In this document: piece after piece, positions 1-64,000 of the stretch
How positions within the stretch are numbered: position 1 is the stretch's first letter
Layout of the letters: the number at the start of each line of letters is the position of its first letter
Assembly (NCBI RefSeq): GCF_018398335.1
Contig: NZ_JAHBRX010000001.1
Location: 4,146,001 to 4,210,000 of the forward strand
DNA from: Chelatococcus sp. HY11
GTDB lineage: Bacteria > Pseudomonadota > Alphaproteobacteria > Rhizobiales > Beijerinckiaceae
Length of the DNA stretch: 64,000 nt
Reading direction: 5' to 3'
Position numbers and translations under genes: made by a program
Notes under the pieces: model-generated
Told to the model about the DNA's origin: nothing
The model's database searches: none
What the model saw: only the letters and a program-made list of their open reading frames with translations

Positions 1-1745
<1,745 letters not shown>

Positions 1746-1882
1746 GGAGTGATCCCTCACTTTCAAGCAGACCGGCGCCAGATCCCGAAGCGACCTGGCC
1801 CATGGCTCAACACAGCTCACATTCGGCTGACAACACTCATGCGCCCTCAGCCTGGTTTTAGCTAATCGCACATCGGCCGCGT

Positions 1883-1911
1883 ATATAAGGACACGCTCCA
1901 CAGCTCGCAAG
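1883..1911 (-). promoter_or_regulatory. RpoH (sigma-32)-type heat-shock promoter of dnaK
   Basis: Read on the minus strand, CTTG (1911-1908) is followed by 18 nt and CTTATAT (1889-1883). This matches the alphaproteobacterial RpoH consensus CTTG-N17/18-CYTATNT at every fixed position. Transcription would begin near 1876 and give a dnaK leader of about 130 nt. No CIRCE operator (TTAGCACTC-N9-GAGTGCTAA) was seen, so HrcA probably does not act here. Confidence 0.75.
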
Positions 1912-2025
1912 CGGGCTGGAGAGGTGGCAGGCGCCCGATATTTGAATTGATTGGAAAGTGGGCTCTCGTTGTCGTGTTCGCAAGGGCTGATTCGCGTGGT
2001 AGCTTAACAATCAGCTTGGGTTTGG

Positions 2026-2973
2026 GTGGTGGCCTTGTGTAGCAAGTTGGCTGATGGACAGCTTTGGCATCTGCCAGGAGTCGCGAGGCTGGCGGCATGC
2101 TCGGTGCTATGGCCGGGTATGTCTTTTTGCTTTCTGGGCGTCGCATCCACAGTTTTTCTGATCGGGATGCCCGGACTGACGACTCACGAGGCCCATGGAC
2201 AGGCGCTTGTGTTGCCCGGTGCCCAGCCGCCGACACCGGCCGGCGTCAAGCAGCAGCCCCTGCGTGAGGGCCGGCCGGCCGCCACGGCGCGGCCACCGGG
2301 CACGCGGGCGGCGTCCCCATCGAGCACGCGTTCAGCGGTGGCCCGCACCGTCATCGGCGCCCCTCTCTTCCACAGCGGCCATAGCGGGCGGTTCGTGATC
2401 GAACGGGTCGATGAAACCAGCTTCGGTGGCCGCCTGCGTGTGGAGGGAACGCAGATCTCCGATCCGGGAAGCGCCTGCGCCGTGGAACTCGGGATGAGCG
2501 AGCCTGTCGCGCTCACATATCTCGGGGCGCCGCAGGGCATGCCGCGTTATCAGCTGGCCGCACCGATCTGCCCGATGGTGTTCGACGTGCTCGAGGGGGC
2601 GGTGCTGGTGGCGAACCACGAGGAGACCTGCACGTTCTCGGCGGCGGACTGCCAGGGGCGCATCGGCGGATTGTGGGGGCCGCAGGCGCAGGGGCTCATC
2701 GCGCAGGCCAAGGATATCGAGCGCCGCCGCAGCCGGGAGGAGCGCAACCTGCGCGACAAGTTCCGCAGCCTGCTCAAACGGCTTTCGGGCAACGAGCAGC
2801 GCGAGGCGGCGGCCGAGCAGGCCGGGTTTTCCTCGGAACGCGAGATGCTGTGCCGGGATTACGCGGACGAGGTGAGCCATGGCTTTTGCGCCGAGCGTGT
2901 GACGTCGGCGCGCGTCACGGCGGTGGAGGCACGGCTGGCCGTGACGCCGGAGAAGAAGACGGCGCGTCCCTGA
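2026..2973 (+). CDS. Hypothetical secreted protein divergent from dnaK
   Basis: No family recognised with confidence. The reading frame has 315 codons from a GTG. A later in-frame ATG at 2119 (MSFCFLGVAST) would start a shorter form. A hydrophobic stretch followed by AHGQA looks like a signal peptide with its cleavage site. A Pro/Ala/Arg-rich linker follows, then a domain with several cysteines (SACAVEL, APICPMVF, EETCTFSAADCQGR). The C-terminal third is a charged helix with EMLCRDYADEVSHGFCAERV, a Cys pattern loosely like LprI/DUF1311 lysozyme-inhibitor-type domains. Periplasmic location is inferred. The start is uncertain. Confidence 0.7.
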   Translation: MVALCSKLADGQLWHLPGVARLAACSVLWPGMSFCFLGVASTVFLIGMPGLTTHEAHGQALVLPGAQPPTPAGVKQQPLREGRPAATARPPGTRAASPSSTRSAVARTVIGAPLFHSGHSGRFVIERVDETSFGGRLRVEGTQISDPGSACAVELGMSEPVALTYLGAPQGMPRYQLAAPICPMVFDVLEGAVLVANHEETCTFSAADCQGRIGGLWGPQAQGLIAQAKDIERRRSREERNLRDKFRSLLKRLSGNEQREAAAEQAGFSSEREMLCRDYADEVSHGFCAERVTSARVTAVEARLAVTPEKKTARP

Positions 2974-2982
2974 AAAAAGTGA

Positions 2983-3549
2983 TCAGCCGCGTTTGACCTC
3001 GGCCAGGGCCTGGCCGAGCGCGTCGCCGAATTTGGCCTTTTCCGCGGGGCCCAGTTCGTGCGCGAGGGTTATTCTTTGGCCCCGTGACACGAGGGCAAGC
3101 TGCTGTACCCCGAATTCCGCATGGATGTCGCGTTCGAGGCGGGTCCAGAGTGGATTGAAGCGCCATTCCTTGCGGTGGCCGCGGTGCGATACCTTGCGCA
3201 GCAACAGTTCGATGGGGCTGAGGATGACCTCCTCGAAGGCGGAGGCTCGGGCAAAGCTGACACGAAAGGCGATGTAAAGGGCAAGCAGGTCGAGGCCAAA
3301 GAAGCCCGCCACCGGCCATGCGCCCATGATGACGAAGGGCAGGCTGGAGACAATGCTTGCGATGCAGAGGAGGGTGATGAGCAGCCTGAAGCCGCGGCGA
3401 CCCAGCGAGCGATGGGGCTTGATGACAGCCGCGAAGACCGGCCTTTCGCGGTCGATGCCTGTGTCGCCATCAAGCCCGGCGGCCGGGATGGCGGGAACGG
3501 AGGTCTGAATGGCTCCCGCGGATGCGGGTTCAACGTCATCGCTGGTCAT
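2983..3549 (-). CDS. DUF2244 family membrane protein
   Basis: Small inner-membrane protein of the DUF2244 family, function unknown. From the chosen start (MTSDDVEPAS) it has 188 residues. Two adjacent hydrophobic segments (GFRLLITLLCIASIVSSLPF and PVAGFFGLDLLALYIAF) lie in the first half. They are followed by a soluble C-terminal domain with HRKEWRFNPLWTRLERD and LALVSRGQRITLAHELGP, which is typical of the family. The frame extends 30 codons upstream, but those residues are Pro/Gly-rich and unlike the family. The gene is convergent with the secreted-protein gene and divergent from nth, a pairing common in Hyphomicrobiales. Confidence 0.85.
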   Translation of the reverse strand: MTSDDVEPASAGAIQTSVPAIPAAGLDGDTGIDRERPVFAAVIKPHRSLGRRGFRLLITLLCIASIVSSLPFVIMGAWPVAGFFGLDLLALYIAFRVSFARASAFEEVILSPIELLLRKVSHRGHRKEWRFNPLWTRLERDIHAEFGVQQLALVSRGQRITLAHELGPAEKAKFGDALGQALAEVKRG

Positions 3550-3698
3550 CGAGGGATACGGGCTCCCGGTAAGTCTCGGCCCTGGGGCCCCAAGGCTGGA
3601 TCCCAGGCCTGGCCATTTGCTCTGGCCATGTCCTTGCACTGGTCATGTCCGTTGTTGGGGCCTTGTCCGTTTTCACTGTGCGACAGTATAAGCGTCGG

Positions 3699-4553
3699 AT
3701 GGCTGTGGGCGATAAACAAAAAAAGGGGATGGCGCCTTCCGGGGACGCTGGATCCGCTGTTTCAAGAGGTCGCGCGACGGCCTCGGCGTGTGATGTCACA
3801 TCGCAGGGCAAGGCCCCGGCGAAGCGTCAGGCGCAGGCGAAGGCGAAAGTCGGCGCGAGATCCGCGGCGGGCACCCCACCGGTCCGCAAGGTCGTGTCCA
3901 AGGCTCCGGTTGTCGATCCGGCCATCGTCGAGGAGATTTTCAGCCGTTTTCATCGGGTTGATCCCGAGCCCAAGGGCGAGCTCGACTATGTCAACGCCTA
4001 TACGCTTCTCGTCGCGGTGGTGCTGTCTGCGCAGGCGACCGACGTCGGCGTGAACAAGGCGACGCGCGCTCTGTTCGCCATCGCCGACACGCCGCAGAAG
4101 ATGCTCGATCTCGGCGAGGACAAGGTGCGGGATCACATCAAGACCATCGGCCTATTTCGCGCCAAGGCGAAGAATGTGATCGGCCTGTCGCGTGATCTCA
4201 TCGACACGTTTGGCGGGGAGGTGCCGATGTCGCGGGCGGCGTTGGAGACGCTGCCGGGTGTGGGGCGTAAGACCGCCAATGTGGTGATGAACATCGCTTT
4301 CGGCGAGCCCACGATCGCTGTCGACACCCATCTTTTTCGCGTCGCCAACCGCATTCCCCTGGCGCCGGGCAAGAACCCGCTGGAGGTGGAGCTTGGGCTG
4401 GAAGCGATCATCCCCGAGCGCTTCCGGCGCCATGCCCATCACTGGCTGATCCTGCACGGCCGCTATGTCTGCAAGGCGCGCAAGCCGGAGTGCTGGCGAT
4501 GCCTGATCCGCGATCTCTGCCGCTTCGAGCCGAAAACGCCTGCCGTCGCCTGA
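3699..4553 (+). CDS. nth: Endonuclease III (DNA glycosylase/AP lyase)
   Basis: Base-excision repair enzyme that removes oxidised pyrimidines and cleaves the abasic site. The helix-hairpin-helix LPGVGRKTANVV carries the catalytic lysine, and AVDTHLFRVANR carries the catalytic aspartate. The C-terminal [4Fe-4S] motif C-X6-C-X2-C-X5-C is complete (CKARKPECWRCLIRDLC). The N-terminus has a long Ala/Lys/Gly-rich extension of about 70 residues before VDPAIVEEIFSRFHRV, so the start is uncertain. ATGs at 3645, 3699 and 3729 are all in frame. I chose 3699 as a compromise. The catalytic part is of normal length. Confidence 0.95.
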   Translation: MAVGDKQKKGMAPSGDAGSAVSRGRATASACDVTSQGKAPAKRQAQAKAKVGARSAAGTPPVRKVVSKAPVVDPAIVEEIFSRFHRVDPEPKGELDYVNAYTLLVAVVLSAQATDVGVNKATRALFAIADTPQKMLDLGEDKVRDHIKTIGLFRAKAKNVIGLSRDLIDTFGGEVPMSRAALETLPGVGRKTANVVMNIAFGEPTIAVDTHLFRVANRIPLAPGKNPLEVELGLEAIIPERFRRHAHHWLILHGRYVCKARKPECWRCLIRDLCRFEPKTPAVA

Positions 4554-4566
4554 TCGTGGTGGCGTT

Positions 4567-4596
4567 TGTCGTCATACCCCCTGTCGTCATACCCCT
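4567..4596. repeat. 15-bp tandem duplication
   Basis: TGTCGTCATACCCC plus one base occurs twice in succession (4567-4581 and 4582-4596). The second copy covers the stop codon and last codons of the oxidoreductase gene read on the minus strand. The first copy therefore lies just outside the gene. It looks like a simple slippage duplication. Confidence 0.8.
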
Positions 4597-5168
4597 TGCC
4601 GACCGAGCCCGCGCATATCGTCGAGCCACTTGCGCCGCGTCGCGTCGTTGACACTGCCGACCATTCCAAACAGGCTTTCGCGAACGGGGCTGATCCCGAC
4701 GAACCGCAGGATGTTGTGCTGGAGGGCCTTCAACCCATGGCCGAAATACCACCAGCGATAGGCCATTACCGGCATCGACATCGTGACGACGAGGCGCGCG
4801 GAGCGGCCTGTGAGATGTGTTCGCGGAACGCCCTTGTCATAGCCGAAGGCAAAGCCCGGCCGCATTACTTGCTCCAGGAACGCCTTGACGAGGGCTGGCA
4901 TGGTGCCGAGCCAGAGCGGAAAGACGATCACGATATGTTCGGCGGCCAGAATGGCCTCCTGCGCCGGTTTCAGACTAGGCGGCACGGGATCGTTCTCAAA
5001 GGACGACTGGCTGCGCAGAAAAGGGATATCGACGCTGGCGAGATCAATGGAACTGATCTCGTGGCCGGCTTCCCGCGCGCCCTCGATATAGGCGTCCGCC
5101 AGGGCACGGCACAGCCGCTGCTCGTCAGGATCGGGATGGCCCTGGATGATGACAATGCGCCGCGTCAT
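4587..5168 (-). CDS. NAD(P)H-dependent flavin oxidoreductase (quinone-reductase/KefF-like)
   Basis: Flavodoxin-fold enzyme of the NAD(P)H dehydrogenase (quinone) family that reduces quinones or similar acceptors with FMN/FAD. 193 residues from MTRRIVIIQGHPDPDEQRLC, whose GHPDP is the phosphate/flavin-binding start typical of the family. The central FPLWLGTMPALVKAFLEQVM and GYDKGVPRTHLTGRSARLVV are also characteristic. The start at 5168 is chosen over an upstream in-frame ATG because AAGGGAAG sits just before it and the protein start aligns with the family. The physiological substrate is not visible. It stands alone, in the same direction as gshB. Confidence 0.88.
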   Translation of the reverse strand: MTRRIVIIQGHPDPDEQRLCRALADAYIEGAREAGHEISSIDLASVDIPFLRSQSSFENDPVPPSLKPAQEAILAAEHIVIVFPLWLGTMPALVKAFLEQVMRPGFAFGYDKGVPRTHLTGRSARLVVTMSMPVMAYRWWYFGHGLKALQHNILRFVGISPVRESLFGMVGSVNDATRRKWLDDMRGLGRQGV

Positions 5169-5272
5169 TACGCTTCCCTTCCTTGCCGCCACTCCATTTG
5201 CGATGGAGCGGCCACAAGGCAAAGTTTGGGCTTGCCGCCGTTACAGCGCATTGATCGAGATCAGATCTCTCC

Positions 5273-6226
5273 TCAGCCGAGGCGCGTGGTGACGGCATCC
5301 CATACGGACACCGCGAGATCAGGTCCTCCGAGCCGTTTGATCGCGCGGATGCCGGTGGGCGAGGTCACGTTGATTTCCGTGAGATAGCCGTCGATGACAT
5401 CGATGCCGACGAGGACGAGGCCACGGGCCTTGAGTGACGGTCCGATCGTCGTGCAGATCTCGCGCTCGCGCTCGGTGAGATCGGTCGCCGCCGCCGCGCC
5501 GCCGCGCACCATGTTGGAGCGAATGTCGTTGTCCGCGGGCACGCGGTTCACCGCCCCGAGGGCCTCGCCGTCGACCAGGATGATGCGCTTGTCGCCGCGC
5601 GAGACCGCCGGCAGGAATTTCTGCACGACCCATTGCTCGCGGAAGGTGGTCGAGAAGAGGTCGAACAGGGAGCCGAAATTGGCGTCCGGCTGGGCGATGC
5701 GGAAGACGGCAGCGCCACCATGGCCATGCAACGGCTTCATGACCACCTCGCCGTGCTCGGCGCGGAAAGCTTCTATCTCCGCCTTGTCCCGGGTGATCAG
5801 GGTCGGCGGCATCAGTTGCGGGAATTCGGTGACGAACAGCTTCTCCGGCGCGTTGCGCACGGAGGTGGGGTCGTTCACCACGAGCGTCTTCGGATGCACG
5901 CGCTCGAGGAGATGGGTGGAGGTTATATAGGCCATGTCGAAGGGCGGGTCCTGCCGCAGCAGCACCACGTCGACATCGGCGAGCGCCCGCCGTTCGCTGT
6001 CGCCGAGGGTGAAATGATCCCCGGCGATATCCCGCACATCGAGACTTTGCATGGCGGCTGTCACCGTGCCGCCTGTCATCGAAAGCCGCTCAGGGGTGTA
6101 GTAGAAAAGCTGGTGGCCACGTGCCTTGGCTTCGAGGAGCAGCGCGAAGGTGGTGTCACCCGCGATGTTGATGCGCTCGATGGGGTCCATCTGCACCGCG
6201 ACCTTCAGTTGCGATGTCCGGCTCAT
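5273..6226 (-). CDS. gshB: Glutathione synthetase
   Basis: ATP-grasp ligase that joins gamma-glutamylcysteine and glycine, the last step of glutathione synthesis. 317 residues, the usual length. [19 protein letters not shown] and [13 protein letters not shown] belong to the N-terminal substrate domain. [16 protein letters not shown] is the ATP-grasp loop, and the end [19 protein letters not shown] carries metal and glycine-loop residues. The ATG at 6226 is the last of four ATGs spaced exactly 14 nt apart. The stop of the preceding 5-codon minicistron overlaps it as ATGA, which suggests translational coupling. It follows yraN on the same strand after a 136-bp gap. Confidence 0.97.
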
Positions 6227-6282
6227 GGCGAAGTTCTCATGGCGAAGTCCTCATCGTGAAGCCCTCATGGCGTTGTCCTTCA
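6226..6282 (-). promoter_or_regulatory. Chain of overlapping 5-codon minicistrons leading into gshB
   Basis: On the minus strand ATGs start at 6268, 6254, 6240 and 6226 (gshB). The 14-bp unit is imperfectly repeated three times (ATGAGGGCTTCACG, ATGAGGACTTCGCC, ATGAGAACTTCGCC). Each of the first three ATGs opens a five-codon frame (MRASR, MRTSP, MRTSP). Each stop TGA overlaps the next ATG as ATGA, and the third overlaps the gshB start. GAAGGA lies about 7 nt before the first ATG. The structure is read directly. A regulatory role is inference. Confidence 0.6.
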
Positions 6283-6362
6283 CTGCAAGATCGATGCTGC
6301 CTTGATCCATGCGCGCCCTGAGCGGGCAAGGCAAGTGTGGAGAAGCACGCGCTTTTCAGCCG

Positions 6363-6743
6363 CTAATCCATCGCCAGGGAGGCGACGGCGACGAGATGGC
6401 GCGGCAGGCGTCGCGGCGCGACGAAAACCGCATCGAAGCGCAGCGTCATCCCGGCGGCCCAGGGATTATGCGACAACCAGTGGCGCGCCGCCCGCGCGAG
6501 CCGACGCCGCTTGTCGGGCGTGATCGCGACGCGAGCGTCGTCCAGCTCGCGACGGGCCTTCACCTCGACGAAGGCGATGGTGCTGCCGCGCTTGGCGACA
6601 AGGTCGATCTCGCCGCCGAGTGCCGCGTAACGGCGGGCGAGGATCCGGTAGCCCTTGACCATCAACAGCAGCGCCGCCAGCCGCTCGCCGCCGAGCCCGC
6701 GCCGGTGGGAGACGAGGCGCTGCCGGGGCGGTGCCGCTGTCAT
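6363..6743 (-). CDS. YraN/UPF0102 family nuclease-like protein
   Basis: 126-residue protein of the YraN (UPF0102) family, which has a Holliday-junction-resolvase/restriction-endonuclease-like fold. The core is visible: [21 protein letters not shown], then [23 protein letters not shown], where the D and the E-V-K triad are the PD-(D/E)XK-type residues. Exact biochemical role is unknown. Its ATG overlaps the rsmI stop by 4 nt (ATGA), so the two are translationally coupled, an arrangement common in alphaproteobacteria. Confidence 0.93.
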
Positions 6744-7720
6744 GCGTCGCCTGTTTCCACTTCTGTTCCGGCATTACTCTCGGGGGCGTTTTTGGCGCTC
6801 GCCGCCAGCGTGAGCGCACGGGCATAGACCTCACGCTTGGGCAGGCCCGTGTCGGCCGCGACGACGGCGGCCGCGTCTTTCAGGGAATGGATCTTGAGCG
6901 CTGCCTCGATCCGGGCGTCGAGGTCGCCGGCTGCGCCCTTTTCGCCGTCGGCATCGGGCGGGCCGATGATGACGACGATCTCGCCTTTCGGTGGGCCCTC
7001 GGCCTCGTATTCCCGAGCGAGGCTTGTCAGCGTGCCACGCCGCACCGTTTCGAACAGCTTGGTCAACTCGCGCGCGACGGCCGCTGGTCGGTCGCCCAGC
7101 ACATGGGCGGCATCGGTGAGCATGGCCGCCAGGCGACGGGGTGATTCGAAAAAGACGAGGCTTCCGGGCACGGCGGCGAGGGCCGCGAAGCGGCTACGGC
7201 GCCCCGCGCTTTTCTGCGGCAGGAACCCCTCGAAAAAGAAGCGGTCGCTCGGCAGGCCGGAGACGACGAGCGCTGTCAGGACAGCCGAGGCGCCGGGCAC
7301 GCTCGTCACGGCGATGCCCTCCTCGAGGACCGAGGCGACCAGCTTGAAGCCAGGGTCCGAGACGAGCGGGGTGCCCGCGTCTGAGACAAGTGCCAGCGCC
7401 TCGCCGGCTTTCAGGCGGGCGAGAATCTGGGGGCGCATCTGCGCCGCATTGTGCTCGTGGTAGGGCACAAGCGGTGTCGAAATGCCGTAGTGGGCTAGCA
7501 GCGTCTTGGTGACGCGGGTATCCTCGGCCAGGATGGCATTGGCTGCGGCAAGCGTCGCGAGGGCACGGAAGGAGATGTCCTTCAGGTTGCCGATCGGCGT
7601 CGCGACGAGATGCAGGCCCGGATTGAGCTTTTCCGCTTCGGCGGCAAGGCCGAAGGCGGTGAAGCTGGGGGCACGTTGGCGAGGGCCTTGTTGCTGCGGC
7701 ACGGGTCGCTCGCCGTTCAT
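6740..7720 (-). CDS. rsmI: 16S rRNA (cytidine(1402)-2'-O)-methyltransferase RsmI
   Basis: SAM-dependent methyltransferase that 2'-O-methylates C1402 of 16S rRNA. The N-terminal [49 protein letters not shown] and [20 protein letters not shown] are the tetrapyrrole-methylase-fold signatures of RsmI. The later RELTKLFET and GEIVVIIG also fit. The frame is open 23 codons further upstream. I place the start at 7720 (MNGERPV) because GGAG lies 8 nt before it. The C-terminal ~60 residues are Ala-rich. It is divergent from lppC and coupled to yraN downstream. Confidence 0.96.
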
Positions 7721-7983
7721 CGTCATGTCTCCAGGTCCGATTATTCTCCGCATAGGCTTGCAAGAGGAAAGCCACGTGGGGAAAGCCACGATAGTCGATA
7801 TGCGGGGTATGGGAAGAAGCTGTTTACTATCACTCTCAAAGCTTGAGTGATTCGCTCGCGGTTGCTTTTATGATTTATAGGCCCTGCAGGGTAGCTGACC
7901 ATGCCCTCAACGGGCCAATGAAAGGGATGTTCAAGGATTTGCCGGTGTTGCGCAGCCTGAAAGACACTTTCGCGCCGCTTCTT

Positions 7984-9192
7984 ATGCGGACACCATCCGT
8001 GACCCGCAGATGGGTGCCACGCCTCGGCGTGGTTGCCGTTTCCGCGATGCTCAGCGCCTGTTCGGGCGGCTTGGGCGGTCTTGTCGGCGGTGGCGAGGGC
8101 GGTCCCGCCCTTGGTTCCAGCACGGTGCCGGGCTCGGTCATCGGCCAGGGATCCGTCAAGGTGGCGCTGCTCCTGCCGCTGTCCGCATCCGGACAGGGTG
8201 GCCAGGCGGCCCAATCCCTGCGGAACGCGGCCGAGCTCGCCTATTCCGAGTTCAACAACCCCGACATGCAGATTCTGGTCAAGGACACGCGCGGCACGGC
8301 CGAGGGCGCCCGGGCGGCCGCCCAGTCCGTCATCAGCGAAGGCGCGGAGCTCATCATCGGGCCGCTTTTCGCCGCGGAAGTCCAGGCCGTCGCCCAGGTG
8401 GCGAAGCCCGCAGGCAAGCCGGTCATCGCTTTCTCCACGGATGCCAATGTCGCCTCGCGCGGCGTCTATCTCCTGTCCTTCATGCCGCAGACCGAGATCA
8501 ACCGCATCGTCGCCTTCGCGGCGCAGCAGCGGCGCCGGTCCTTCGCCGCTTTCGTGCCCGACACCGCCTATGGCACTGTCGCGGAAGCCGCCTTCCGGAC
8601 GGCGGCGGCTTCGGCGCGCGTCCAGGTTGGTCTCGTCGAGCGTTTCCCGACCGACAACGCGCGCATGCGCGAGGCCGCCCAGCGCGTCGCGGCCGTGGCC
8701 TCGGGCGCCAATCCCCAGGTTGACACCATTTTCCTCCCCGACGGCGGGTCAAGCTTGGCATCGGCGGCGCAGGCCCTGCAGACGGCGGGCGTGAACGGCG
8801 CGCGCGTCAAGCTCGTCGGCACGGGTATATGGAATGACCCGCAGGTGCTCGCCTTGCCCACGATGCAGGGGGGCTGGTTCGCCGCCCCGGATTCCGCGGG
8901 CTTTGCCGCTTTTGCCCGGCGCTATTCCGCGCGCTTTAGTGCCGAACCCGTCCGGATCGCGAGCCTCAGCTACGATGCGGTGTCGCTGGCGGCCGCGCTC
9001 GTGCGCACGCAAGGTTCGCAGCGCTTCAGCGAGCAGGTCCTGACCAATCCGTCGGGCTTCGCCGGCGCGGACGGCGTGTTCCGTTTCCTGCCGGATGGCA
9101 CCAACCAGCGCGCGCTGGCCGTGCTTGAAATCCGCAACGGCGCGGCGGTGACGGTGAGCCCGGCGCCACGCGAGTTGAAGCCGGATAGCTGA
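7984..9192 (+). CDS. Penicillin-binding protein activator lipoprotein (LppC/LpoA family)
   Basis: Periplasmic lipoprotein with a type-1 periplasmic-binding-protein fold, related to LpoA, which activates class A penicillin-binding proteins in enterics. From 7984 the protein has a clean lipoprotein signal: two arginines, a hydrophobic core and the lipobox LSAC with Cys26. The mature part begins Gly/Ser-rich, then VKVALLLPLSASGQGGQAAQ, DTRGTAEGARAAAQ, GAELIIGPLFAAEVQ and PVIAFSTDANVASRGVYLLSF, as in the family. Earlier in-frame starts exist back to 7843. It is convergent with hemW, the two stops being adjacent. Confidence 0.88.
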   Translation: MRTPSVTRRWVPRLGVVAVSAMLSACSGGLGGLVGGGEGGPALGSSTVPGSVIGQGSVKVALLLPLSASGQGGQAAQSLRNAAELAYSEFNNPDMQILVKDTRGTAEGARAAAQSVISEGAELIIGPLFAAEVQAVAQVAKPAGKPVIAFSTDANVASRGVYLLSFMPQTEINRIVAFAAQQRRRSFAAFVPDTAYGTVAEAAFRTAAASARVQVGLVERFPTDNARMREAAQRVAAVASGANPQVDTIFLPDGGSSLASAAQALQTAGVNGARVKLVGTGIWNDPQVLALPTMQGGWFAAPDSAGFAAFARRYSARFSAEPVRIASLSYDAVSLAAALVRTQGSQRFSEQVLTNPSGFAGADGVFRFLPDGTNQRALAVLEIRNGAAVTVSPAPRELKPDS

Positions 9193-10353
9193 TCAGGCCG
9201 CGATATCGGCGATGACCGCGTTGAGCACGGGAAAACCGGCAGAGCTGACCGAAATGCGGCCATCCGGGTGGCGGACGATGAGCCCGTGTTCAAGGAGGCC
9301 GGCGACGCGTTCCGGATCGAGCACGCGGCCCGACAACGCGGTGTAGCGGCGGGGATCGATCCCCTCTGTCAGCCGCAAGCCCATCAGCAGATACTCATCG
9401 CCCTGCGCCTCCGGCGTGAGAATTTCGACGTCGGCAAGGCCATGGCCCTGCTTCTCGACCTTTTCCAGCCAGGTTTCGGGGGTTAGTTCCGTTTCCATGG
9501 CGAGACGGCCCTGGCCGGTGACGAGGCGTCCGTGGGCGCCAGGGCCAACCCCCGCATATTCACCATAACGCCAGTAAACCAGATTGTGCCTGCATTGGGC
9601 GCCAACGGCGGCATGATTGGAGATCTCGTAAGCCGGTAGGCCATGCGCGGCGCAGACCTCCTGGGTCACGTCATAGAGCGCGCGGCCGACCTCATCGTCC
9701 GGCACGACAAGCTTGCCGGCCTGATGCAGCTTGTGGAACCAGGTGCCGGGCTCGATGGTGAGCTGGTAGAGCGAGAGATGCTCGGCGGCACGCGCGATGG
9801 CTTCCTTTAGCTCGGCAGCCCACGCCGCGGGCGTGTGATTGGGCCGCGCATAGATCAGATCGAATGAAAAGCGGTCGAAGATCGAGGCGGCGATGCCGAC
9901 CGCGCCCATGGCCTCCTCCGCCGTATGCCGGCGGCCAAGCGCCTTGAGATCCGTGTCGTTCATGGCCTGGACGCCGAGCGAGACCCGGTTGACGCCGGCC
10001 GCCCGATAACCGCGAAAGCGCTCGGCCTCAACACTCGTCGGGTTGGCTTCGAGCGAGATCTCGACTTGTGGATCCACCGGCCAGTGCTGGCCGATCGCGT
10101 CCAGGATGGCGCCGACCGTGGCGGGCTTCATCAGCGACGGCGTGCCCCCGCCGAAGAAGATGGAGGTTACGGCGCGCTTCGGCGCGAGCTCGGCGCGATG
10201 GGCAATTTCCCGTGCGAAGGCCGCGACGAAGCGCGCTTCATCCACCGGTGCATGGCGGACGTGGCTGTTGAAGTCGCAATAGGGGCATTTCGAGGCGCAG
10301 AACGGCCAGTGCACATAGACACCAAAGCCCGCGTCCGCTGTTGGATGCATCAT
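9193..10353 (-). CDS. hemW: Radical SAM heme chaperone HemW
   Basis: HemN-like radical SAM protein (HemW/YggW), which binds heme and is thought to act as a heme chaperone for respiratory enzymes. The radical SAM cluster motif is CASKCPYC within YVHWPFCASKCPYCDFNSH. IFFGGGTPSLM and SLEANPTSVEAERF are typical. It lacks the extra N-terminal cysteine extension of true coproporphyrinogen dehydrogenase HemN. Two adjacent ATGs (10353 and 10350) follow AGGGG, and the start between them is unresolved. Usual synteny partner of rdgB, here separated from it by 339 bp holding a repeat doublet. Confidence 0.96.
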   Translation of the reverse strand: MMHPTADAGFGVYVHWPFCASKCPYCDFNSHVRHAPVDEARFVAAFAREIAHRAELAPKRAVTSIFFGGGTPSLMKPATVGAILDAIGQHWPVDPQVEISLEANPTSVEAERFRGYRAAGVNRVSLGVQAMNDTDLKALGRRHTAEEAMGAVGIAASIFDRFSFDLIYARPNHTPAAWAAELKEAIARAAEHLSLYQLTIEPGTWFHKLHQAGKLVVPDDEVGRALYDVTQEVCAAHGLPAYEISNHAAVGAQCRHNLVYWRYGEYAGVGPGAHGRLVTGQGRLAMETELTPETWLEKVEKQGHGLADVEILTPEAQGDEYLLMGLRLTEGIDPRRYTALSGRVLDPERVAGLLEHGLIVRHPDGRISVSSAGFPVLNAVIADIAA

Positions 10354-10481
10354 GGCCCCTGCTTTGCCGCGAACGCCGCCGCCGCGCAAGGGCCAACCAT
10401 GCCGCGATCGAACCTGTGATCACCGGCAGCGCTAGGCATTGCACGACGCTGCTGCATGCCTCGAACGCGAGCGCCACCGCT

Positions 10482-10663
10482 GATCCCTCCCTGAAGGGGA
10501 GGGTGGCCTCGCGTTAGCGAGGTCGGGTGGGGTTCCCGCGCCCGCGCATCCGAAAAGGTTTCAGTCCCGAGAGATCGCGGCAAAAGCCGTATTGCCTTTC
10601 GGGAGCGCCAAGGAGGCCCCCACCCGGGGCCTGCCGCCACTCTCCCCGGGACGGGGAGGGATC
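10482..10663. repeat. Inverted repeat doublet, GATCCCTCCC family
   Basis: The left end GATCCCTCCC (hairpin CCCTCCCTGAAGGGGAGGG) and the right end GGGGAGGGATC are inverted copies. Each is followed inward by a second GC-rich hairpin (CCTCGCGTTAGCGAGG on the left) and a GGGTGGGG / CCCCCACCC boundary. The same design recurs at 21816-21994. It fills most of the hemW-rdgB gap. No coding sequence is seen in it. Confidence 0.75.
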
Positions 10664-10692
10664 AAGGCCGCGTCGTCAGCCGCGCGCCGTGG

Positions 10693-11334
10693 TCAGTCGA
10701 TCGACGGCAGGCAGGCCTCGGCCAGCTTCACGAAAGCCCGCGCGCGGTGGGACAGCGCGCCTGTCTTGCTCCAGCCGTGCTTGTCCGCGCTCGCCATTTC
10801 CCCGAAGGTCCGATCATGGCCGTCTGGCAGGAAGATCGGATCATAGCCGAAACCGAGCGTGCCGCGTGGTGGCACGATCGTGCCGAACACACGCCCCTCG
10901 AACAGGTCCTCGTGGCCGTCCGGCCAGGCGACCACCAAAGCTGACACGAAATGGGCACGCCGGTCGGCGGGCGCCACGTCACGGATATCCAGCTCGTAGG
11001 CGATACGCGCCATCGCGGCGGCGAAATCCTTGTCCGGGCCTGCCCAGCGGGCGGAGAAGATGCCCGGGGCGCCGTCGAGCGCCGCGACGCATAGGCCCGA
11101 ATCGTCGGCGAAGGATGGCAAGCCGGTTGCCTTCGCGGCCGCCCGGGCCTTCAACGCGGCGTTTTCGGCAAAGGTCGTGCCGGTCTCGTCTGGCTCCGGC
11201 AGGTTGAGCTCCCCCGCCGAGCGCGCCTCGATGCCGAAGGGCGCCAGAAGCTCACGCATTTCCCGGAGCTTGCCGGCGTTATGCGTGGCGATGACGAGCG
11301 GCGAGGTGATGGGGCGGGCGGGGGAAAGGCGCAT
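10693..11334 (-). CDS. rdgB: XTP/dITP diphosphatase (RdgB/HAM1 family)
   Basis: House-cleaning pyrophosphatase that hydrolyses ITP, dITP and XTP and keeps deaminated purines out of nucleic acids. 213 residues. The N-terminal [18 protein letters not shown] holds the (S/T)xNxxK nucleotide-binding motif. [26 protein letters not shown] is the highly conserved acidic loop (broken by no substitutions). [13 protein letters not shown] and ALSHRARAF complete the family. The start lies 3 nt after the rph stop, so the two genes form an operon (rph then rdgB). Confidence 0.97.
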
Positions 11335-11337
11335 GAC

Positions 11338-12051
11338 TTACATCACCGCGATTTTCTGCAGATCGACGAGCTTGGTGGTGCCGAGCTTGGCGAGCTTGAG
11401 GAGTTCGAGCAGCTCTTCCTCCGAGAAAGGCGTGCCTTCCGCCGTGCCCTGGATCTCGACGATGCCGCCTGCGCCGGTGATGACGAAATTGGCGTCTGTC
11501 TCGGCGGCGGAATCCTCAGGATAATCAAGGTCGAGGACGGGCGTGCCCTTGTAGATGCCGCAGGAAACGGCCGCGACATGATCCTTCAGGGGATTGGTCG
11601 CGATGATGGAGCGTGCCCGCATCCATGCGAGGCAGTCGTGCAATGCGACCCATGCCCCGGTGATCGACGCGGTGCGCGTACCGCCATCCGCCTGCAGGAC
11701 GTCGCAATCAATGGTGATCTGGCGCTCACCCAAGGCCGCGAGATCGACGACCGCCCGCAGGGAGCGACCGATCAGGCGCTGGATCTCCTGGGTGCGGCCG
11801 GACGGCTTGCCGGCCGTGACCTCCCGGCGGGTGCGCTCCAGTGTCGCGCGCGGCAGCATGGAATATTCCGCCGTGACCCAGCCCTTGCCCGAGCCGCGGA
11901 CCCACATCGGGGGACGTTCCTCGAGCGAGGCCGTGCACAGCACGTGGGTATCGCCGAACTTCACCAGGCATGAGCCTTCGGCGTAGCGCGCGACCGCCCG
12001 CTCCAGGGTGACCTTGCGCAATTCATCCGGAGCGCGTTTGGAGGGCCGCAT
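11338..12051 (-). CDS. rph: Ribonuclease PH
   Basis: Phosphorolytic 3'-5' exoribonuclease that trims the 3' ends of tRNA precursors. 237 residues, the usual length. It opens [20 protein letters not shown]. The hallmark [56 protein letters not shown] and [20 protein letters not shown] are all present, including the phosphate-binding arginines. It is divergent from hrcA and followed by rdgB. Confidence 0.98.
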
Positions 12052-12193
12052 CTACAATCTCCCACTATGCAGCCTGAATGCTGCCGAAAGCAGCTTCTAG
12101 AAGCAGCGCCCGTGACACGCAAGCGTATGCCTCACGCGCGCTTATCGCAGGCGCCCGTTCTGGTGGATGACTGGGGTGCCTGGCGGGGTGCTG

Positions 12194-12223
12194 CTTGTGT
12201 TTGCCCCCCCACCATCCCCATAA
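12194..12223 (+). promoter_or_regulatory. Sigma-32-like promoter upstream of hrcA
   Basis: CTTGTGT (12194-12200) is followed by 15 nt and CCCCATAA (12216-12223). This fits the enterobacterial sigma-32 form CTTGAAA-N11-16-CCCCATNT. It does not match the alphaproteobacterial CYTATNT box as well as the dnaK promoter does. Transcription would begin near 12231, about 60 nt before hrcA. Confidence 0.45.
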
Positions 12224-12290
12224 TTGGATAAAGGCGCACGGCGTGACGGTGCTCCGGATCGCCCGGTGGAATGGAAGGTTGAGATAATAC

Positions 12291-13391
12291 ATGAGTGCAC
12301 CAATGAGCCCCCCTCTCTCCGAGGCTGAAGGCAAGGGCGTGCTCGTCGATATCAACGAACGCTCCCGCGAGATCTTCAAGCAGATCGTGGAGAGCTATCT
12401 CGCGACCGGTGAGCCGGTCGGTTCGCGCAACCTGTCGCGCATCATTCCCATGGCCTTGTCGCCAGCCTCCGTGCGCAACGTGATGGCCGATCTGGAGCAT
12501 GCGGGTTTGCTCTACTCCCCGCATACCAGCGCGGGCCGGTTGCCAACCGAGCGCGGGCTTCGTTTCTTCGTGGACGCGCTCCTGGAGATCGGCGATCTCG
12601 GCAAGGAGGATCGGGCGCGCATCGAGGCCGAGGTGAAGGCCCATGGTGCTGAATCGTCCTTGGATGCGGCGCTGAGCCAGACCATGTCGGCGCTGTCCGG
12701 GTTGTCGCGTGGGGCGGGTGTCGTCGTCACCACCAAGCAGGATGCGCCGCTGAAGCATATCGAGTTCGTCCGCCTCGACCCCAGCAAGGCCCTGGTCGTG
12801 ATGGTAGCGGAAGACGGGAAGGTGGAAAACCGCGTGCTCGACCTGCCGCCGGGACTACCCACGGCCGCGTTGATCGAGGCTGGCAATTTCCTCAATGCTC
12901 ATATCCGCGGCCGGACGTTGGCCGACGCCAAGCGAGAGATCCAGCGCGCCCGAGAGGCTATGGAGCGGGAGCTCGACGCCATCACCGCGCGCCTTGTGGA
13001 GGCTGGGCTCGCGACCTCCGTCGGCCCGGCCGACAGCCGCCAGCTCATCGTGCGCGGACAGGCGAACCTGCTCGACGACCTGCGCGCCGCCGAGGACTTG
13101 GAGCGTATCCGCCTGCTGTTCGATGACCTGGAGACGCAGAAGGAGGTCATCGACCTTCTGGCGCGCGCCGAACAGGGCGAGGGCGTGCGCATCTATATCG
13201 GTTCGGAGAACAAGCTGTTCTCCATGTCTGGCTCCTCGATGATCGCCGCGCCCTTCCGCGACGGTTCGCAGCGCATCGTCGGCGTCGTCGGCGTCATCGG
13301 GCCGACGCGGCTCAACTATGCGCGGATCGTGCCGATGGTCGACTACACGGCGAAGATCGTTTCAAGCCTGCTCGACGCCCGCCGGACCTGA
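12291..13391 (+). CDS. hrcA: Heat-inducible transcription repressor HrcA
   Basis: Repressor that binds CIRCE operators, usually at groESL. 366 residues from ATG. The N-terminal winged helix is clear ([22 protein letters not shown], then [18 protein letters not shown], then [19 protein letters not shown]). The C-terminal GAF-like dimerisation region includes [19 protein letters not shown] and [20 protein letters not shown]. grpE, often directly downstream in relatives, is absent, and a convergent GNAT gene overlaps the hrcA 3' end by 30 bp. No CIRCE is seen in this window, so its targets lie elsewhere. Confidence 0.96.
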
Positions 13392-13937
13392 GGAGCTTGG
13401 CGACACAAGGCGCTTGAAGAAGAAGGTCGTCGGTGCCAGCGCGCCGGCCGGCGTATGGGAATGGTCGGGCACCACGCCATATTCCGTCCAGCCGCAGCGG
13501 CGGTAGAGCCGCTCTCCGGCGCTGCCGCTCGCGGTGTCGAGCATCAGGAGCGTGCGGCCGTTGGCGAGTGCCGCCTGTTCCGCGGCTGTGAGAAGGCGAG
13601 CGCCGAGGCCTTGGCGCCGCGCGTCCGAGTGGACGAGCATCTTGCCGATTTCGGCGCGATGTGGCGCGTTGGGCTGTGGCGCAAAGGTCAACACCACGGT
13701 GCCGAGAAGGCGCCGGCCATCGTCCGCCACGAAGAGAAGCCGCGAGCCCTCGCCGAGACCGGGAAGCTGCCCGCGCCAGAACGCGCGGGCGTCAGCATGG
13801 GCGAAGTCCGCCATGAAATTGACGGACGCGCCGCTGGCCACCGCATCGACAAGGAGGTCGGCGAGTTCACCTTCGCGTGTCTCGGCTTCACGCTGGTCGA
13901 TGGTTCGTATGGCTATGTCGAATGGCTTGTGTGTCAT
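13362..13937 (-). CDS. GNAT family N-acetyltransferase
   Basis: Acetyl-CoA-dependent N-acetyltransferase, substrate unknown. 191 residues from [10 protein letters not shown]. The core is visible: [17 protein letters not shown] (strand pair), then [22 protein letters not shown], whose R-x-x-G-x-G/A is the acetyl-CoA pyrophosphate loop, and [23 protein letters not shown] with [14 protein letters not shown]. The frame is open 33 codons upstream without a better start. Its last 30 nt overlap the hrcA 3' end on the opposite strand. Confidence 0.88.
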
Positions 13938-14128
13938 CGCTGCCCCCGCCGCGTCCGGCCGCTGTCCGTCATAGCATGCAGGCTGGGAGGCGTCGCCGGT
14001 CGGGTGGGCCGGGAGGCCTGCGGCACAGCCGCCCAACCGCGTTCCAACCGCGTGCCTGCCGCGCTGAATCGGGTTCTCTCTTCGGGTTCCCTCTTGGCGC
14101 GGCCTGAGCGCACTGCTATGTGCCGGGC

Positions 14129-15934
14129 ATGAGCGAGCAACCCATCGACACCATCCGCAACTTTTCCATCGTCGCGCATATCGACCATGGCAAATCGACG
14201 CTGGCCGACCGTCTGATCCAGATGACGGGCGCCCTGTCCGATCGCGAGATGTCCGAACAGGTGCTCGACTCCATGGATATCGAGCGCGAGCGCGGCATCA
14301 CCATTAAGGCGCAGACCGTGCGGCTGGAATACCCGGCCAAGGATGGCAAGACCTATATCCTGAACCTGATGGATACGCCCGGCCACGTCGATTTCGCCTA
14401 TGAGGTGTCGCGGTCGCTCGCCGCCTGCGAGGGCTCGCTCCTCGTGGTGGACGCCTCCCAAGGCGTCGAGGCGCAGACGCTCGCCAATGTCTACCAGGCC
14501 ATCGAGGCGGGCCACGAGATCGTGCCGGTGCTCAACAAGGTTGACCTGCCTGCCGCCGAGCCGGACCGCGTCAAGGAGCAGATCGAGGAAGTGATCGGGC
14601 TCGATGCCTCCAATGCGATCCCGATCTCGGCCAAGACCGGCGTCGGCATTCCCGACGTGCTGGAAGCCATCGTCACTCGCCTGCCGCCGCCCAAGGGCGA
14701 CCGCGCGGCCCCGCTCAAGGCGCTGCTCGTCGACAGCTGGTACGACGCCTATCTCGGCGTCGTCGTGCTCGTGCGCATTGTCGATGGCGTGCTCAAGAAG
14801 GGCATGAACATCAAGCTGATGGGCACCGGGGCCATTCATGGCGTCGACAAGATCGGCGTGTTCCGGCCCAAGATGGTCGATGTCGCCGAACTTGGGCCGG
14901 GCGAGGTGGGCTTCCTCACAGGCTCCATCAAGGAAGTGGCGGACACCGCCGTCGGCGACACCATCACCGATGCCAAGCGTCCCAGCTTGGAGCCGCTGCC
15001 GGGCTTCAAGCCGGTGCAGCCGGTGGTGTTCTGCGGGCTCTTCCCCGTCGATGCAGCGGACTTCGAGAACCTGCGTGCCGCCATGGGGAAGCTGCGCCTC
15101 AACGACGCGAGCTTCAGCTACGAGATGGAGACCTCGGCGGCCCTCGGTTTCGGCTTCCGTTGCGGCTTCCTCGGGCTGCTGCATCTCGAGATCATCCAGG
15201 AGCGCCTGGAGCGAGAGTTCAACCTCGACCTCATCTCCACCGCCCCGTCGGTCATCTACAAGCTCAAGATGCGGGATGGCTCCGAGATCGAGCTGCACAA
15301 CCCGGCCGATATGCCGGATGTGATGAAGATCGAGGAGATCGAGGAGCCGTGGATCCGCGCCACCATCCTCACGCCGGACGACTATCTCGGCTCGGTCCTC
15401 AAGCTCTGCCAGGACCGCCGTGGCGAGCAGGTGGATCTCAACTATGTCGGCAAGCGCGCCATGGTCACCTACGACCTGCCGCTGAACGAGGTGGTGTTCG
15501 ATTTCTACGATCGCCTCAAGTCGATCTCCAAGGGCTACGCCTCCTTCGACTACCAGATCACCGAATATCGCCCCGGCGACCTCGTGAAGATGTCGATCCT
15601 CGTCAATGCCGAGCCGGTCGATGCGCTCTCCATGCTCGTGCACCGCGCCCGCGCCGAGTCGCGCGGCCGCGCCATGTGCGAGAAGCTGAAGGAGCTTATC
15701 CCGCCGCATCTCTTCGTCATCCCGATTCAGGCGGCTATCGGCGGCAAGATCATCGCCCGCGAGACCGTGCGGGCGCTGCGCAAGGACGTGACGGCCAAGT
15801 GCTACGGTGGCGATGCCACCCGCAAGCGTAAGCTCCTCGACAAGCAGAAGGAGGGCAAGAAGCGCATGCGCCAGTTCGGCAAGGTCGAAATCCCGCAGGA
15901 AGCCTTCATCGCCGCGCTGAAGATGGACAGCTGA
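14129..15934 (+). CDS. lepA: Elongation factor 4 (LepA)
   Basis: Ribosome-associated translational GTPase that back-translocates or remodels stalled ribosomes and aids assembly. 601 residues from [21 protein letters not shown]1 is [14 protein letters not shown]2/switch [15 protein letters not shown]3 DTPGHVD, G4 LNKVDLP. The LepA-specific C-terminal domain includes [20 protein letters not shown] and [21 protein letters not shown] 9 nt upstream is also in frame, but the ATG at 14129 aligns with homologues. It stands alone. The long frame on the opposite strand is a shadow. Confidence 0.98.
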
Positions 15935-16000
15935 GGGAACGGAGCCTCGCCGGTCATTTCCGGGGTGGCCAGAGGTCGGGCTTGCGGATGACACCTCCGC

Positions 16001-16396
16001 GTCATGGCCGGGCTCGTCCCGGCCATCCCGATTGATGACGCGCTACCCTAGGTCATCGTAGAGGTCTCGCCAATCCGGGTTCATGGAAGCGATTAGCCGC
16101 GTCTTCCAAGCCCGTGACCAGTGTTTCATGTTACTTTCACGCTGGATGGCGTCGATCATCTGATCGTAGACTCGTAGTAGACGAGCCGGGTGATGCCGTA
16201 ACGCTTGGTGTGGCTGTCTGCCAGCCCCTGTCTATGTTCCCAAATTCGGCGAGCAAGATGGCTTGTGACGCCGACATAGATCGCTCCCCCTGGACGACTT
16301 GCGAGAATGTAGACGCAAGGTTGTTTCATTTGGCTCCCCCAAGGCACGCCGGGTAGCCTCACCGATCGGGATGGCCGGGACAAGCCCGGCCATGAC
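16001..16396. mobile_element. Candidate REPIN-like element carrying a GIY-YIG endonuclease gene
   Basis: The left end (16001-16034) starts GTCAT and forms the hairpin ATGGCCGGG-CTCGT-CCCGGCCAT, followed by CCCGATT. The right end (16364-16396) is its inverted copy: ATCGGG, then ATGGCCGGG-ACAAG-CCCGGCCAT, ending ATGAC. Between the ends sits only the small GIY-YIG gene. The same ends, without a gene, form short doublets at 30222-30305, 36834-36907 and 56910-57026. Mobility is inferred from this pattern. No target-site duplication was established. Confidence 0.5.
16043..16329 (-). pseudogene. GIY-YIG (URI domain) endonuclease, broken by one frameshift
   Basis: The N-terminal part from MKQPCVYILASRPGGAIYVG carries the GIY-YIG core (VYIL...IYVG), the catalytic arginine region HLARRIWEHRQGL and TKRYGITRLVYYE. 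The frame then stops at 16156. Dropping to another frame at about 16165 restores a normal C-terminus: YDQMIDAIQRESNMKHWSRA, then WKTRLIASMNPDWRDLYDDL and G, stop at 16045-16043. The join VYYE-(S)-YDQMIDAI is what the COG2827 family shows, so one base appears deleted. A sequencing error is an alternative. An intact product would be about 95 residues, the usual length. Confidence 0.85.
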
Positions 16397-16523
16397 GGCG
16401 ATTGTGTTGCAAAAGCCAATGGTCCACTCAGACGGGTCGCGCGGCGTTTGCAATCGCACCGCTATCGGCCGCGCTTGATCTCTGATCAAATCGGACGAGC
16501 GTCCATGCCTCCTCGCTTTGAGC

Positions 16524-16556
16524 GTCATGGCCGGGCTTGTCCCGGCCATCCCGATT
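16524..16556. repeat. Single copy of the GTCAT palindromic repeat
   Basis: GTCAT followed by the hairpin ATGGCCGGG-CTTGT-CCCGGCCAT and CCCGATT, in the same orientation as the left end at 16001. It lies 130 bp beyond the right end of the GIY-YIG element. No inverted partner is found next to it. Confidence 0.75.
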
Positions 16557-16629
16557 AAGGTGCATGTATTTGCTGCTCCGGCTGCGCTGCGGGTGACAGC
16601 TGCGGGTGCAAGACGCTAGGGATAGCCGC

Positions 16630-19104
16630 ATGGCGGCAGATCCTCTCTTCACCCCCCTCCCCATCGACGACGCGCTCCCGGCGCTGACGGGCCATCTCCG
16701 CGCTACGTCGCATGCTGTGCTCGTCGCCCCTCCCGGCGCGGGCAAGACGACGCGGGTGCCGCTTGTTCTCATCGATGAGCCGTGGGTTGCGGGCGGGCGC
16801 ATCATCCTGCTTGAGCCGCGGCGGCTTGCCGCGCGGGGGGCGGCTGAGAGGATGGCGGCGACGCTCGGCGAGGCGGTGGGGGAGACGGTCGGCCTGCGCG
16901 TGCGTCTCGGCTCGAAGATCGGCCCAAAAACGCGCATCGAGGTGGTCACCGAGGGCGTCTTCACCCGGATGATCCTCGACGATCCCGAACTGACGGGCAT
17001 TGCCGCCGTTCTCTTCGACGAGTTCCACGAGCGCTCGCTCGACGCCGATTTCGGCCTGGCGCTGGCTCTCGACGCGCAAGCGGGTCTGCGGCCGGATCTC
17101 CGGATTCTCGTGATGTCCGCGACGCTGGATGGTGTCCGCGTCGCGCGCCTCCTGGGCGACGCCCCGGTCGTCGAGAGCGAGGGACGGGCCTATCCCGTCG
17201 AGACGCGCTATCTCGGACGGGATCCCCATCGCCGCATCGAGGATGAGGTCACGGATGCCGTGATGCGCGCGCTCCGCGCCGAGCCGGGCTCGCTGCTCGT
17301 CTTCCTGCCGGGGCAGGGCGAGATCCGCCGGGTCGAGGAGCGGCTTGCCCAACGCATCACCGATCCCGCCGTCGATCTCGCGCCGCTCTATGGCGCCATG
17401 GACCGCGCGGCGCAGGACAAGGCGGTCGAGCCGGCCGCCGCGGGCCGCCGCAAGATCGTCCTGGCCACCTCCATCGCCGAGACGTCGTTGACCATCAACG
17501 GCGTGCGCGTGGTGATCGATTCCGGCTTTGCGCGGGTGCCGCGCTACGAGCCGGATATAGGGCTGACGCGGCTCGAGACCGTGCGCGTATCTCGCGCGGC
17601 GGCGGACCAGCGGCGGGGCCGCGCGGGCCGCACCGAGCCCGGCGTCTGCTACCGGCTGTGGGAAGAGGCCGCCACCGGCGCGCTGGAGCCCTTCGCCAAG
17701 CCGGAAATCCTGGCGGCGGATCTCGCCCCCGTCCTGATCGCCTCGGCCGCCTGGGGGATCGCTGATCCCGCAACGCTCGCCTTTCTCGACCCGCCGCCGA
17801 AGCCAGCGCTCAGCGAGGCCCGGCGCCTGCTGGTTGACCTCGATGCGCTCGATGCCGACGGGCGTCTCACCGACACGGGCAGGCGGCTGCAGGCCCTACC
17901 GCTGCCGCCCCGGCTCGCCCGCATGGTTATCGCCGCCGCGGCCGAGGGGCAGGCGGGCATGGCCGCTGACATCGCGGCTGTTCTGGTGGAGCGCGGGCTC
18001 GGTGGCACGGGGACTGATCTCATTGAGCGTCTCGGCCGCTTTCGCAGCGAGCGCGTGCCGCAAGCGCGCGACATGCGCCGTATGGCTGAAGGCTGGGCGA
18101 GGTCGGTTTCAGCTGGGCGGCCGCAGGGTGAGCTCGGCGACGCCGGCGCCCTGCTGGCGCTCGCCTTTCCCGATCGCATCGCGAAGGCGCGGGGCAAGCC
18201 GGGTGAGTTCCTGATGGCGAACGGCCGCGCGGCGGCGCTCGATGCGGCGGATGCCCTGGCGCGGTCCTCCTATCTCGCCATCGCCGAGATTGCCGGCGGC
18301 GGTGCGACCGCGCGCATCCTCCTCGCCGCGCCGCTGACAGCGGAGGCTGTCGAGCATCTGGCGGGAGACCGCATCGTCACCGCGACGGAGGTCACCTTCG
18401 ACAGGCAGGCGCGGGCGCTCAGGGCGCGGGAAACGCGGCGGCTCGACGCGCTCGTGCTTAGCGAGCGGCCCTTGCCGGTGCGGGCCGGCGAGGCGACAGC
18501 CGCCATTCTCGCAAAGGGCATCGCCGGCCTTGGGCTCGACGCGCTGCCATGGACCAAGGCGATCAGCCAGTGGCGCGAGCGGGTGATGTTCCTGGCGCGC
18601 GCTGAGGGCGCGGAATGGCCCGACTTGTCCGATGCCACGCTCGCGGCCGGCATCACGGACTGGCTCGGGCCCCATCTCCTCGGCAAGACCGGCCTATCGG
18701 CGATCCAGGCGTCGGACCTGGACGGCGCGCTGAAGGCGCTCCTGCCCTGGGACCTGCAACGGCGGCTGGAGGCCGAGGCGCCGACCCATGTCACCATGCC
18801 GACCGGCTCGAACATTCCTGTCGATTACGGCGGGGAGGAGGGGCCGGGCATCGCCGTGCGCGTGCAGGAGCTGTTCGGGCTCACCCGGCATCCGGCGCTA
18901 GCCGGCGGACGGGTGCCGCTGGTGCTCAATCTCCTGTCGCCAGCCCATCGGCCGATCCAGATTACCCGTGATCTGCCGGCCTTCTGGCGCGGCTCTTGGG
19001 CGGACGTGCGCAGCGAGATGCGCGGCCGCTACCCCAAACACCCCTGGCCGGAGGATCCGGCCAACGCCGCGCCGACCACGCGTGCCAAGCCACGTGGAAC
19101 TTAA
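16630..19104 (+). CDS. hrpB: ATP-dependent helicase HrpB
   Basis: DEAH-box RNA helicase of the HrpB family, cellular role poorly known. About 824 residues from MAADPLFTPLPIDDALPALT. Motif I APPGAGKTTRVPL, motif Ia LEPRRLAARGAAERM, motif II FDEFHERSLDADFGLAL (DEFH, a variant of DEAH), motif III VMSATLDG, motif V LATSIAETSLTINGV and motif VI QRRGRAGRTEPGVCYRLW follow in order. The HrpB-specific C-terminal half includes LPWDLQRRLEAEAPTHVTMP and RGRYPKHPWPEDP. The start at 16630 is chosen over an ATG 24 nt upstream on alignment with relatives. Confidence 0.96.
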   Translation: MAADPLFTPLPIDDALPALTGHLRATSHAVLVAPPGAGKTTRVPLVLIDEPWVAGGRIILLEPRRLAARGAAERMAATLGEAVGETVGLRVRLGSKIGPKTRIEVVTEGVFTRMILDDPELTGIAAVLFDEFHERSLDADFGLALALDAQAGLRPDLRILVMSATLDGVRVARLLGDAPVVESEGRAYPVETRYLGRDPHRRIEDEVTDAVMRALRAEPGSLLVFLPGQGEIRRVEERLAQRITDPAVDLAPLYGAMDRAAQDKAVEPAAAGRRKIVLATSIAETSLTINGVRVVIDSGFARVPRYEPDIGLTRLETVRVSRAAADQRRGRAGRTEPGVCYRLWEEAATGALEPFAKPEILAADLAPVLIASAAWGIADPATLAFLDPPPKPALSEARRLLVDLDALDADGRLTDTGRRLQALPLPPRLARMVIAAAAEGQAGMAADIAAVLVERGLGGTGTDLIERLGRFRSERVPQARDMRRMAEGWARSVSAGRPQGELGDAGALLALAFPDRIAKARGKPGEFLMANGRAAALDAADALARSSYLAIAEIAGGGATARILLAAPLTAEAVEHLAGDRIVTATEVTFDRQARALRARETRRLDALVLSERPLPVRAGEATAAILAKGIAGLGLDALPWTKAISQWRERVMFLARAEGAEWPDLSDATLAAGITDWLGPHLLGKTGLSAIQASDLDGALKALLPWDLQRRLEAEAPTHVTMPTGSNIPVDYGGEEGPGIAVRVQELFGLTRHPALAGGRVPLVLNLLSPAHRPIQITRDLPAFWRGSWADVRSEMRGRYPKHPWPEDPANAAPTTRAKPRGT

Positions 19105-19204
19105 GACCCCTGGAACATAGGCGCTGTGGAACATGGGAAGATCCGTGGCAAGGTTCTGGGATGAGACGGAGACGGGTGCGATGTGCGGCGTTCGCCACCC
19201 GTTA

Positions 19205-19304
19205 CCTCTCCCCGACGGGGAGAGGTCGCGCCGCAGGCGCGGGTGAGGGGGGCGCCCGCTTGAGATGCCCCCTCACCCCAGCCCTCTCCCCGCTGGGGAG
19301 AGGG
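19205..19304. repeat. Inverted repeat doublet, CCTCTCCCC family
   Basis: The left end CCTCTCCCCGACGGGGAGAGG and the right end CCCTCTCCCCGCTGGGGAGAGGG are each palindromic. They are linked through GGGTGAGGGG and CCCCTCACCC, inverted copies of each other. The same structure recurs at 59957-60062. It lies between hrpB and mgsA, which are convergent, and could also act as a bidirectional transcription barrier. Confidence 0.75.
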
Positions 19305-19330
19305 AGAAGCGCGGACAGGGCGGGCCTGCG

Positions 19331-19720
19331 CTAAGAGAGACGATTGGGCTTGGTCGCCGCGAGCACCATCTCGGCGGTGACGGGATTGAGCGCCATCGCG
19401 ATGTCATAGACGAGGCCGAGCCGCGTCAGGGCCTTGACATCGACATCATGCGGAAGCGGCGAGAGGGGATCGACGAAGAAGATCAGCACATCGACGCGGC
19501 CTTCCGCGATGAGCGCGCCGATCTGCTGATCGCCACCGAGCGGCCCGCTCTTCAGCCGCTGTACCTTAAGCTCCGGACAGCGCTCCATGATGCGCCCGCC
19601 CGTGGTGCCCGTCGCGAAGAGGTCACAGGCGGAGAGTTTGAGCCGGTGGGCGGCCGCAAAATCCGCCATCGCGTCCTTTTTGGCATCATGGGCGACGAGG
19701 GCGATGGAGGTGCGACGCAT
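19331..19720 (-). CDS. mgsA: Methylglyoxal synthase
   Basis: Converts dihydroxyacetone phosphate to methylglyoxal and phosphate, a bypass of lower glycolysis. 129 residues from [29 protein letters not shown] carries the conserved His/Asp/Lys, [11 protein letters not shown] the phosphate-binding TGTTG, and [20 protein letters not shown] with [19 protein letters not shown] the rest of the active site. The frame is open 23 codons upstream, but those residues do not belong to the family. It is divergent from panB. Confidence 0.96.
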
Positions 19721-19920
19721 GGGCTGTCCATTTCGGTGTGGGCGGGAATCGCGAAAAAAGATAGCCCCGCAGGTTGGCGAGGGAAACAACGATGCGCTGA
19801 TACCCTTCTTCCATCGCAGCCGGGTATTGCAAAGTGACCGGAACCGGCTTCACAGGTTCGGGCTCCATGCTCTAAAAGGCCGTACAACTTTAGTTGGGTA
19901 AAAATTGAGGGAGGCGAGGG

Positions 19921-20847
19921 ATGAGCGCGGCCAGCCGTGATCGTCGTATATCGACGAAGGACATCAGCGCGCGCAGCGCGGCCAATCCGATCGTCGCTCT
20001 GACGGCCTATACGATGCCGATGGCGAAGCTCCTCGATCCCCATTGCGACCTCATTCTGGTCGGCGATTCGCTCGGGATGGTGGTCTATGGCATGGACTCC
20101 ACGCTCGGCGTCACCCTCGACATGATGATCGCCCACGGCAAGGCGGTGATGCGTGGCGCCACGCGCGCTTGCGTGGTCGTCGACATGCCCTTCGGCAGCT
20201 ACCAGGAATCGCGCGAGGTCGCCTTCCGCAACGCCGCCCGCGTCATGGCCGAGACCGGCTGTTCCGCCGTCAAGCTGGAGGGCGGGATCGAGATGGCGGA
20301 GACGACCGCCTTTCTCGTCGCGCGCGGCATTCCCGTGCTCGGCCATGTCGGCCTCAAGCCGCAGTCGGTGCACAGCCATGGCGGTTTCCGGGTGCAGGGC
20401 CGCGACGAGGCGATGGCCGAGGCTATCCGCCGGGACGCCGAGGCGATCGCGGCGGCGGGGGCCTTCGCGGTGGTTCTGGAAGGCACTGTCGAGCCGCTGG
20501 CGCGCGCCATTGCCACCGATCTCGGCACGCCGGTGATCGGCATCGGCGCCTCGCCGGCTTGCCAGGGGCAGATCCTGGTGAGCGAGGATATTCTTGGCCT
20601 CTATGGCGAGTTCACGCCGAAATTCGTGAAGCGCTACGCCGAGCTGGGAACAGCCGCGGCCGAGGCCGTCGCCGCCTATGCGCGGGAGGTCCGGAGCGGC
20701 CAGTTCCCCGCGCCGGAGCATTGCTTCGGCATGGGGCCCGCGAAGTCACCCGCGTCCTCTGCCAAGTCAGCCGTCAAGTCAGCCGCCGACTCCGCGCCAA
20801 AGTCACGTGCGAAGTCCGGAGCAAAGTCTCCCGCCAAATCCAGATAA
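19921..20847 (+). CDS. panB: 3-methyl-2-oxobutanoate hydroxymethyltransferase (PanB) with Ser/Lys-rich tail
   Basis: First committed enzyme of pantothenate synthesis, making ketopantoate from ketoisovalerate and methylene-tetrahydrofolate. [40 protein letters not shown] (metal-binding Asp) and [10 protein letters not shown] are typical. The core ends in the usual way at [10 protein letters not shown]. About 35 residues follow, built from repeated (A/S)KS units ([18 protein letters not shown] and so on). This highly basic low-complexity tail is unusual for PanB. GGAGGCGAGGG precedes the ATG. panC follows after 15 nt. Confidence 0.97.
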
Positions 20848-20862
20848 TCGGATGGTCCCATC

Positions 20863-21756
20863 ATGAGTGCTGCCCTGTCATCACAGCCCGCGATTGCCGA
20901 AACCGTCGACGCGCTGCGCGCCATCGTGCGGGGGTATCGCGCCGCGGGAGAGACGGTCGCCCTTGTCCCGACCATGGGGGCGCTGCATGAGGGCCATCTG
21001 CAACTGGTCCGCGAAGGTCGCAAATCGGCTGACCGGGTCATCGCCACGATTTTCGTCAATCCGACCCAATTCGGGCCGAATGAGGATTTCGCACGCTACC
21101 CGCGCGATCAGGAGGGCGATCTCGCAAAGCTGGCGAGCGCCGGCGCCAACGCCGTCTTCCTGCCGACCGTCGCGGTGATGTATCCGCCGGGCTTTGCCAC
21201 CACGGTCACCGTCAGCGGCGTCAGCGAGGGCCTGTGCGGGGCTTTCCGCCCCGGGCATTTCGCCGGTGTCGCCACGGTGGTGACCAAGCTTCTCCTGCAG
21301 GCGCTGCCGGATGCCGCGCTGTTCGGCGAGAAGGACTACCAGCAGCTCCAGGTCATCAAGCGGTTCGCGCGGGATCTCGACATTCCGGTCTCCATTCGCG
21401 GCGTGCCCACCATCCGCGAGGCGGACGGTCTCGCCCTGTCCTCGCGCAACGCCTATCTCACCTCCGCCGAGCGCGCTGTGGCGCCGCGTCTCCATGGGCT
21501 GCTCGTCGAGATCGCGGAGAAGCTCCGGGCGGGGGAGGATGCCGCGCCCTTGCTGGCGGCCGGGATGGACCGTCTGCGTGAGGCCGGCTTCGGGCCAGTG
21601 CAGTATCTGGCCTTCGTGGATGCGGAAACGCTCGCGCCACTCGACCGGGCGGAACGTCCCGGCCGGTTGCTGGTCGCCGCCTATCTCGGCAAGACACGGC
21701 TGATCGACAACATCCCCGTGGCGCCGCAGGGCGCTTGCAGCTTTCCCGAGGCCTAA
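20863..21756 (+). CDS. panC: Pantothenate synthetase
   Basis: ATP-dependent ligase that joins pantoate and beta-alanine to make pantothenate. 297 residues. VALVPTMGALHEGHLQLV contains the HIGH-like motif (HEGH), IFVNPTQFGPNEDFARYPR binds pantoate, FRPGHFAGVATVVTKLL and LFGEKDYQQLQVI continue the active site, and LALSSRNAYL is the KMSKS-equivalent region. It forms an operon with panB. The operon is followed by a repeat-filled intergenic region. Confidence 0.98.
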   Translation: MSAALSSQPAIAETVDALRAIVRGYRAAGETVALVPTMGALHEGHLQLVREGRKSADRVIATIFVNPTQFGPNEDFARYPRDQEGDLAKLASAGANAVFLPTVAVMYPPGFATTVTVSGVSEGLCGAFRPGHFAGVATVVTKLLLQALPDAALFGEKDYQQLQVIKRFARDLDIPVSIRGVPTIREADGLALSSRNAYLTSAERAVAPRLHGLLVEIAEKLRAGEDAAPLLAAGMDRLREAGFGPVQYLAFVDAETLAPLDRAERPGRLLVAAYLGKTRLIDNIPVAPQGACSFPEA

Positions 21757-21815
21757 TTCCAGGTCATCAAGTCAGGCGCGGCGCGCCTTGCTACGTTTTC
21801 CTCATCCGCCGCGCT

Positions 21816-21994
21816 GATCCCTCTCTTTCAGGGGAGGGCGGCGCCGCAGCCGCCGTGTGGGGAGACGGGGCGCTCGGTACTGGCCCGGCGGCGGACACAG
21901 TGCCTGTGTGGCCAGCGGAGCATCGTTCCCGGCCTCGCAAACCCCACCCGACCTCGCTGGTGCGAGGCCGCCCTCCCCTGGAAGGGGAGGGATC
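21816..21994. repeat. Inverted repeat doublet, GATCCCTC family
   Basis: Starts GATCCCTCTCTTTCAGGGGA and ends with its inverted counterpart (CCCTCCCCTGGAAGGGGAGG then GATC). Inward lie GGCGGCGCCGCAGCCGCC and ACCTCGCTGGTGCGAGG hairpins and GTGTGGGG / CCCCACCC boundaries. It is the second copy of the design at 10482-10663 and fills most of the 320 bp between panC and the DUF1194 gene. Nothing coding is seen here. Confidence 0.75.
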
Positions 21995-22077
21995 GGCGAC
22001 GGTTGCCGGGCGTCCTGGAGGCTACGAAGCTGCATGTTCCGGGCTCATCGCTGCGCGATGCCTCGGTCGAGCGGGCT

Positions 22078-22992
22078 TCAGTTACCCATGCGCTGGTTCC
22101 ACATGCGCTCGCCGACCAGGCACCCCGTGCGCCCTTGGCCGTTGGCCGGCGCGCGTTCGACGCGCGGCTGAGCCTGGGCGAACCGCGGCGTCGGCGCGAC
22201 GATGCCGGCCTGCTGGATCAGCGGCGCTATCCGGCCGAATTCATTTTTCGGCGTTTCGTCGCTGTCGGCGATCTCGGTCACAAGCTTGGTGCGGATCACG
22301 TTGGCGAACTGCTGCAACTCCCGCAGCTGCACCATGAAGGCGCCCACACCGCCGATGACGCAATCGCGATAATAGCCATCCAGATCGGAGATGTCGGTAT
22401 ATCCGGGCCGTTTGAGCAGGATCGGCAGACCGTTGATGGTGATGCCCTGGGCGACGGCCTCGTCGCGTGCGTCGGTGACCGCGCGCCCCTCGTTGTTGGG
22501 TCCATCGCCCGACACGTCGATCACGCGCCGTATCGCCTTGATCCCGCCCGTGTTGAACAGGGCCGCCGAGAAATCGATGCCGCCCGATATTGACGTGCGG
22601 AAAGCGCGCCTTATCGGTGCGCTCGACAGGACCTCGACGAAGGAATCCGCGCTCTCCGGTCCCTCGATGATGCGCCAAGGCACTATAACATCCTGACTGC
22701 GCTGTCCGGCCCATTCCACATAGGTGACGGCGATGCGGCCCACGGCGCCCTTGCCGATGGCCTCAAGCACCTCTCGCGAGCGCAGGGCATCCATATAGCC
22801 CTGGCGCTGCAGTTTCTGCTCGTCTTCGTCCATGGAGTAGGATATGTCGACGGCCAGAACGAGCGCGAGATCGACCTCCTGCTCGGCCGCTTGTACTGGC
22901 TCGGCCCTCAGGCCGATCATCCCACAGGCAATTAGGCCACCCGTGAGGAACAAGCTGCCAAGCCGCAGCTTTTCGCATACACGTGTCAACAT
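22078..22992 (-). CDS. DUF1194 (von Willebrand factor A-like) secreted protein
   Basis: Function unknown. 304 residues from MLTRVCEKLRLGSLFLTGGL. The N-terminus is a signal peptide ending near EPVQAAEQE. The rest is a von Willebrand A-like domain: LALVLAVDISYSMDEDEQ carries the MIDAS motif DxSxS, RTSISGGIDFSAALF the conserved threonine/serine region, and VIDVSGDGPNNEG the MIDAS aspartate. GYYRDCVIGGVGAFMVQL is a hallmark of DUF1194. Found widely in Hyphomicrobiales as a single periplasmic protein. A metal-dependent adhesion or binding role is only inference. Confidence 0.9.
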   Translation of the reverse strand: MLTRVCEKLRLGSLFLTGGLIACGMIGLRAEPVQAAEQEVDLALVLAVDISYSMDEDEQKLQRQGYMDALRSREVLEAIGKGAVGRIAVTYVEWAGQRSQDVIVPWRIIEGPESADSFVEVLSSAPIRRAFRTSISGGIDFSAALFNTGGIKAIRRVIDVSGDGPNNEGRAVTDARDEAVAQGITINGLPILLKRPGYTDISDLDGYYRDCVIGGVGAFMVQLRELQQFANVIRTKLVTEIADSDETPKNEFGRIAPLIQQAGIVAPTPRFAQAQPRVERAPANGQGRTGCLVGERMWNQRMGN

Positions 22993-23088
22993 CGTGCCCG
23001 CCCTCAAGTCTTTGTTGAGGCGAAAGACCACAGTGTGACACCAACGGCAGACGACGCCAAGTTGCTTGATGCAGCTTGGCCTTATCGA

Positions 23089-23733
23089 TCACGGCCTTGT
23101 GTGTGTGCAATCCTGAATTGCTATTGCGATGAGCGCCAATGCTTTGGCGAAAACTTCATCAACTGTCAGGTCCGAGGTATCCAGCACCTGCGCATCCGGT
23201 GCCGCGCGCAAGGGGGCGTCCGTGCGGCTGGCGTCGCGTGCATCGCGAATGCGAATATCCGCAAGGATTTCAGCCTCATCGGACGGCTCGCCGCGATTGC
23301 TCAGCTCAAGCGCCCGACGTCTCGCCCTGACCTCGGGCGCGGCGGTCACGAACAGTTTCACGTCGGCAGCCGGACAGATCACCGTGCCGATGTCGCGACC
23401 GTCCAAAACGGCGCCCTCGGGGGCTGCGGCAAAGGCGCGCTGGAAGGCAACCAGCGCGGCGCGCACGCGCGGCTGCGCGGCCACGACAGAGGCAGCCTCG
23501 CCCATAGCCCGATCACGCAGGCGCGAATCAGTGAGCAGCGCGGGTGACAGGGATTGCGCCGCGCGCTCGGCGGCGTCCTCGTCCGTGAGCGCTTCGCCGC
23601 GATCGAGCAGCACCATGGCCACCCCCCGGTAGAGAAGCCCGGTGTCGAGGTGCGGCAGGTTGAAATGGGCAGCAAGCCGCTTCGCGAGGGTGCCTTTGCC
23701 TGAGGCGGCCGGTCCGTCTATCGCCAGGATCAT
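23089..23733 (-). CDS. cmk: Cytidylate kinase
   Basis: Phosphorylates CMP and dCMP to the diphosphates. 214 residues from [20 protein letters not shown], whose GPAASGKG is the P-loop. [15 protein letters not shown] is the NMP-binding segment, [20 protein letters not shown] holds the conserved RD, and [20 protein letters not shown] the LID. The ATG at 23733 shares its A with the aroA stop (TGATG). A GTG directly upstream is also in frame. aroA-cmk is the classical pairing, and translational coupling is likely. Confidence 0.97.
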
Positions 23734-25088
23734 CACGGTGCGCCGAGATCGGCGCCGAGACGGCGCATCAGCGGCACGAAGCTCGGGAAGCTGGTGGCGA
23801 TCATGCCCGCGTCATCGATGGCCATGCCCTCCCTGGCGCCTAGACCCAGCACAAGGAACGACATCGCGATGCGATGGTCCAGATGGGTGGCCACCATGCC
23901 GCCACCACGGACGCCGCTGGCGGTGCCGCCGGCGCCTTCGACGATCAGGTCGTCGCCCTCGATGCGAGCTGTGATGCCGGCGGCGGCGAGGCCATCGGCG
24001 ACAGCCGCCAGCCGGTCTGATTCCTTCACGCGCAATTCGGACAGGCCCCGCATGCGCGTCTCGCCGCTGGCAAACGCCGCCGCGACCGCGAGGATCGGAT
24101 ATTCGTCGATCATCGACGGGGCGCGCGCGGCCGGAACGTCCACACCCTTGAGCGGACCGAACCGCACCAGGAGGTCCGCCACGTCCTCGCCGCCGTCCGT
24201 GCGGCCCTCGAGAAAGGTGATATCGGCGCCCATCTCGATGAGCGTGGTCACAAGGCCGGTCCGCAGGGGATTGGTCATCACGCCTTCGAGGATGACCTCG
24301 GATCCCTGCACAACGAGGGCCGCGACGAGCGGGAAAGCGGCGGAGGACGGATCTGCCGGCACGGAGACCGGGGCCGCGCGCAGCTCGGGTTGTCCCTTCA
24401 GGGTGATCCGCCGCCCGTGGGGGCCCTCGGGCTCGACATCCACCTCCGCGCCAAAATGGCGCAGCATGCGCTCGGTATGATCGCGCGAGGCCTCCTGCTC
24501 GATCACGGTCGTCGTGCCGGGGGCGTTCAGGCCCGCGAGCAGCACCGCCGACTTGATCTGCGCCGAGGGCACCGGGGTCCGGTAGGTGATCGGGATCATT
24601 TCCGCCGCGCCGCGCAGCGTGATGGGGCAGCGGCCGCCCTCATCCTCGGACACGACGGTGACGCCCATCGCCTCCAGCGGATCGAGGATGCGGCGCATCG
24701 GGCGTTTGCGTAGCGAGGCATCGCCGTCGATGGTCGTGGTGATGGGGTGAGATCCCGCGACGCCCATCATCAGGCGCGAGCCGGTGCCGGCGTTGCCGAA
24801 ATCAAGGACGTTGGCCGGCTCGACAAGCCCACCGATGCCGACACCGCTCACGGTCCAGGCGCCTTCGCCGGTGTGCTCCACAGTGGCGCCCAGGGCCTTC
24901 ACGGCAGCCGCAGTGCACAGTACGTCATCCCCCTCGAGCAGACGCGTGATATGCGTCTCCCCCACGCTCAGGAGCGCGAAAATCAGCGCGCGATGCGAGA
25001 TGGACTTGTCGCCCGGGATGGCAACGCGACCGCGCAGGGGCGGAGAGGCGCGCGATGACAAGGGCGAGGGGCTCGAATGGGACGACAC
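23733..25088 (-). CDS. aroA: EPSP synthase, class II (CP4-like) AroA
   Basis: 3-phosphoshikimate 1-carboxyvinyltransferase of the shikimate pathway. From a GTG at 25088 the protein has 451 residues, close to Agrobacterium CP4 AroA (455). Class II motifs seen: [26 protein letters not shown] and [14 protein letters not shown]. The fourth, N-P-T-R in CP4, reads NPLR here. The loop [13 protein letters not shown] has Gly where CP4 has the Ala linked to glyphosate insensitivity. [17 protein letters not shown] and [17 protein letters not shown] are conserved. An ATG at 25172 is also in frame but adds residues unlike the family. Confidence 0.94.
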
Positions 25089-25314
25089 GACGACAGAGAT
25101 CTCGATGAGGTGGAATCTGAGGGCGAGCCTGCGCCCGACACATCGGGCATTGCCTATCACGGGTCTGTGCAACCGTCACCCCGAAGGGGCCTCCCGAGGC
25201 TTGTTTCGCACTCTTCTGCGCTAAAATATGCGTCCGAACGCGTTTTCGATTTGACAGGGCGCGGAGCCCCGACTAACGGGATCGCTTCCTTTCCATCGGC
25301 GAGAGTGCGATACC

Positions 25315-25695
25315 GTGGCGAAACCGGAACTCGGCACCAAGCGCGTCTGCCCGACCACAGGCCGCAAATTCTACGATCTGAACAAGGACCCGATTGTGTC
25401 CCCCTTCACGGGCGAATCGTTTCCGCGTTCAATTTTTGAACCTCAGCCCAAGGCCCCGAGCAGGGCCGCGAGCGAGGAAGAGGACGACACGCCCGCGACC
25501 GGCGAGGCGGTCGAGCTCGTGTCTCTCGACGAGGCCGATGAGGCTGAAACCGGCAAGAATCTGCCGGCTGATGACGATATCGAAATCGATGATGACATCG
25601 AGGAAGACGAGACGTTCCTCGCTGAGGACGAAGAATCCGACGATGACGTCAGCGATCTGATCGACGGCGATATCGCCGATGATGAAGAGACTTGA
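25315..25695 (+). CDS. TIGR02300 / FYDLN acid domain protein
   Basis: 126-residue protein of an alphaproteobacterial family of unknown function. MAKPELGTKRVCPTTGRKFY then FYDLNKDPIVSPFTGESFPR is the family signature, resembling a small zinc-ribbon half (one Cys visible in CPTTG). The C-terminal two thirds are extremely acidic (EEEDDTP, DDDIEIDDDIEEDETFLAED). The start is GTG. It is divergent from aroA and followed by a GGCCGCC-GATCT-GGCGGCC hairpin (25726-25744) and then the tRNA genes. Confidence 0.92.
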   Translation: MAKPELGTKRVCPTTGRKFYDLNKDPIVSPFTGESFPRSIFEPQPKAPSRAASEEEDDTPATGEAVELVSLDEADEAETGKNLPADDDIEIDDDIEEDETFLAEDEESDDDVSDLIDGDIADDEET

Positions 25696-25725
25696 GAAAC
25701 GTCTCAGGACGTGATTATAGACACG

Positions 25726-25744
25726 GGCCGCCGATCTGGCGGCC
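25726..25744. terminator. GC-rich hairpin after the FYDLN gene
   Basis: A perfect 7-bp stem GGCCGCC / GGCGGCC with loop GATCT, 30 nt after the stop codon. No T-run follows, so it may be a weak terminator or an mRNA-end stabiliser. Confidence 0.4.
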
Positions 25745-25782
25745 TGAAGCAGGCGTCCCCAAACGCGCTGCTTGAGACGAGT

Positions 25783-25858
<76 letters not shown>

Positions 25859-25901
25859 TCGCCTCGTATTAGTTTTTGTTGCCCAGGGGGCAGCGCAGTT
25901 T

Positions 25902-25920
25902 AAGGCTCTGTGCCTTTTTT
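25902..25920 (+). terminator. Rho-independent terminator after the first tRNA-Ala
   Basis: Stem AAGGC-TCTGT-GCCTT followed directly by TTTT, about 45 nt after the tRNA end. The stem is short (5 bp), so efficiency is uncertain. Confidence 0.55.
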
Positions 25921-25965
25921 GGTTCGCCTGAGACGGGCCGACCATCGCGCGCTTCTTGAGACAGT

Positions 25966-26041
<76 letters not shown>

Positions 26042-26309
26042 CTCCTCCCACCCTTCCTCTCCATAACGCATCCCAAACTGCCGACGCCTTCACGGGAGGC
26101 GGGTCATTCGCTGCTGTCTTCGCAGGCGCGTTCTGATCTGATGGCAGCGCTCAGCCGGCCATGGGCCGGGCTATCCCCATCAGTTTAGTTCGTGCCCGGT
26201 GGGGGACGCTTGTGGGCCTTTTGAAGGCCCCTTGCAGAGCTCTGCCCGACGGCAGGTGGCAAAAAGGCATGACAGGGATAGGACAGGACGATCCCGACGC
26301 CACCGATTC

Positions 26310-26318
26310 TGTGGATAA
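26310..26318 (-). promoter_or_regulatory. DnaA box
   Basis: TGTGGATAA on the plus strand, the exact complement of the consensus TTATCCACA. Confidence 0.55.
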
Positions 26319-26592
26319 CTTGTTTCCAGCAGGCAGCGCCCCCCCGGATAGCGGGATGTCATTCGTCGCCGGGTGCTCGTTCGTCTCGCGGACACGGCCA
26401 GCAAAGGGGCAGCGCCGCGACGACTGACGCGCGCTGAGCCAAAGGACACCAGGCCAAAAGCTGTCCGGTAGCCTCTCGCATGACCGGGACGCCGTTGATC
26501 CGATTCGTCCAACCGCTCCATTTTGCCGTTCCCCGTATCTCTCGAAGCCTTGCTGGAGGCCAAACGCCGTGGCCTTCGGTTGAGGCGGGGGG

Positions 26593-26601
26593 TTATCCAC
26601 A
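26593..26601 (+). promoter_or_regulatory. DnaA box
   Basis: TTATCCACA, an exact match to the consensus. It lies 34 nt upstream of the -35 box of the hsp20 promoter. Confidence 0.55.
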
Positions 26602-26634
26602 GTCGCAACGCATGTATGCGCTACAGGCATGACC

Positions 26635-26663
26635 CTTGACCCCCGGCGGGGGAGCCGCCATAT
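26635..26663 (+). promoter_or_regulatory. Sigma-32-type promoter of hsp20
   Basis: CTTGACC (26635-26641), 14 nt spacer, CGCCATAT (26656-26663). This matches the sigma-32 form CTTGAAA-N11-16-CCCCATNT in most positions. Transcription would begin near 26671, directly before the first hairpin of the leader. Confidence 0.65.
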
Positions 26664-26670
26664 CGCTGGG

Positions 26671-26749
26671 GTGACCGGGAGAGCTTTCCGGTCATGGGAG
26701 TGCCATCAGGGCTCCACCACGAAGTGCCTCGCAACAAAGGGCTTCGCTC
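26671..26749 (+). ncRNA. Candidate ROSE-like RNA thermometer in the hsp20 leader
   Basis: The roughly 80-nt leader folds by eye into three hairpins. Hairpin 1 pairs 26672-26680 with 26686-26694 (9 bp). Hairpin 2 pairs GGAGT and CC (26697-26704) with GG and GCTCC (26709-26715), bulging G26702. Hairpin 3 pairs 26720-26729 with 26738-26746 (9 bp), bulging G26726, and hides the ribosome site AAAGGG that lies 8 nt before the ATG. A final hairpin with a bulged or mismatched G opposite the ribosome site is the hallmark of ROSE elements before small heat-shock genes in rhizobia. Not tested. Confidence 0.55.
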
Positions 26750-27184
26750 ATGTCTAGGGTACCGTCGCTGTCGTCCCCGTTTCTGCTTGGCTTTGACGAG
26801 ATCGAGCGCGCATTGGACCGTGTCGCCAAAGCGGCGACGGATGGCTATCCGCCTTACAACATCGAGCGCATCCCCCGTTCCGGCAACGAGCCGGAGAAGC
26901 TCCGCATCACCTTGGCGGTGGCCGGATTCACTCAAGACCAGCTCGAGATAACGCTCGAGGAAAACCAGCTTTGTATCCGTGGCCGGCAGGTGGATGACCG
27001 CACTAGGCATTTTCTGCATCGCGGCATCGCGGCCCGGCAGTTCCAGCGCACGTTCTTTCTGGCCGACGGCATGGAGGTGATGGGCGCGGATCTGTCGAAC
27101 GGTTTGTTATCGGTCGATCTCGTGCGTCCGGAAGCCGAGCGCGTGGTACGGCGCATCGACATCATCTCCCGTGATGGGGGATGA
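26750..27184 (+). CDS. Small heat-shock protein, Hsp20 family
   Basis: Alpha-crystallin-type chaperone that holds unfolding proteins. 144 residues. The N-terminal FLLGFDEIERALDRVAKAATDGYPPYNIER resembles the IbpA-like class of alphaproteobacteria. The crystallin domain includes KLRITLAVAGFTQDQLEITL, NQLCIRGRQ, FLHRGIAARQFQRTFFLADG and the end NGLLSVDLVRPEAE. The conserved L-S-V of the last strand is present. Control is likely double: an RpoH-type promoter and a leader structure hiding the ribosome site. DUF1150 follows downstream. Confidence 0.95.
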   Translation: MSRVPSLSSPFLLGFDEIERALDRVAKAATDGYPPYNIERIPRSGNEPEKLRITLAVAGFTQDQLEITLEENQLCIRGRQVDDRTRHFLHRGIAARQFQRTFFLADGMEVMGADLSNGLLSVDLVRPEAERVVRRIDIISRDGG

Positions 27185-27340
27185 AGCCGTGAAGAAAGGT
27201 TTTGGGAAGGATTTGGGCGCAGCCTGTGAGGATGTTGGCTCGAATTATGCAAGTTTACGACCGCTTCTCTAGGGCGCTTTCCGCTCGGGCAGGTGGCACG
27301 AGCGACAAGAAGCCGCCCCGGATCAATAGCTTAGGGTATG

Positions 27341-27384
27341 TCCTGGCTACGACAGGAACCTGTCTCAGGATGGCCCCAGGAGGG
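27341..27384 (+). promoter_or_regulatory. Hairpin hiding the ribosome site of the DUF1150 gene
   Basis: TCCTGG (27341-27346) can pair with CCAGGA (27376-27381), which covers the ribosome site AGGAGGG (27378-27384). An inner hairpin GACAG-GAAC-CTGTC sits at 27351-27364. This could make translation of DUF1150 depend on temperature or on upstream translation. The pairing is visible. The role is inferred. Confidence 0.35.
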
Positions 27385-27388
27385 CGCG

Positions 27389-27658
27389 ATGACCAATAGT
27401 GATGCGTTTGAGTTTATCGGCGACGTTCTGGATAGCGATGCGCTGGCGGCGGCTGGCGAGGGCAAGGTCGCCTATGTGCGCGCCATGCGCTCCGAGGAAT
27501 TCAACCGCCTGTTTCCGCAGGCACCCGAGATTCAGCCGGGCCTCGAGCTTTTCGCCCTGTTGGGGGCGGATGGCACGCCCATCCTCCTGACCGATTCCCG
27601 GGATGCGGCCATCGCCAATGCCTGGGAGCATAATCTGGAGCCCATCAGCGTCCACTGA
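27389..27658 (+). CDS. DUF1150 family protein
   Basis: 89-residue alphaproteobacterial protein of unknown function, from MTNSDAFEFIGDVLDSDALA. The family core VAYVRAMRSEEFNRLFP, PGLELFALLGADGTPILLTD and the end ANAWEHNLEPISVH are present. AGGAGGG lies 4 nt before the ATG. Genes of this family commonly follow hsp20 in alphaproteobacteria, which hints at a link to proteostasis. It is followed by a strong terminator shared with pheT. Confidence 0.93.
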   Translation: MTNSDAFEFIGDVLDSDALAAAGEGKVAYVRAMRSEEFNRLFPQAPEIQPGLELFALLGADGTPILLTDSRDAAIANAWEHNLEPISVH

Positions 27659-27710
27659 GGGGCTTTGAAAAGCCCGCTCGCGGCGTGTTGCGTGCTAATA
27701 ACGGGATTGC

Positions 27711-27742
27711 AAAAAAAGGCGGGCTCTCGGCCCGCCTTTCCA
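27711..27742. terminator. Bidirectional Rho-independent terminator between DUF1150 and pheT
   Basis: A perfect 10-bp stem AAAGGCGGGC / GCCCGCCTTT with loop TCTCG (27715-27739), with an A-run on the left and T's on the right. It can end both the DUF1150 transcript (plus) and the pheST transcript (minus). Confidence 0.85.
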
Positions 27743-27777
27743 TTTTGGGAATGTCCTTCCCGGCTTGGCTGGTTTGA

Positions 27778-30201
27778 TCAGCCGCGCAGCGTCGCGCCCG
27801 TCTTCTTGGCAACCGCCGCGACGACCTTGGCCGAAACCGCTTCGATGTCCTGATCGGTCAGGGTTTTCTCAGTCGGCTGGAGCACGATGGCGACGGCCAC
27901 CGATTTCTTGCCCTCGCCAACGCCAGCGCCCTCATAGATGTCGAAGACCGAGGTGTCGGTAATCAGGTTGCGCTCGGCACCCTGCGCCGCCCGCAGGATA
28001 TCAGCCGCGGCCACGCCGGCATCCACGACGAAGGCGAAGTCGCGCGTCACCGGCTGGAAGTCTGGCAAGGCGAGCTTCGGCTTGACCTTGGTCGGCTTCG
28101 CCTTGGGAGCGGGCAGCAGATCGAGCGTGATCTCGCAGGCGACGATCGGGCCCTTCGCGTCGAGAGCGGCGAGGATGCGGGGGTGAAGCTCGCCGAAGGC
28201 GCCGATCATGGCTTTCGGGCCGAACTGGAGCGTCGCCGAGCGGCCGGGATGGTACCAGGCAGGCCCGCCGGGGACGATCTGCACGCCTGCCGTCGCGATG
28301 CCGAGCGCCGTCAGCAGGCCGAAGGCATCGCCCTTCGCGTCGAACACGTCGACAGGCTTTGCCTCGGTGTCCCAGCGGCGGCCGACACCGGCCGCATGGG
28401 CGGTGCCACGGCGCACGGCAACGGCGGTGATGGTCTGCCCCTCAGGCTCGTCGGAAGCGAACACCTGGCCGACCTCGAACAGCGCCACGTCGGCGAAGCT
28501 GCGATCGGCGTTGCGTTGCAGCGCCTTCACGAGGCCAGGAATGAGATTGGGGCGCATGTCGGAGAGGTCGGCCGCGATCGGGTTCGCGAGCGCCAGCCGC
28601 GCGTCGCCGCCACCGAAGAGTGTCGCTTCGTCATGGCTGATGAAGGACCACGTGACCGCTTCCACGAGCCCGCGCGCGGCCAACGCGCGCTTGGCGAGGC
28701 GCGTGCGCTTCTGCAGCAGGGTCAGCACCGGCTCGGCGACGGCCGCGTGGAGGCGTGGGAAGGGTGTCGAGGCGACTCGGTCGAGCCCGGCGATGCGGAT
28801 GATCTCCTCGGCGAGATCGGCCTTCCCCTCGATGTCCGGCCGCCAGGAGGGCGCATCCACCTGGGCCGTGTCGCCCTGGTTGTCGACGCTGAAGCCCAGC
28901 GCGACGAGATGCCTCTCCATCTCGCCCTGTGGAAGATCGAGCCCGCTGAGACGCTTCACCTCGCTCCAGGGGAAAGTGATGGGGGCGTGGGTGTCACGTA
29001 TGGCGCCCGCCAGCGTCACCTCGGTCGGGACGCCGCCGCACAGGTCCAGCACGAGCCGCGTCGCAAGCTCTATGCCCGGCAGGGTGAAGGCGGGATCAAC
29101 CCCGCGCTCGAAGCGATAGCGCGCATCGGTGATGATGCCGAGCCTGCGGCCGGTCTGCGCGATGTTCAGCGCGTCCCAGAGGGCCGATTCGATCAGCACG
29201 TCGGTTGTGCCCTCATCGCAGCCGGATGCCTCGCCGCCCATGATGCCGGCGAGCGACTCGATGCCGTTGTCGTCGGCGATGACGACCATGCCGGTGTCGA
29301 GCTTGTAGGTCTTGCCGTCGAGCGCGAGGATCTCCTCGCCCTCCTGGGCACGCCGCACGACGAGGTCGCCCTTGACCTTGGCGGCGTCGAAGACGTGCAG
29401 CGGCCGGCCACGGTCGAAGGTGACGTAGTTGGTGATATCGACGAGCGCGTTGATGGGGCGCAGGCCGATGGCCTTCAGCCGCTTCTGCAGCCAGTCCGGC
29501 GATGGGCCGTTCTTGACGCCGCGCACGAGCCGCAGGGCGAAGGCCGGGGCGAGGTGGGCATCATCCTCGGAGAACGCGAGCGACACCTCCACCGGGCAGA
29601 AGCCCTCACCGGGAATGGTGGCGACCGGCGGCGTGTTGAGACGCCCGAGCCCCGCCGCCGCGAGATCGCGCGCGATGCCGGCGATGCCGAGCGCGTCGGG
29701 ACGGTTCGGCGTCACCGCGATCTCGATCACGGCGTCATCGAGCTTCGCCCAGGTGGCGTAAGCGGTGCCCACCGGTGCATCGGCGGGCAGATCGATGATG
29801 CCGTCATGATCCTCCGAGAGCTCCAGTTCGGCTTCGGAGCAGAGCATGCCGTTCGATTCGACGCCGCGGATCACGCCCTTGCCGAGCGTGATGTTCTTGC
29901 CGGGGATATAGGTGCCCGGTGGCGCGAAGACCGAGATCATGCCGCCACGGGCATTGGGGGCGCCGCAGACCACCTGGATCGGGTTGCCGTCGCCCGTGTC
30001 CACCATGCAGACCCTGAGGCGATCGGCATTGGGATGCTGGACCGCCGACAGGACCCGCGCGATCACATAGGGGGCAAGCGCCTTGGCCTTGTCGTCGATG
30101 CCTTCGACCTCGAGCCCGATGCGGTTGAGGACGGCGGCAACCGCGTCGGCATCAGCCTCGGTATCGAGATGGTCCTTCAGCCAGGAGAGCGTGAATTTCA
30201 T
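27778..30201 (-). CDS. pheT: Phenylalanine-tRNA ligase beta subunit
   Basis: Beta subunit of the alpha2-beta2 enzyme that charges tRNA-Phe. 807 residues, the usual length. It opens [21 protein letters not shown] tRNA-binding EMAP-like domain follows at about 40-150 ([40 protein letters not shown]). Then come the B3/B4 editing domain ([20 protein letters not shown]) and the B5 domain. The C-terminal FDX-ACB anticodon-binding domain is [18 protein letters not shown]. It ends at a strong terminator. A repeat doublet separates it from pheS. Confidence 0.98.
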
Positions 30202-30221
30202 GATCTTTCATCCTCTCACCT

Positions 30222-30305
30222 GTCATCCCGGCCTTGAGCCGGGGATCCCGATCGATAGGGCAGTCGCCTCGAATTCGGGTTGGCCGGGTCAAGTCCGGCC
30301 ATGAC
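30222..30305. repeat. GTCAT-ended inverted repeat doublet between pheS and pheT
   Basis: 84 bp starting GTCATCCCGG (hairpin CCCGGC-CTTGA-GCCGGG, then ATCCCGAT) and ending with the inverted form (TCGGGTTGGCCGG then TCAAG, then TCCGGCCATGAC). The ends match those of the GIY-YIG element at 16001-16396 in sequence and orientation. No gene lies inside. It fills most of the 128-bp pheS-pheT gap, and transcription presumably reads through it. Confidence 0.75.
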
Positions 30306-30329
30306 GGGCTTATTTCGTTCAGCGACGGC

Positions 30330-31412
30330 TTAGGTCGACAGTCCGCCTGCCAATGTCGGCAGGTCGAGCGGGCGGAAGCCGTAGTGGCTCAGCCAACGCA
30401 CGTCGGCCTCGAAGAAGGGGCGCAGGTCCGGCATGCCGTATTTCAGCATGGCGATGCGGTCGATGCCCATGCCCCAGGCGAAGCCCTGGTACTCGTCAGG
30501 ATCGAGCCCGCAGCTGCGGATGACATTGGGGTGCACCATGCCGCAACCGAGGATCTCCAGCCAATCCTCGCCCTCGCCGAAGCGGATGTCGCCACCCTTG
30601 CGCGAGCACTGGATATCCACCTCCGCCGACGGCTCGGTGAAGGGGAAGAACGACGGGCGGAAGCGCATCTTGACGCTGTCGACCTCGAAGAAGGTCTTGC
30701 AGAACTCCTCCAGGATCCACTTGAGGTGGCCGAGATGGGAGGACTTGTCGATGACGAGCCCCTCGACCTGATGGAACATCGGCGTGTGGGTCTGGTCGCT
30801 GTCGCAGCGATAGGTGCGACCGGGGCAGATCACGCGGATCGGCGGCTTCTTCGACAGCATCGTGCGGATCTGCACAGGGCTGGTATGCGTCCGCAGGAGC
30901 TTGCGCGTGCCGGTCTCGTCAGGCGCGAAGAAGAAGGTGTCATGCATCTCCCGCGCCGGATGGCCGACGGGGAAGTTGAGCGCGGTGAAATTGTAGAAGT
31001 CGGTTTCGACGTCAGGGCCTTCGGCGATGGAGAAGCCCATGTCGGCGAAGATCGCCGTGAGTTCGTCCATGACCTGGCTGATGGGGTGGATGCGGCCACG
31101 GGTCTCCGGGCCTTCCTGCACGGGCAGCGTGACGTCGACGCGCTCGGAGGCGAGCCGCGCCTCCAGGGCCTTCTCGGCCAGCGCTGTCTTGCGCTCGGCC
31201 AGCGCGGACGACACCCGGTCGCGCAGCCCGTTGATGAGGGGGCCCTTCTCGCGCCGCTCATCCGGCGTCATGGCGCCGAGCGTCTTCAGGAGCTCGGAAA
31301 CCGAGCCCTTCTTGCCAAGCGCGGCGATGCGCACGGCTTCCAGCGCAGCCTCGTCTGCTGCGGCCGCAATGGCTGATGCAATGGTGGTTTCCAGCCCGGA
31401 CAGGTCGCTCAT
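30330..31412 (-). CDS. pheS: Phenylalanine-tRNA ligase alpha subunit
   Basis: Catalytic alpha subunit, class II aminoacyl-tRNA synthetase. 360 residues from [21 protein letters not shown] coiled-coil N-terminal arm is followed by motif 1 ([19 protein letters not shown]), motif 2 ([14 protein letters not shown], then [20 protein letters not shown]) and motif 3 ([20 protein letters not shown]). The start is the second of two adjacent ATGs behind GAGGGA. The frame is open further upstream without family similarity. It is transcribed after rplT across a hairpin. Confidence 0.97.
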
Positions 31413-31558
31413 CATTTCCCTCGGCGGCGTGACGCGGTCGGCCTCACGGATACGGAAACCCGCATCGGAAGCAACTGCCGGGGGCAATTGCCGGTGGCAC
31501 GATGGCACGTCGATGACAGTCAACACGGCCCGGGAACGAAAAAAGCCCGAGACGCAAC

Positions 31559-31586
31559 AAAACGCCCGGCGGCAATGCTGCCGCCG
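31559..31586 (-). terminator. Terminator or attenuator hairpin between rplT and pheS
   Basis: On the minus strand CGGCGGCA-GCAT-TGCCGCCG is a perfect 8-bp stem, followed by GGCGTTTTGTT. A second T-run (TTTTTT, 31538-31543) lies further on. It sits about 50 nt after rplT and 150 nt before pheS, so it may end the ribosomal-protein transcript or attenuate pheST. Confidence 0.55.
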
Positions 31587-31636
31587 AACGTGATAGCCTC
31601 GGTATGGCGAGAGAGGGCGGTGAGCGCCCCTCGCGA

Positions 31637-31999
31637 TCAGGCCGCGGGAAGCGCGGCCTTCGCCTTCTCGACGATCGCCCTGAAGGCGTCCGGCTCGCGA
31701 ATGGCGATATCCGACAGCACCTTGCGATCCATCTCGACCCCCGCCTTGCCGAGGCCATCGATAAATCGGCTGTAGGTCAGCCCGTGCTCGCGAACGGCCG
31801 CGTTGATGCGCTGAATCCAGAGCGCGCGGATCGTGCGCTTCTTGTTCTTGCGATCGCGGTAGGAATACTGCATCGCACGATCGACAGCCGCCTTGGCGGT
31901 GCGGATCGTATTCTTGCGGCGGCCGTAGAAACCCTTGGCTGCCTTGAAAACCTTCTTATGCTTGGCGTGGGATGTCACGCCGCGTTTGACGCGGGCCAT
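31637..31999 (-). CDS. rplT: 50S ribosomal protein L20
   Basis: Early-assembly 23S rRNA-binding protein, also a translational autoregulator in several bacteria. 120 residues. [60 protein letters not shown] and [20 protein letters not shown] are canonical. It lies 41 nt after rpmI in the usual infC-rpmI-rplT order. Confidence 0.99.
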
Positions 32000-32040
32000 G
32001 ATCGATCTCCTGGGAAATGTTCAACGTTGCGGGAAGGCAC

Positions 32041-32244
32041 TCAGCGGCTGTTGGGGAGGAAGAACTGCTTCACGTTCCTCGCATCACCCTCGAACAGCGT
32101 GGTTGTGCCGCGCTGATTACGGATGAACTTCTTGGTGCGCTTGATCATGCCGTGGCGCTTTCCCGCCTGCGCGGCAACGACCTTGCCCGTCCCAGTGATC
32201 TTGAAGCGCTTTTTGGCGCCCGATTTCGTCTTCAACTTGGGCAT
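32041..32244 (-). CDS. rpmI: 50S ribosomal protein L35
   Basis: Small basic protein of the large ribosomal subunit, 67 residues. [40 protein letters not shown] and the C-terminal [10 protein letters not shown] are characteristic. It is preceded by a hairpin with a T-run (32311-32350) that separates it from infC. Confidence 0.99.
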
Positions 32245-32310
32245 TTGGCTCTCCCGTCAGCCTTTTCGGGGCGGTTGCCCACCCGTCCGGCCGTCACATT
32301 GCATGTGAGC

Positions 32311-32350
32311 AAAAAGAACCGCCACGGCAGCCCTGGTGGCCGGGCGGTTC
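32311..32350 (-). terminator. Hairpin plus T-run between infC and rpmI (possible attenuator)
   Basis: Read on the minus strand, GAACCGCC (32350-32343) pairs with GGCGGTTC (32323-32316) around 19 nt that can form an alternative GCCAC / GTGGC stem. TTTTT follows at 32315-32311. It lies in the 228-bp infC-rpmI gap. Two competing stems before a T-run in the L35-L20 leader suggest attenuation by a ribosomal protein, but no consensus was checked. Confidence 0.55.
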
Positions 32351-32472
32351 CAACGAAGGCGGGCTTATCGCAGAAACGAGCCCGCTTGGCAACTGACCCG
32401 TCAGCGCTTTCGACAAGCCTGTGACGGGCCGTTCAGCCTATGTGGCGGATATGCCGACTTTTCAAGGCCTTG

Positions 32473-33018
32473 TCAGCCTCGCGGAGCGAGCACCATCACC
32501 ATCTGGCGGCCTTCGAGCAGCGGTTCGCTCTCGACCTTGGCGACTTCGGACATCTCGTCCTTCACCTTGACGAGCAGCTTGTAGCCGAGATCCTGGTGAG
32601 CCATCTCGCGGCCGCGGAACCTGAGCGTGATCTTGACCTTGTCGCCTTCCTCGAAGAAGCGCTTCACCGCCTTCATCTTGACCTCGTAGTCGTGGTCATC
32701 GATGCCGGGACGGAGCTTGATCTCCTTCACCTCGACGGTTTTCTGCTTCTTGCGGGCCTCGGCGGCTTTCTTCTGCTCGAGGAACTTGAAGCGGCCGTGG
32801 TCGAGGATCTTGCAGACTGGCGGAACGGAGTTCGGCGCGATCTCGACGAGATCAAGCCCCGCTTCCTCGGCGGCGCGCAGCGCGTCGAAGAGCGGCATAA
32901 CTCCGCGGTTCTGACCCGTTTCGTCGATCAGCTGGACTTCGCGGACACCTCTAATGTCTCGATTGGCGCGGGGACCCTCCTTCTGTGGAGCCGCGATGGA
33001 TCTCATAGGCCTACGAAT
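32473..33018 (-). CDS. infC: Translation initiation factor IF-3, apparent AUU start
   Basis: Binds the 30S subunit and checks start-codon/initiator-tRNA pairing. 181 residues if it starts at ATT (33018-33016): (M)[24 protein letters not shown] lies 9 nt before that ATT. The ATG at 33006, four codons later, has no ribosome site, and the N-terminal RRP matches rhizobial IF-3 proteins. AUU starts are known for infC of E. coli, where IF-3 rejects its own start as feedback control. Core: DRDIRG-type start, [54 protein letters not shown]. Confidence 0.95.
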
Positions 33019-33149
33019 GGGAGTGCTCTCCTGTTGCCCGTCTGGTTGAGCCCTTGTTTCCCGCGTGGGCGAGGCCGCCTCAAAGCGCCTGCGTCACGTG
33101 GAGTTACCAGGACGGGTGGTATGTGGTTAACAAAATACGCTGAGCTAAT

Positions 33150-33179
33150 AACATTCACGGCAAGAGCCCTGAAAGTCAA
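33150..33179 (-). promoter_or_regulatory. Possible sigma-70 promoter of the infC operon
   Basis: On the minus strand TTGACT (33179-33174) is a good -35 box. The -10 box is poor (GAATGT at 17 nt spacing). It lies about 150 nt before infC in the only gap upstream of the operon. Confidence 0.3.
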
Positions 33180-33203
33180 CAGATTCCGGGCCAACTCCCG
33201 CGT

Positions 33204-34502
33204 CTATGGGTGCTGCGGTGCAAAAGTGTCGGCCGTTTCGAGCGGTTTGCGCTCGATCAGAGCTGAATAGATGTCCAAAGTCTCGTTGACCATGCTTTCA
33301 AGCGAGAAGTTCCGCTCCACATGACGCCTGGCGCGCACGGCCATGCCTTGCAGGGCCGTCGCGCCGAGATCGAGCGCGTCCCCGATCGCTTCGGCGAGTG
33401 CATCGGCGTTGCCCGGGGGCACATGCCAGCCGGTGCGTTCCGAGCCCGGCACCTGGGGCGGGCTGAGCACGGTTTCGGGCACCGCGCCGAGATCGGAAAC
33501 GACAACGCATGTGCCCATGGCTTGCGCTTCCACCGCGACCCGCCCGAATGCTTCCGGCTCCGTCGAGGGGACGGTGACCACGGAGGCAGCGAGAAAGGCC
33601 GCGGGCATGTCCACGCAATGGCCCACGCGGCGGACGACGCCCTTCAGGCCGAGCTTCTCGATCTGCTGGTCGAGCTCGCGCACGTAGCCGTCGCGGCCTT
33701 GATGGTCGCCGGCGAGCACGAAGGCGACGTCGCGCAGGCCATGGTCGAGGAGCTTGCGGGCCGCATCGATTAGGACAGTCTGCCCCTTCCACCCGGTCAG
33801 ACGGCCCGCCAGCAGCACGATGCGTTCATGCGGCGGCACGCCCCAGGACTTGCGCAAGGCTTCGACCCTGTCCGGCGGCACGGCGCTGGCTGAATACTGG
33901 GCGAGATCTGTCCCGCGATAGACGACACGGATGCGGGCATTGGCGACGGGGTGGGCTGCCCGGATGAGATCGGCCGTGTAGATCGAGTTGGCGATCACCA
34001 CGTCGCCACGCGCCATCACGGAATTATACATGACCTTGACCGCGGAGCGACCGGCATAGCTGCCGTGATAGGTGGTGACGAGCGGGATCTTGAGCGCGCG
34101 GGCGGCGGCGAGCGCCACCCAGGCGGGCGCGCGGGACCGGGCATGGAGGATCTCGACGCCGTCGTTGAGGCAGATGCGGATGAGCCGGCGGACATTCAGC
34201 GCCATGGCCAGCGGGTTCTTGGTGCGCGCCGGGAATGGGATCCAGACACCGCCCTTGGCCTGCAATTCACCGACCAGGCGTCCCCCCTCGGTCGCGACGA
34301 GCGCGCGAGCCCCTACGGCGGCAAGGCCGGCCGCGATATCAACGGTCGTTCGTTCCGCGCCGCCTGCCTCCAGCTCTGGCACGATCTGCAGGATTGCGCG
34401 GCCGGTGAGCGGATGATTGGTCACTGTCGGCAGGATGAGCGGCGCTCCCGCTCGTGTCGATTGGGTCACCGGTGTATGACGCCTCCTGATCGATTCGTGC
34501 AT
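33204..34502 (-). CDS. Glycosyltransferase family 4 (GT-B)
   Basis: Probable cytoplasmic glycosyltransferase acting in surface polysaccharide or glycolipid synthesis. Substrate unknown. 432 residues from MHESIRRRHTPVT. The N-terminal Rossmann half has ILQIVPELEAGGAERTTVDI. The C-terminal half has RIVLLAGRLTGWKGQTVLID, RRVGHCVDMPAAFLAASVVT and the EX7E region VVTVPSTEPEAFGRVAVEAQ. These are typical of GT4 members such as WbpT/CapM-like enzymes. It is divergent from the hydrolase gene, starts 22 nt apart, and is convergent with nothing. It follows no polysaccharide cluster here. Confidence 0.9.
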   Translation of the reverse strand: MHESIRRRHTPVTQSTRAGAPLILPTVTNHPLTGRAILQIVPELEAGGAERTTVDIAAGLAAVGARALVATEGGRLVGELQAKGGVWIPFPARTKNPLAMALNVRRLIRICLNDGVEILHARSRAPAWVALAAARALKIPLVTTYHGSYAGRSAVKVMYNSVMARGDVVIANSIYTADLIRAAHPVANARIRVVYRGTDLAQYSASAVPPDRVEALRKSWGVPPHERIVLLAGRLTGWKGQTVLIDAARKLLDHGLRDVAFVLAGDHQGRDGYVRELDQQIEKLGLKGVVRRVGHCVDMPAAFLAASVVTVPSTEPEAFGRVAVEAQAMGTCVVVSDLGAVPETVLSPPQVPGSERTGWHVPPGNADALAEAIGDALDLGATALQGMAVRARRHVERNFSLESMVNETLDIYSALIERKPLETADTFAPQHP

Positions 34503-34523
34503 GATACTGCAGGAGAAAGTCTT

Positions 34524-35297
34524 ATGGGCAACACGCCGGATCTGCAATTCCTTGGCGTCGGCGCGGATGATGCGCGACGCGACATCGCTGTGCTGTCCCG
34601 CTCCGGCGCAGGCCCAGCCGTCGTCTGGCTCGGCGGTTTCCGTTCCGATATGCGCGCCACCAAGGCGACGGCCCTCGATGACTGGGCAGCCGATGCCGGC
34701 AGGGCCTTCCTGCGCTTCGACTATTCAGGCCATGGCGAATCCTCTGGCCGCTTCGAGGACGGCACCATCTCGCGCTGGCTGGAGGAGAGCGTCGCCGTCA
34801 TATCAGCCCAGACGACGGCGGCGCCTATTCTCGTCGGCTCGTCGATGGGGGGCTGGCTTGCGCTGCTCGCCACACTGCGTCTGCGCGCGGAAGGCTCGCC
34901 GCGTGCGCCCGCGGGCCTCGTCCTGATCGCGCCGGCCGTGGATTTTACCGAGCGGCTGATGTGGGAGGCCTTTCCCGAGGAGGCCCGGCAGGCCATTGAA
35001 CGGGAGGGCGTGTTCATGCGGCCGTCGCAGTATGGCGAGCCCTATGCCATCACGCGCCGGCTGATCGAGGATGGACGTCGCCACCTCCTGCTCGATGGGG
35101 CCATCGAGCCAGGATGTCCCGTTCACATCCTTCAGGGCATGGAAGATCCCGACGTCCCGTGGCGGCATGTCCTTCGCTTCGTGGAGCATCTACCTGGCGA
35201 AGCGGTGACGCTGACGCTGATCAAGGACGGCGATCACCGCCTGTCACGCCCGGAGGATATAGAGCGTCTCGTGGCGGCGGTCGCGGCTATGGCGTAA
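34524..35297 (+). CDS. Alpha/beta hydrolase
   Basis: Serine hydrolase, 257 residues, resembling the ABHD10/palmitoyl-thioesterase-like group. Substrate unknown. The oxyanion region is VVWLGGFRSDMRATKATALD, the nucleophile elbow LVGSSMGGWLALL (GSSMG), the acid probably in LQGMEDPDVPWRHVL and the histidine in IKDGDHRLSRPEDIERL. The ATG follows AGGAG at 8 nt. The frame stays open for almost 200 codons upstream, but that part is antisense to the glycosyltransferase gene. The last 11 nt overlap the convergent MoeB/ThiF gene. Confidence 0.93.
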   Translation: MGNTPDLQFLGVGADDARRDIAVLSRSGAGPAVVWLGGFRSDMRATKATALDDWAADAGRAFLRFDYSGHGESSGRFEDGTISRWLEESVAVISAQTTAAPILVGSSMGGWLALLATLRLRAEGSPRAPAGLVLIAPAVDFTERLMWEAFPEEARQAIEREGVFMRPSQYGEPYAITRRLIEDGRRHLLLDGAIEPGCPVHILQGMEDPDVPWRHVLRFVEHLPGEAVTLTLIKDGDHRLSRPEDIERLVAAVAAMA

Positions 35298-36084
35298 GCG
35301 ACTTCTCGCGATTGCCCGCGCCGCTCAGGACGTTGTCCGGATCCCAGCCGTAGCTCAGGGTCTCGAAGCGCATGGTCAGCGCGTCGATCAGCAGCAGGCG
35401 GCCGACGAGGCCCTCGCCGAAGCCTACGATGGCGCGGATCACCTCAAGCGCCATCAGCGATCCGACGATCCCGGGCAAAGCGCCGATGATGCCGGCTTCC
35501 TCGCATGTCGGCACCGTCCCGGGCGCGGGCGGTTCGGGAAACAGGCAACGGTAGGTCGGGTTGGGCGTTCCGTCCGGCCCGGGTTCATGGGCGCGGAGCG
35601 TGGTGAGTGACGCGTCGAATGTGCCAAGCGCGCCCAATACCAGCGGTCGTCCTACACGGAATGCCGCGTCCGAGACCCGATAGCGTGTCGCGAAATTGTC
35701 CGAGCCGTCGGCGATGACGTCGTAGTCGGCGAGGAGGGCATCGACGTTGTCGTCATCGACGCGCAGGCGATGCGGCACCACCACCACATGCGGGTTGAGG
35801 CGCGCGATCGCGTCGATCGCGCTGTCGACCTTTGACCGGTCGATGTCCGGCGTGCCATGGATGATCTGGCGCTGCAGGTTTGACAGAGAGACAACGTCAT
35901 CGTCGGCGATGCCGATGGTGCCGATGCCGGCGGCCGCCAGATATTGGAGGAGGGGCGCCCCGAGCCCACCGGCGCCGATCACCAGGACACGCGCCGCCTT
36001 CAGCCTGGCCTGCCCGGGCCCACCGACATCACGCAGGATGATATGGCGCGCGTAGCGCTCAATCTCTTCGCTCGACAGACTCAC
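35287..36084 (-). CDS. MoeB/ThiF-type adenylyltransferase (HesA family)
   Basis: E1-like enzyme that adenylates the C-terminal Gly-Gly of a sulphur carrier protein (MoaD or ThiS). 265 residues. RYARHIILRDVGGPGQARLK, VLVIGAGGLGAPLLQYLAAA (nucleotide loop), SLSNLQRQIIHG (conserved Arg), DVIADGSDNFATRY and the crossover CEEAGIIGALPGIVGSLMAL are diagnostic. The zinc-binding CxxC pairs of E. coli MoeB are not complete here (YRCLFPEPP has one Cys and the C-terminal pair is absent), so assignment to MoeB or ThiF stays open. No cofactor genes lie next to it. Confidence 0.92.
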   Translation of the reverse strand: MSLSSEEIERYARHIILRDVGGPGQARLKAARVLVIGAGGLGAPLLQYLAAAGIGTIGIADDDVVSLSNLQRQIIHGTPDIDRSKVDSAIDAIARLNPHVVVVPHRLRVDDDNVDALLADYDVIADGSDNFATRYRVSDAAFRVGRPLVLGALGTFDASLTTLRAHEPGPDGTPNPTYRCLFPEPPAPGTVPTCEEAGIIGALPGIVGSLMALEVIRAIVGFGEGLVGRLLLIDALTMRFETLSYGWDPDNVLSGAGNREKSLTP

Positions 36085-36378
36085 AATCCACCTCGTCCCG
36101 GGCTCGGCGGCTCCTGCCCATGCCCTTTTTTATGATGCTCGCAGACCAAGCGCGGCGTTGCTGATCAGAACCGCCACTTTCGCCTATCCCTTTGTCATAT
36201 AAATATATTTTTTTGAAAATCGATTGCTAGGCTTCGACCTCATGCTCTAGGATCAATAGACTTTCAGGGATGGTCAGGGCAAGCGCGGTCGTCAGGTTGC
36301 AGATGGCGGGTGTCGGCGGCAGATGCAATATGCGTCGTGGTGCATGTGACACGATGGAGTGACTGCAAGGAGGCGTCC

Positions 36379-36795
36379 ATGGGCCGAACCGCCGGGAGTG
36401 ATATGGAGGCGTTGTTCGCCACCGCGAGTGCTGCGCGCGCCCATGCCTACGCGCCTTATTCGGGGTTCCGGGTCGGCGCGGCGGTGATGTCGGCGAGCGG
36501 TCGCCTGTTTGCCGGCGCGAATGTCGAGAATGCGTCCTATCCGGCCGGGCTGTGCGCCGAGGCTGTGGCAATCGGTGCCATGGTGGCCGCTGGTGACACC
36601 CGGATTACCGCCGTTGCGGTGGTGGGCGAGGGCGAGGCGCTGACGATGCCTTGCGGCGTGTGTCGGCAGAGGCTCAGCGAATTCGCGGGGCCGGATACAT
36701 CAGTCCATGTGGGTGACAGGGGTGGCGTCAGGCAGAGCTTTCGTTTCGGCGATCTTCTGCCGTTTGCGTTCGGACCTTCCAATCTCGCCCGCTAG
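36379..36795 (+). CDS. cdd: Cytidine deaminase
   Basis: Zinc-dependent deaminase of cytidine and deoxycytidine in pyrimidine salvage. 138 residues, the short tetrameric form. AYAPYSGFRVGAAVMSASGR and GANVENASYPAGLCAEAVAI carry the substrate site and the catalytic C-A-E. MPCGVCRQRLSEFA supplies the PCxxC zinc ligands. AAGGAGG lies just before the ATG at 36379. The longer frame upstream is not needed. The 294 bp before it are partly AT-rich (near 36197-36230) and hold no gene. A purine nucleoside phosphorylase follows, separated by a repeat doublet. Confidence 0.96.
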   Translation: MGRTAGSDMEALFATASAARAHAYAPYSGFRVGAAVMSASGRLFAGANVENASYPAGLCAEAVAIGAMVAAGDTRITAVAVVGEGEALTMPCGVCRQRLSEFAGPDTSVHVGDRGGVRQSFRFGDLLPFAFGPSNLAR

Positions 36796-36833
36796 GGGCA
36801 ATCGACATTCAAGTATTGCCGAGAGATACCAAC

Positions 36834-36907
36834 GTCATCACCGGGCTTGTCCCGATAGGAAGGGCGCCTCCATAATTCGGGCTGGCCGGGACGAGCCCGG
36901 CCATGAC
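36834..36907. repeat. GTCAT-ended inverted repeat doublet between cdd and the PNP gene
   Basis: 74 bp. The left end is GTCATCACCGGGCTTGTCCC and the right end ggccggg-acgag-cccggcc then ATGAC, inverted relative to each other. Inner boundaries read CCCGAT on the left and TTCGGGC on the right. It has the same ends as the elements at 16001, 30222 and 56910. Confidence 0.75.
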
Positions 36908-37025
36908 GGCTGAGAAAGCTGAATGTCGATTGAACCTTGAGCGCGTTGCGATCCGGTTGCGTCAGATCGGCGCTCTAACCTCTTTTATTTCAAGCGAGAT
37001 CTTATCGGCCCACTCCGGTCGGATC

Positions 37026-37874
37026 ATGCTTCAGGGGATGACATCCGTGACCGACACGTCAACGCCACTGCTGTATCAGGCCCGTGCCGCGCTTGAGGAA
37101 TGGGGCGTCATGGGCCCTTTCGACCATGCGCTGGTGCTTGGCACGGGTCTTGGCAACATCATCGAGGATGTCGAGGGCGCCGTGCAGGTGCCTTATTCCG
37201 CCATTCCCGGCTTCCCCGACAATGGGCCGGCCGGGCAGCCCGGTCAGCTCGTGTCGGGCTATATGGAAGGCAAGCGCGTGCTGATCTACGCCGGCCGCGC
37301 CCACTATTATGAAACGGGCCACGCCAGGACGATGGCGCTGCCCATCGCGCTGCTCGGCATTCTTGGAAAGCCACCTGTGCTGCTGACCAACGCGGCCGGC
37401 TCGGTCAAATCGACCATTCGCGTCGGCAGTCTTTGTGTCATCACCGACCACATCAATTTCTCCGGCCTCAATCCGCTGATCGGCGACCGGGATGATGGTC
37501 GGTTCGTCGATATGGCGGATGCCTATGACAATCGTTTGCGCCGCCGGCTGAAGCTCGCGGCCATCGCGGCCGGCATCGCCCTGAACGAGGGCGTCTACAT
37601 GTGGTTCTCGGGGCCGAGTTTCGAGACGCCGGCAGAGATCCGCATGGCTCGGACATTAGGGGCGGAGCTCGTCGGGATGTCGACGGTGCCGGAGGTCATC
37701 CTGGCGCGCCGCCACGGATTGCGCGTGTCGGCGATTTCCGTGGTGACGAGCTATGCCTCCGGCTTCGAGGACGCCCCCCAGCAGCATGGCCCCACGAAGG
37801 ACATCACCGTCTCGGCCGCCGCCGGGATCAGGCGGATCATCCGCGGTTTCGTCTCGCGGCCCGACGAGATCTGA
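37026..37874 (+). CDS. Purine nucleoside phosphorylase (trimeric PNP family)
   Basis: Phosphorolyses inosine, guanosine or xanthosine to base and ribose-1-phosphate. 282 residues from 37026. HALVLGTGLGNIIEDVEG is the phosphate loop, YAGRAHYYETGHARTMALPI is the family signature (normally GRxHxYEG), VLLTNAAGSVKSTIRVGSLC and the Glu/Asn part MWFSGPSFETPAEIRMARTL, GMSTVPEVILARRHG follow. The start is uncertain: ATGs at 37026 and 37038 and a GTG at 37047, the last with AGGGG at 9 nt. With cdd upstream it makes a nucleoside salvage pair. Confidence 0.94.
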   Translation: MLQGMTSVTDTSTPLLYQARAALEEWGVMGPFDHALVLGTGLGNIIEDVEGAVQVPYSAIPGFPDNGPAGQPGQLVSGYMEGKRVLIYAGRAHYYETGHARTMALPIALLGILGKPPVLLTNAAGSVKSTIRVGSLCVITDHINFSGLNPLIGDRDDGRFVDMADAYDNRLRRRLKLAAIAAGIALNEGVYMWFSGPSFETPAEIRMARTLGAELVGMSTVPEVILARRHGLRVSAISVVTSYASGFEDAPQQHGPTKDITVSAAAGIRRIIRGFVSRPDEI

Positions 37875-37896
37875 GCAGGAGGCAGCGCCCCTTGCT

Positions 37897-38778
37897 TCAC
37901 GGCGAGACCTCGGGAAAGGCGAGGCGCTTGACGCTGGTGATCGGTCCGCCGCCCCTGCTCACGCTGCGCTCCACCACCTCGCTCAGGGGCTCGACGACGA
38001 CCATCATGTGATGCGCGTTGGCGTGAAGAAGGCGCACGGTGTCGACCATGATGCCGACATGACCTTTCCAGTAGACGAGATCACCGCGCTCGAGACCACG
38101 TCCCTGCTCGCCGTCCTTGACCCGGCTTGCGGCTGATGACTGCTCCTGCCGGTAGGTATCGCGTGGCCAGTTGACGCCGGCGGCCCGCAGGCTGACCTGC
38201 ACAAGGCCCGAACAATCGATGCCGAGCACCGTCTTGCCGCCCCACAGATAAGGCACGTCGATGAAACGTTCGGCGGTTGCCACGAAGTCGCCGTCACGCC
38301 AGGCCCGCAACTGCGCGATATGCCGCGCGATGACGAACCCGCCGTCCGCCAGACGTGCGAAGGGGGGCGGGCCTATCTCCGCCACGGCGATTTCCGCCGC
38401 ATAGGGCAGCGCGTTGATTGGCGGCAGCTTGATGCTTGGGCCTGGGAAAACGAAGGTGCGGGGGACCGTGACGGCGTGGCTCGGGGGGAGGGAAGGGTAC
38501 CCAAGCGCTTCCGCCGGCAGATAGCCGACATAGCCATCCCGCAGCAATTGGCCCCAGATCCAGCCCTCGCGCTCCTCGAACACGGCAACGGGTTCGCCCG
38601 CAAGGGCTTCGGTATCGAGGGGCGCATCCGGCACGGGTTCCCGCCGCAAAGGCGCCGTCGGGGCCGTGACGCGCAGGAGACGTGGCGCGACAAAGGCGTC
38701 GGCGTCGACCGTGCCGCGGAGATGGAGGGCCGCGAGATCCGGGCGGGCAGCTGTCAGACGGGGATCGAAGGCATTCAT
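37897..38778 (-). CDS. NlpC/P60 family cell-wall peptidase
   Basis: Probable gamma-D-glutamyl-diamino acid endopeptidase acting on peptidoglycan peptides. 293 residues. Bacterial SH3-type domains fill the first half (APTAPLRREPVPDAPLDTEA, GWIWGQLLRDGYVGYLPAEA). The catalytic C40 domain holds Cys in VLGIDCSGLVQVSLRAAGV, His in YWKGHVGIMVDTVRLLHANA and a third polar residue in HANAHHMMVV. No signal peptide is visible, as is common for this subgroup. AGGA lies 8 nt before the ATG. Confidence 0.94.
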   Translation of the reverse strand: MNAFDPRLTAARPDLAALHLRGTVDADAFVAPRLLRVTAPTAPLRREPVPDAPLDTEALAGEPVAVFEEREGWIWGQLLRDGYVGYLPAEALGYPSLPPSHAVTVPRTFVFPGPSIKLPPINALPYAAEIAVAEIGPPPFARLADGGFVIARHIAQLRAWRDGDFVATAERFIDVPYLWGGKTVLGIDCSGLVQVSLRAAGVNWPRDTYRQEQSSAASRVKDGEQGRGLERGDLVYWKGHVGIMVDTVRLLHANAHHMMVVVEPLSEVVERSVSRGGGPITSVKRLAFPEVSP

Positions 38779-38884
38779 CGGCGTGTCCTGTGCGTCAGGA
38801 ATCTCTGCGGCCCCATCGCGGCAATCTCATGACTTCCCATCGCATGCCTTCCCGACTCAGCCTTGCCGACTTAGCCTTGCCGCC

Positions 38885-39235
38885 TCATGGCCTCAACGTC
38901 CCGGCCTTGGCAATCACGATATCACCAAGCCGCTCGACGGCGAGCGCTCCCTTGACGGTGCGCTGCACGATGACGTTGCGGCGATCGTTCTCGTCGCGGC
39001 GGCGGGATACCAGGTCGAGCTTGCCCATGCTGTCGAGCGCCCGCGTCACGACGGGCTTGGTGACGCCGAGCTTGCGTGCGAGACCGCGCACCGTATGGGG
39101 CGGGGTGTCGAGATAAATCGTCAGGAGAATGGCCATCTGCCTGAGCGACAGGTCGATGTCCTCGTCACGGACGAGTTCCAGCGTGACGTCGTGCCACAAT
39201 GTAAGTGCCTGCAAGGCACGGATTTCAACGGACAT
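38885..39235 (-). CDS. MarR family transcriptional regulator
   Basis: 116-residue winged-helix regulator. The DNA-binding part is DLSLRQMAILLTIYLDTPPH, then TVRGLARKLGVTKPVVTRAL (recognition helix) and LVSRRRDENDRRNVIVQRT (the wing with D-x-R-x-x). It is shorter than most MarR proteins because the dimerisation helices are reduced. Ligand and targets are unknown. It lies between the M17 aminopeptidase and NlpC/P60 genes in the same direction, so it may control them. Confidence 0.88.
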   Translation of the reverse strand: MSVEIRALQALTLWHDVTLELVRDEDIDLSLRQMAILLTIYLDTPPHTVRGLARKLGVTKPVVTRALDSMGKLDLVSRRRDENDRRNVIVQRTVKGALAVERLGDIVIAKAGTLRP

Positions 39236-39389
39236 CGGCCGGGTCCGGCAGTCGTTACGGACCCGTATTCATATCGACTGGAATAGCCCAATCACAATCG
39301 CTTCTTCGCGGAGAGGTTAAGAGAACGTCGCCTTATGGCGCGCCGCGGCTTGTTCCGGCGCGCCAGTGGCGCTTCGAACCGTCCGGGCT

Positions 39390-40778
39390 TCACGCGCCGA
39401 AGCGTTCCTTGAGATAGGCATAGACGAGCCGCGCCGCCTGCACTTCGCCGCCCTCGGGCCGGCCCGGCTTGGCGGAAGGCGTCCAGCCGAAGATGTCGAA
39501 ATGCACGTAAGACCCGGCCTTCTCCACGAATCGCCGCAGGAAAAGCGCTGCCGTCATCGAGCCCGCGAAGGCGCCACCAGAGATATGGTTCACGTCGGCG
39601 ATCTTCGAGGACAGCATGGCGTCATAGGGCGACCAGAACGGCATGCGCCAGACCGGATCGTTGACGGTGCGGGAAAGACTGGCGAGGCGCCCGGCCAGCG
39701 CATCGTCATCGGTGTAGAAGGGCGGCAGATCCGGGCCCAGGGCGACGCGCGCGGCGCCTGTGAGGGTCGCGTAGTCCACGATGAGGTCCGGCGCTTCCTC
39801 ATCGGCCAGCGCCAGCGCGTCACCGAGAATGAGCCGCCCTTCCGCGTCCGTATTGCCGATCTCCACCGTGAGGCCTTTGCGGCTCGGCAGGATGTCGCCA
39901 GGGCGGAACGCGGAGCCGGAGATGGCGTTCTCCACGGCGGGGATCAGCACACGCAGGCGCACGGGGAGCCTGGCGCCGATGACGAGTTCGGCAAGCGCCA
40001 AGACCGCCGCGGCGCCGCCCATGTCCTTCTTCATCAGGGCCATGCCGGCCGGGGGCTTGATGTCGAGACCGCCTGTATCGAAGGCGACCCCCTTGCCGAC
40101 AAGCGTGACCTTCGGATGAGAGGCGTCACCCCACGTCAGATCGATGAGGCGCGGGGGGATGGCCGAGGCGCGTCCGACCGCGTGGATCATCGGGAAATTG
40201 CCTGAGAGGAGATCGTCACCGACCGTGACCGCGATGGCCGCGCCGTGGCGCTCCGCCACCCCGCGGGCCGCCGCCTCGATGCCGTCCGGTCCCAGATCGT
40301 TCGCGGGGGTATTGATGAGATCGCGCCCGAGCGCGACGGCTTCGGCAAGGCGAGTGAGCTCCGCCCCGTCGACGCCCGCCGGCAGGACGAGACGCGCCTT
40401 TGGCGGCGCCTTCTTGGCGCGATAGCGATCAAAACGGTAAGTGCCGAGCAGAAAGCCAAGCACCGCGTTGGTCTCGGCCTCGTGCGGCAGCCGTTCAAAG
40501 CGGTAGGTGCCCTGGGGCAGGAGCGGCGGCAGCTTGCCGGGAAGAAACGGGTCGGTATCCACCTTCAGCGGCGACCAGCCAAACAGCACGGTGGCTATGC
40601 CGCCATCCACATTGGGCAGAATGAGGTGGCTGCCAACGTCGGCGGCGAAGCCTTGCGCCGTCGCGAAGGCCCGCGCCGGCGCGGGCAGAGCGGCCAGCAC
40701 CTCGGCAAGCGAGTCACTGGAGACGACGATCAGCGGAATCGAATCGGCGACAGAAGAAGTAACGATGGCAGGATGCAC
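39390..40778 (-). CDS. Leucyl aminopeptidase family protein (M17)
   Basis: Dinuclear metal aminopeptidase of the M17 family. 462 residues, shorter than PepA of E. coli (503) because the N-terminal domain is reduced. The metal and catalytic residues are in LVGKGVAFDTGGLDIKPPAG, MKKDMGGAAAVLALAELVIG and the signature NTDAEGRLILGDALALA. The C-terminal SKIADVNHISGGAFAGSMTA is also typical. The first glycine-rich stretch resembles the PepB-like group of Hyphomicrobiales. GAGGAT precedes the ATG. Confidence 0.95.
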   Translation of the reverse strand: MHPAIVTSSVADSIPLIVVSSDSLAEVLAALPAPARAFATAQGFAADVGSHLILPNVDGGIATVLFGWSPLKVDTDPFLPGKLPPLLPQGTYRFERLPHEAETNAVLGFLLGTYRFDRYRAKKAPPKARLVLPAGVDGAELTRLAEAVALGRDLINTPANDLGPDGIEAAARGVAERHGAAIAVTVGDDLLSGNFPMIHAVGRASAIPPRLIDLTWGDASHPKVTLVGKGVAFDTGGLDIKPPAGMALMKKDMGGAAAVLALAELVIGARLPVRLRVLIPAVENAISGSAFRPGDILPSRKGLTVEIGNTDAEGRLILGDALALADEEAPDLIVDYATLTGAARVALGPDLPPFYTDDDALAGRLASLSRTVNDPVWRMPFWSPYDAMLSSKIADVNHISGGAFAGSMTAALFLRRFVEKAGSYVHFDIFGWTPSAKPGRPEGGEVQAARLVYAYLKERFGA

Positions 40779-41010
40779 TGACGATCCTCAAATCTGATTG
40801 ACGCACACACAGCAGCGGTCACGCGTGATTTTCTGCGTAGCACGAATGTAACAGGTCATCGAACATTGGTCTCCAGCCATACGCGGATGCCGCGATTGCA
40901 TCGCCTTTGGCTTTTGCCTTGTGGATGTGGCTGGTAACCTGCCGTTAGGGTTAATCGAGTTTGAATGGAGTCCAAGCCGGGATAGGCCAATTCCAGGTCG
41001 ACGAGAGCGC

Positions 41011-42057
41011 ATGAAACCTTCACCATCAGCCGCGGCGCTTTTGCGATCGCCGTTGCGTCGGCGGGCCAAGGGCCGGCCGATAGCGGGCCTGGCACTCGCC
41101 TGCATGATGTCGCCGCTTCTCGGCGGGTGTATTCCGGATCTGCAAAAAGCGGATATCACCGGCTCGATCTTTCCGGTGAAACGCGCGACCAAGACCGCCG
41201 AGCCGACGGAAGCCGATTGGCGCGAGCTCGCGGAGAAGTCAGGAAAACGCTACGAAGCCAATCCCGACGACAAGGTCGCGGCACTGGCCTACGGACGTTC
41301 GCTTCGCGAAATCGGCCAGCATCAGCAGGCGGTGGCCGTGCTGCGGCAGGCCGTGCTGCGCGCGCCGCAGGACCAGGCGCTTCTGTCCGCCTATGGCCGG
41401 GCGCTGATCGACGTGGGCAATCTACGCGAGGCGGCGGATGTGCTCGCGCGGGCGCATACGCAGGACAAGCCGGACTGGCGTGTGCTCTCGGCGCAGGGGA
41501 CCGTGGCGGACCAGCTCGGTGACCACCCCGGTGCCCGTCGCTATTACGAAGCCGCGTTGCGCATTGCACCGGACGAGCCTTCCGTTCTCTCCAATCTCGG
41601 CTTGTCCTATGCCTTGTCGCGCAACCTGCCCGAGGCGGAGAGGGCGCTGCGCCAAGCGGCCGCCAGTCCGAAGGCAGATAGGCGCGTGCGTCAGAATCTC
41701 GCGCTGGTGCTTGGGTTGTCGGGCCAGACGGCGGAGGCGGAAAGCCTCCTGAAGGAGGACATGACGCCTCAGTCGGCCGCGCGCGGTGCCGCCTATTTCA
41801 AGCAGTTCGCCGGCAAACCGCGATTGATCGCGCGTGCGGCGAGAGGGGCGGACACGTCTCCGCCTGCGATGGAGGCAAAGCCATCGGGCCGTGCCGCCGC
41901 AAACCAGCCGCCCGCTCGCCATGAGCGGGCGCCGGCCATCGACACCAGCAAACCGATCCGTCAAGCCGGGCCGGCTACGGCGAAGGCGAACAGGGCCGCG
42001 GGACAAGCTGCCGGGGAGACGCCTCCCGGTCTCCCGTTGCGGCCATCGGTGGAATGA
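41011..42057 (+). CDS. tadD: TadD-type tetratricopeptide lipoprotein
   Basis: Lipoprotein with TPR repeats, needed for Tad/Flp pilus secretin assembly in other bacteria. From MKPSPSAAALLRS it has a long basic signal region and the lipobox LGGC (Cys40). TPR units follow from about residue 75 to 240 (KVAALAYGRSLREIGQHQQA, ALLSAYGRALIDVGNLREAA, PSVLSNLGLSYALSRNLPEA, VRQNLALVLGLSGQTAEAES). The C-terminal ~80 residues are Pro/Ala/Arg-rich. It faces tadC with convergent transcription, an inverted position relative to the usual tadBCD order. Confidence 0.9.
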   Translation: MKPSPSAAALLRSPLRRRAKGRPIAGLALACMMSPLLGGCIPDLQKADITGSIFPVKRATKTAEPTEADWRELAEKSGKRYEANPDDKVAALAYGRSLREIGQHQQAVAVLRQAVLRAPQDQALLSAYGRALIDVGNLREAADVLARAHTQDKPDWRVLSAQGTVADQLGDHPGARRYYEAALRIAPDEPSVLSNLGLSYALSRNLPEAERALRQAAASPKADRRVRQNLALVLGLSGQTAEAESLLKEDMTPQSAARGAAYFKQFAGKPRLIARAARGADTSPPAMEAKPSGRAAANQPPARHERAPAIDTSKPIRQAGPATAKANRAAGQAAGETPPGLPLRPSVE

Positions 42058-42149
42058 TGCTGTAGGTCTGATAGGGCCGTTGCCGCTTCAACGCGCTGTG
42101 AATATTGATCTCAACAGCTTTTTGGCGGGTTATATCGCGGTGATGCCGG

Positions 42150-43127
42150 CTATTTCCATTTGAAGACCTGGATAAGTGCTGGCGTGATGATCACCATGAA
42201 CAAGACCGGCAGGAAGAAAAGAATCATCGGCACGGTGAGTTTGGGAGGAAGCGCGGCCGCTTTCTTCTCCGCTTCGTTCATGCGCGCATCGCGGCTTTCC
42301 TGCGCCAGAACGCGCAGCGCCTGGCCCACCGGCGTTCCGTAGCGCTCTGCTTGAATGAGCGCGGTCGTCACGTTCTTCACCGATTCGACGCCGGTGCGAA
42401 TGCCGAGGTTTTCATAGGCCTGGCGGCGTTCGGCCAAATAGGAAAGTTCGGCCGTCGTCAACATCAGTTCCTCGGCCAGCGCTATGGACTGCGCGCCGAT
42501 CTCCTGGCTGACCTTCCGGAAAGCCTGCTCGACGGACATGCTGGATTCCACGCAGATCAGCAGGAGATCAAGGGCGTCCGGCCAGGCGCGCTTGATGGAT
42601 TGCTGTCGTTTCTGTGTCCGGTTGGCGAGGAAGAGTTCGGGTAGCTTGATGCCGGCGTAGGTTGCCGCGATGACGATGCCAAAGCGAACCATCCCGGGGA
42701 ATTGGCCGACCTTGAGCACGAACATATAGGTAATCGCGACAATACAGAACCCGATGGGTGATATAAGCCGAAAGAAAAGGAAGTTTATTTCCGCGGAATT
42801 GCCGCGATATCCGGCCATGCTCAACTTCATTTTCGCTGTCTCGGTGCCGAGCCATTGCGAGAGATTGAGCCGGTCGACGACTTGCTTCATATAAGCCTTT
42901 GGCGCCGGACGCAGGCTCGCGCGCTGGGCTTGTGCAGCGCCAAGGCGTTCGCGCTCGCGTTGGCGAATACGCTCCCGCTCCGATGCGACCGATTTCATGC
43001 GCTTGCCCAAGGTGTCCGCGGCCATCAGGGGCATGGCAAGCGTCAGAACCGTCGCACCCACGCAAAGCGCTATCAGGATGCTGAACATGAATTGTCGGTC
43101 CGCGATCATGCTGAGGAAAGCTGACAT
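42150..43127 (-). CDS. tadC: Tad pilus inner-membrane protein TadC
   Basis: Type II secretion F-domain protein, platform for the Tad pilus ATPase with TadB. 325 residues. N-terminal membrane segment FMFSILIALCVGATVLTLAM, then a cytoplasmic part with charged RERERLGAAQAQ. A membrane pair is at FFRLISPIGFCIVAITYMFV and GMVRFGIVIAATYAGIKLPE. The F domain includes RAWPDALDLLLICVESSMSV, EQAFRKVSQEIG and GTPVGQALRVLAQESRDARM. It ends with a membrane segment (MILFFLPVLFMVIITPALIQ). It follows tadB after 40 bp. Confidence 0.96.
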   Translation of the reverse strand: MSAFLSMIADRQFMFSILIALCVGATVLTLAMPLMAADTLGKRMKSVASERERIRQRERERLGAAQAQRASLRPAPKAYMKQVVDRLNLSQWLGTETAKMKLSMAGYRGNSAEINFLFFRLISPIGFCIVAITYMFVLKVGQFPGMVRFGIVIAATYAGIKLPELFLANRTQKRQQSIKRAWPDALDLLLICVESSMSVEQAFRKVSQEIGAQSIALAEELMLTTAELSYLAERRQAYENLGIRTGVESVKNVTTALIQAERYGTPVGQALRVLAQESRDARMNEAEKKAAALPPKLTVPMILFFLPVLFMVIITPALIQVFKWK

Positions 43128-43167
43128 GGCTCACTCCCGGTCCTGCAGGTATCGCGACGGCAAAAGT

Positions 43168-44145
43168 TCATATGTCGAAGCTGATCATTTTCTTCATGAC
43201 CAGAACGCCTATAGCCATCCAAAGGCCAGATGCGGACAATGCTAGAAGTCCCGTATTCGTCGTCCAAAGGAAGGCGATGTATTTCGGGCTCGTGATATAG
43301 ACAAGAGCGGTGACAATGAAGGGAAGGGCGCCGATGATGGCGGCGGATGCCTTAGCCTCCATGCTCATCGCCGTGATCTTTCCCTTCATCTTGCGGCGCT
43401 CGCGCAAGACGCGGGACAAGTTGCCGAGGGCCTCGGAAAGATTTCCGCCCGACTGCTGCTGAACGGCGATCACGATGGCGAAGAAATTCGCCTCCGCTGC
43501 TGGAATGCGCTCGGGCAAGCGGCCGACAGCGTCCGCGACAGGCATGCCGAGAACCTGGGCTTCGACGATGACGCGGAACTCGCTGCGCACGGGCTCCGCG
43601 GCTTCACTCCCGATAATCTTCAGGCAGTCGCCGACTGGCAGGCCGGCCCGGATGCCTCGCACGATGATGTCGAGCGCATTCGGTAACTCCTCGATGAACC
43701 GGTTGATGCGGCGTTTGGTGAGATAGGAGAGAATCCAGCGTGGAAGGCCGGACGCTCCGACGAAGAGGCCGCCGGCCGCAACCCACGGATTGCCGGATGA
43801 CGCGCCAAGCAGGAGGCCGACGAGGAGGCCAATGATGACGCTGACGACAAAGAAGCGCTTCTTGCTCCAGGCGAGCCCGGCGCGGGCCAGCCGTGTTTCA
43901 AGCGGCACCTTGTGCTTGGCTTTTTGTCTCGCCTCGAGGTCCCGCAGGCTCTGGGCGATCTGGTCGCGTCGGTTCACGGCACCGTTCGCCCTTTCAATGG
44001 CACGCTGCGCCGGAGGCGCAACGAAAGTCTTCTGACGTTCTTCGATACGGGCGCGCGATGAAAGATACGGGAAGAATAGGACATAGGCCGTAGCGCCAGC
44101 CGCAATGGTTGACAGTATAACGATGAGAAGAGCGTCAAAATTCAT
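43168..44145 (-). CDS. tadB: Tad pilus inner-membrane protein TadB
   Basis: Partner of TadC in the inner-membrane platform. 325 residues. N-terminal segment LLIVILSTIAAGATAYVLFF, central pair FFVVSVIIGLLVGLLLGASS and NPWVAAGGLFVGASG, F domain ELPNALDIIVRGIRAGLPVG, DCLKIIGSEAAEPVRSEFRV, QQSGGNLSEALGNLSRVLRE, and a C-terminal pair AAIIGALPFIVTALVYITSP and LLALSASGLWMAIGVLVM. It is 45 bp downstream of tadA/cpaF and 40 bp upstream of tadC. Confidence 0.96.
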   Translation of the reverse strand: MNFDALLIVILSTIAAGATAYVLFFPYLSSRARIEERQKTFVAPPAQRAIERANGAVNRRDQIAQSLRDLEARQKAKHKVPLETRLARAGLAWSKKRFFVVSVIIGLLVGLLLGASSGNPWVAAGGLFVGASGLPRWILSYLTKRRINRFIEELPNALDIIVRGIRAGLPVGDCLKIIGSEAAEPVRSEFRVIVEAQVLGMPVADAVGRLPERIPAAEANFFAIVIAVQQQSGGNLSEALGNLSRVLRERRKMKGKITAMSMEAKASAAIIGALPFIVTALVYITSPKYIAFLWTTNTGLLALSASGLWMAIGVLVMKKMISFDI

Positions 44146-44190
44146 GGCGTAATTTCATACATGATGTTATGGCACTGTCCCACGATGCAT

Positions 44191-45630
44191 CTACGCGGCT
44201 CCGGCGATGCCAGCCTTCTGCTCAATGGTGTCGAGCGCCCGCGCCAATCGCTGTTCCTCGCCGAAGTAGCGCGCGCGTTCCCAGAAGCGCGGCCGGCCTA
44301 TGCCGGTTGAGCGATGATGTCCGACGATGTGCCCATTCGTGTCTTCGCCCACGATCTCGAAGGTCATGAGATCCTGGGTAATGATGATGTCTCCCTCCAT
44401 CCCAAGCACTTCCGTGATCTGCGTAATACGGCGCGATCCGTCACGCAGGCGCTGGGCCTGGACGACCACGTCGACAGACGCGCAGATCATCTCGCGGATG
44501 GTGCGGGAGGGCAGAGAGAATCCGCCCATGGTGATCATCGACTCAAGACGAGAGAGCCCCTCGCGGGGCGTGTTGGCGTGGAGTGTGCCCATCGAGCCGT
44601 CATGGCCCGTATTCATGGCCTGGAGCAAATCGAAGGCTTCCGGTCCACGCACCTCGCCGACGATGATGCGTTCGGGGCGCATGCGCAGGCAATTGCGCAC
44701 GAGATCGCGCATCGTCACCTGTCCTTGTCCCTCCAGATTGGGAGGGCGTGTCTCCAGGCGAACGACATGAGGCTGCTGAAGTTGCAATTCGGCGGCGTCT
44801 TCACAGGTAATGATGCGCTCCTTGTCCTCAATGAAGCGCGTGAGACAATTGAGCAATGTCGTTTTGCCTGAACCCGTTCCACCGGATATGATGACATTGC
44901 ATCGCACGCGGCCGATGATCTGCAAGAGTTCTGACCCCTCCGGCGAGATGGAGCCATAGCGGACGAGATCATCGAGCGTCAGCTTGTCACGGCGGAACTT
45001 GCGGATGGTCAGGGCGGGGCCGTCGATTGACAGCGGCGGACCGATGACGTTGACGCGCGACCCGTCCGGCAGGCGCGCATCGCAGATGGGAGAGGCCTCG
45101 TCAACACGTCGCCCAACCTGGCTGACGATGCGTTGACAGATGTTCATCAGCTGTTGGTTGTCGCGAAAGCGTATATTTGTCTGCTGAATGCGGCCGGATA
45201 CTTCGATATAGGTGCGATCCGCGCCGTTGACCATGATATCGGCGATGTCGTCGCGCGCCAGCAGGGGCTCGAGGGGGCCATAGCCAAGGACATCGTTGCA
45301 GATGTCCTCGAGCAGCCCCTCCTGTTCGGCGATCGACATGACGAGGCTTTTCAGGCCGATGATTTCCGTGACGATATCACGGATCTCGTCACGCGCGCTC
45401 TCCGCGTCGAGCTTCACGAGCTGCGTCAAATCGATCGCCTCGATAAGCGCCGCGAAGATCATATTCTTTGTTTGATAATATCCATCGGAGTGGCGCGGCA
45501 CATCTGGGGCATGTGCGGGAGGTGGCGCGGCAGCGGATGGCGCGGGACGCGCCTCTACGGCGAGTGGCGCGGGGGCAGCGGGCTCGGGCTTGCGGGCCAA
45601 GGCTTCCTGTCCCGATCTTTTGCCAAACAT
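44191..45630 (-). CDS. cpaF: Tad pilus assembly ATPase CpaF/TadA
   Basis: Hexameric secretion ATPase that drives Flp pilus assembly, and perhaps retraction. 479 residues. Pro/Ala-rich residues 10-50 are followed by the N-terminal domain. The Walker A box at about 249-258 is [10 protein letters not shown]. The Asp box and Walker B follow: [60 protein letters not shown] (His box). The 206 bp between cpaE and this start hold no gene, so transcription probably continues from cpaE. Confidence 0.97.
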
Positions 45631-45836
45631 TGCAACAATACTCCTGTAGCGCGGTTAAGCTCTCCGGTGCGTCTTCCGCGGCCTTGCGATATCCCGGGCA
45701 TGTTCCATGTAATGAAGCTGCTACGAAGTGTCGGCTGGAATCCGCCGCGACTTCAGATCAATTGCTCCAAGGCCGCGCCCTGCCTTCCGAGCCAAGTTAA
45801 GCAGCAGCGATAATCAAGCGGCCATGGCGCGGCACT

Positions 45837-47123
45837 TCAGTGTCCACCTCTCTTCAGGGCTGCGAGTTTAGCCAGCAGGGCCTGCAGGAATTTGGTTTCA
45901 TCGGCGCTCTTCTTTGTTCGTCCCATGATCGTCGTCGCGAGTTCGTTTAATGTTTGCGCGGCCCGGCCGTTCGGCTGCACGTGGTGCAACATTTGGCCGT
46001 TGTTGGCGGCATTGCCGAAGAGCTGCGCGTCGAAAGCGATTGTCGCGGTTGGTGTGAGGCCAACGGCCTTGGCGAAGTCCTGGACGCTGATCTCAGGTCG
46101 CTTCGGCAGTCCGAGCTGGTTGAGGACCAGGTAGGGTTGCCGGTCCGAGGGCCGGGCCTGGCGCAGCATGTCGACCATGTTCTTGGTGTTGCGCAAGCTG
46201 GCGAGATCGGGAGCGGCGACGATCACGATCATGTCCGCGTCCACGAGCGCATGGCGTGCCCAGGATGTCCACAAATGCGGCAGATCGAGTACGACGACGG
46301 GATGAGCGGATCGAAGTGTGCCGAGCAACTTGTCGATGACCGCCTGGTCGAGATCCCAGGTGCGGTCGAGAACCGCCGGGGCCGCAAGCAGGTTGAGGTT
46401 GTCGGCGCATTTTACCATGAGGCGATCGATGAAATTATTGTCGAGCCGGTCCGGCGCGGCCAAAGCATCGGCGACGCCTTGTGGTGGATCCAGGTTGAGG
46501 TTGAGGCTCGCCGTGCCAAAGGCGACGTCGAGATCGGCGATGACGGCGGCGAGGCCTAGCTCGCGCGCGACGGACGCCGCGAGATTATGGGCAATGGTCG
46601 AGGCGCCCGCGCCCCCCTTTGCGCCGACCACGGCAACGATACGCCCGAAAGACTGGCTATCCGGCCGATTGTATATATCGGTGATTGTGCGGATGAGGTC
46701 GAGCGGCGCGACCGGCGTAATGAGGTATTCACTGACGCCGCGCGTTATCAGTTCGCGATAGAGCTGGATGTCGTTGACATGGCCAACGACGATAACCTTG
46801 GTTCCGGGATCGCAGACATGGGCCAGTCCGTCCAGCGCCTGAAGTGTCTCAGCTCGTCCTGCCTGCGTTTCCACAATGATTACGTTCGGGGAATGCGCAC
46901 TGCCGAGCGTTGCTTCCGCCGCAGCGATGCCGCCGTGGTGAATGGCGACTTGCGCGCGCAGCATGTGCCGGTCGCGGGCCGCGGCGACGATGCTCTCCGT
47001 CGTCTCCGCGGTTTCGCAGAAAGCTGACACGGCGATGCGCGGCACGGGCGGCATGGCCGGTGGCAGCGGGTCGGCGGGTTGCGAAGGTTGGGGAATGGCG
47101 GAGCGAAGGACGGGTGTCGTCAT
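45837..47123 (-). CDS. cpaE: Pilus assembly protein CpaE (MinD/ParA-like)
   Basis: Receiver-like plus ParA-type ATPase needed for pole placement of Tad pili. 428 residues. The N-terminal half is a degenerate response-regulator receiver (NVIIVETQAGRAETLQALDG, KVIVVGHVNDIQLYRELITR). The ATPase half starts GRIVAVVGAKGGAGASTIAH (deviant Walker A, KGGAGAS), then AVIADLDVAFGTASLNLNLD, VVLDLPHLWTSWARHALVDA and PYLVLNQLGLPKRPEISVQD. The ATG overlaps the cpaD stop by 4 nt (ATGA). Confidence 0.96.
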   Translation of the reverse strand: MTTPVLRSAIPQPSQPADPLPPAMPPVPRIAVSAFCETAETTESIVAAARDRHMLRAQVAIHHGGIAAAEATLGSAHSPNVIIVETQAGRAETLQALDGLAHVCDPGTKVIVVGHVNDIQLYRELITRGVSEYLITPVAPLDLIRTITDIYNRPDSQSFGRIVAVVGAKGGAGASTIAHNLAASVARELGLAAVIADLDVAFGTASLNLNLDPPQGVADALAAPDRLDNNFIDRLMVKCADNLNLLAAPAVLDRTWDLDQAVIDKLLGTLRSAHPVVVLDLPHLWTSWARHALVDADMIVIVAAPDLASLRNTKNMVDMLRQARPSDRQPYLVLNQLGLPKRPEISVQDFAKAVGLTPTATIAFDAQLFGNAANNGQMLHHVQPNGRAAQTLNELATTIMGRTKKSADETKFLQALLAKLAALKRGGH

Positions 47124-47863
47124 TGGCCCAAATCCTCGACACGCTGCGTCGATCGATAAACAGTCGATGGATCCTTGCCCTGGCGCAGTTGCCCAATGCC
47201 GCGCAGGCGCTTCTGCGTGTCAAGGACACTTTCCTGACGCGGGCGGGCAAGATCAAGCGGCTCGGCTATCTGGGCGGCGAAATTGGCTTGATAGGCACAG
47301 CCAAAGTTCCAGTAGGCGGCGTTGGTCCATCCATCTGTCGAGCTGCCGCTCGCAAGATCGGACGGCCAGCGACCGCATGTGCTCGCGACCGTTACGCCGA
47401 GCTTCATGAAGCTGAGGCGCAGGGTCGGCACGGCATCCCCGTCTCCGGGGCTATAACGCGTCGTGGCGATCGCGCTCGCGGGGATACCTGCCGCGGCAAG
47501 CTCGCGCTGTGTCGCACGCAACGTGGCGTGGACGGCGGGCTCCTGCCCAGTGCCGGCGGGCACGAAGACGTGGACCTCGCTTTTGCCATGGAGCCGGTAG
47601 TTGCCGGCGAAGGCGCGGATATCGGCAGCCTGGCGGCCGTCGAGATGGCTTCGGCCGGTTACGGCTATGCTCAGCAGTTCCGCCCGGTCGGCGATGACGA
47701 GCGGGTGACGCTGTTGATAGTCATAAGGGAGGTCGACGCTCTCCACCCGCCTGTTCGCACCGCAGGCTGAGAGGGCGAGGGCCAATGCTGCGCAGGCCGC
47801 CAGATGAAGCATGCGCCTTTGCCTGAAGCGACTGCCGGGAGGGGCGGAAAAGCCGTCAGTCAT
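47120..47863 (-). CDS. cpaD: Pilus assembly lipoprotein CpaD
   Basis: Outer-membrane lipoprotein of the Tad secretin complex. 247 residues. The lipobox is LSAC (Cys34) after a basic, hydrophobic signal peptide. DLPYDYQQRHPLVIADRAEL, IRAFAGNYRLHGKSEVHVFV, STCGRWPSDLASGSSTDGWT (conserved Cys-Gly-x-W-P-x-D) and NAAYWNFGCAYQANFAAQIA are the CpaD family core. It overlaps cpaC upstream by 8 nt and cpaE downstream by 4 nt. Confidence 0.95.
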   Translation of the reverse strand: MTDGFSAPPGSRFRQRRMLHLAACAALALALSACGANRRVESVDLPYDYQQRHPLVIADRAELLSIAVTGRSHLDGRQAADIRAFAGNYRLHGKSEVHVFVPAGTGQEPAVHATLRATQRELAAAGIPASAIATTRYSPGDGDAVPTLRLSFMKLGVTVASTCGRWPSDLASGSSTDGWTNAAYWNFGCAYQANFAAQIAEPLDLARPRQESVLDTQKRLRGIGQLRQGKDPSTVYRSTQRVEDLGQ

Positions 47864-49346
47864 TGATGAAACCGATGCGATTGGGGGCGCCGCCCTTGAT
47901 GGCTTTGTCTACTTTCGGCCCATAAATGCGATTGACCCGACCGAGGAATACGCCTTGAGGATCCATGGCATCGGCGAAGCCGTCGTCCGGGCGCGTGATT
48001 TCATGAGCGCTCATGGGCTTGGCGATATAGGGGCTCACCGCGATCATGAGTTCCGTTTCCTGGCGCTGGTAGTCACGCGAGCGGAAGAGGACGCCGAGAA
48101 TGGGAAGGTTGAGCAGCCCTGGCAGGCCGGTGATGGCCTGCCGCGAATTCTGTTGGATCAGGCCTGCCGTGACCATCGAGCCGCCGGACGGCAACTCCAC
48201 CGTGGTTTCAGAGCGGCGGACCTTGAAGCCTGGGATGTTGAACGATGCATAGCGTGTGGAATTCTGCGCATCGATTTCCGAAACCTCGGTCGCCACACGT
48301 AGGCTCATGCGCCCTTCACTCAGGACGACGGGCGTGAATGTCAGAGCGACACCGAATTTCTTGAATTCGATCGACGGCGTGCAGGTGGAGGTTCCTGTTC
48401 CGGAGCAACTATAGCCGGACGGAATGGGCACTTCGCCACCCACGAGGAAGGCTGCTGTCTCCCCCGAGATGGCCGTCAGGGTCGGCTCCGCCAGAGTGCG
48501 GGCCACACCGGCCTGCTCGAGCGCGCGGAGCGTCACGCTGTTCTTGCTGCCAAAGTTCGAGGTAATGGAATTGCCGGGCGTGCCCTGCACGGGAAAGGCA
48601 TTGGTCGTCACCGCGTCCAGGGATATACGCCCGAGGTTCCAGGTGCCGGACGAATCCACGCCCAGTTGCTTCAGGACGTTGCGTTGAACTTCAGCGATGG
48701 TCACCTTGAGCATCACCTGATCCTTGGCGCGCACGGTCAAGGCGTTGATGACGTTCCCTTTCCCGCCGCCGCTCGCGGCCGAACTCGTCGCGACGAAGGC
48801 CCCCGCGACATCGGCGATCTGCTGGGCTTCCACGGCCGAACCGACTGTGCCGGTGAGGAGGATAGACTCTCCCACCGCGCGCGCGTCCACAACGGCCTGG
48901 GGCGCGACCGCCTTGATGGTTTGCCGCAAGACGTTCAGGTCACGGCCGACGGTGATGTCGATGGAAGCAAGTTGCTGGCCAGCGTCATCCAGTGCGATGA
49001 TGGATGTCGCGCCGTCACCGACACCGATGATGAAGAGCTTGCGCGTCGACCGGACGACCGCATTCGCGACTTTTGGGTCTGCGACAAAGACCTCCTTGGC
49101 GTCCCGCGAGAGATTGATGATTGTGGAACGCCCGATGGACAATTCGACCCGCCGCATTTGCGCCGGTTCGTAGGTGATACTGGGCCTCAGCCCATTGTCC
49201 GCCATTGCGGGAACGACCAGCAGCATAAGCAGGCCAACCAAAGCCAACAAGGTCGTCCGTAGCACGATGCTCGCGTCGAGGCCTCGACGTGGAGGCGGTG
49301 GGGAATAAATGGCCGTTGCAAGGCCGGGTTCGGGCGGAAAGCGCAT
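47856..49346 (-). CDS. cpaC: Pilus secretin CpaC/RcpA
   Basis: Outer-membrane secretin channel for Flp pili. 496 residues. A signal segment (TTLLALVGLLMLLVVPAMAD) is followed by the pilus N-terminal domain (SIGRSTIINLSRDAKEVFVA, DPKVANAVVRSTRKLFIIGV), a BON-like region (AVGESILLTGTVGSAVEAQQ) and the secretin domain (LKVTIAEVQRNVLKQLGVDS, AGVARTLAEPTLTAISGETA, FLVGGEVPIP, SLRVATEVSEID, GSMVTAGLIQQ). It lies 5 bp after cpaB. Confidence 0.97.
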   Translation of the reverse strand: MRFPPEPGLATAIYSPPPPRRGLDASIVLRTTLLALVGLLMLLVVPAMADNGLRPSITYEPAQMRRVELSIGRSTIINLSRDAKEVFVADPKVANAVVRSTRKLFIIGVGDGATSIIALDDAGQQLASIDITVGRDLNVLRQTIKAVAPQAVVDARAVGESILLTGTVGSAVEAQQIADVAGAFVATSSAASGGGKGNVINALTVRAKDQVMLKVTIAEVQRNVLKQLGVDSSGTWNLGRISLDAVTTNAFPVQGTPGNSITSNFGSKNSVTLRALEQAGVARTLAEPTLTAISGETAAFLVGGEVPIPSGYSCSGTGTSTCTPSIEFKKFGVALTFTPVVLSEGRMSLRVATEVSEIDAQNSTRYASFNIPGFKVRRSETTVELPSGGSMVTAGLIQQNSRQAITGLPGLLNLPILGVLFRSRDYQRQETELMIAVSPYIAKPMSAHEITRPDDGFADAMDPQGVFLGRVNRIYGPKVDKAIKGGAPNRIGFIND

Positions 49347-49351
49347 GCCGC

Positions 49352-50131
49352 TCAGCGTCCTCCTGTCTGGGACGCAACTCCGAAACGCACGATCGTCATG
49401 CTGTCCTCGGGATCGATCGCGACGGCAGCGACATCGGCATCGGTGAGAGAGCGCAGCACGAGCGAGAGCTGCCCGTTCTTTTGAGCACGCGTCAGGATCT
49501 CCGCCTGGCGCGGATCAACCTCAAGCGTCGCGTTCTCGCCACTGACCACACGCTCACCGGCCTTCTCCTGCACGATCTGGCCAATGGCGAGCACGCGTAT
49601 GTTCTGCAGAATAGTCTGCGCGAGGATCGTCTCGTTGCTGCCCTGCTGCTCGCTCCGATACGTGCGGATGACGTCGACGCGATCGTTGGGCAGAATGAAG
49701 CCGCCGGCGGAACTGCTGCCACGGCTATCGATGGTGATGGCCATGGCCCGCTTGCCGGATGGAAGCATGGCCGACATGAAGCCGGAGCCGTTGGCCTTGA
49801 TCAGGCTTTCCCGGCGGACCAGGTCACCGCTGGCGATACTGGCGCGGGCGATCGTGCCGGTAAGTTCGGCGACAGCCTCGGCGGTGTCGCGTTTCGTGAT
49901 CGCGTAGGCTGGAAGGCTATCAGCAGGCCAGGTCTGCCAGCGCAGGTTTTCCTCTTTGACCGTACTGCCCATGCCGATATCGCTCGCAGTCACCAGGACC
50001 TCAACGGTCCGCAACGTGGGCTGCGCCGGAAGCGACGGTGCTGGGGTTCTGCTCGTGCCACGTGCGAGGTAGGCCGCCGAGATGCCAGCGGCCAATGCTA
50101 TGCCGAGAACGACGAAACGTGCTGATTTCAT
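49352..50131 (-). CDS. cpaB: Pilus assembly protein CpaB/RcpC
   Basis: Periplasmic SAF-domain protein of the Tad secretin complex, possibly peptidoglycan-anchoring. 259 residues from MKSARFVVLGIALAAGISAA, a membrane anchor. The SAF domain is LVTASDIGMGSTVKEENLRW to GTIARASIASGDLVRRESLI. The RcpC domain is GKRAMAITIDSRGSSSAGGF, ILPNDRVDVIRTYR. The frame is open 31 codons upstream, but the membrane segment defines the start. First gene of the cpaBCDEF-tadBC run, preceded at about 200 nt by a CtrA-type site. Confidence 0.95.
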   Translation of the reverse strand: MKSARFVVLGIALAAGISAAYLARGTSRTPAPSLPAQPTLRTVEVLVTASDIGMGSTVKEENLRWQTWPADSLPAYAITKRDTAEAVAELTGTIARASIASGDLVRRESLIKANGSGFMSAMLPSGKRAMAITIDSRGSSSAGGFILPNDRVDVIRTYRSEQQGSNETILAQTILQNIRVLAIGQIVQEKAGERVVSGENATLEVDPRQAEILTRAQKNGQLSLVLRSLTDADVAAVAIDPEDSMTIVRFGVASQTGGR

Positions 50132-50318
50132 TGCAGCCGCAATCCAACGACACGCTGAAACATGATTGAGGGGCGGCTGGCCCGCGGAGACGTCCGCCAC
50201 ATGGGCCTGCCAGTAAGGGCTCATACCGACTGACGCGCCGGATTGGTCATGAACCGCCGGCGGGGTACATCAGAACATGGCGTGACGCAGCAATATGGCC
50301 ATTTATGCGCGCCAATAT

Positions 50319-50334
50319 GTCAACTAATGGTTAA
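50319..50334 (-). promoter_or_regulatory. CtrA-type binding site upstream of the cpaB operon
   Basis: On the minus strand TTAACCATTAGTTGAC matches TTAA-N7-TTAAC in 8 of 9 fixed positions, and its first 8 nt are TTAACCAT, the common half-site form. TTGAC within it could also serve as a -35 box. In Caulobacter, CtrA controls pilus genes. Whether it does here is inferred. Confidence 0.55.
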
Positions 50335-50436
50335 TAGGATACGACATCAAAATAGCCAGCCGTTGCAGTGTGAATAGAGGCATCGCATATCGCGCACATC
50401 AACGCAATAAGTATAGATTTACTTATATAATCCGCA

Positions 50437-50943
50437 TCACGAGAGCATTGTTGCTTTCCATATGGCGCTATCTGGGTAGATAATCAGTCCGGCCGTTGCG
50501 AGCGCCATGCCATAAGGAACGCCAGTCCCTGCACCGTGGAGCCGGCGTGCCCATGCCCATTCTTCCGCGAAGACAGGCAGCGGCATGCGCCTGGCGACCA
50601 GCAATGCCAGCGTGAGGCCAGCGCCGATCAACGAGGTCAGAACTGCGTAATCCAGCAACGGCATCGTCGGGCCGAACCAGAGCGCGGTAGCTGCCGCCAG
50701 TTTCGCGTCTCCTCCACCGATCCAGCCGCAAGCGAAGAAACAGAACGTGACGGCAAGCATGAGAACGGCCGCCGTGGCATGGAGGCCTATCGTCGTGGCG
50801 GACAGACCTGCCACCGGCGCGAAGAGAGAAAAGCCGACAATCAGTACCAGCGGAATGAAGTTTGGGATTGTCATGGTCATGATGTCGTTGACCGCGGCCA
50901 GTATCATAAGAAAAGGAAACAGAATAAGCAGGGTCATTATCAT
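50437..50943 (-). CDS. cpaA: Prepilin peptidase CpaA/TadV
   Basis: Inner-membrane aspartic peptidase that cleaves the Flp pilin leader. 168 residues, with about four to six hydrophobic segments. The two catalytic aspartates are in FLMILAAVNDIMTMTIPNFI (N-terminal) and CGWIGGGDAKLAAATALWFG (GxGD motif). It lacks the N-terminal methylase domain of type IV PilD, as expected for Tad. Its start codon region (ATGATAATG) follows an AT-rich leader. It is separated from the pilin gene by a terminator. Confidence 0.95.
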   Translation of the reverse strand: MIMTLLILFPFLMILAAVNDIMTMTIPNFIPLVLIVGFSLFAPVAGLSATTIGLHATAAVLMLAVTFCFFACGWIGGGDAKLAAATALWFGPTMPLLDYAVLTSLIGAGLTLALLVARRMPLPVFAEEWAWARRLHGAGTGVPYGMALATAGLIIYPDSAIWKATMLS

Positions 50944-51023
50944 AAAATATAATCTCTCTGCAGGATATTATCTTATATGAAGTGCAATGATCATTTTTGT
51001 TGATGTGAGTTGACGCTTGAATA

Positions 51024-51066
51024 AAAAAGCGGCCGCTGCGCCGAGTAGGGCACGCGACCGCTTTGT
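51024..51066 (-). terminator. Terminator downstream of the Flp pilin gene
   Basis: On the minus strand AAAGCGGTCGC pairs with GCGGCCGCTTT (11 pairs including one G-U), and TTTTTT follows. It lies about 70 nt after the pilin stop and before cpaA. It would make pilin mRNA a separate abundant transcript. Confidence 0.8.
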
Positions 51067-51132
51067 ATGATTCCGGGAGCCCGCATTCCATTATGGGCCG
51101 GGCTACGCGGACTGGTATCCGTGGTGCCGCGA

Positions 51133-51324
51133 TCAACCGCCGGCGGCGTTGCCAGCTTCTGTTGTCAGGCGTGTCCCGATGCCGTTGAACAATGCGGACA
51201 GTCCACTCTCAAGCTGCGTCAGCGCGCCAATAATAGCGACGGCGACCAGGGCGGCGATCAGGCCGTATTCAATAGCCGTTGCGCCATTTTCATCTTTCAA
51301 GAAACGCGAAAACAACATTACCAT
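51133..51324 (-). CDS. flp: Flp family type IVb pilin
   Basis: Major pilin of the Tad pilus. 63 residues from MVMLFSRFLKDENGATAIEY, with AAGGAG 8 nt before the ATG. The short basic leader ends in G, cleavage is expected before ATAIEYGLIAALVAVAIIGA, and the E-Y pair is the Flp signature. The tail is LTQLESGLSALFNGIGTRLT. An upstream in-frame ATG (51399) would add 25 residues that do not look like a leader. Its own terminator and long AT-rich upstream region suggest separate control. Confidence 0.96.
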   Translation of the reverse strand: MVMLFSRFLKDENGATAIEYGLIAALVAVAIIGALTQLESGLSALFNGIGTRLTTEAGNAAGG

Positions 51325-51543
51325 ATCTACTGCTCCTTGCACCAGGTTCTCATCATCAAGCGCCTCTCTTTGTTTGGCGCTACCGGAACCATGGCTCACC
51401 GTAACACCGCAACCATTGCGCCTCAGTTAAATTCAAGGAAAAAGACATACAGAGTTTTTCTCCCTTATCTCATAGTCAATATGTCGTTTATAAGATTTTT
51501 TCGATTATAATAAGTATTATATAAAAAATACTCGTCATAATAA
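51325..51543. other. AT-rich gene-free region between the pilin and the pilus N-domain gene
   Basis: Together with 51544-51704 this makes about 380 bp without a gene between two divergent pilus transcripts. Roughly 51420-51600 is strikingly AT-rich against the GC-rich surroundings, with runs such as TTTTTTCGATTATAATAAG. It probably holds the pilin promoter. No clear -35/-10 pair was found for the minus strand. Confidence 0.4.
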
Positions 51544-51573
51544 TTGGTATTGAGAATAGGGTTTTGGTATAAT
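51544..51573 (+). promoter_or_regulatory. Sigma-70-type promoter for the pilus N-domain/TadE operon
   Basis: TTGGTA (51544-51549), 18 nt spacer, TATAAT (51568-51573). The -10 box is perfect and the -35 box matches 4 of 6. Transcription would begin near 51580, about 125 nt before the first gene. Confidence 0.5.
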
Positions 51574-51704
51574 AATTTCTTTATGTTTCGCGAGTGGGTG
51601 CGATATGTTGTTTTTCATTAAGTTGCACCGCGATGGTTATCCGAACGTTCATTGTCCATGGCGTAGGGTCGGTGTTATCCGTATCTGCCTGAAGATCACG
51701 AATC

Positions 51705-52271
51705 ATGCACAAGCTTCATCGACAGTCGACATGCCGGGCGTTGCGGTTCAAACCGCTTTCCGGCCAGTTCACGAGCATTCTTTCCTGCCCGCGCATGTCG
51801 CCTGCTTTCCCGATACAGGGCGCGATGGCGGCTTGCCTCATCGCTTTGGGCATGGCGATTGTGCCGGATGGTCGCGTCCTGCACGCGGAGCCAACCGAGA
51901 CAATCAGCGTCAGGACCAATCAGGCCAAGATCATTCGATTGCCGGATAGCGCACAGACCGTGATTGTCGGTAATCCATCGGTGGCCGATGTGTCTCTGCA
52001 GAAGAACAATGTTCTTGTGGTCACGGGAAAGAGTTTTGGAACAACAAACGTTATCGCTCTCGATGCGCGTGGTGCCGTTGTCGGGGAATCATTGTTGCGC
52101 GTCGAGGCGTCACGCGAGGGGGTCGTGGTTGTTCAGCATGGGCGGCAGCGACAAAGCTTTGTCTGCGCGCCGAACTGCGAGCCGACTCTGGTGATCGGTG
52201 ACGACACCGATGCTTTCCGTACGTTGAAAAGCCAAATCGAGGATCGCAATGCGCTCGCGCAGGGGAAGTAG
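51705..52271 (+). CDS. Pilus assembly N-terminal-domain protein
   Basis: Stand-alone copy of the N-terminal domain of CpaC-type secretins (T2SS/T3SS pilus N domain). A hydrophobic segment (MAACLIALGMAIVPDGRVLH) serves as signal or anchor. The domain itself is TISVRTNQAKIIRLPDSAQT, VIVGNPSVADVSLQKNNVLV, VTGKSFGTTNVIALDARGAV. Two cysteines follow (FVCAPNCEPTLVIGDD), possibly a disulphide. Start at 51705 or the in-frame ATG at 51795, neither with a strong ribosome site. It overlaps the following TadE gene by 23 nt. Role in the pilus is inferred from location. Confidence 0.88.
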   Translation: MHKLHRQSTCRALRFKPLSGQFTSILSCPRMSPAFPIQGAMAACLIALGMAIVPDGRVLHAEPTETISVRTNQAKIIRLPDSAQTVIVGNPSVADVSLQKNNVLVVTGKSFGTTNVIALDARGAVVGESLLRVEASREGVVVVQHGRQRQSFVCAPNCEPTLVIGDDTDAFRTLKSQIEDRNALAQGK

Positions 52272-52848
52272 GAGGGGAGATGCCACCCGGGCCCCCTGGC
52301 CCGGTTTGCCAGCCGCCGCGCGCGCGTTCGCGCGCGCGAACGATGGCGTGACCGCGATCGAGCTTGCGATGGTCGCGCCACTTTTTCTGGCGCTCGCTTT
52401 CGCCATCATCCAGACGGCGTTGATCTTCTGGGCCCAGCAGGTGCTCGAAACCAATGTGGATGACGGCGCCCGGCTCGTGCTGACCGGCCGCTCGCAAACG
52501 GGCGGCTCAAGCGACAGCGCGCGCCTGACAAGCCTGCGCAACAGCATCTGCGATGGCTCACCGATCGTGATGGTCGGGGCGAGCGAGTGCAAAGCCAATC
52601 TACACCTTGATGTGCGGGTTCTGTCCAGCTTCAATCAGGCGGACCTGAACATGCCGATCCGCGACGGGGCTATCGATGTCTCGGGCTTCGGGTATCAAAG
52701 CAGCAGCGCCAATCAGATCGTGCTTGTCCGGGCGGTCCTGGAACTTCCGGTTTTCATCGCCTTCGGCAATCCGGCCATCGCGAATCTCGCCAATGGCAAC
52801 CGACTGATCATGGCGACGGCGGCCTTCAGGACGGAGCCATTCGAATGA
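52249..52848 (+). CDS. TadE-like minor pilin
   Basis: Pseudopilin of the TadE family. 199 residues. The N-terminal leader ends before the motif NDGVTAIELAMVAPLFLALA, with the E of the pseudopilin signature, and continues as a membrane helix (FAIIQTALIFWAQQVLETNV). The rest is periplasmic with one cysteine pair (NSICDGSP, ASECKANL). GAGG lies 6 nt before the ATG, inside the previous gene. A CG-rich perfect palindrome (52325-52342) sits in the leader-coding part. The stop overlaps the next ATG (ATGA). Confidence 0.92.
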   Translation: MRSRRGSRRGDATRAPWPGLPAAARAFARANDGVTAIELAMVAPLFLALAFAIIQTALIFWAQQVLETNVDDGARLVLTGRSQTGGSSDSARLTSLRNSICDGSPIVMVGASECKANLHLDVRVLSSFNQADLNMPIRDGAIDVSGFGYQSSSANQIVLVRAVLELPVFIAFGNPAIANLANGNRLIMATAAFRTEPFE

Positions 52849-53474
52849 CAGTCACCGTGAATGGCTTGCTGGCGCGCGCGATGCAAAAGCTTAGTTGTTT
52901 TGCCGGCTCACGACATGGCATTGCGGCAATAGAGTTCGCCCTGGTCATGCCTGTGATGGCCCTCATCTATGTCGGTTTCGTCGTCATCACCAATGGCGTC
53001 GCGCTCAATCGCAAGGTCTCGATCATGGCACATACGCTGGCGGATCTGACCGCGCGCGTGCAGATCGTTACCGATAGCGAGCGCGACCTGGTTTTCAGTG
53101 CCGCGCGAGCTGTTCTCTCGCCCTATGCGCCAGCCGGCGTCACCTTGGTGCTCTCCAGCGTTTATATTGACAGTAACGGCGTCGCCAAGGTGGTTTGGAG
53201 CGACGCCAACCGCAGCGGGGCAGCGCTCACCCGGGGGGGCGTCTACACCTTCCCCGCCGGCGCGGCAGGCCTGGCGATCAGGAATTCGTCACTGATCGTC
53301 GGCGATGTCACCTATCCCTATTTCGACGGCTGGGCCGAGGTCTTGAGTTCTCTTGGCTTTCCCATGTCCGCCTTTCGTGATGGTGTGCTGACGATGCGCG
53401 AGACGCGCACATTGACACCGCGGCTCGTGCCGCGCATTTCGCGCATCATGAGCAATGGCACCGTCTATCAGTAG
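52845..53474 (+). CDS. TadE/TadG-like pilus protein
   Basis: Second minor pilin, resembling TadE or the N-terminal part of TadG/TadF. 209 residues. The pseudopilin motif is GSRHGIAAIEFALVMPVMAL followed by IYVGFVVITNGVALNRKVSI. The periplasmic part has TLADLTARVQIVTDSERDLV, VSIDSNG-type strands and PYFDGWAEVLSSLGFPMSAF. Coupled to tadE by ATGA. It is the last pilus gene on this side. Confidence 0.9.
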   Translation: MTVTVNGLLARAMQKLSCFAGSRHGIAAIEFALVMPVMALIYVGFVVITNGVALNRKVSIMAHTLADLTARVQIVTDSERDLVFSAARAVLSPYAPAGVTLVLSSVYIDSNGVAKVVWSDANRSGAALTRGGVYTFPAGAAGLAIRNSSLIVGDVTYPYFDGWAEVLSSLGFPMSAFRDGVLTMRETRTLTPRLVPRISRIMSNGTVYQ

Positions 53475-53607
53475 TCCTGCTGAAATGCGTGGCAAGCCAT
53501 TCCCAATTCCGGTAGAGCAGAGAGCGTGACGGAGAGTCCTTCGCCTTGTGTAGCGCGATGGCTGGAGAGTTCCCGTGTCCGGCGGTTAAGAGTTGTGGGA
53601 CGGAGAG

Positions 53608-54243
53608 ATGGTAACGACGCAGGCTCAGGCATCTTCCCCACGTGTCGTTGTCTTCGATGTCGGCGCGGTTCTTCTGGAGTGGGACCCGCGGCACCTCTAC
53701 CGCAAGATCTTCGCCGGTGATGATGCACGCATGGAGCATTTCCTCGCGGAGGTCTGTACGCAGGCTTGGAATCTCGAGCAGGACCGTGGACGCTCGTGGG
53801 GCGAGGCTATCGCTGAACGCACGGCGCTTTATCCGGATTGGGAGGCCGAGATCGCGGCCTTCGACGCGCGTTGGAGCGAGATGGTGCCGCATGCGATCGA
53901 GGGCACTGTGGCCTTGCTCGCGGCTCTGCGAAGCGCCGGCGTGCCGACCTATGCGATCACCAATTTCTCGGCGGAGAAGTTCATCCTCGCGCGCGAACGC
54001 TTTCCGTTTCTCGGCGGCTTCGATGGCATCGTCGTCTCCGGGGAGGTACTTCTCGTCAAGCCGGATCCGGCGATCTTCACGCTCTTTCTGGAACAGAACG
54101 GGCTGACTGCGGCAGAGTGCCTGTTCGTCGATGACAACGAGGCCAATATCGCGACGGCGCGGCAGCTGGGCTTCACCGCCCACCAGTTCTCCGCGCCTGA
54201 ACACTTCGCCGATGCGCTCAAGGCTTCGGGATTTCCCGTCTAG
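53608..54243 (+). CDS. HAD family hydrolase (YihX-like)
   Basis: Haloacid-dehalogenase superfamily phosphatase, 211 residues from ATG 53608. Motif I is VVVFDVGAVLLEWDPRHLY, with the nucleophile Asp. The second Asp of DxD is replaced, as in the YihX/FDxGxVL group. Motif II is PTYAITNFSAEKF, motif III GEVLLVKPDPAIFTLFLEQN and motif IV LFVDDNEANIATARQLGF. The helical cap lies between motifs I and II. Substrate unknown, perhaps a sugar phosphate. It overlaps the convergent methyltransferase by 4 nt. Confidence 0.92.
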   Translation: MVTTQAQASSPRVVVFDVGAVLLEWDPRHLYRKIFAGDDARMEHFLAEVCTQAWNLEQDRGRSWGEAIAERTALYPDWEAEIAAFDARWSEMVPHAIEGTVALLAALRSAGVPTYAITNFSAEKFILARERFPFLGGFDGIVVSGEVLLVKPDPAIFTLFLEQNGLTAAECLFVDDNEANIATARQLGFTAHQFSAPEHFADALKASGFPV

Positions 54244-55067
54244 GTCGCCCGCGCGATCATCGCGACCGGGGCGATATGCCCCTTCTGCAAGGCGCCCAGC
54301 ACATTCTCCATACACTGGCCTCCGGCCGGGCCCATCAGCAGGTGCAGGCCAAGCGGCGGGGCGCCCTCCTTTGCGACCTTCTCCCGCATGGCTTTTGCAA
54401 GGTCGAGCGCCAGCGCGGACCGATCATGCGCTGCGGCGATGATGAAGCCCGCACCCTCGAGGGCATTGCGATAGGTATCGGGGCGCTCGACATGGCTTGT
54501 GACGCTCGTTTGCGCCCAGGGCATTGGGAACGGCAGTTCCACATTGTCCAGCCGCATCACGTCATAAACGCCAAATCGACCGCCGGGCTTCAAAACCCGG
54601 CGGATCTCGGAGAACAGCGCGGTCTTGTTGGGAATGTTCATCCCGACATGGATAAGAGTCGCGGCGTCGAAGTGGCTAGAGGGGAAGGGAAGCGCGAGCG
54701 CGCTTGCCTTGGTGAACGTCACCCGGTCGTCGAGGCCGCACCGCTTCGTCAGGGCCGTTGCGACGGTGACATAGTCCTCGGTGAGATCGATGCCGGAGAC
54801 GGTGCAGCCGCAGGCTTCGGCGAAATAGCGGGCCGGCCCGCCTATTCCTGAACCGACATCGAGCACATGCTCACCCTTCGTCAGTCCAAGATCGGTCGCC
54901 AGGGCGACGGTCGCCGCATGCCATCCAAGATGAAATTCATCCGCTCCACGAAGGTCGGTGGATGTCAGATGATCGATATCCGCGCCGGAAGCGTGCAACG
55001 CGTCGAGGATCGCGTTTTCAAGGCCTGCGCGGCTGTAGTGGTTTGCAACCTCTCTCTCAGTGTCCAT
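54240..55067 (-). CDS. Class I SAM-dependent methyltransferase
   Basis: 275 residues. Motif I is HVLDVGSGIGGPARYFAEAC, then VSGIDLTEDYVTVATALTKR and VTFTKASALALPFPSSHFDA, and LKPGGRFGVYDVMRLDNVEL after motif III. The layout resembles sarcosine/dimethylglycine and sterol/tocopherol-type methyltransferases (UbiE-like core with an N-terminal helix DHLTSTDLRGADEFHLGW). Substrate not determined. Stands alone downstream of the phosphomannomutase gene, separated by a long palindrome. Confidence 0.9.
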   Translation of the reverse strand: MDTEREVANHYSRAGLENAILDALHASGADIDHLTSTDLRGADEFHLGWHAATVALATDLGLTKGEHVLDVGSGIGGPARYFAEACGCTVSGIDLTEDYVTVATALTKRCGLDDRVTFTKASALALPFPSSHFDAATLIHVGMNIPNKTALFSEIRRVLKPGGRFGVYDVMRLDNVELPFPMPWAQTSVTSHVERPDTYRNALEGAGFIIAAAHDRSALALDLAKAMREKVAKEGAPPLGLHLLMGPAGGQCMENVLGALQKGHIAPVAMIARAT

Positions 55068-55090
55068 AGGGCCTGCTCCCCTTCGTGCGG

Positions 55091-55121
55091 CCGGAAAGCC
55101 GCGCGGCGCGCGGCTTTCCGG
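55091..55121. terminator. Perfect 14-3-14 palindrome between the phosphomutase and methyltransferase genes
   Basis: Arms CCGGAAAGCCGCGC / GCGCGGCTTTCCGG around GGC. It can form a very stable hairpin. No clear T-run follows on either strand. A likely termination or mRNA-stability element after the phosphomutase gene. Confidence 0.55.
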
Positions 55122-55178
55122 TCCTGTTTTCGGGGTTGGCTGGCCATCCGTCGGCCGGGCCCTTGCGAGCCCAGTCGA

Positions 55179-56678
55179 TCAGAATGTCTGATTGTAGGCG
55201 CCAACCTCCGGATTCTCACGCAGCACGTCGTCGATCGCCTTGAACATCTCACGCGTGCGCGCTTCCGAGACCGGGCTCTCGATGACGACGACCAGTTCCG
55301 GCTTGTTGGACGAGGCACGCACGAGGCCCCAGGTGCCGTCTTCGGAGACGACGCGCACGCCGTTGACGGTAATCAGGTCGCGAATCGATTGGCCGGCGAC
55401 GGTCTCGCCGGCCGCATGCATCGCCTGGAACCGCTTCACGACGCGGTCGGCCACCTCGTATTTTACCTCGTCGGCGCAATGGGGCGCCATGGTCGGCGTA
55501 CCCCAGGTCTTGGGCACCTCGCGGTAAAGATCGGCCATCGACTTGCCGGGGTTGCGGTCGAGCATGTCGCAGACGGCGAGCGCCGTGACTAGGCCGTCGT
55601 CATAGCCGCGGCCAACGGGCGCGTTGAAGAAGAAGTGGCCGGATTTCTCGAAGCCGGCGAGCGCGTTGAGATCGCGCACGCGGCGCTTGATGTAGCTGTG
55701 GCCGGTCTTCCAGTAGTCCGCCTTCACGCCGTTCTTGATGAGGACGGGATCGGTCACGAACAGTCCGGTGGACTTCACGTCGACCACGAAGGTGGAGCCG
55801 GGATGCAGCGTCGAGAGATCGCGCGCCAGCATGACGCCGATCTTGTCGGCGAAGATTTCCTCGCCCTCATTGTCGACCACGCCGCAGCGGTCGCCGTCGC
55901 CGTCGAAACCGAGGGCGACGTCGGCGCCGACCTCGCGCACCTTGTCCGCCATGGCATGAAGCATCTTCATGTCCTCGGGGTTCGGATTGTAGCGCGGGAA
56001 GGAGTGGTCGAGCTCGGTATCAAGCGGGATGACCTCGCAGCCGATCGCCTCGAGGATCTGCGGCGCGAAGGCGCCAGCGGTGCCGTTGCCGCAGGCGGCG
56101 ATGACCTTGAGGCGGCGCTTCAGTTTCGGCCGGTTGGTGAGATCGGCGATGTAGCGCGCCGGGAAGTTCTCGATGAACTCGTAGCCGCCGCCGTCACGGG
56201 TCTTGACGTTGCCCGAGAGCACGATTTCCTTCAGCCGGCCCATCTCGTCGGGACCGAAGGTGACAGGGCGCTGGGCGCCCATCTTCACGCCGGTCCAGCC
56301 GTTGTCGTTGTGCGAGGCGGTGACCATGGCGACCGCCGGCACGTCGAGATCGAACTGAGCGAAATAGGCCATCGGCGACATGGCGAGGCCGATGTCCTTG
56401 ACCCTGATGCCGGCCGCCATCAGGCCGGAGATCAGGGCGTATTTGATGGATGAGGAATAGCCGCGGAAATCGTGTCCGGTGACGATTTCAGGCTTTGTTC
56501 CAAGCTCGTGGAGTAGGGTGCCGAGGCCGATGCCCAGCGCCTGAACCCCCATGAGGTTGATTTCCTTCTGGAACAACCAGCGCGCGTCGTATTCGCGGAA
56601 GCCCGTGGGCTTCACCAACGGCAGCGACTCGTAATCATAGGTATTGGGCGTGAGGGACGTCTGGGGCTTTGGAAACAT
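55179..56678 (-). CDS. Phosphomannomutase/phosphoglucomutase
   Basis: Interconverts hexose 6- and 1-phosphates for surface polysaccharide precursors. 499 residues from ATG 56678 (a GTG 9 nt upstream is in frame). The four domains are clear: phosphoserine loop AMVTASHNDNGWTGVKMG, metal loop LGFDGDGDRCGVVDNEGEEI, sugar loop GFEKSGHFFFNAPVGRGYDD and phosphate-binding VRASSNKPELVVVIESP (S-S-N-K-P-E). Length and motifs fit the AlgC/ManB-like group of Hyphomicrobiales. Confidence 0.96.
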   Translation of the reverse strand: MFPKPQTSLTPNTYDYESLPLVKPTGFREYDARWLFQKEINLMGVQALGIGLGTLLHELGTKPEIVTGHDFRGYSSSIKYALISGLMAAGIRVKDIGLAMSPMAYFAQFDLDVPAVAMVTASHNDNGWTGVKMGAQRPVTFGPDEMGRLKEIVLSGNVKTRDGGGYEFIENFPARYIADLTNRPKLKRRLKVIAACGNGTAGAFAPQILEAIGCEVIPLDTELDHSFPRYNPNPEDMKMLHAMADKVREVGADVALGFDGDGDRCGVVDNEGEEIFADKIGVMLARDLSTLHPGSTFVVDVKSTGLFVTDPVLIKNGVKADYWKTGHSYIKRRVRDLNALAGFEKSGHFFFNAPVGRGYDDGLVTALAVCDMLDRNPGKSMADLYREVPKTWGTPTMAPHCADEVKYEVADRVVKRFQAMHAAGETVAGQSIRDLITVNGVRVVSEDGTWGLVRASSNKPELVVVIESPVSEARTREMFKAIDDVLRENPEVGAYNQTF

Positions 56679-56687
56679 GGGCACCAC

Positions 56688-56909
56688 TTGTTGTTGCGGC
56701 TAGAAACGTGAACGTTCATCGCATGATGGACCATACGCGCGGATGCGTATTTGGCAAAGTGATCATGAACGCCGCCTTTAACATCGCGATGAAAGGGGCA
56801 ATTTCATGCCCGGCCTGGTCGGCAGCGTCATCGCGCTGCGAGCCAGCTACCCGGCACATCGGGATGGCGGGGACGAGGCGGTCACGACGTCGTGCAGAGA
56901 ATCACAACG
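56688..56909. other. Gene-free stretch upstream of the phosphomutase gene
   Basis: With the following repeat element it makes about 378 bp without a gene between the phosphomutase and yejF genes. I see no coding sequence or clear promoter in it. Confidence 0.4.
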
Positions 56910-57026
56910 GTCATCCCGGAAGCCGCGGAGCGGCTGACCGGGATCCATGAACACAGTCGGCGCTCCAGGGATACTCGCTGTGTTCATGGATCCCGGGCTC
57001 GTTGCTGCGCAACGCTCCGGGATGAC
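56910..57026. repeat. GTCAT-ended inverted repeat element with 19-bp inner arms
   Basis: It starts GTCATCCCGG and ends CCGGGATGAC. Left hairpin: CCCGG-A-AGCCGC-GGA-GCGGCT-GA-CCGGG. Right hairpin: a CTCGTTGC-TGC-GCAACG core within CCCGG...CCGGG. Between them are 19-bp perfect inverted arms (CCGGGATCCATGAACACAG at 56938-56956 and its complement at 56978-56996) around 21 nt. It shares terminal GTCAT/ATGAC and CCGG with the other elements. Confidence 0.75.
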
Positions 57027-57065
57027 CGTAGGCAGCGTCTTCTGGGGCTGTGCCGGGTCGGCATC

Positions 57066-58715
57066 TTACTCCCGCACGGAGCCGCCTTTGGCGGTATCGA
57101 GCGAAAAGGCGGCTGCAAAGAGCGCCCTGGTATAGTCTTCACGCGGATTGGCGAAGAGGCTTCGCGCGTCACCTTGCTCGACCACCACCCCGTCGCGCAT
57201 GACGATGACCGATGAGGCCAGCGCTCGCACAACCTTGAGATCGTGGCTGATGAAGAGATAGGCGAGCTTCTTGGCATCCTGCAGGTCGCGCAGGAGGTCG
57301 ACGATCTGCGCCTGAACCGACATGTCGAGCGCCGAGGTTGGCTCGTCGAGGACGACGAAACGTGGTTCGAGCGCCATGGCGCGCGCGATGGCTATGCGTT
57401 GGCGCTGCCCGCCGGAGAACTCATGCGGATAGCGATCCATCGTCGCCGGATCAAGCCCGACATCGATGAGCGCGCGGGCCACGACCTCGCGGCGATCCTC
57501 ATAGGTGAGACCGCGCTTCTGCACCAGAAGGCCTTCCTCGACGATCTCGGCGACGGACAGCCGCGGAGACAGTGAGCCGTAGGGGTCCTGGAACACCACC
57601 TGCATGTCGCGCCGCAGCGGCTTCACCGCGCTGGAGGACAGCCCGTCGATGCGGTTGCCGAGAAAGACGATGGGGCCCTCGGACCGGATGAGGCGCAGCA
57701 GGGCGAGGCCGAGCGTGGTCTTGCCGGAGCCGGATTCGCCGACGACGCCGACCGTTTCTCCTTCGCGCACGGTCAGCGAAATGCCGTCCACCGCCTTCAC
57801 ATAGCCGGTCGTGCGCCGGAGGAAGCCCTGCTTGATCGGGAACCAGACCTTTACGGGTCCAGCTTCGACGACGATCGGCGCGGCGGGATCGGCAACGTGC
57901 GGCTCCCCCTTGGGTTCCGCCGCAAGAAGCTTCTTCGTGTAGGGATGTTGCGGCCGGTTGAAAATCTCGTCGACCGGCCCCGCCTCGACGATATGGCCGC
58001 CGTTCATCACGCAGACCCGGTCGGCGATCTTGCGGACGATGCCAAGGTCGTGGGTGATGAACAGCATCGCCATCCCGAGCCGGCTTTTGAGATCGGCCAG
58101 AAGCTTGAGGATCTGCGCCTGCACCGTCACGTCGAGCGCGGTCGTCGGCTCATCCGCGATGAAGAGATCGGGCTCGTTGGCGAGCGCCATGGCGATCATG
58201 ACCCGCTGGCGCTGCCCGCCCGAAAGCTGGTGGGGATAGGCGTCGAGCCGGCTTTCCGCGTCGCGGATGCCGACGAGTTCGAGCAATTCGAGGATGCGCC
58301 TGCGGGCGGCCTGGCCGGTGAGCCCCTTATGCAGCCTCAGGATCTCACCGATCTGGCGCTGGATGGGGTGGAGCGGATTGAGCGAAGTCATCGGCTCCTG
58401 GAACACCATGGTGATGTCGTTGCCGCGCACCTGCCTCAGTTCGCCCTCGTCCAGCGCCATGAGATCGCGTCCCTTGAAGAGAACGCGGCCGGACGGATGG
58501 CTGGCGGCAGGATAGGCGAGGAGCTTCAGGATCGACAGGGCGGTGACGGATTTTCCGGAGCCGGACTCGCCCACAAGCGCGACTGTCTCGCCCGGCGCGA
58601 TCGAGAAGGACACGTGGTCGACGGCCAGCATCTCCTTGCCGTCCTGCCGGAAGGCCACCGATAGATCATCGACCGCAAGAAGCGGCTCCTTGGCGGATGT
58701 GGGGGGAGCTGTCAT
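57066..58715 (-). CDS. yejF: Peptide ABC transporter, fused ATP-binding protein (YejF)
   Basis: Energises uptake of peptides or microcin C-like compounds. 549 residues with two ABC domains fused. N-terminal half: Walker A VALVGESGSGKSVTALSI, signature LSGGQRQRVMIAMAL, Walker B LFIADEPTTALDVTVQ. C-terminal half: GVVGESGSGKTTLGLALL, EFSGGQRQRIAIARAM, FVVLDEPTSALDMSVQ. Start at 58715 with GAGG at 9 nt, 11 nt after the yejE stop. Confidence 0.96.
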   Translation of the reverse strand: MTAPPTSAKEPLLAVDDLSVAFRQDGKEMLAVDHVSFSIAPGETVALVGESGSGKSVTALSILKLLAYPAASHPSGRVLFKGRDLMALDEGELRQVRGNDITMVFQEPMTSLNPLHPIQRQIGEILRLHKGLTGQAARRRILELLELVGIRDAESRLDAYPHQLSGGQRQRVMIAMALANEPDLFIADEPTTALDVTVQAQILKLLADLKSRLGMAMLFITHDLGIVRKIADRVCVMNGGHIVEAGPVDEIFNRPQHPYTKKLLAAEPKGEPHVADPAAPIVVEAGPVKVWFPIKQGFLRRTTGYVKAVDGISLTVREGETVGVVGESGSGKTTLGLALLRLIRSEGPIVFLGNRIDGLSSSAVKPLRRDMQVVFQDPYGSLSPRLSVAEIVEEGLLVQKRGLTYEDRREVVARALIDVGLDPATMDRYPHEFSGGQRQRIAIARAMALEPRFVVLDEPTSALDMSVQAQIVDLLRDLQDAKKLAYLFISHDLKVVRALASSVIVMRDGVVVEQGDARSLFANPREDYTRALFAAAFSLDTAKGGSVRE

Positions 58716-58725
58716 CCGGGCGGCC

Positions 58726-59898
58726 TCACGCATAGGTCTTGCGCGGGTCGAAGGCGTCGCGCACCGCCTCGCCGATGAAGATCAGCAGCGACAGCATGAA
58801 GGCGATGACGAAGAAGCCGGACAGGCCGAGCCAGGGGGCTTGCACATTGGCCTTGCCCTGGTTCAGGAGTTCACCCAGCGACGGCGATCCCGGCGGCAGG
58901 CCGAAACCGAGGAAGTCGAGCGACGTTAGCGTCGTGATGGAGCCGTTGAGGATGAATGGCAGGAAGGTGAGCGTCGCCACCATCGCGTTCGGCAGGAGAT
59001 GCTTGAACATGATGGTGATGTTGGAGAGCCCCAGTGCGCGCGCCGCGCGCACATATTCGAAATTGCGCGCGCGCAGGAATTCCGCGCGCACGACGCCCAC
59101 GAGCGCCACCCATGAGAACAGCAGCAATATGCCGAGCAATACAAAGAAGCCTGGCGTGATGACCGCCGAAATGATGATCAGGAGGTAGAGTGAGGGTATC
59201 GAGTTCCAGATCTCGATGATGCGCTGGAGGATGAGGTCGGTCCAGCCTCCGAAATAGCCCTGCACAGCTCCGGCGAGGATGCCGACGACGGATGATATGA
59301 CGGCGAGAGCTAGCCCGAACAGAACAGACAGGCGGAAGCCGTAGATGACACGGGCGAGAACGTCGCGACCCTGGTCGTCCGTGCCAAGCCAGTTCCACTC
59401 GATGTCCCAGCAACTGTTGCCGCCGGTTCTCTCGGCGATGGGGCGACATTGGGCGTCGGTCAGCATCCAGGTGGGCGGGGAAGGAGCCGGCACGGGCAGG
59501 TCGAGGTTATGGGTGGAATAGGAGAAACGGATGGGCGGCCAGACCATCCAGCCATTCGCCTTGATCTCGTCCGCGATGATCGGCGCGCGGTAGTCGGTCT
59601 GGGCGAGGAAACCGCCGAACTTTTCCTCCGGATAGTCGACGAAGACAGGGAACAGAAGTTCGCCCTTGTACATGGCGATGATGGGCCGGTCGTTGGCGAT
59701 GAACTCCGCGAAGAGCGTCACCACGAAGACGATGGCGAAGATCCAGAACGACCAGTAGCCGCGGCGGTTGGCCTTGAAATTGGCGAGCCGTCTCCGGTTG
59801 AGCGGCGTGAGATTGATGAGGCCGCTGCGGGGGGGCAGCGGCGGGGCGAGGCGCTGGGGCGATGCCGGCACGTCGCGGGGAAGGGCAGCCTCGGTCAT
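58726..59898 (-). CDS. yejE: Peptide ABC transporter permease YejE
   Basis: Inner-membrane permease, 390 residues from MTEAALPRDVPASPQRLAPP. One N-terminal membrane helix (SFWIFAIVFVVTLFAEFIAN) is followed by a long periplasmic stretch (about 100 residues with two cysteines, DAQCRPIAERTGGNSCWDIE) typical of YejE, then the BPD domain with helices GFRLSVLFGLALAVISSVVG and others. The EAA motif is YVRAARALGLSNITIMFKHL. The LNRRRLANFKANRRGYWSFW start is typical of this family. Confidence 0.95.
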   Translation of the reverse strand: MTEAALPRDVPASPQRLAPPLPPRSGLINLTPLNRRRLANFKANRRGYWSFWIFAIVFVVTLFAEFIANDRPIIAMYKGELLFPVFVDYPEEKFGGFLAQTDYRAPIIADEIKANGWMVWPPIRFSYSTHNLDLPVPAPSPPTWMLTDAQCRPIAERTGGNSCWDIEWNWLGTDDQGRDVLARVIYGFRLSVLFGLALAVISSVVGILAGAVQGYFGGWTDLILQRIIEIWNSIPSLYLLIIISAVITPGFFVLLGILLLFSWVALVGVVRAEFLRARNFEYVRAARALGLSNITIMFKHLLPNAMVATLTFLPFILNGSITTLTSLDFLGFGLPPGSPSLGELLNQGKANVQAPWLGLSGFFVIAFMLSLLIFIGEAVRDAFDPRKTYA

Positions 59899-59956
59899 TG
59901 CCCGGCTCCCGGGATTGCCCGGCGCGGCGCGGCGCGCGACGATCGCCACCGCTCAT

Positions 59957-60062
59957 CTCTACCAGTCGGGGAGAGGTCGGACGCGCAGCGTCCGGGTGAG
60001 GGTGTGGCATCCCTCCGGAAACGTTCCCCCTCACCCCAGCCCTCTCCCCGCCGGGGAGAGGG
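59957..60062. repeat. Inverted repeat doublet, CCTCTCCCC family, second copy
   Basis: Same design as 19205-19304: GGGGAGAGG with CGGACGCGCAGCGTCCG and GGGTGAGGG on the left, CCCTCACCCCAGCCCTCTCC and GGGGAGAGGG on the right. It sits inside the yejB-yejE gap (280 bp), so the operon reads through it. Confidence 0.75.
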
Positions 60063-60178
60063 AGAAACACGGACAGCCTTTGCGCATCCGATCGCAAGGC
60101 GCGCAACGCGGCGCATGGCAACCGGCTTGATGACCGCTTCCGGATATCGCCAGGATCTCGTCATCGATCTCGTCATCG

Positions 60179-61276
60179 TCACACCTCCCGCGTCTCGAAA
60201 TCGATGCGCGGGTCGATCCAGGTGTAGGTGAGATCGGAGACGAGGTTCACCACCAGGCCGAGCAGGGAAAAGATGAAGAGATTGGCGAAGACGACCGGAT
60301 AGTCGCGGTTGACGATGGACTCGAAGGACAGGAGCCCAAGACCGTCGAGTGAGAAGATGGTCTCGATCAGAAGTGAGCCCGCGAAGAAGGCCGAGATGAA
60401 GGCTCCGGGAAAGCCGGCGATGACGATCAGCATGGCGTTCCGGAACACGTGGCCATAGAGCACCTGCCGCTCCGTCAGGCCTTTCATGCGGGCCGTCAGA
60501 ACGTACTGCTTGCGGATCTCGTCAAGGAAGGAGTTCTTCGTCAGCAGGGTTGAGGTCGCGAAGGCACCGAGCGCCATGGCCGTGATCGGCAGCGTGATAT
60601 GCCAGAAGTAGTCGAGGATGCGTTCCGGCCAGCTGAGGCTCGACCAATTCTCGGAGACAAGTCCTTGCAGGGGAAAAAACTGCCAGAACGAGCCGCCGGC
60701 GAACAGCACGATGAGCAGGATGGCGAACAGAAAGCTCGGGATGGCATAGCCGATGATGACGACCACGGAGGTCCAGACATCGAAGCGTGAGCCATCCTTG
60801 ACCGCCTTGGATATGCCGAGCGGGATGGAGATCGCGTAAGACAGGATCGTCATCCAGAGCCCGAGCGTGATCGAGACGGGCAATTTCTCCTTGATGAGAT
60901 CGATGACGGGGACGTCGCGGAAGTAGCTCTTGCCGAAATCGAAGGTGGCATAGTCGCGCAGCATCTTCAGGAAGCGCTCGTGAGCGGGCTTGTCGAAGCC
61001 AAACTGCTTTTCGAGCTGGGCGATGAAGGCAGGGTCCAGCCCCTGGGCACCGCGATAGTTCGATGAGCCGCCGCCGCCGCCGCCACTCTGGCTGCCGAAA
61101 TCGCCGCCGCCTCCGCCGATGCGGGACAGCGCACCCGCGTCCGTGCCCTGCAATTGGGCAAGGATGCGCTCCACCGGGCCGCCGGGAGCGAACTGCACGA
61201 GAATGAACGAGATCAGCATGATTCCGAGGATGGTTGGAATCATGAGAAGGATGCGGCGGGCGATATAAGCCAGCAT
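60179..61276 (-). CDS. yejB: Peptide ABC transporter permease YejB
   Basis: Inner-membrane permease, 365 residues. N-terminal helix [20 protein letters not shown], then a periplasmic loop containing a Gly/Ser-rich insertion ([19 protein letters not shown], about residues 52-70). The BPD domain follows ([40 protein letters not shown]), with EAA motif [20 protein letters not shown] and the C-terminal [14 protein letters not shown]. Order on the minus strand: two binding proteins, yejB, yejE, yejF. Confidence 0.96.
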
Positions 61277-61341
61277 TCAGCGCGCGACCTTTGCTACCGC
61301 GGCGGATGGCTCAAACTGCCGGCCTGTCTCTGTCATCAAGC

Positions 61342-63243
61342 TCATCCCTTCAATCCGATTCGCTTGGCCTTCTCCTCGTCATACCACCATGTGTCGGGCG
61401 CGCCCGTAGAATGTTTGGGCCTGGTCTCCGGCCGGGAAAAGACATCCCAATAGGCGAGCCATCGCTCGGACCGGTACCACATGGGTATCCAGTAACGGCC
61501 GGCGCGCAGCACGCGGTCGAGCGCTTTGCTGGCGACGGTCAGGTCGTCACGGTTTTCGGCATTGCCGATGATGTCGATGAGATGATCGACCGCTGGGTTC
61601 GCGATGCCGCTGAGATTGCGCGAACCCGATGTTCGCGCGGCGTCGGTGCCGTAGACGACGCGCAGCGAATCACCCGGCGTCAGGCTGCCGCCGAGAGCGC
61701 CCGAGACGATGTCGAAATCGAAGTCATTGAGACGCCGGCTGTACTGGGAGGCGTCGACAATGCGCGAGCGGGCATTGATGCCGAGCCTTTTCAGGTTGGC
61801 CTGGAAGGGCTGGGTATGGGGCTGCAGGCTGGGTGTGAAATCGAGAAACTCGATCTCGAATGGTTTGCCGTTCGGCAAGCGCAGGACATTGCCCTCGCGC
61901 TTGCAGCCGGCGTCGCGCAGCAACTGGTCGGCGCGGCGCAGGAGGTTGCGATCGGAGCCGGAGCCGTCGGATACCGGCGGCGTAAAGGGCTCACCGAAGA
62001 CATCCGCCGGCAGCTTGTCGCGGAAAGGCTCGAGCAGCGCGATTTCCTCCGGTGAGGGCAGGCCCCGCGCCATGTTGTCCGAATTCTGGAAATAGGAGGT
62101 CAGTCGCTTGTAGGACGAGAACATGATGTTGGCATTCGTCCACTCAAAATCGAATGCCAGGCCAAGCGCCTCGCGGATCCGGGGATCCGCGAACGTCTCG
62201 CGGCGCAGGTTGAAGTGCCAGCCCTGCGTCGGGATGGCGGCGCCGCTTTCGACCGTCTCACGCTTGACGCGTCCCTGGCGGAAGGCGGGAAAATCATAGC
62301 CGGTGGCCCAGATACGCGCCGTGTAGTCCTCGTTGAAATTATAAGTGCCGGCCTTGAAGCCCTCGAAGGCCACTTCGCGATCGCGGAAATAGTCATAGCG
62401 GATGCGGTCAAAATTATTGTGCCCGACATTGACGGGCAAGTCCCTGCCCCAGTAGTCCGCGACCCGTTGCAGCTCGATAAAGCGTCCTGGCTCAAAGCGC
62501 CCCACTCGATACGGACCGGAGCCCAGGGGGGCTTCCAGCGTCGCCGCCTCGAAGTCACGCTTTTCCCAGTAAGTCCTGGAAAAGACGGGCAGGCCCGCGA
62601 TGAGGAGATGCAGGTCGCGATTGCGCCGGACAGACAGCCGCACCACCACCATATAATCGCCTTCGGCCTTCACCTCCTCAAGCTCGGTGAGCAGAGAGCG
62701 GAACGTGGGATGCCCTTTTTCCTTGAGCACGGTCATGGAAAAGGCCACGTCATGGGCGGTGACGGGGGTGCCGTCGTGGAACCGGGCCTCGCGCCGGAGA
62801 ACGAAGCTATAGGTGCGCTTGTCCGCGGAGATATGGACGGAATGGGCGAGCAAGCCGTACAGCGCGTCCGGCTCGTCCTGGCTCGATGCCATGAGGGTAT
62901 CGAAGGTGTCTGGCACGCCGGCGGCGCCATCACCCTTCAGGACATAGACGTTCAACGTATTGAAGGTGTCGAAGGCCTGATTGCCGACGGCTTGCTTGAT
63001 TTGCAGCGAGAGCGAGCCGCCTTTTGGCGCTTGCGGGTTCACATAGGCGAAATGCTTGAAGTCGGCGGGATAGAGCAGGTCACCGAATGACGAGAGCCCG
63101 TGGCGGGTCAACTCGCCGGCTTCCGCCATCCCACCGGCGCCGGTCTGGCCGAACACGGGACGGGCGGCAAGCACGCCGCCGGCCAAGGCCGCCCCGGCCT
63201 GAATGAGGCCGCGCCGGGTGAATGGGTGGAGGCGTCTGCTCAA
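61342..63243 (-). CDS. Extracellular solute-binding protein (YejA-like), Tat signal
   Basis: Periplasmic peptide-binding protein of the SBP family 5. 633 residues. The leader MSRRLHPFTRRGLIQAGAAL has a twin-arginine motif (TRRGLIQ) and ends near RPVFGQTG. KHFAYVNPQAPKGGSLSLQI, GLLAHSVHISADKRTYSFVL, REARFHDGTPVTAHDVAFS, SGPYRVGRFEPGRFIELQRV and NFNEDYTARIWATGYDFPAF are YejA-like. Its ATG overlaps the stop of the preceding binding-protein gene (ATGA). Confidence 0.95.
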   Translation of the reverse strand: MSRRLHPFTRRGLIQAGAALAGGVLAARPVFGQTGAGGMAEAGELTRHGLSSFGDLLYPADFKHFAYVNPQAPKGGSLSLQIKQAVGNQAFDTFNTLNVYVLKGDGAAGVPDTFDTLMASSQDEPDALYGLLAHSVHISADKRTYSFVLRREARFHDGTPVTAHDVAFSMTVLKEKGHPTFRSLLTELEEVKAEGDYMVVVRLSVRRNRDLHLLIAGLPVFSRTYWEKRDFEAATLEAPLGSGPYRVGRFEPGRFIELQRVADYWGRDLPVNVGHNNFDRIRYDYFRDREVAFEGFKAGTYNFNEDYTARIWATGYDFPAFRQGRVKRETVESGAAIPTQGWHFNLRRETFADPRIREALGLAFDFEWTNANIMFSSYKRLTSYFQNSDNMARGLPSPEEIALLEPFRDKLPADVFGEPFTPPVSDGSGSDRNLLRRADQLLRDAGCKREGNVLRLPNGKPFEIEFLDFTPSLQPHTQPFQANLKRLGINARSRIVDASQYSRRLNDFDFDIVSGALGGSLTPGDSLRVVYGTDAARTSGSRNLSGIANPAVDHLIDIIGNAENRDDLTVASKALDRVLRAGRYWIPMWYRSERWLAYWDVFSRPETRPKHSTGAPDTWWYDEEKAKRIGLKG

Positions 63244-64000
63244 GGGGTTCTCCCCGGCTTGTTGGCTTCACCGGCGGCTTTCGACCACCAGACGGTCGGG
63301 AAGGCGGCTCCGCCGAAATACGGCATGGTCTTGGGATGATCGAAGCGATCCCACCGCGCCGTCAGTTCCTTCATGAAGTAGTAGTGGGGCACGACATAGG
63401 CGCTCCACAGCAGCACGCGATCGAGCGCATGCGTGGCGGCCAGCAGTTCCTCGCGGGTCTTGGCGAAGATGATCCGCTCGATCAGCGCGTCGACGGCCGG
63501 ATTCCTGATGCCCGCAAGATTGTAGGAGCCGGGCTGGTCGGCGGATCGCGAGCCCCAGAAATCCCGCTGTTCGTTGCCGGGCGAGAGCGACTGCGGGAAC
63601 AGCGTGGCGGTGGCATCGAAATCGAAGCTGCGCAGGCGGTTCTGGTACTGGGCCGCGTCCACGACGCGCAGGCTCACCCCGATGCCTAGGCGTTCCAGTG
63701 CTGCCTTGTAGGGCGCTGCCCAGCGTTCCATGGTCTGGTCATAGCCGAGGATCTCAACCGTCAGTTGTGCGCCGGTCTTTGCATGGACCAGTCGTGTGCC
63801 CTTCAGCTCATAGCCCGCCTCGCGGAGCAGGCCGAGCGCCGTGCGCAGGTTGTTGCGCGTCGCCTCGGCTTTGCCGCCGACGGGATTGGCATAGGGGGTT
63901 GTGAAAACCTCCGGCGGCACCTTGTCCTTCACCTCGTTGAGGATCTCGAGCTCGCGTCCCTGCGGCAAGCCGCTTGAAGCAAGCTCGGTGCCATAGAAGA
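63240..64000 (-). CDS. Second YejA-like solute-binding protein, 5' part outside the window
   Basis: Only the C-terminal 253 or so codons are visible. The frame continues past 64000 (FYGTELASSGLPQGRELEIL). NNLRTALGLLREAGYELKGT, LGIGVSLRVVDAAQYQNRLR, SFDFDATATLFPQSLSPGNE and GIRNPAVDALIERIIFAKTR parallel the corresponding part of the next gene (RRLNDFDFDIVSGALGGSLT), so the two are tandem paralogues. The stop overlaps the downstream ATG (ATGA). The M encoded at 63968 is internal, not the start. Confidence 0.93.
   Translation of the reverse strand, partial: FYGTELASSGLPQGRELEILNEVKDKVPPEVFTTPYANPVGGKAEATRNNLRTALGLLREAGYELKGTRLVHAKTGAQLTVEILGYDQTMERWAAPYKAALERLGIGVSLRVVDAAQYQNRLRSFDFDATATLFPQSLSPGNEQRDFWGSRSADQPGSYNLAGIRNPAVDALIERIIFAKTREELLAATHALDRVLLWSAYVVPHYYFMKELTARWDRFDHPKTMPYFGGAAFPTVWWSKAAGEANKPGRTP

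Follow-up and report, generated by a model that had tools for sequence, protein, structure and literature searches.

Does a small nuclease gene that lies between two inverted palindromic repeats form a unit with them, and what could have spread such a unit through a genome? The question is raised by a short locus of Chelatococcus sp. HY11, whose 6.95-Mb genome (G000) was analysed over a stretch of 64,000 nucleotides (G000:C1:4146001-4210000), referred to here as the window. A first-pass annotation, made from the sequence alone, had read positions 16001-16396 as a candidate autonomous element, in which a GIY-YIG endonuclease gene may mobilize or maintain the palindromes (REPs) at its ends in a distinct and possibly undescribed partnership. 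Judged from the open reading frames, the neighbours of the site are presumably lepA on one side and a gene for an HrpB-like helicase on the other.

A broken gene among three palindromes

Two tagged hairpins, at 16001-16026 (+) and 16371-16396 (-), carry their GTCAT heads outward and their CCCGAT tails inward, and the arms 16000-16041 and 16356-16397 are 90% complementary. In this respect the inverted hairpin ends had been described correctly. The two-ended unit requires amendment: REP1 and REP2 do bracket the gene (Table 1), but a third REP was overlooked, whose hairpin at 16524-16549 (+) is inverted to REP2 and 100% complementary to it over 33 nt. The REP build at the site is a GTC tag, the 9-bp stem ATGGCCGGG, a 5-nt loop and a CCCGAT tail. 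With up to three mismatches allowed, the window contains five matches to the hairpin pattern where 0.10 would be expected, and the tagged pattern read backwards has no match in 199 genomes. Three other loci had been cited as having ends of the same kind. All of them exist, and those at 30222 and 36834 are gene-less doublets, but these two have mixed stems and the one at 56910 belongs to another repeat.

Table 1. Features of the site and related repeats in the window.
Feature	Position	Strand	Remarks
REP1	16001..16033	+	GTC tag, 9-bp stem ATGGCCGGG, 5-nt loop, tail CCCGATT
Second part of GIY-YIG gene	16046..16171	-	Profile positions 53-94; frame differs from first part
First part of GIY-YIG gene	16159..16329	-	57 aa, ATG at 16329; PF01541 above cut-off
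REP2	16364..16396	-	Inverted copy of REP1; upstream of gene
Spacer REP2-REP3	16397..16521		Inverted relative to congener G087
REP3	16524..16556	+	Inverted to REP2; REP also present here in gene-less congener G055
Gene-less REP doublet	30222..30305		Two different stems: one arm of window REP type, one another stem
Gene-less REP doublet	36834..36907		Two different stems, one of window REP type; one arm imperfect
Doublet of further repeat type GGTCATCCCGG..ATCCATGAA	56910-57026		Repeat differs from window REP type

A doublet resembling the 56910-57026 type stands, by eye, at the lepA site of another Chelatococcus genome (G015), and the repeat was noted also for locus L051. Rfam gave no match between 15900 and 16700 up to E = 1, and a structured RNA at the site was rejected accordingly. 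An ORF that starts at an upstream TTG (16156-16419, -) includes REP2 and continues into the nuclease (PSWPGLSRPSRS); annotation could therefore mistake the REP for an N-terminal extension of the protein.

The gene itself is not intact, a correction to the first reading. The PF01541 profile matches the first part, the remainder sits in another frame, and the two frames correspond to positions 1-54 and 53-94 of the nuclease profile; because of this split, the window copy is called a remnant. At the same site, the congener G087 has an intact 95-aa gene (L019), to which the first part is 96% identical over 54 residues. Differences from this gene amount to eight synonymous and one non-synonymous in the first 53 codons, on the basis of which the breakage looks recent, and to six synonymous and seven non-synonymous in 38 codons of the second part. 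The apparent frameshift may come from a sequencing error. A protein of ~95 aa with a single GIY-YIG domain is also the form of most homologues, 108 of the 113 loci gathered below matching the profile over its full length. NCBIfam models matched the first member scanned below their cut-offs, and the group I intron endonuclease model gave weak matches, below cut-off for the member shown.

The only other PF01541 match in the window genome falls within a 765-aa frame, presumably UvrC, and with the gene at the site frameshifted, the autonomy proposed for this copy finds no support. The genome holds 30 exact REPs of the window type (repeat 1) without an intact partner nuclease. Whole cassettes are not dispersed in it, as it contains one such gene.

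Homologous nucleases and the repeats beside them

Matches to the window protein were found in 107 of 199 genomes of the family, none of the 107 having more than five nuclease matches. Loci from the family and a wider set, comprising the best 80 loci from 84,980 species genomes (more exist), numbered 113, of which 105 were usable and eight were dropped for having <150 bp on one side. The 105 include L019 and L055, which are the same gene (L055 being Chelatococcus asaccharovorans DSM 6462), L044 and L070, which have the same flanking REPs and are probably one locus, and L052 and L053, which share a site. Since a finder of perfect stems gave low counts, a tolerant finder was used along with a motif-free comparison of the flanks.

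A GTCA-tagged hairpin lies within 300 bp at 79 of the 105 loci (21/31 in the family set and 58/74 in the named set from the best 80), compared to 1/30 control loci of ParE and 3-12/105 for five permuted tags. Where hairpins stand on both sides, the nearest pair has its heads outward in 38 cases, inward in 7 and in the same direction in 12. By these counts, many homologues are located near tagged hairpins, mostly with the heads outward. The motif-free comparison points the same way, with inverted scores of at least 16 at 65/105 loci, 0/30 ParE loci and 83/1000 randomly mismatched pairs. Direct scores of at least 16 are nearly as frequent (56/105) because REPs are palindromes, and the orientation therefore rests on the tags. 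Homologues without the repeat, named beforehand as evidence against a partnership, do occur: the strict tagged hairpin is absent at 26/105, though some of these loci (L053, L054, L040) carry repeats with imperfect stems.

Titles of the hairpin-bearing records include Dehalococcoidia, Planctomycetes, Scalindua, Elusimicrobia, Uhrbacteria, Bacteroidetes and Deltaproteobacteria, and most of the records so titled are metagenome bins. Base statistics were drawn from 125 REPs at 73 loci, six of the 79 having been dropped (two duplicates, three doubtful hairpins and the window copy). Beyond GTCA, which was itself used for finding, the base preceding the tag is C in 105 of the 125, the second stem base is T in 122, and the tail begins with C in 124, C in 115 and then A in 108. 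A multi-copy tagged palindrome, predicted to be cognate, is found near the gene. Chance or intergenic clustering is rejected on the excess over expectation in the window, the empty result for the reversed pattern, and the ParE and permuted-tag controls.

Two loci are unusual in their architecture. At L042, inverted flanks of ~155 nt, far above REP length (score 122), surround the GIY-YIG gene, while G084:C1:1765901-1766542 holds two GIY-YIG genes of equal score 483 bp apart, likely a tandem duplication.

The cleanest control is offered by nucleases that share a genome, since host descent is then held constant. The set comprised 55 loci (53 full-length and 2 partial genes), 54 from 22 multi-nuclease genomes and 1 from a single-nuclease genome; 40 stretches were picked among the matches listed and the other 15 belonged to the loci already described, so that they represent a subset of the nucleases of those genomes, with none dropped. 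Four genes each were taken from G095, G162 and G019 (5, 5 and 4 matches). The two flanks of a gene match each other at 37/55 loci, leaving 18/55 without matching flanks, whereas between different nucleases within a genome the flanks match in 6/45 pairs. Sharing is confined almost wholly to similar proteins, with 5/5 pairs at 69% identity or more against 1/40 below (Fisher p = 4.9e-6), a line drawn post hoc with the table already seen. Many of the 40 dissimilar pairs are uninformative because the flanks of one of the two genes do not match each other. Where both genes pass the own-flank test (27 pairs, 12 genomes), similar proteins share in 4/4 pairs and dissimilar ones in 0/23 (p = 5.7e-5). 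As judged from these flanks, the repeat follows the nuclease even inside one genome. A Mantel test (r 0.48, 0/5000) was set aside, since host descent confounds it, in favour of the within-genome test. With this specificity, the hairpin counts and the mostly outward bracketing, the partnership of nuclease and repeat proposed by the first-pass annotation is supported.

Copy number gives a coarser test, because the nuclease search covers all clades and the pattern a single repeat. Exact copies of repeat 1 average 11.2 in the 107 genomes with a nuclease match against 2.0 in the 92 without, and within-genus permutation was as extreme in 0/10000 trials; the relation is positive in 16/28 genera, negative in 7 and tied in 5. 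By these figures the repeats are multi-copy, with a higher average number in genomes that have a nuclease. The expected link between repeat number and nuclease presence is therefore found in the means but not in every genome. At least one REP of this type occurs in 33/92 genomes without a match and none in 27/107 with one, and G055, a Chelatococcus genome, has 11 REPs with no nuclease match.

Filled, gene-less and scar-like sites

Four Chelatococcus genomes (G000, G087, G055 and G015) could be compared at the window site. G000 and G087 have the REP-gene-REP arrangement plus a third REP; G055 has a single REP, matching REP3, and no gene; and G015 has neither the gene nor a window-type REP, its place being taken, by eye, by another palindrome doublet. 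Between G000 and G087, the REP2-REP3 spacer agrees in 95/125 columns when inverted and in 48/125 when read directly, so the DNA between the inverted REPs has flipped in one lineage. The outer flank of the third REP of G087 is uncertain because the contig ends shortly beyond it.

The genus contains a second nuclease clade, with one gene in G015 (L052, with one internal stop) and two in G087 (L053, L054). All three are 49-53% identical to the first part of the window gene, and identity to the first G087 protein is 44-48% for L053 and L054. The inverted repeat that brackets both of the latter is a different one, GTCATCCCCGGCG..GGGAAGGGGATCC (repeat 2), copies of which also lie near L052 without a clean inverted pair. 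Exact copies of repeat 1 number 30 in G000, 25 in G087, 11 in G055 and 2 in G015; those of repeat 2 number 53 in G087, 9 in G000, 6 in G015 and 2 in G055. Each repeat reaches its highest number in a genome that has, or had, the nuclease belonging to it; G015, with its stop-bearing gene, has few copies of repeat 2. A single copy of repeat 2, with no gene, stands at the L054 site in G000, and G015 shows there, by eye, a repeat followed by an apparent gene start with the rest absent, which can be read as a deletion of the gene; G055 differs beyond this site.

Filled and gene-less states also occur at a Sphingobium plasmid site flanked by fnrL and a gene for a response regulator, where seven records carry cassette DNA and four have both neighbours only. 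Four of the seven carriers were read at base level, the other three being counted from the listing; three have open frames, and that of TomTYG73 is broken. Among the gene-less records, TomTYG64 and TomTYG74 possess a single double-headed palindrome, which looks as if the first REP had contributed its left arm and the second its right part, and TomTYG72 and TomTYG65 have no such REP. This scar fits a loss of everything between two REP arms; alternatively, the cassette may have been inserted into such a palindrome.

The polymorphism of empty and filled sites anticipated by the first-pass annotation was therefore found, in Chelatococcus as well as at the Sphingobium plasmid site, and by comparison of these loci sites appear filled, gene-less or scar-like. 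Such variation would be expected of an autonomous mobile element, with the direction of change mostly ambiguous. The genomes compared gave no sign of transposition, of a duplicated target or of amplified cassettes, and offered no clean insertion point at which a target-site duplication could show. The idea that the nuclease itself mobilizes the repeats finds no support in these comparisons.

Related systems and a proposed nuclease-repeat module

The nearest known counterpart is Ssn of Neisseria. Chenal et al., in Nature Communications in 2025, are said to have described it as a nuclease that cuts single-stranded DNA site-specifically at the NTS repeats of Neisseria, and reportedly found many homologues of differing specificity. 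The enzyme is also said to modulate natural transformation. A homologue in N. gonorrhoeae, which we take to be Ssn, is 47.8% identical to the congener protein over 97% of its length and lies among palindromes of the CGTCATTCCCGCG type. Both systems thus pair a small GIY-YIG protein with tagged palindromes. They differ in that the window copy is frameshifted, in stem (ATGGCCGGG) and tail (CCCGAT), and in the nearest two repeats, which point inward in N. gonorrhoeae and outward in the window. An N. gonorrhoeae record (L169, 2.17 Mb) is filed as a plasmid in PLSDB but, by its length, is probably the chromosome.

If the Ssn work is as reported, the general nuclease-REP partnership was already known, and the kind is not undescribed, as had been thought possible. 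Candidate additions would then be the link to alphaproteobacterial CGTC REPs, the lock-and-key relation within genomes, the relation to copy number and the turnover of sites. Among the publications listed, none joins GIY-YIG with REPs by title or start of abstract, which is not the same as absence from print.

Free-standing GIY-YIG homing endonucleases (PMC1564403) share the domain and are present or absent at given sites. The window-type genes resemble them in both respects and in their weak matches to group I intron endonucleases, but are bracketed by palindromes that are themselves multi-copy. Rfam gave no match to an intron at the window site.

The association itself is real and well supported, and the locus is an ordinary, broken copy. 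In our judgement it is probably, with appreciable room for doubt, the remnant of a decayed nuclease-repeat module, in which an Ssn-type GIY-YIG protein of ~95 aa was paired with inverted CGTC-tagged palindromes as its predicted cognate sites and spread was nuclease-driven and homing-like. The nuclease would bind the tag and hairpin and cut one strand when the repeat becomes single-stranded, as during replication, repair or DNA uptake. Repair from another copy could then spread or retain REP-gene-REP cassettes and REP doublets. Such spread would be selfish, in the manner of homing, and the gene would often be lost later while the repeats stay behind. On the loci compared, it is no more than plausible that the repeats owe their spread to the nuclease. 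A transposase-like path is unlikely, since GIY-YIG enzymes are not known to form covalent intermediates.

Other explanations fit parts of this evidence. Nuclease and REPs might serve the host by limiting or directing recombination and DNA uptake, with the bracketing marking or protecting the locus and spread not being the point. The reported effect of Ssn on transformation and the few non-synonymous changes in the first part of the window gene would suit such a role, which we nevertheless consider unlikely in view of the patchy distribution (107/199 genomes), the nuclease broken here and in one of the four Sphingobium copies read, the apparent gene loss at the second site in G015, and the occurrence of one Sphingobium site both with and without the gene. 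It is more doubtful still that the enzyme cuts single strands while the REPs multiply passively, by template switching or slippage, with the gene as a hitchhiker. Against it, the number of copies goes with the matching nuclease for two different repeats in one genus (4 genomes); in its favour are the persistence of 11 REPs in G055 without a nuclease match and the Sphingobium scar, which fits recombination between REP arms.

There is very little to recommend the view that no partnership exists and that REPs are terminators or intergenic settlers beside which small mobile genes land by coincidence. REPs are indeed common in these genomes, and those of the site are intergenic. Genes for ParE, however, which are small, often mobile and from the same bacterial family, have a tagged hairpin at 1/30 loci and an inverted score of 16 at 0/30, and within one genome the repeats follow the nuclease. 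Hardly any credence is due to a REPIN that a RAYT transposase moves and in which the GIY-YIG gene is a passenger. The inverted, heads-outward doublets, and REPs on both sides of an enzyme gene, do recall REPIN/RAYT systems (cf. PMC3116915, PMC2817692); the tag is CGTC rather than GTAG, and the enzyme is of the GIY-YIG and not the Y1 kind. PF01797 (Y1_Tnp) matches in 0/4 genomes of the genus against 5/14 control genomes, so that RAYT mobilization finds no support at Pfam sensitivity in these four, and the earlier distinction from RAYT systems stands. In addition, a survey of CGTC-positive species (PMC3733652) states that CGTC sequences flanked no tyrosine transposase gene in them.

The same paper (Di Nocera, De Gregorio and Rocco 2013, PMC3733652) states that CGTC REPs "apparently lack a dedicated transposase" and lists the dRS3 repeats of Neisseria as CGTC-1; the term "GIY-YIG" does not occur in its text. 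As described there, CGTC REPs are found mainly in alphaproteobacteria. The window repeats share with them the CGTC tag, a stem starting with AT and head-to-head dimers, their 9-bp stem and 5-nt loop being the sizes given for families 3 and 4. The window REPs come within the tag, stem (8-9 bp, starting AT) and loop (4-5 nt) ranges and have a short unpaired tail, which is CCCGAT rather than the CCA of most CGTC REPs. By sequence, the window repeats fit CGTC REPs.

A bolder proposal is possible, although we would stop short of calling it probable. Small GIY-YIG nucleases may be the dedicated enzymes that the CGTC REP superfamily as a whole has been missing, with each lineage carrying, recognizing and spreading its own palindrome as lock and key, in many bacterial phyla and via cuts in single-stranded DNA instead of a transposase; the window would hold one such pair just after the death of its nuclease. 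It would join two bodies of work, on CGTC REPs, which are widespread, mainly alphaproteobacterial and were without an enzyme as of 2013, and on single-strand-specific GIY-YIG nucleases. With the repeat predictable, within one genome, from the identity of the nuclease, the question of the enzyme behind CGTC REPs can be tested at the bench, for which many natural nuclease-target pairs are on offer, and the later fate of orphan REPs could be traced from the window pair.

Double-headed palindromes, with GTCA..TGAC at both ends, were also noted at L174, L175 and L033, the one at L033 lying ~460 bp past the start of the match. They made up 17 of 485 tagged-hairpin counts on both strands of the loci at that stage, and are possibly scars of lost cassettes or doublets.
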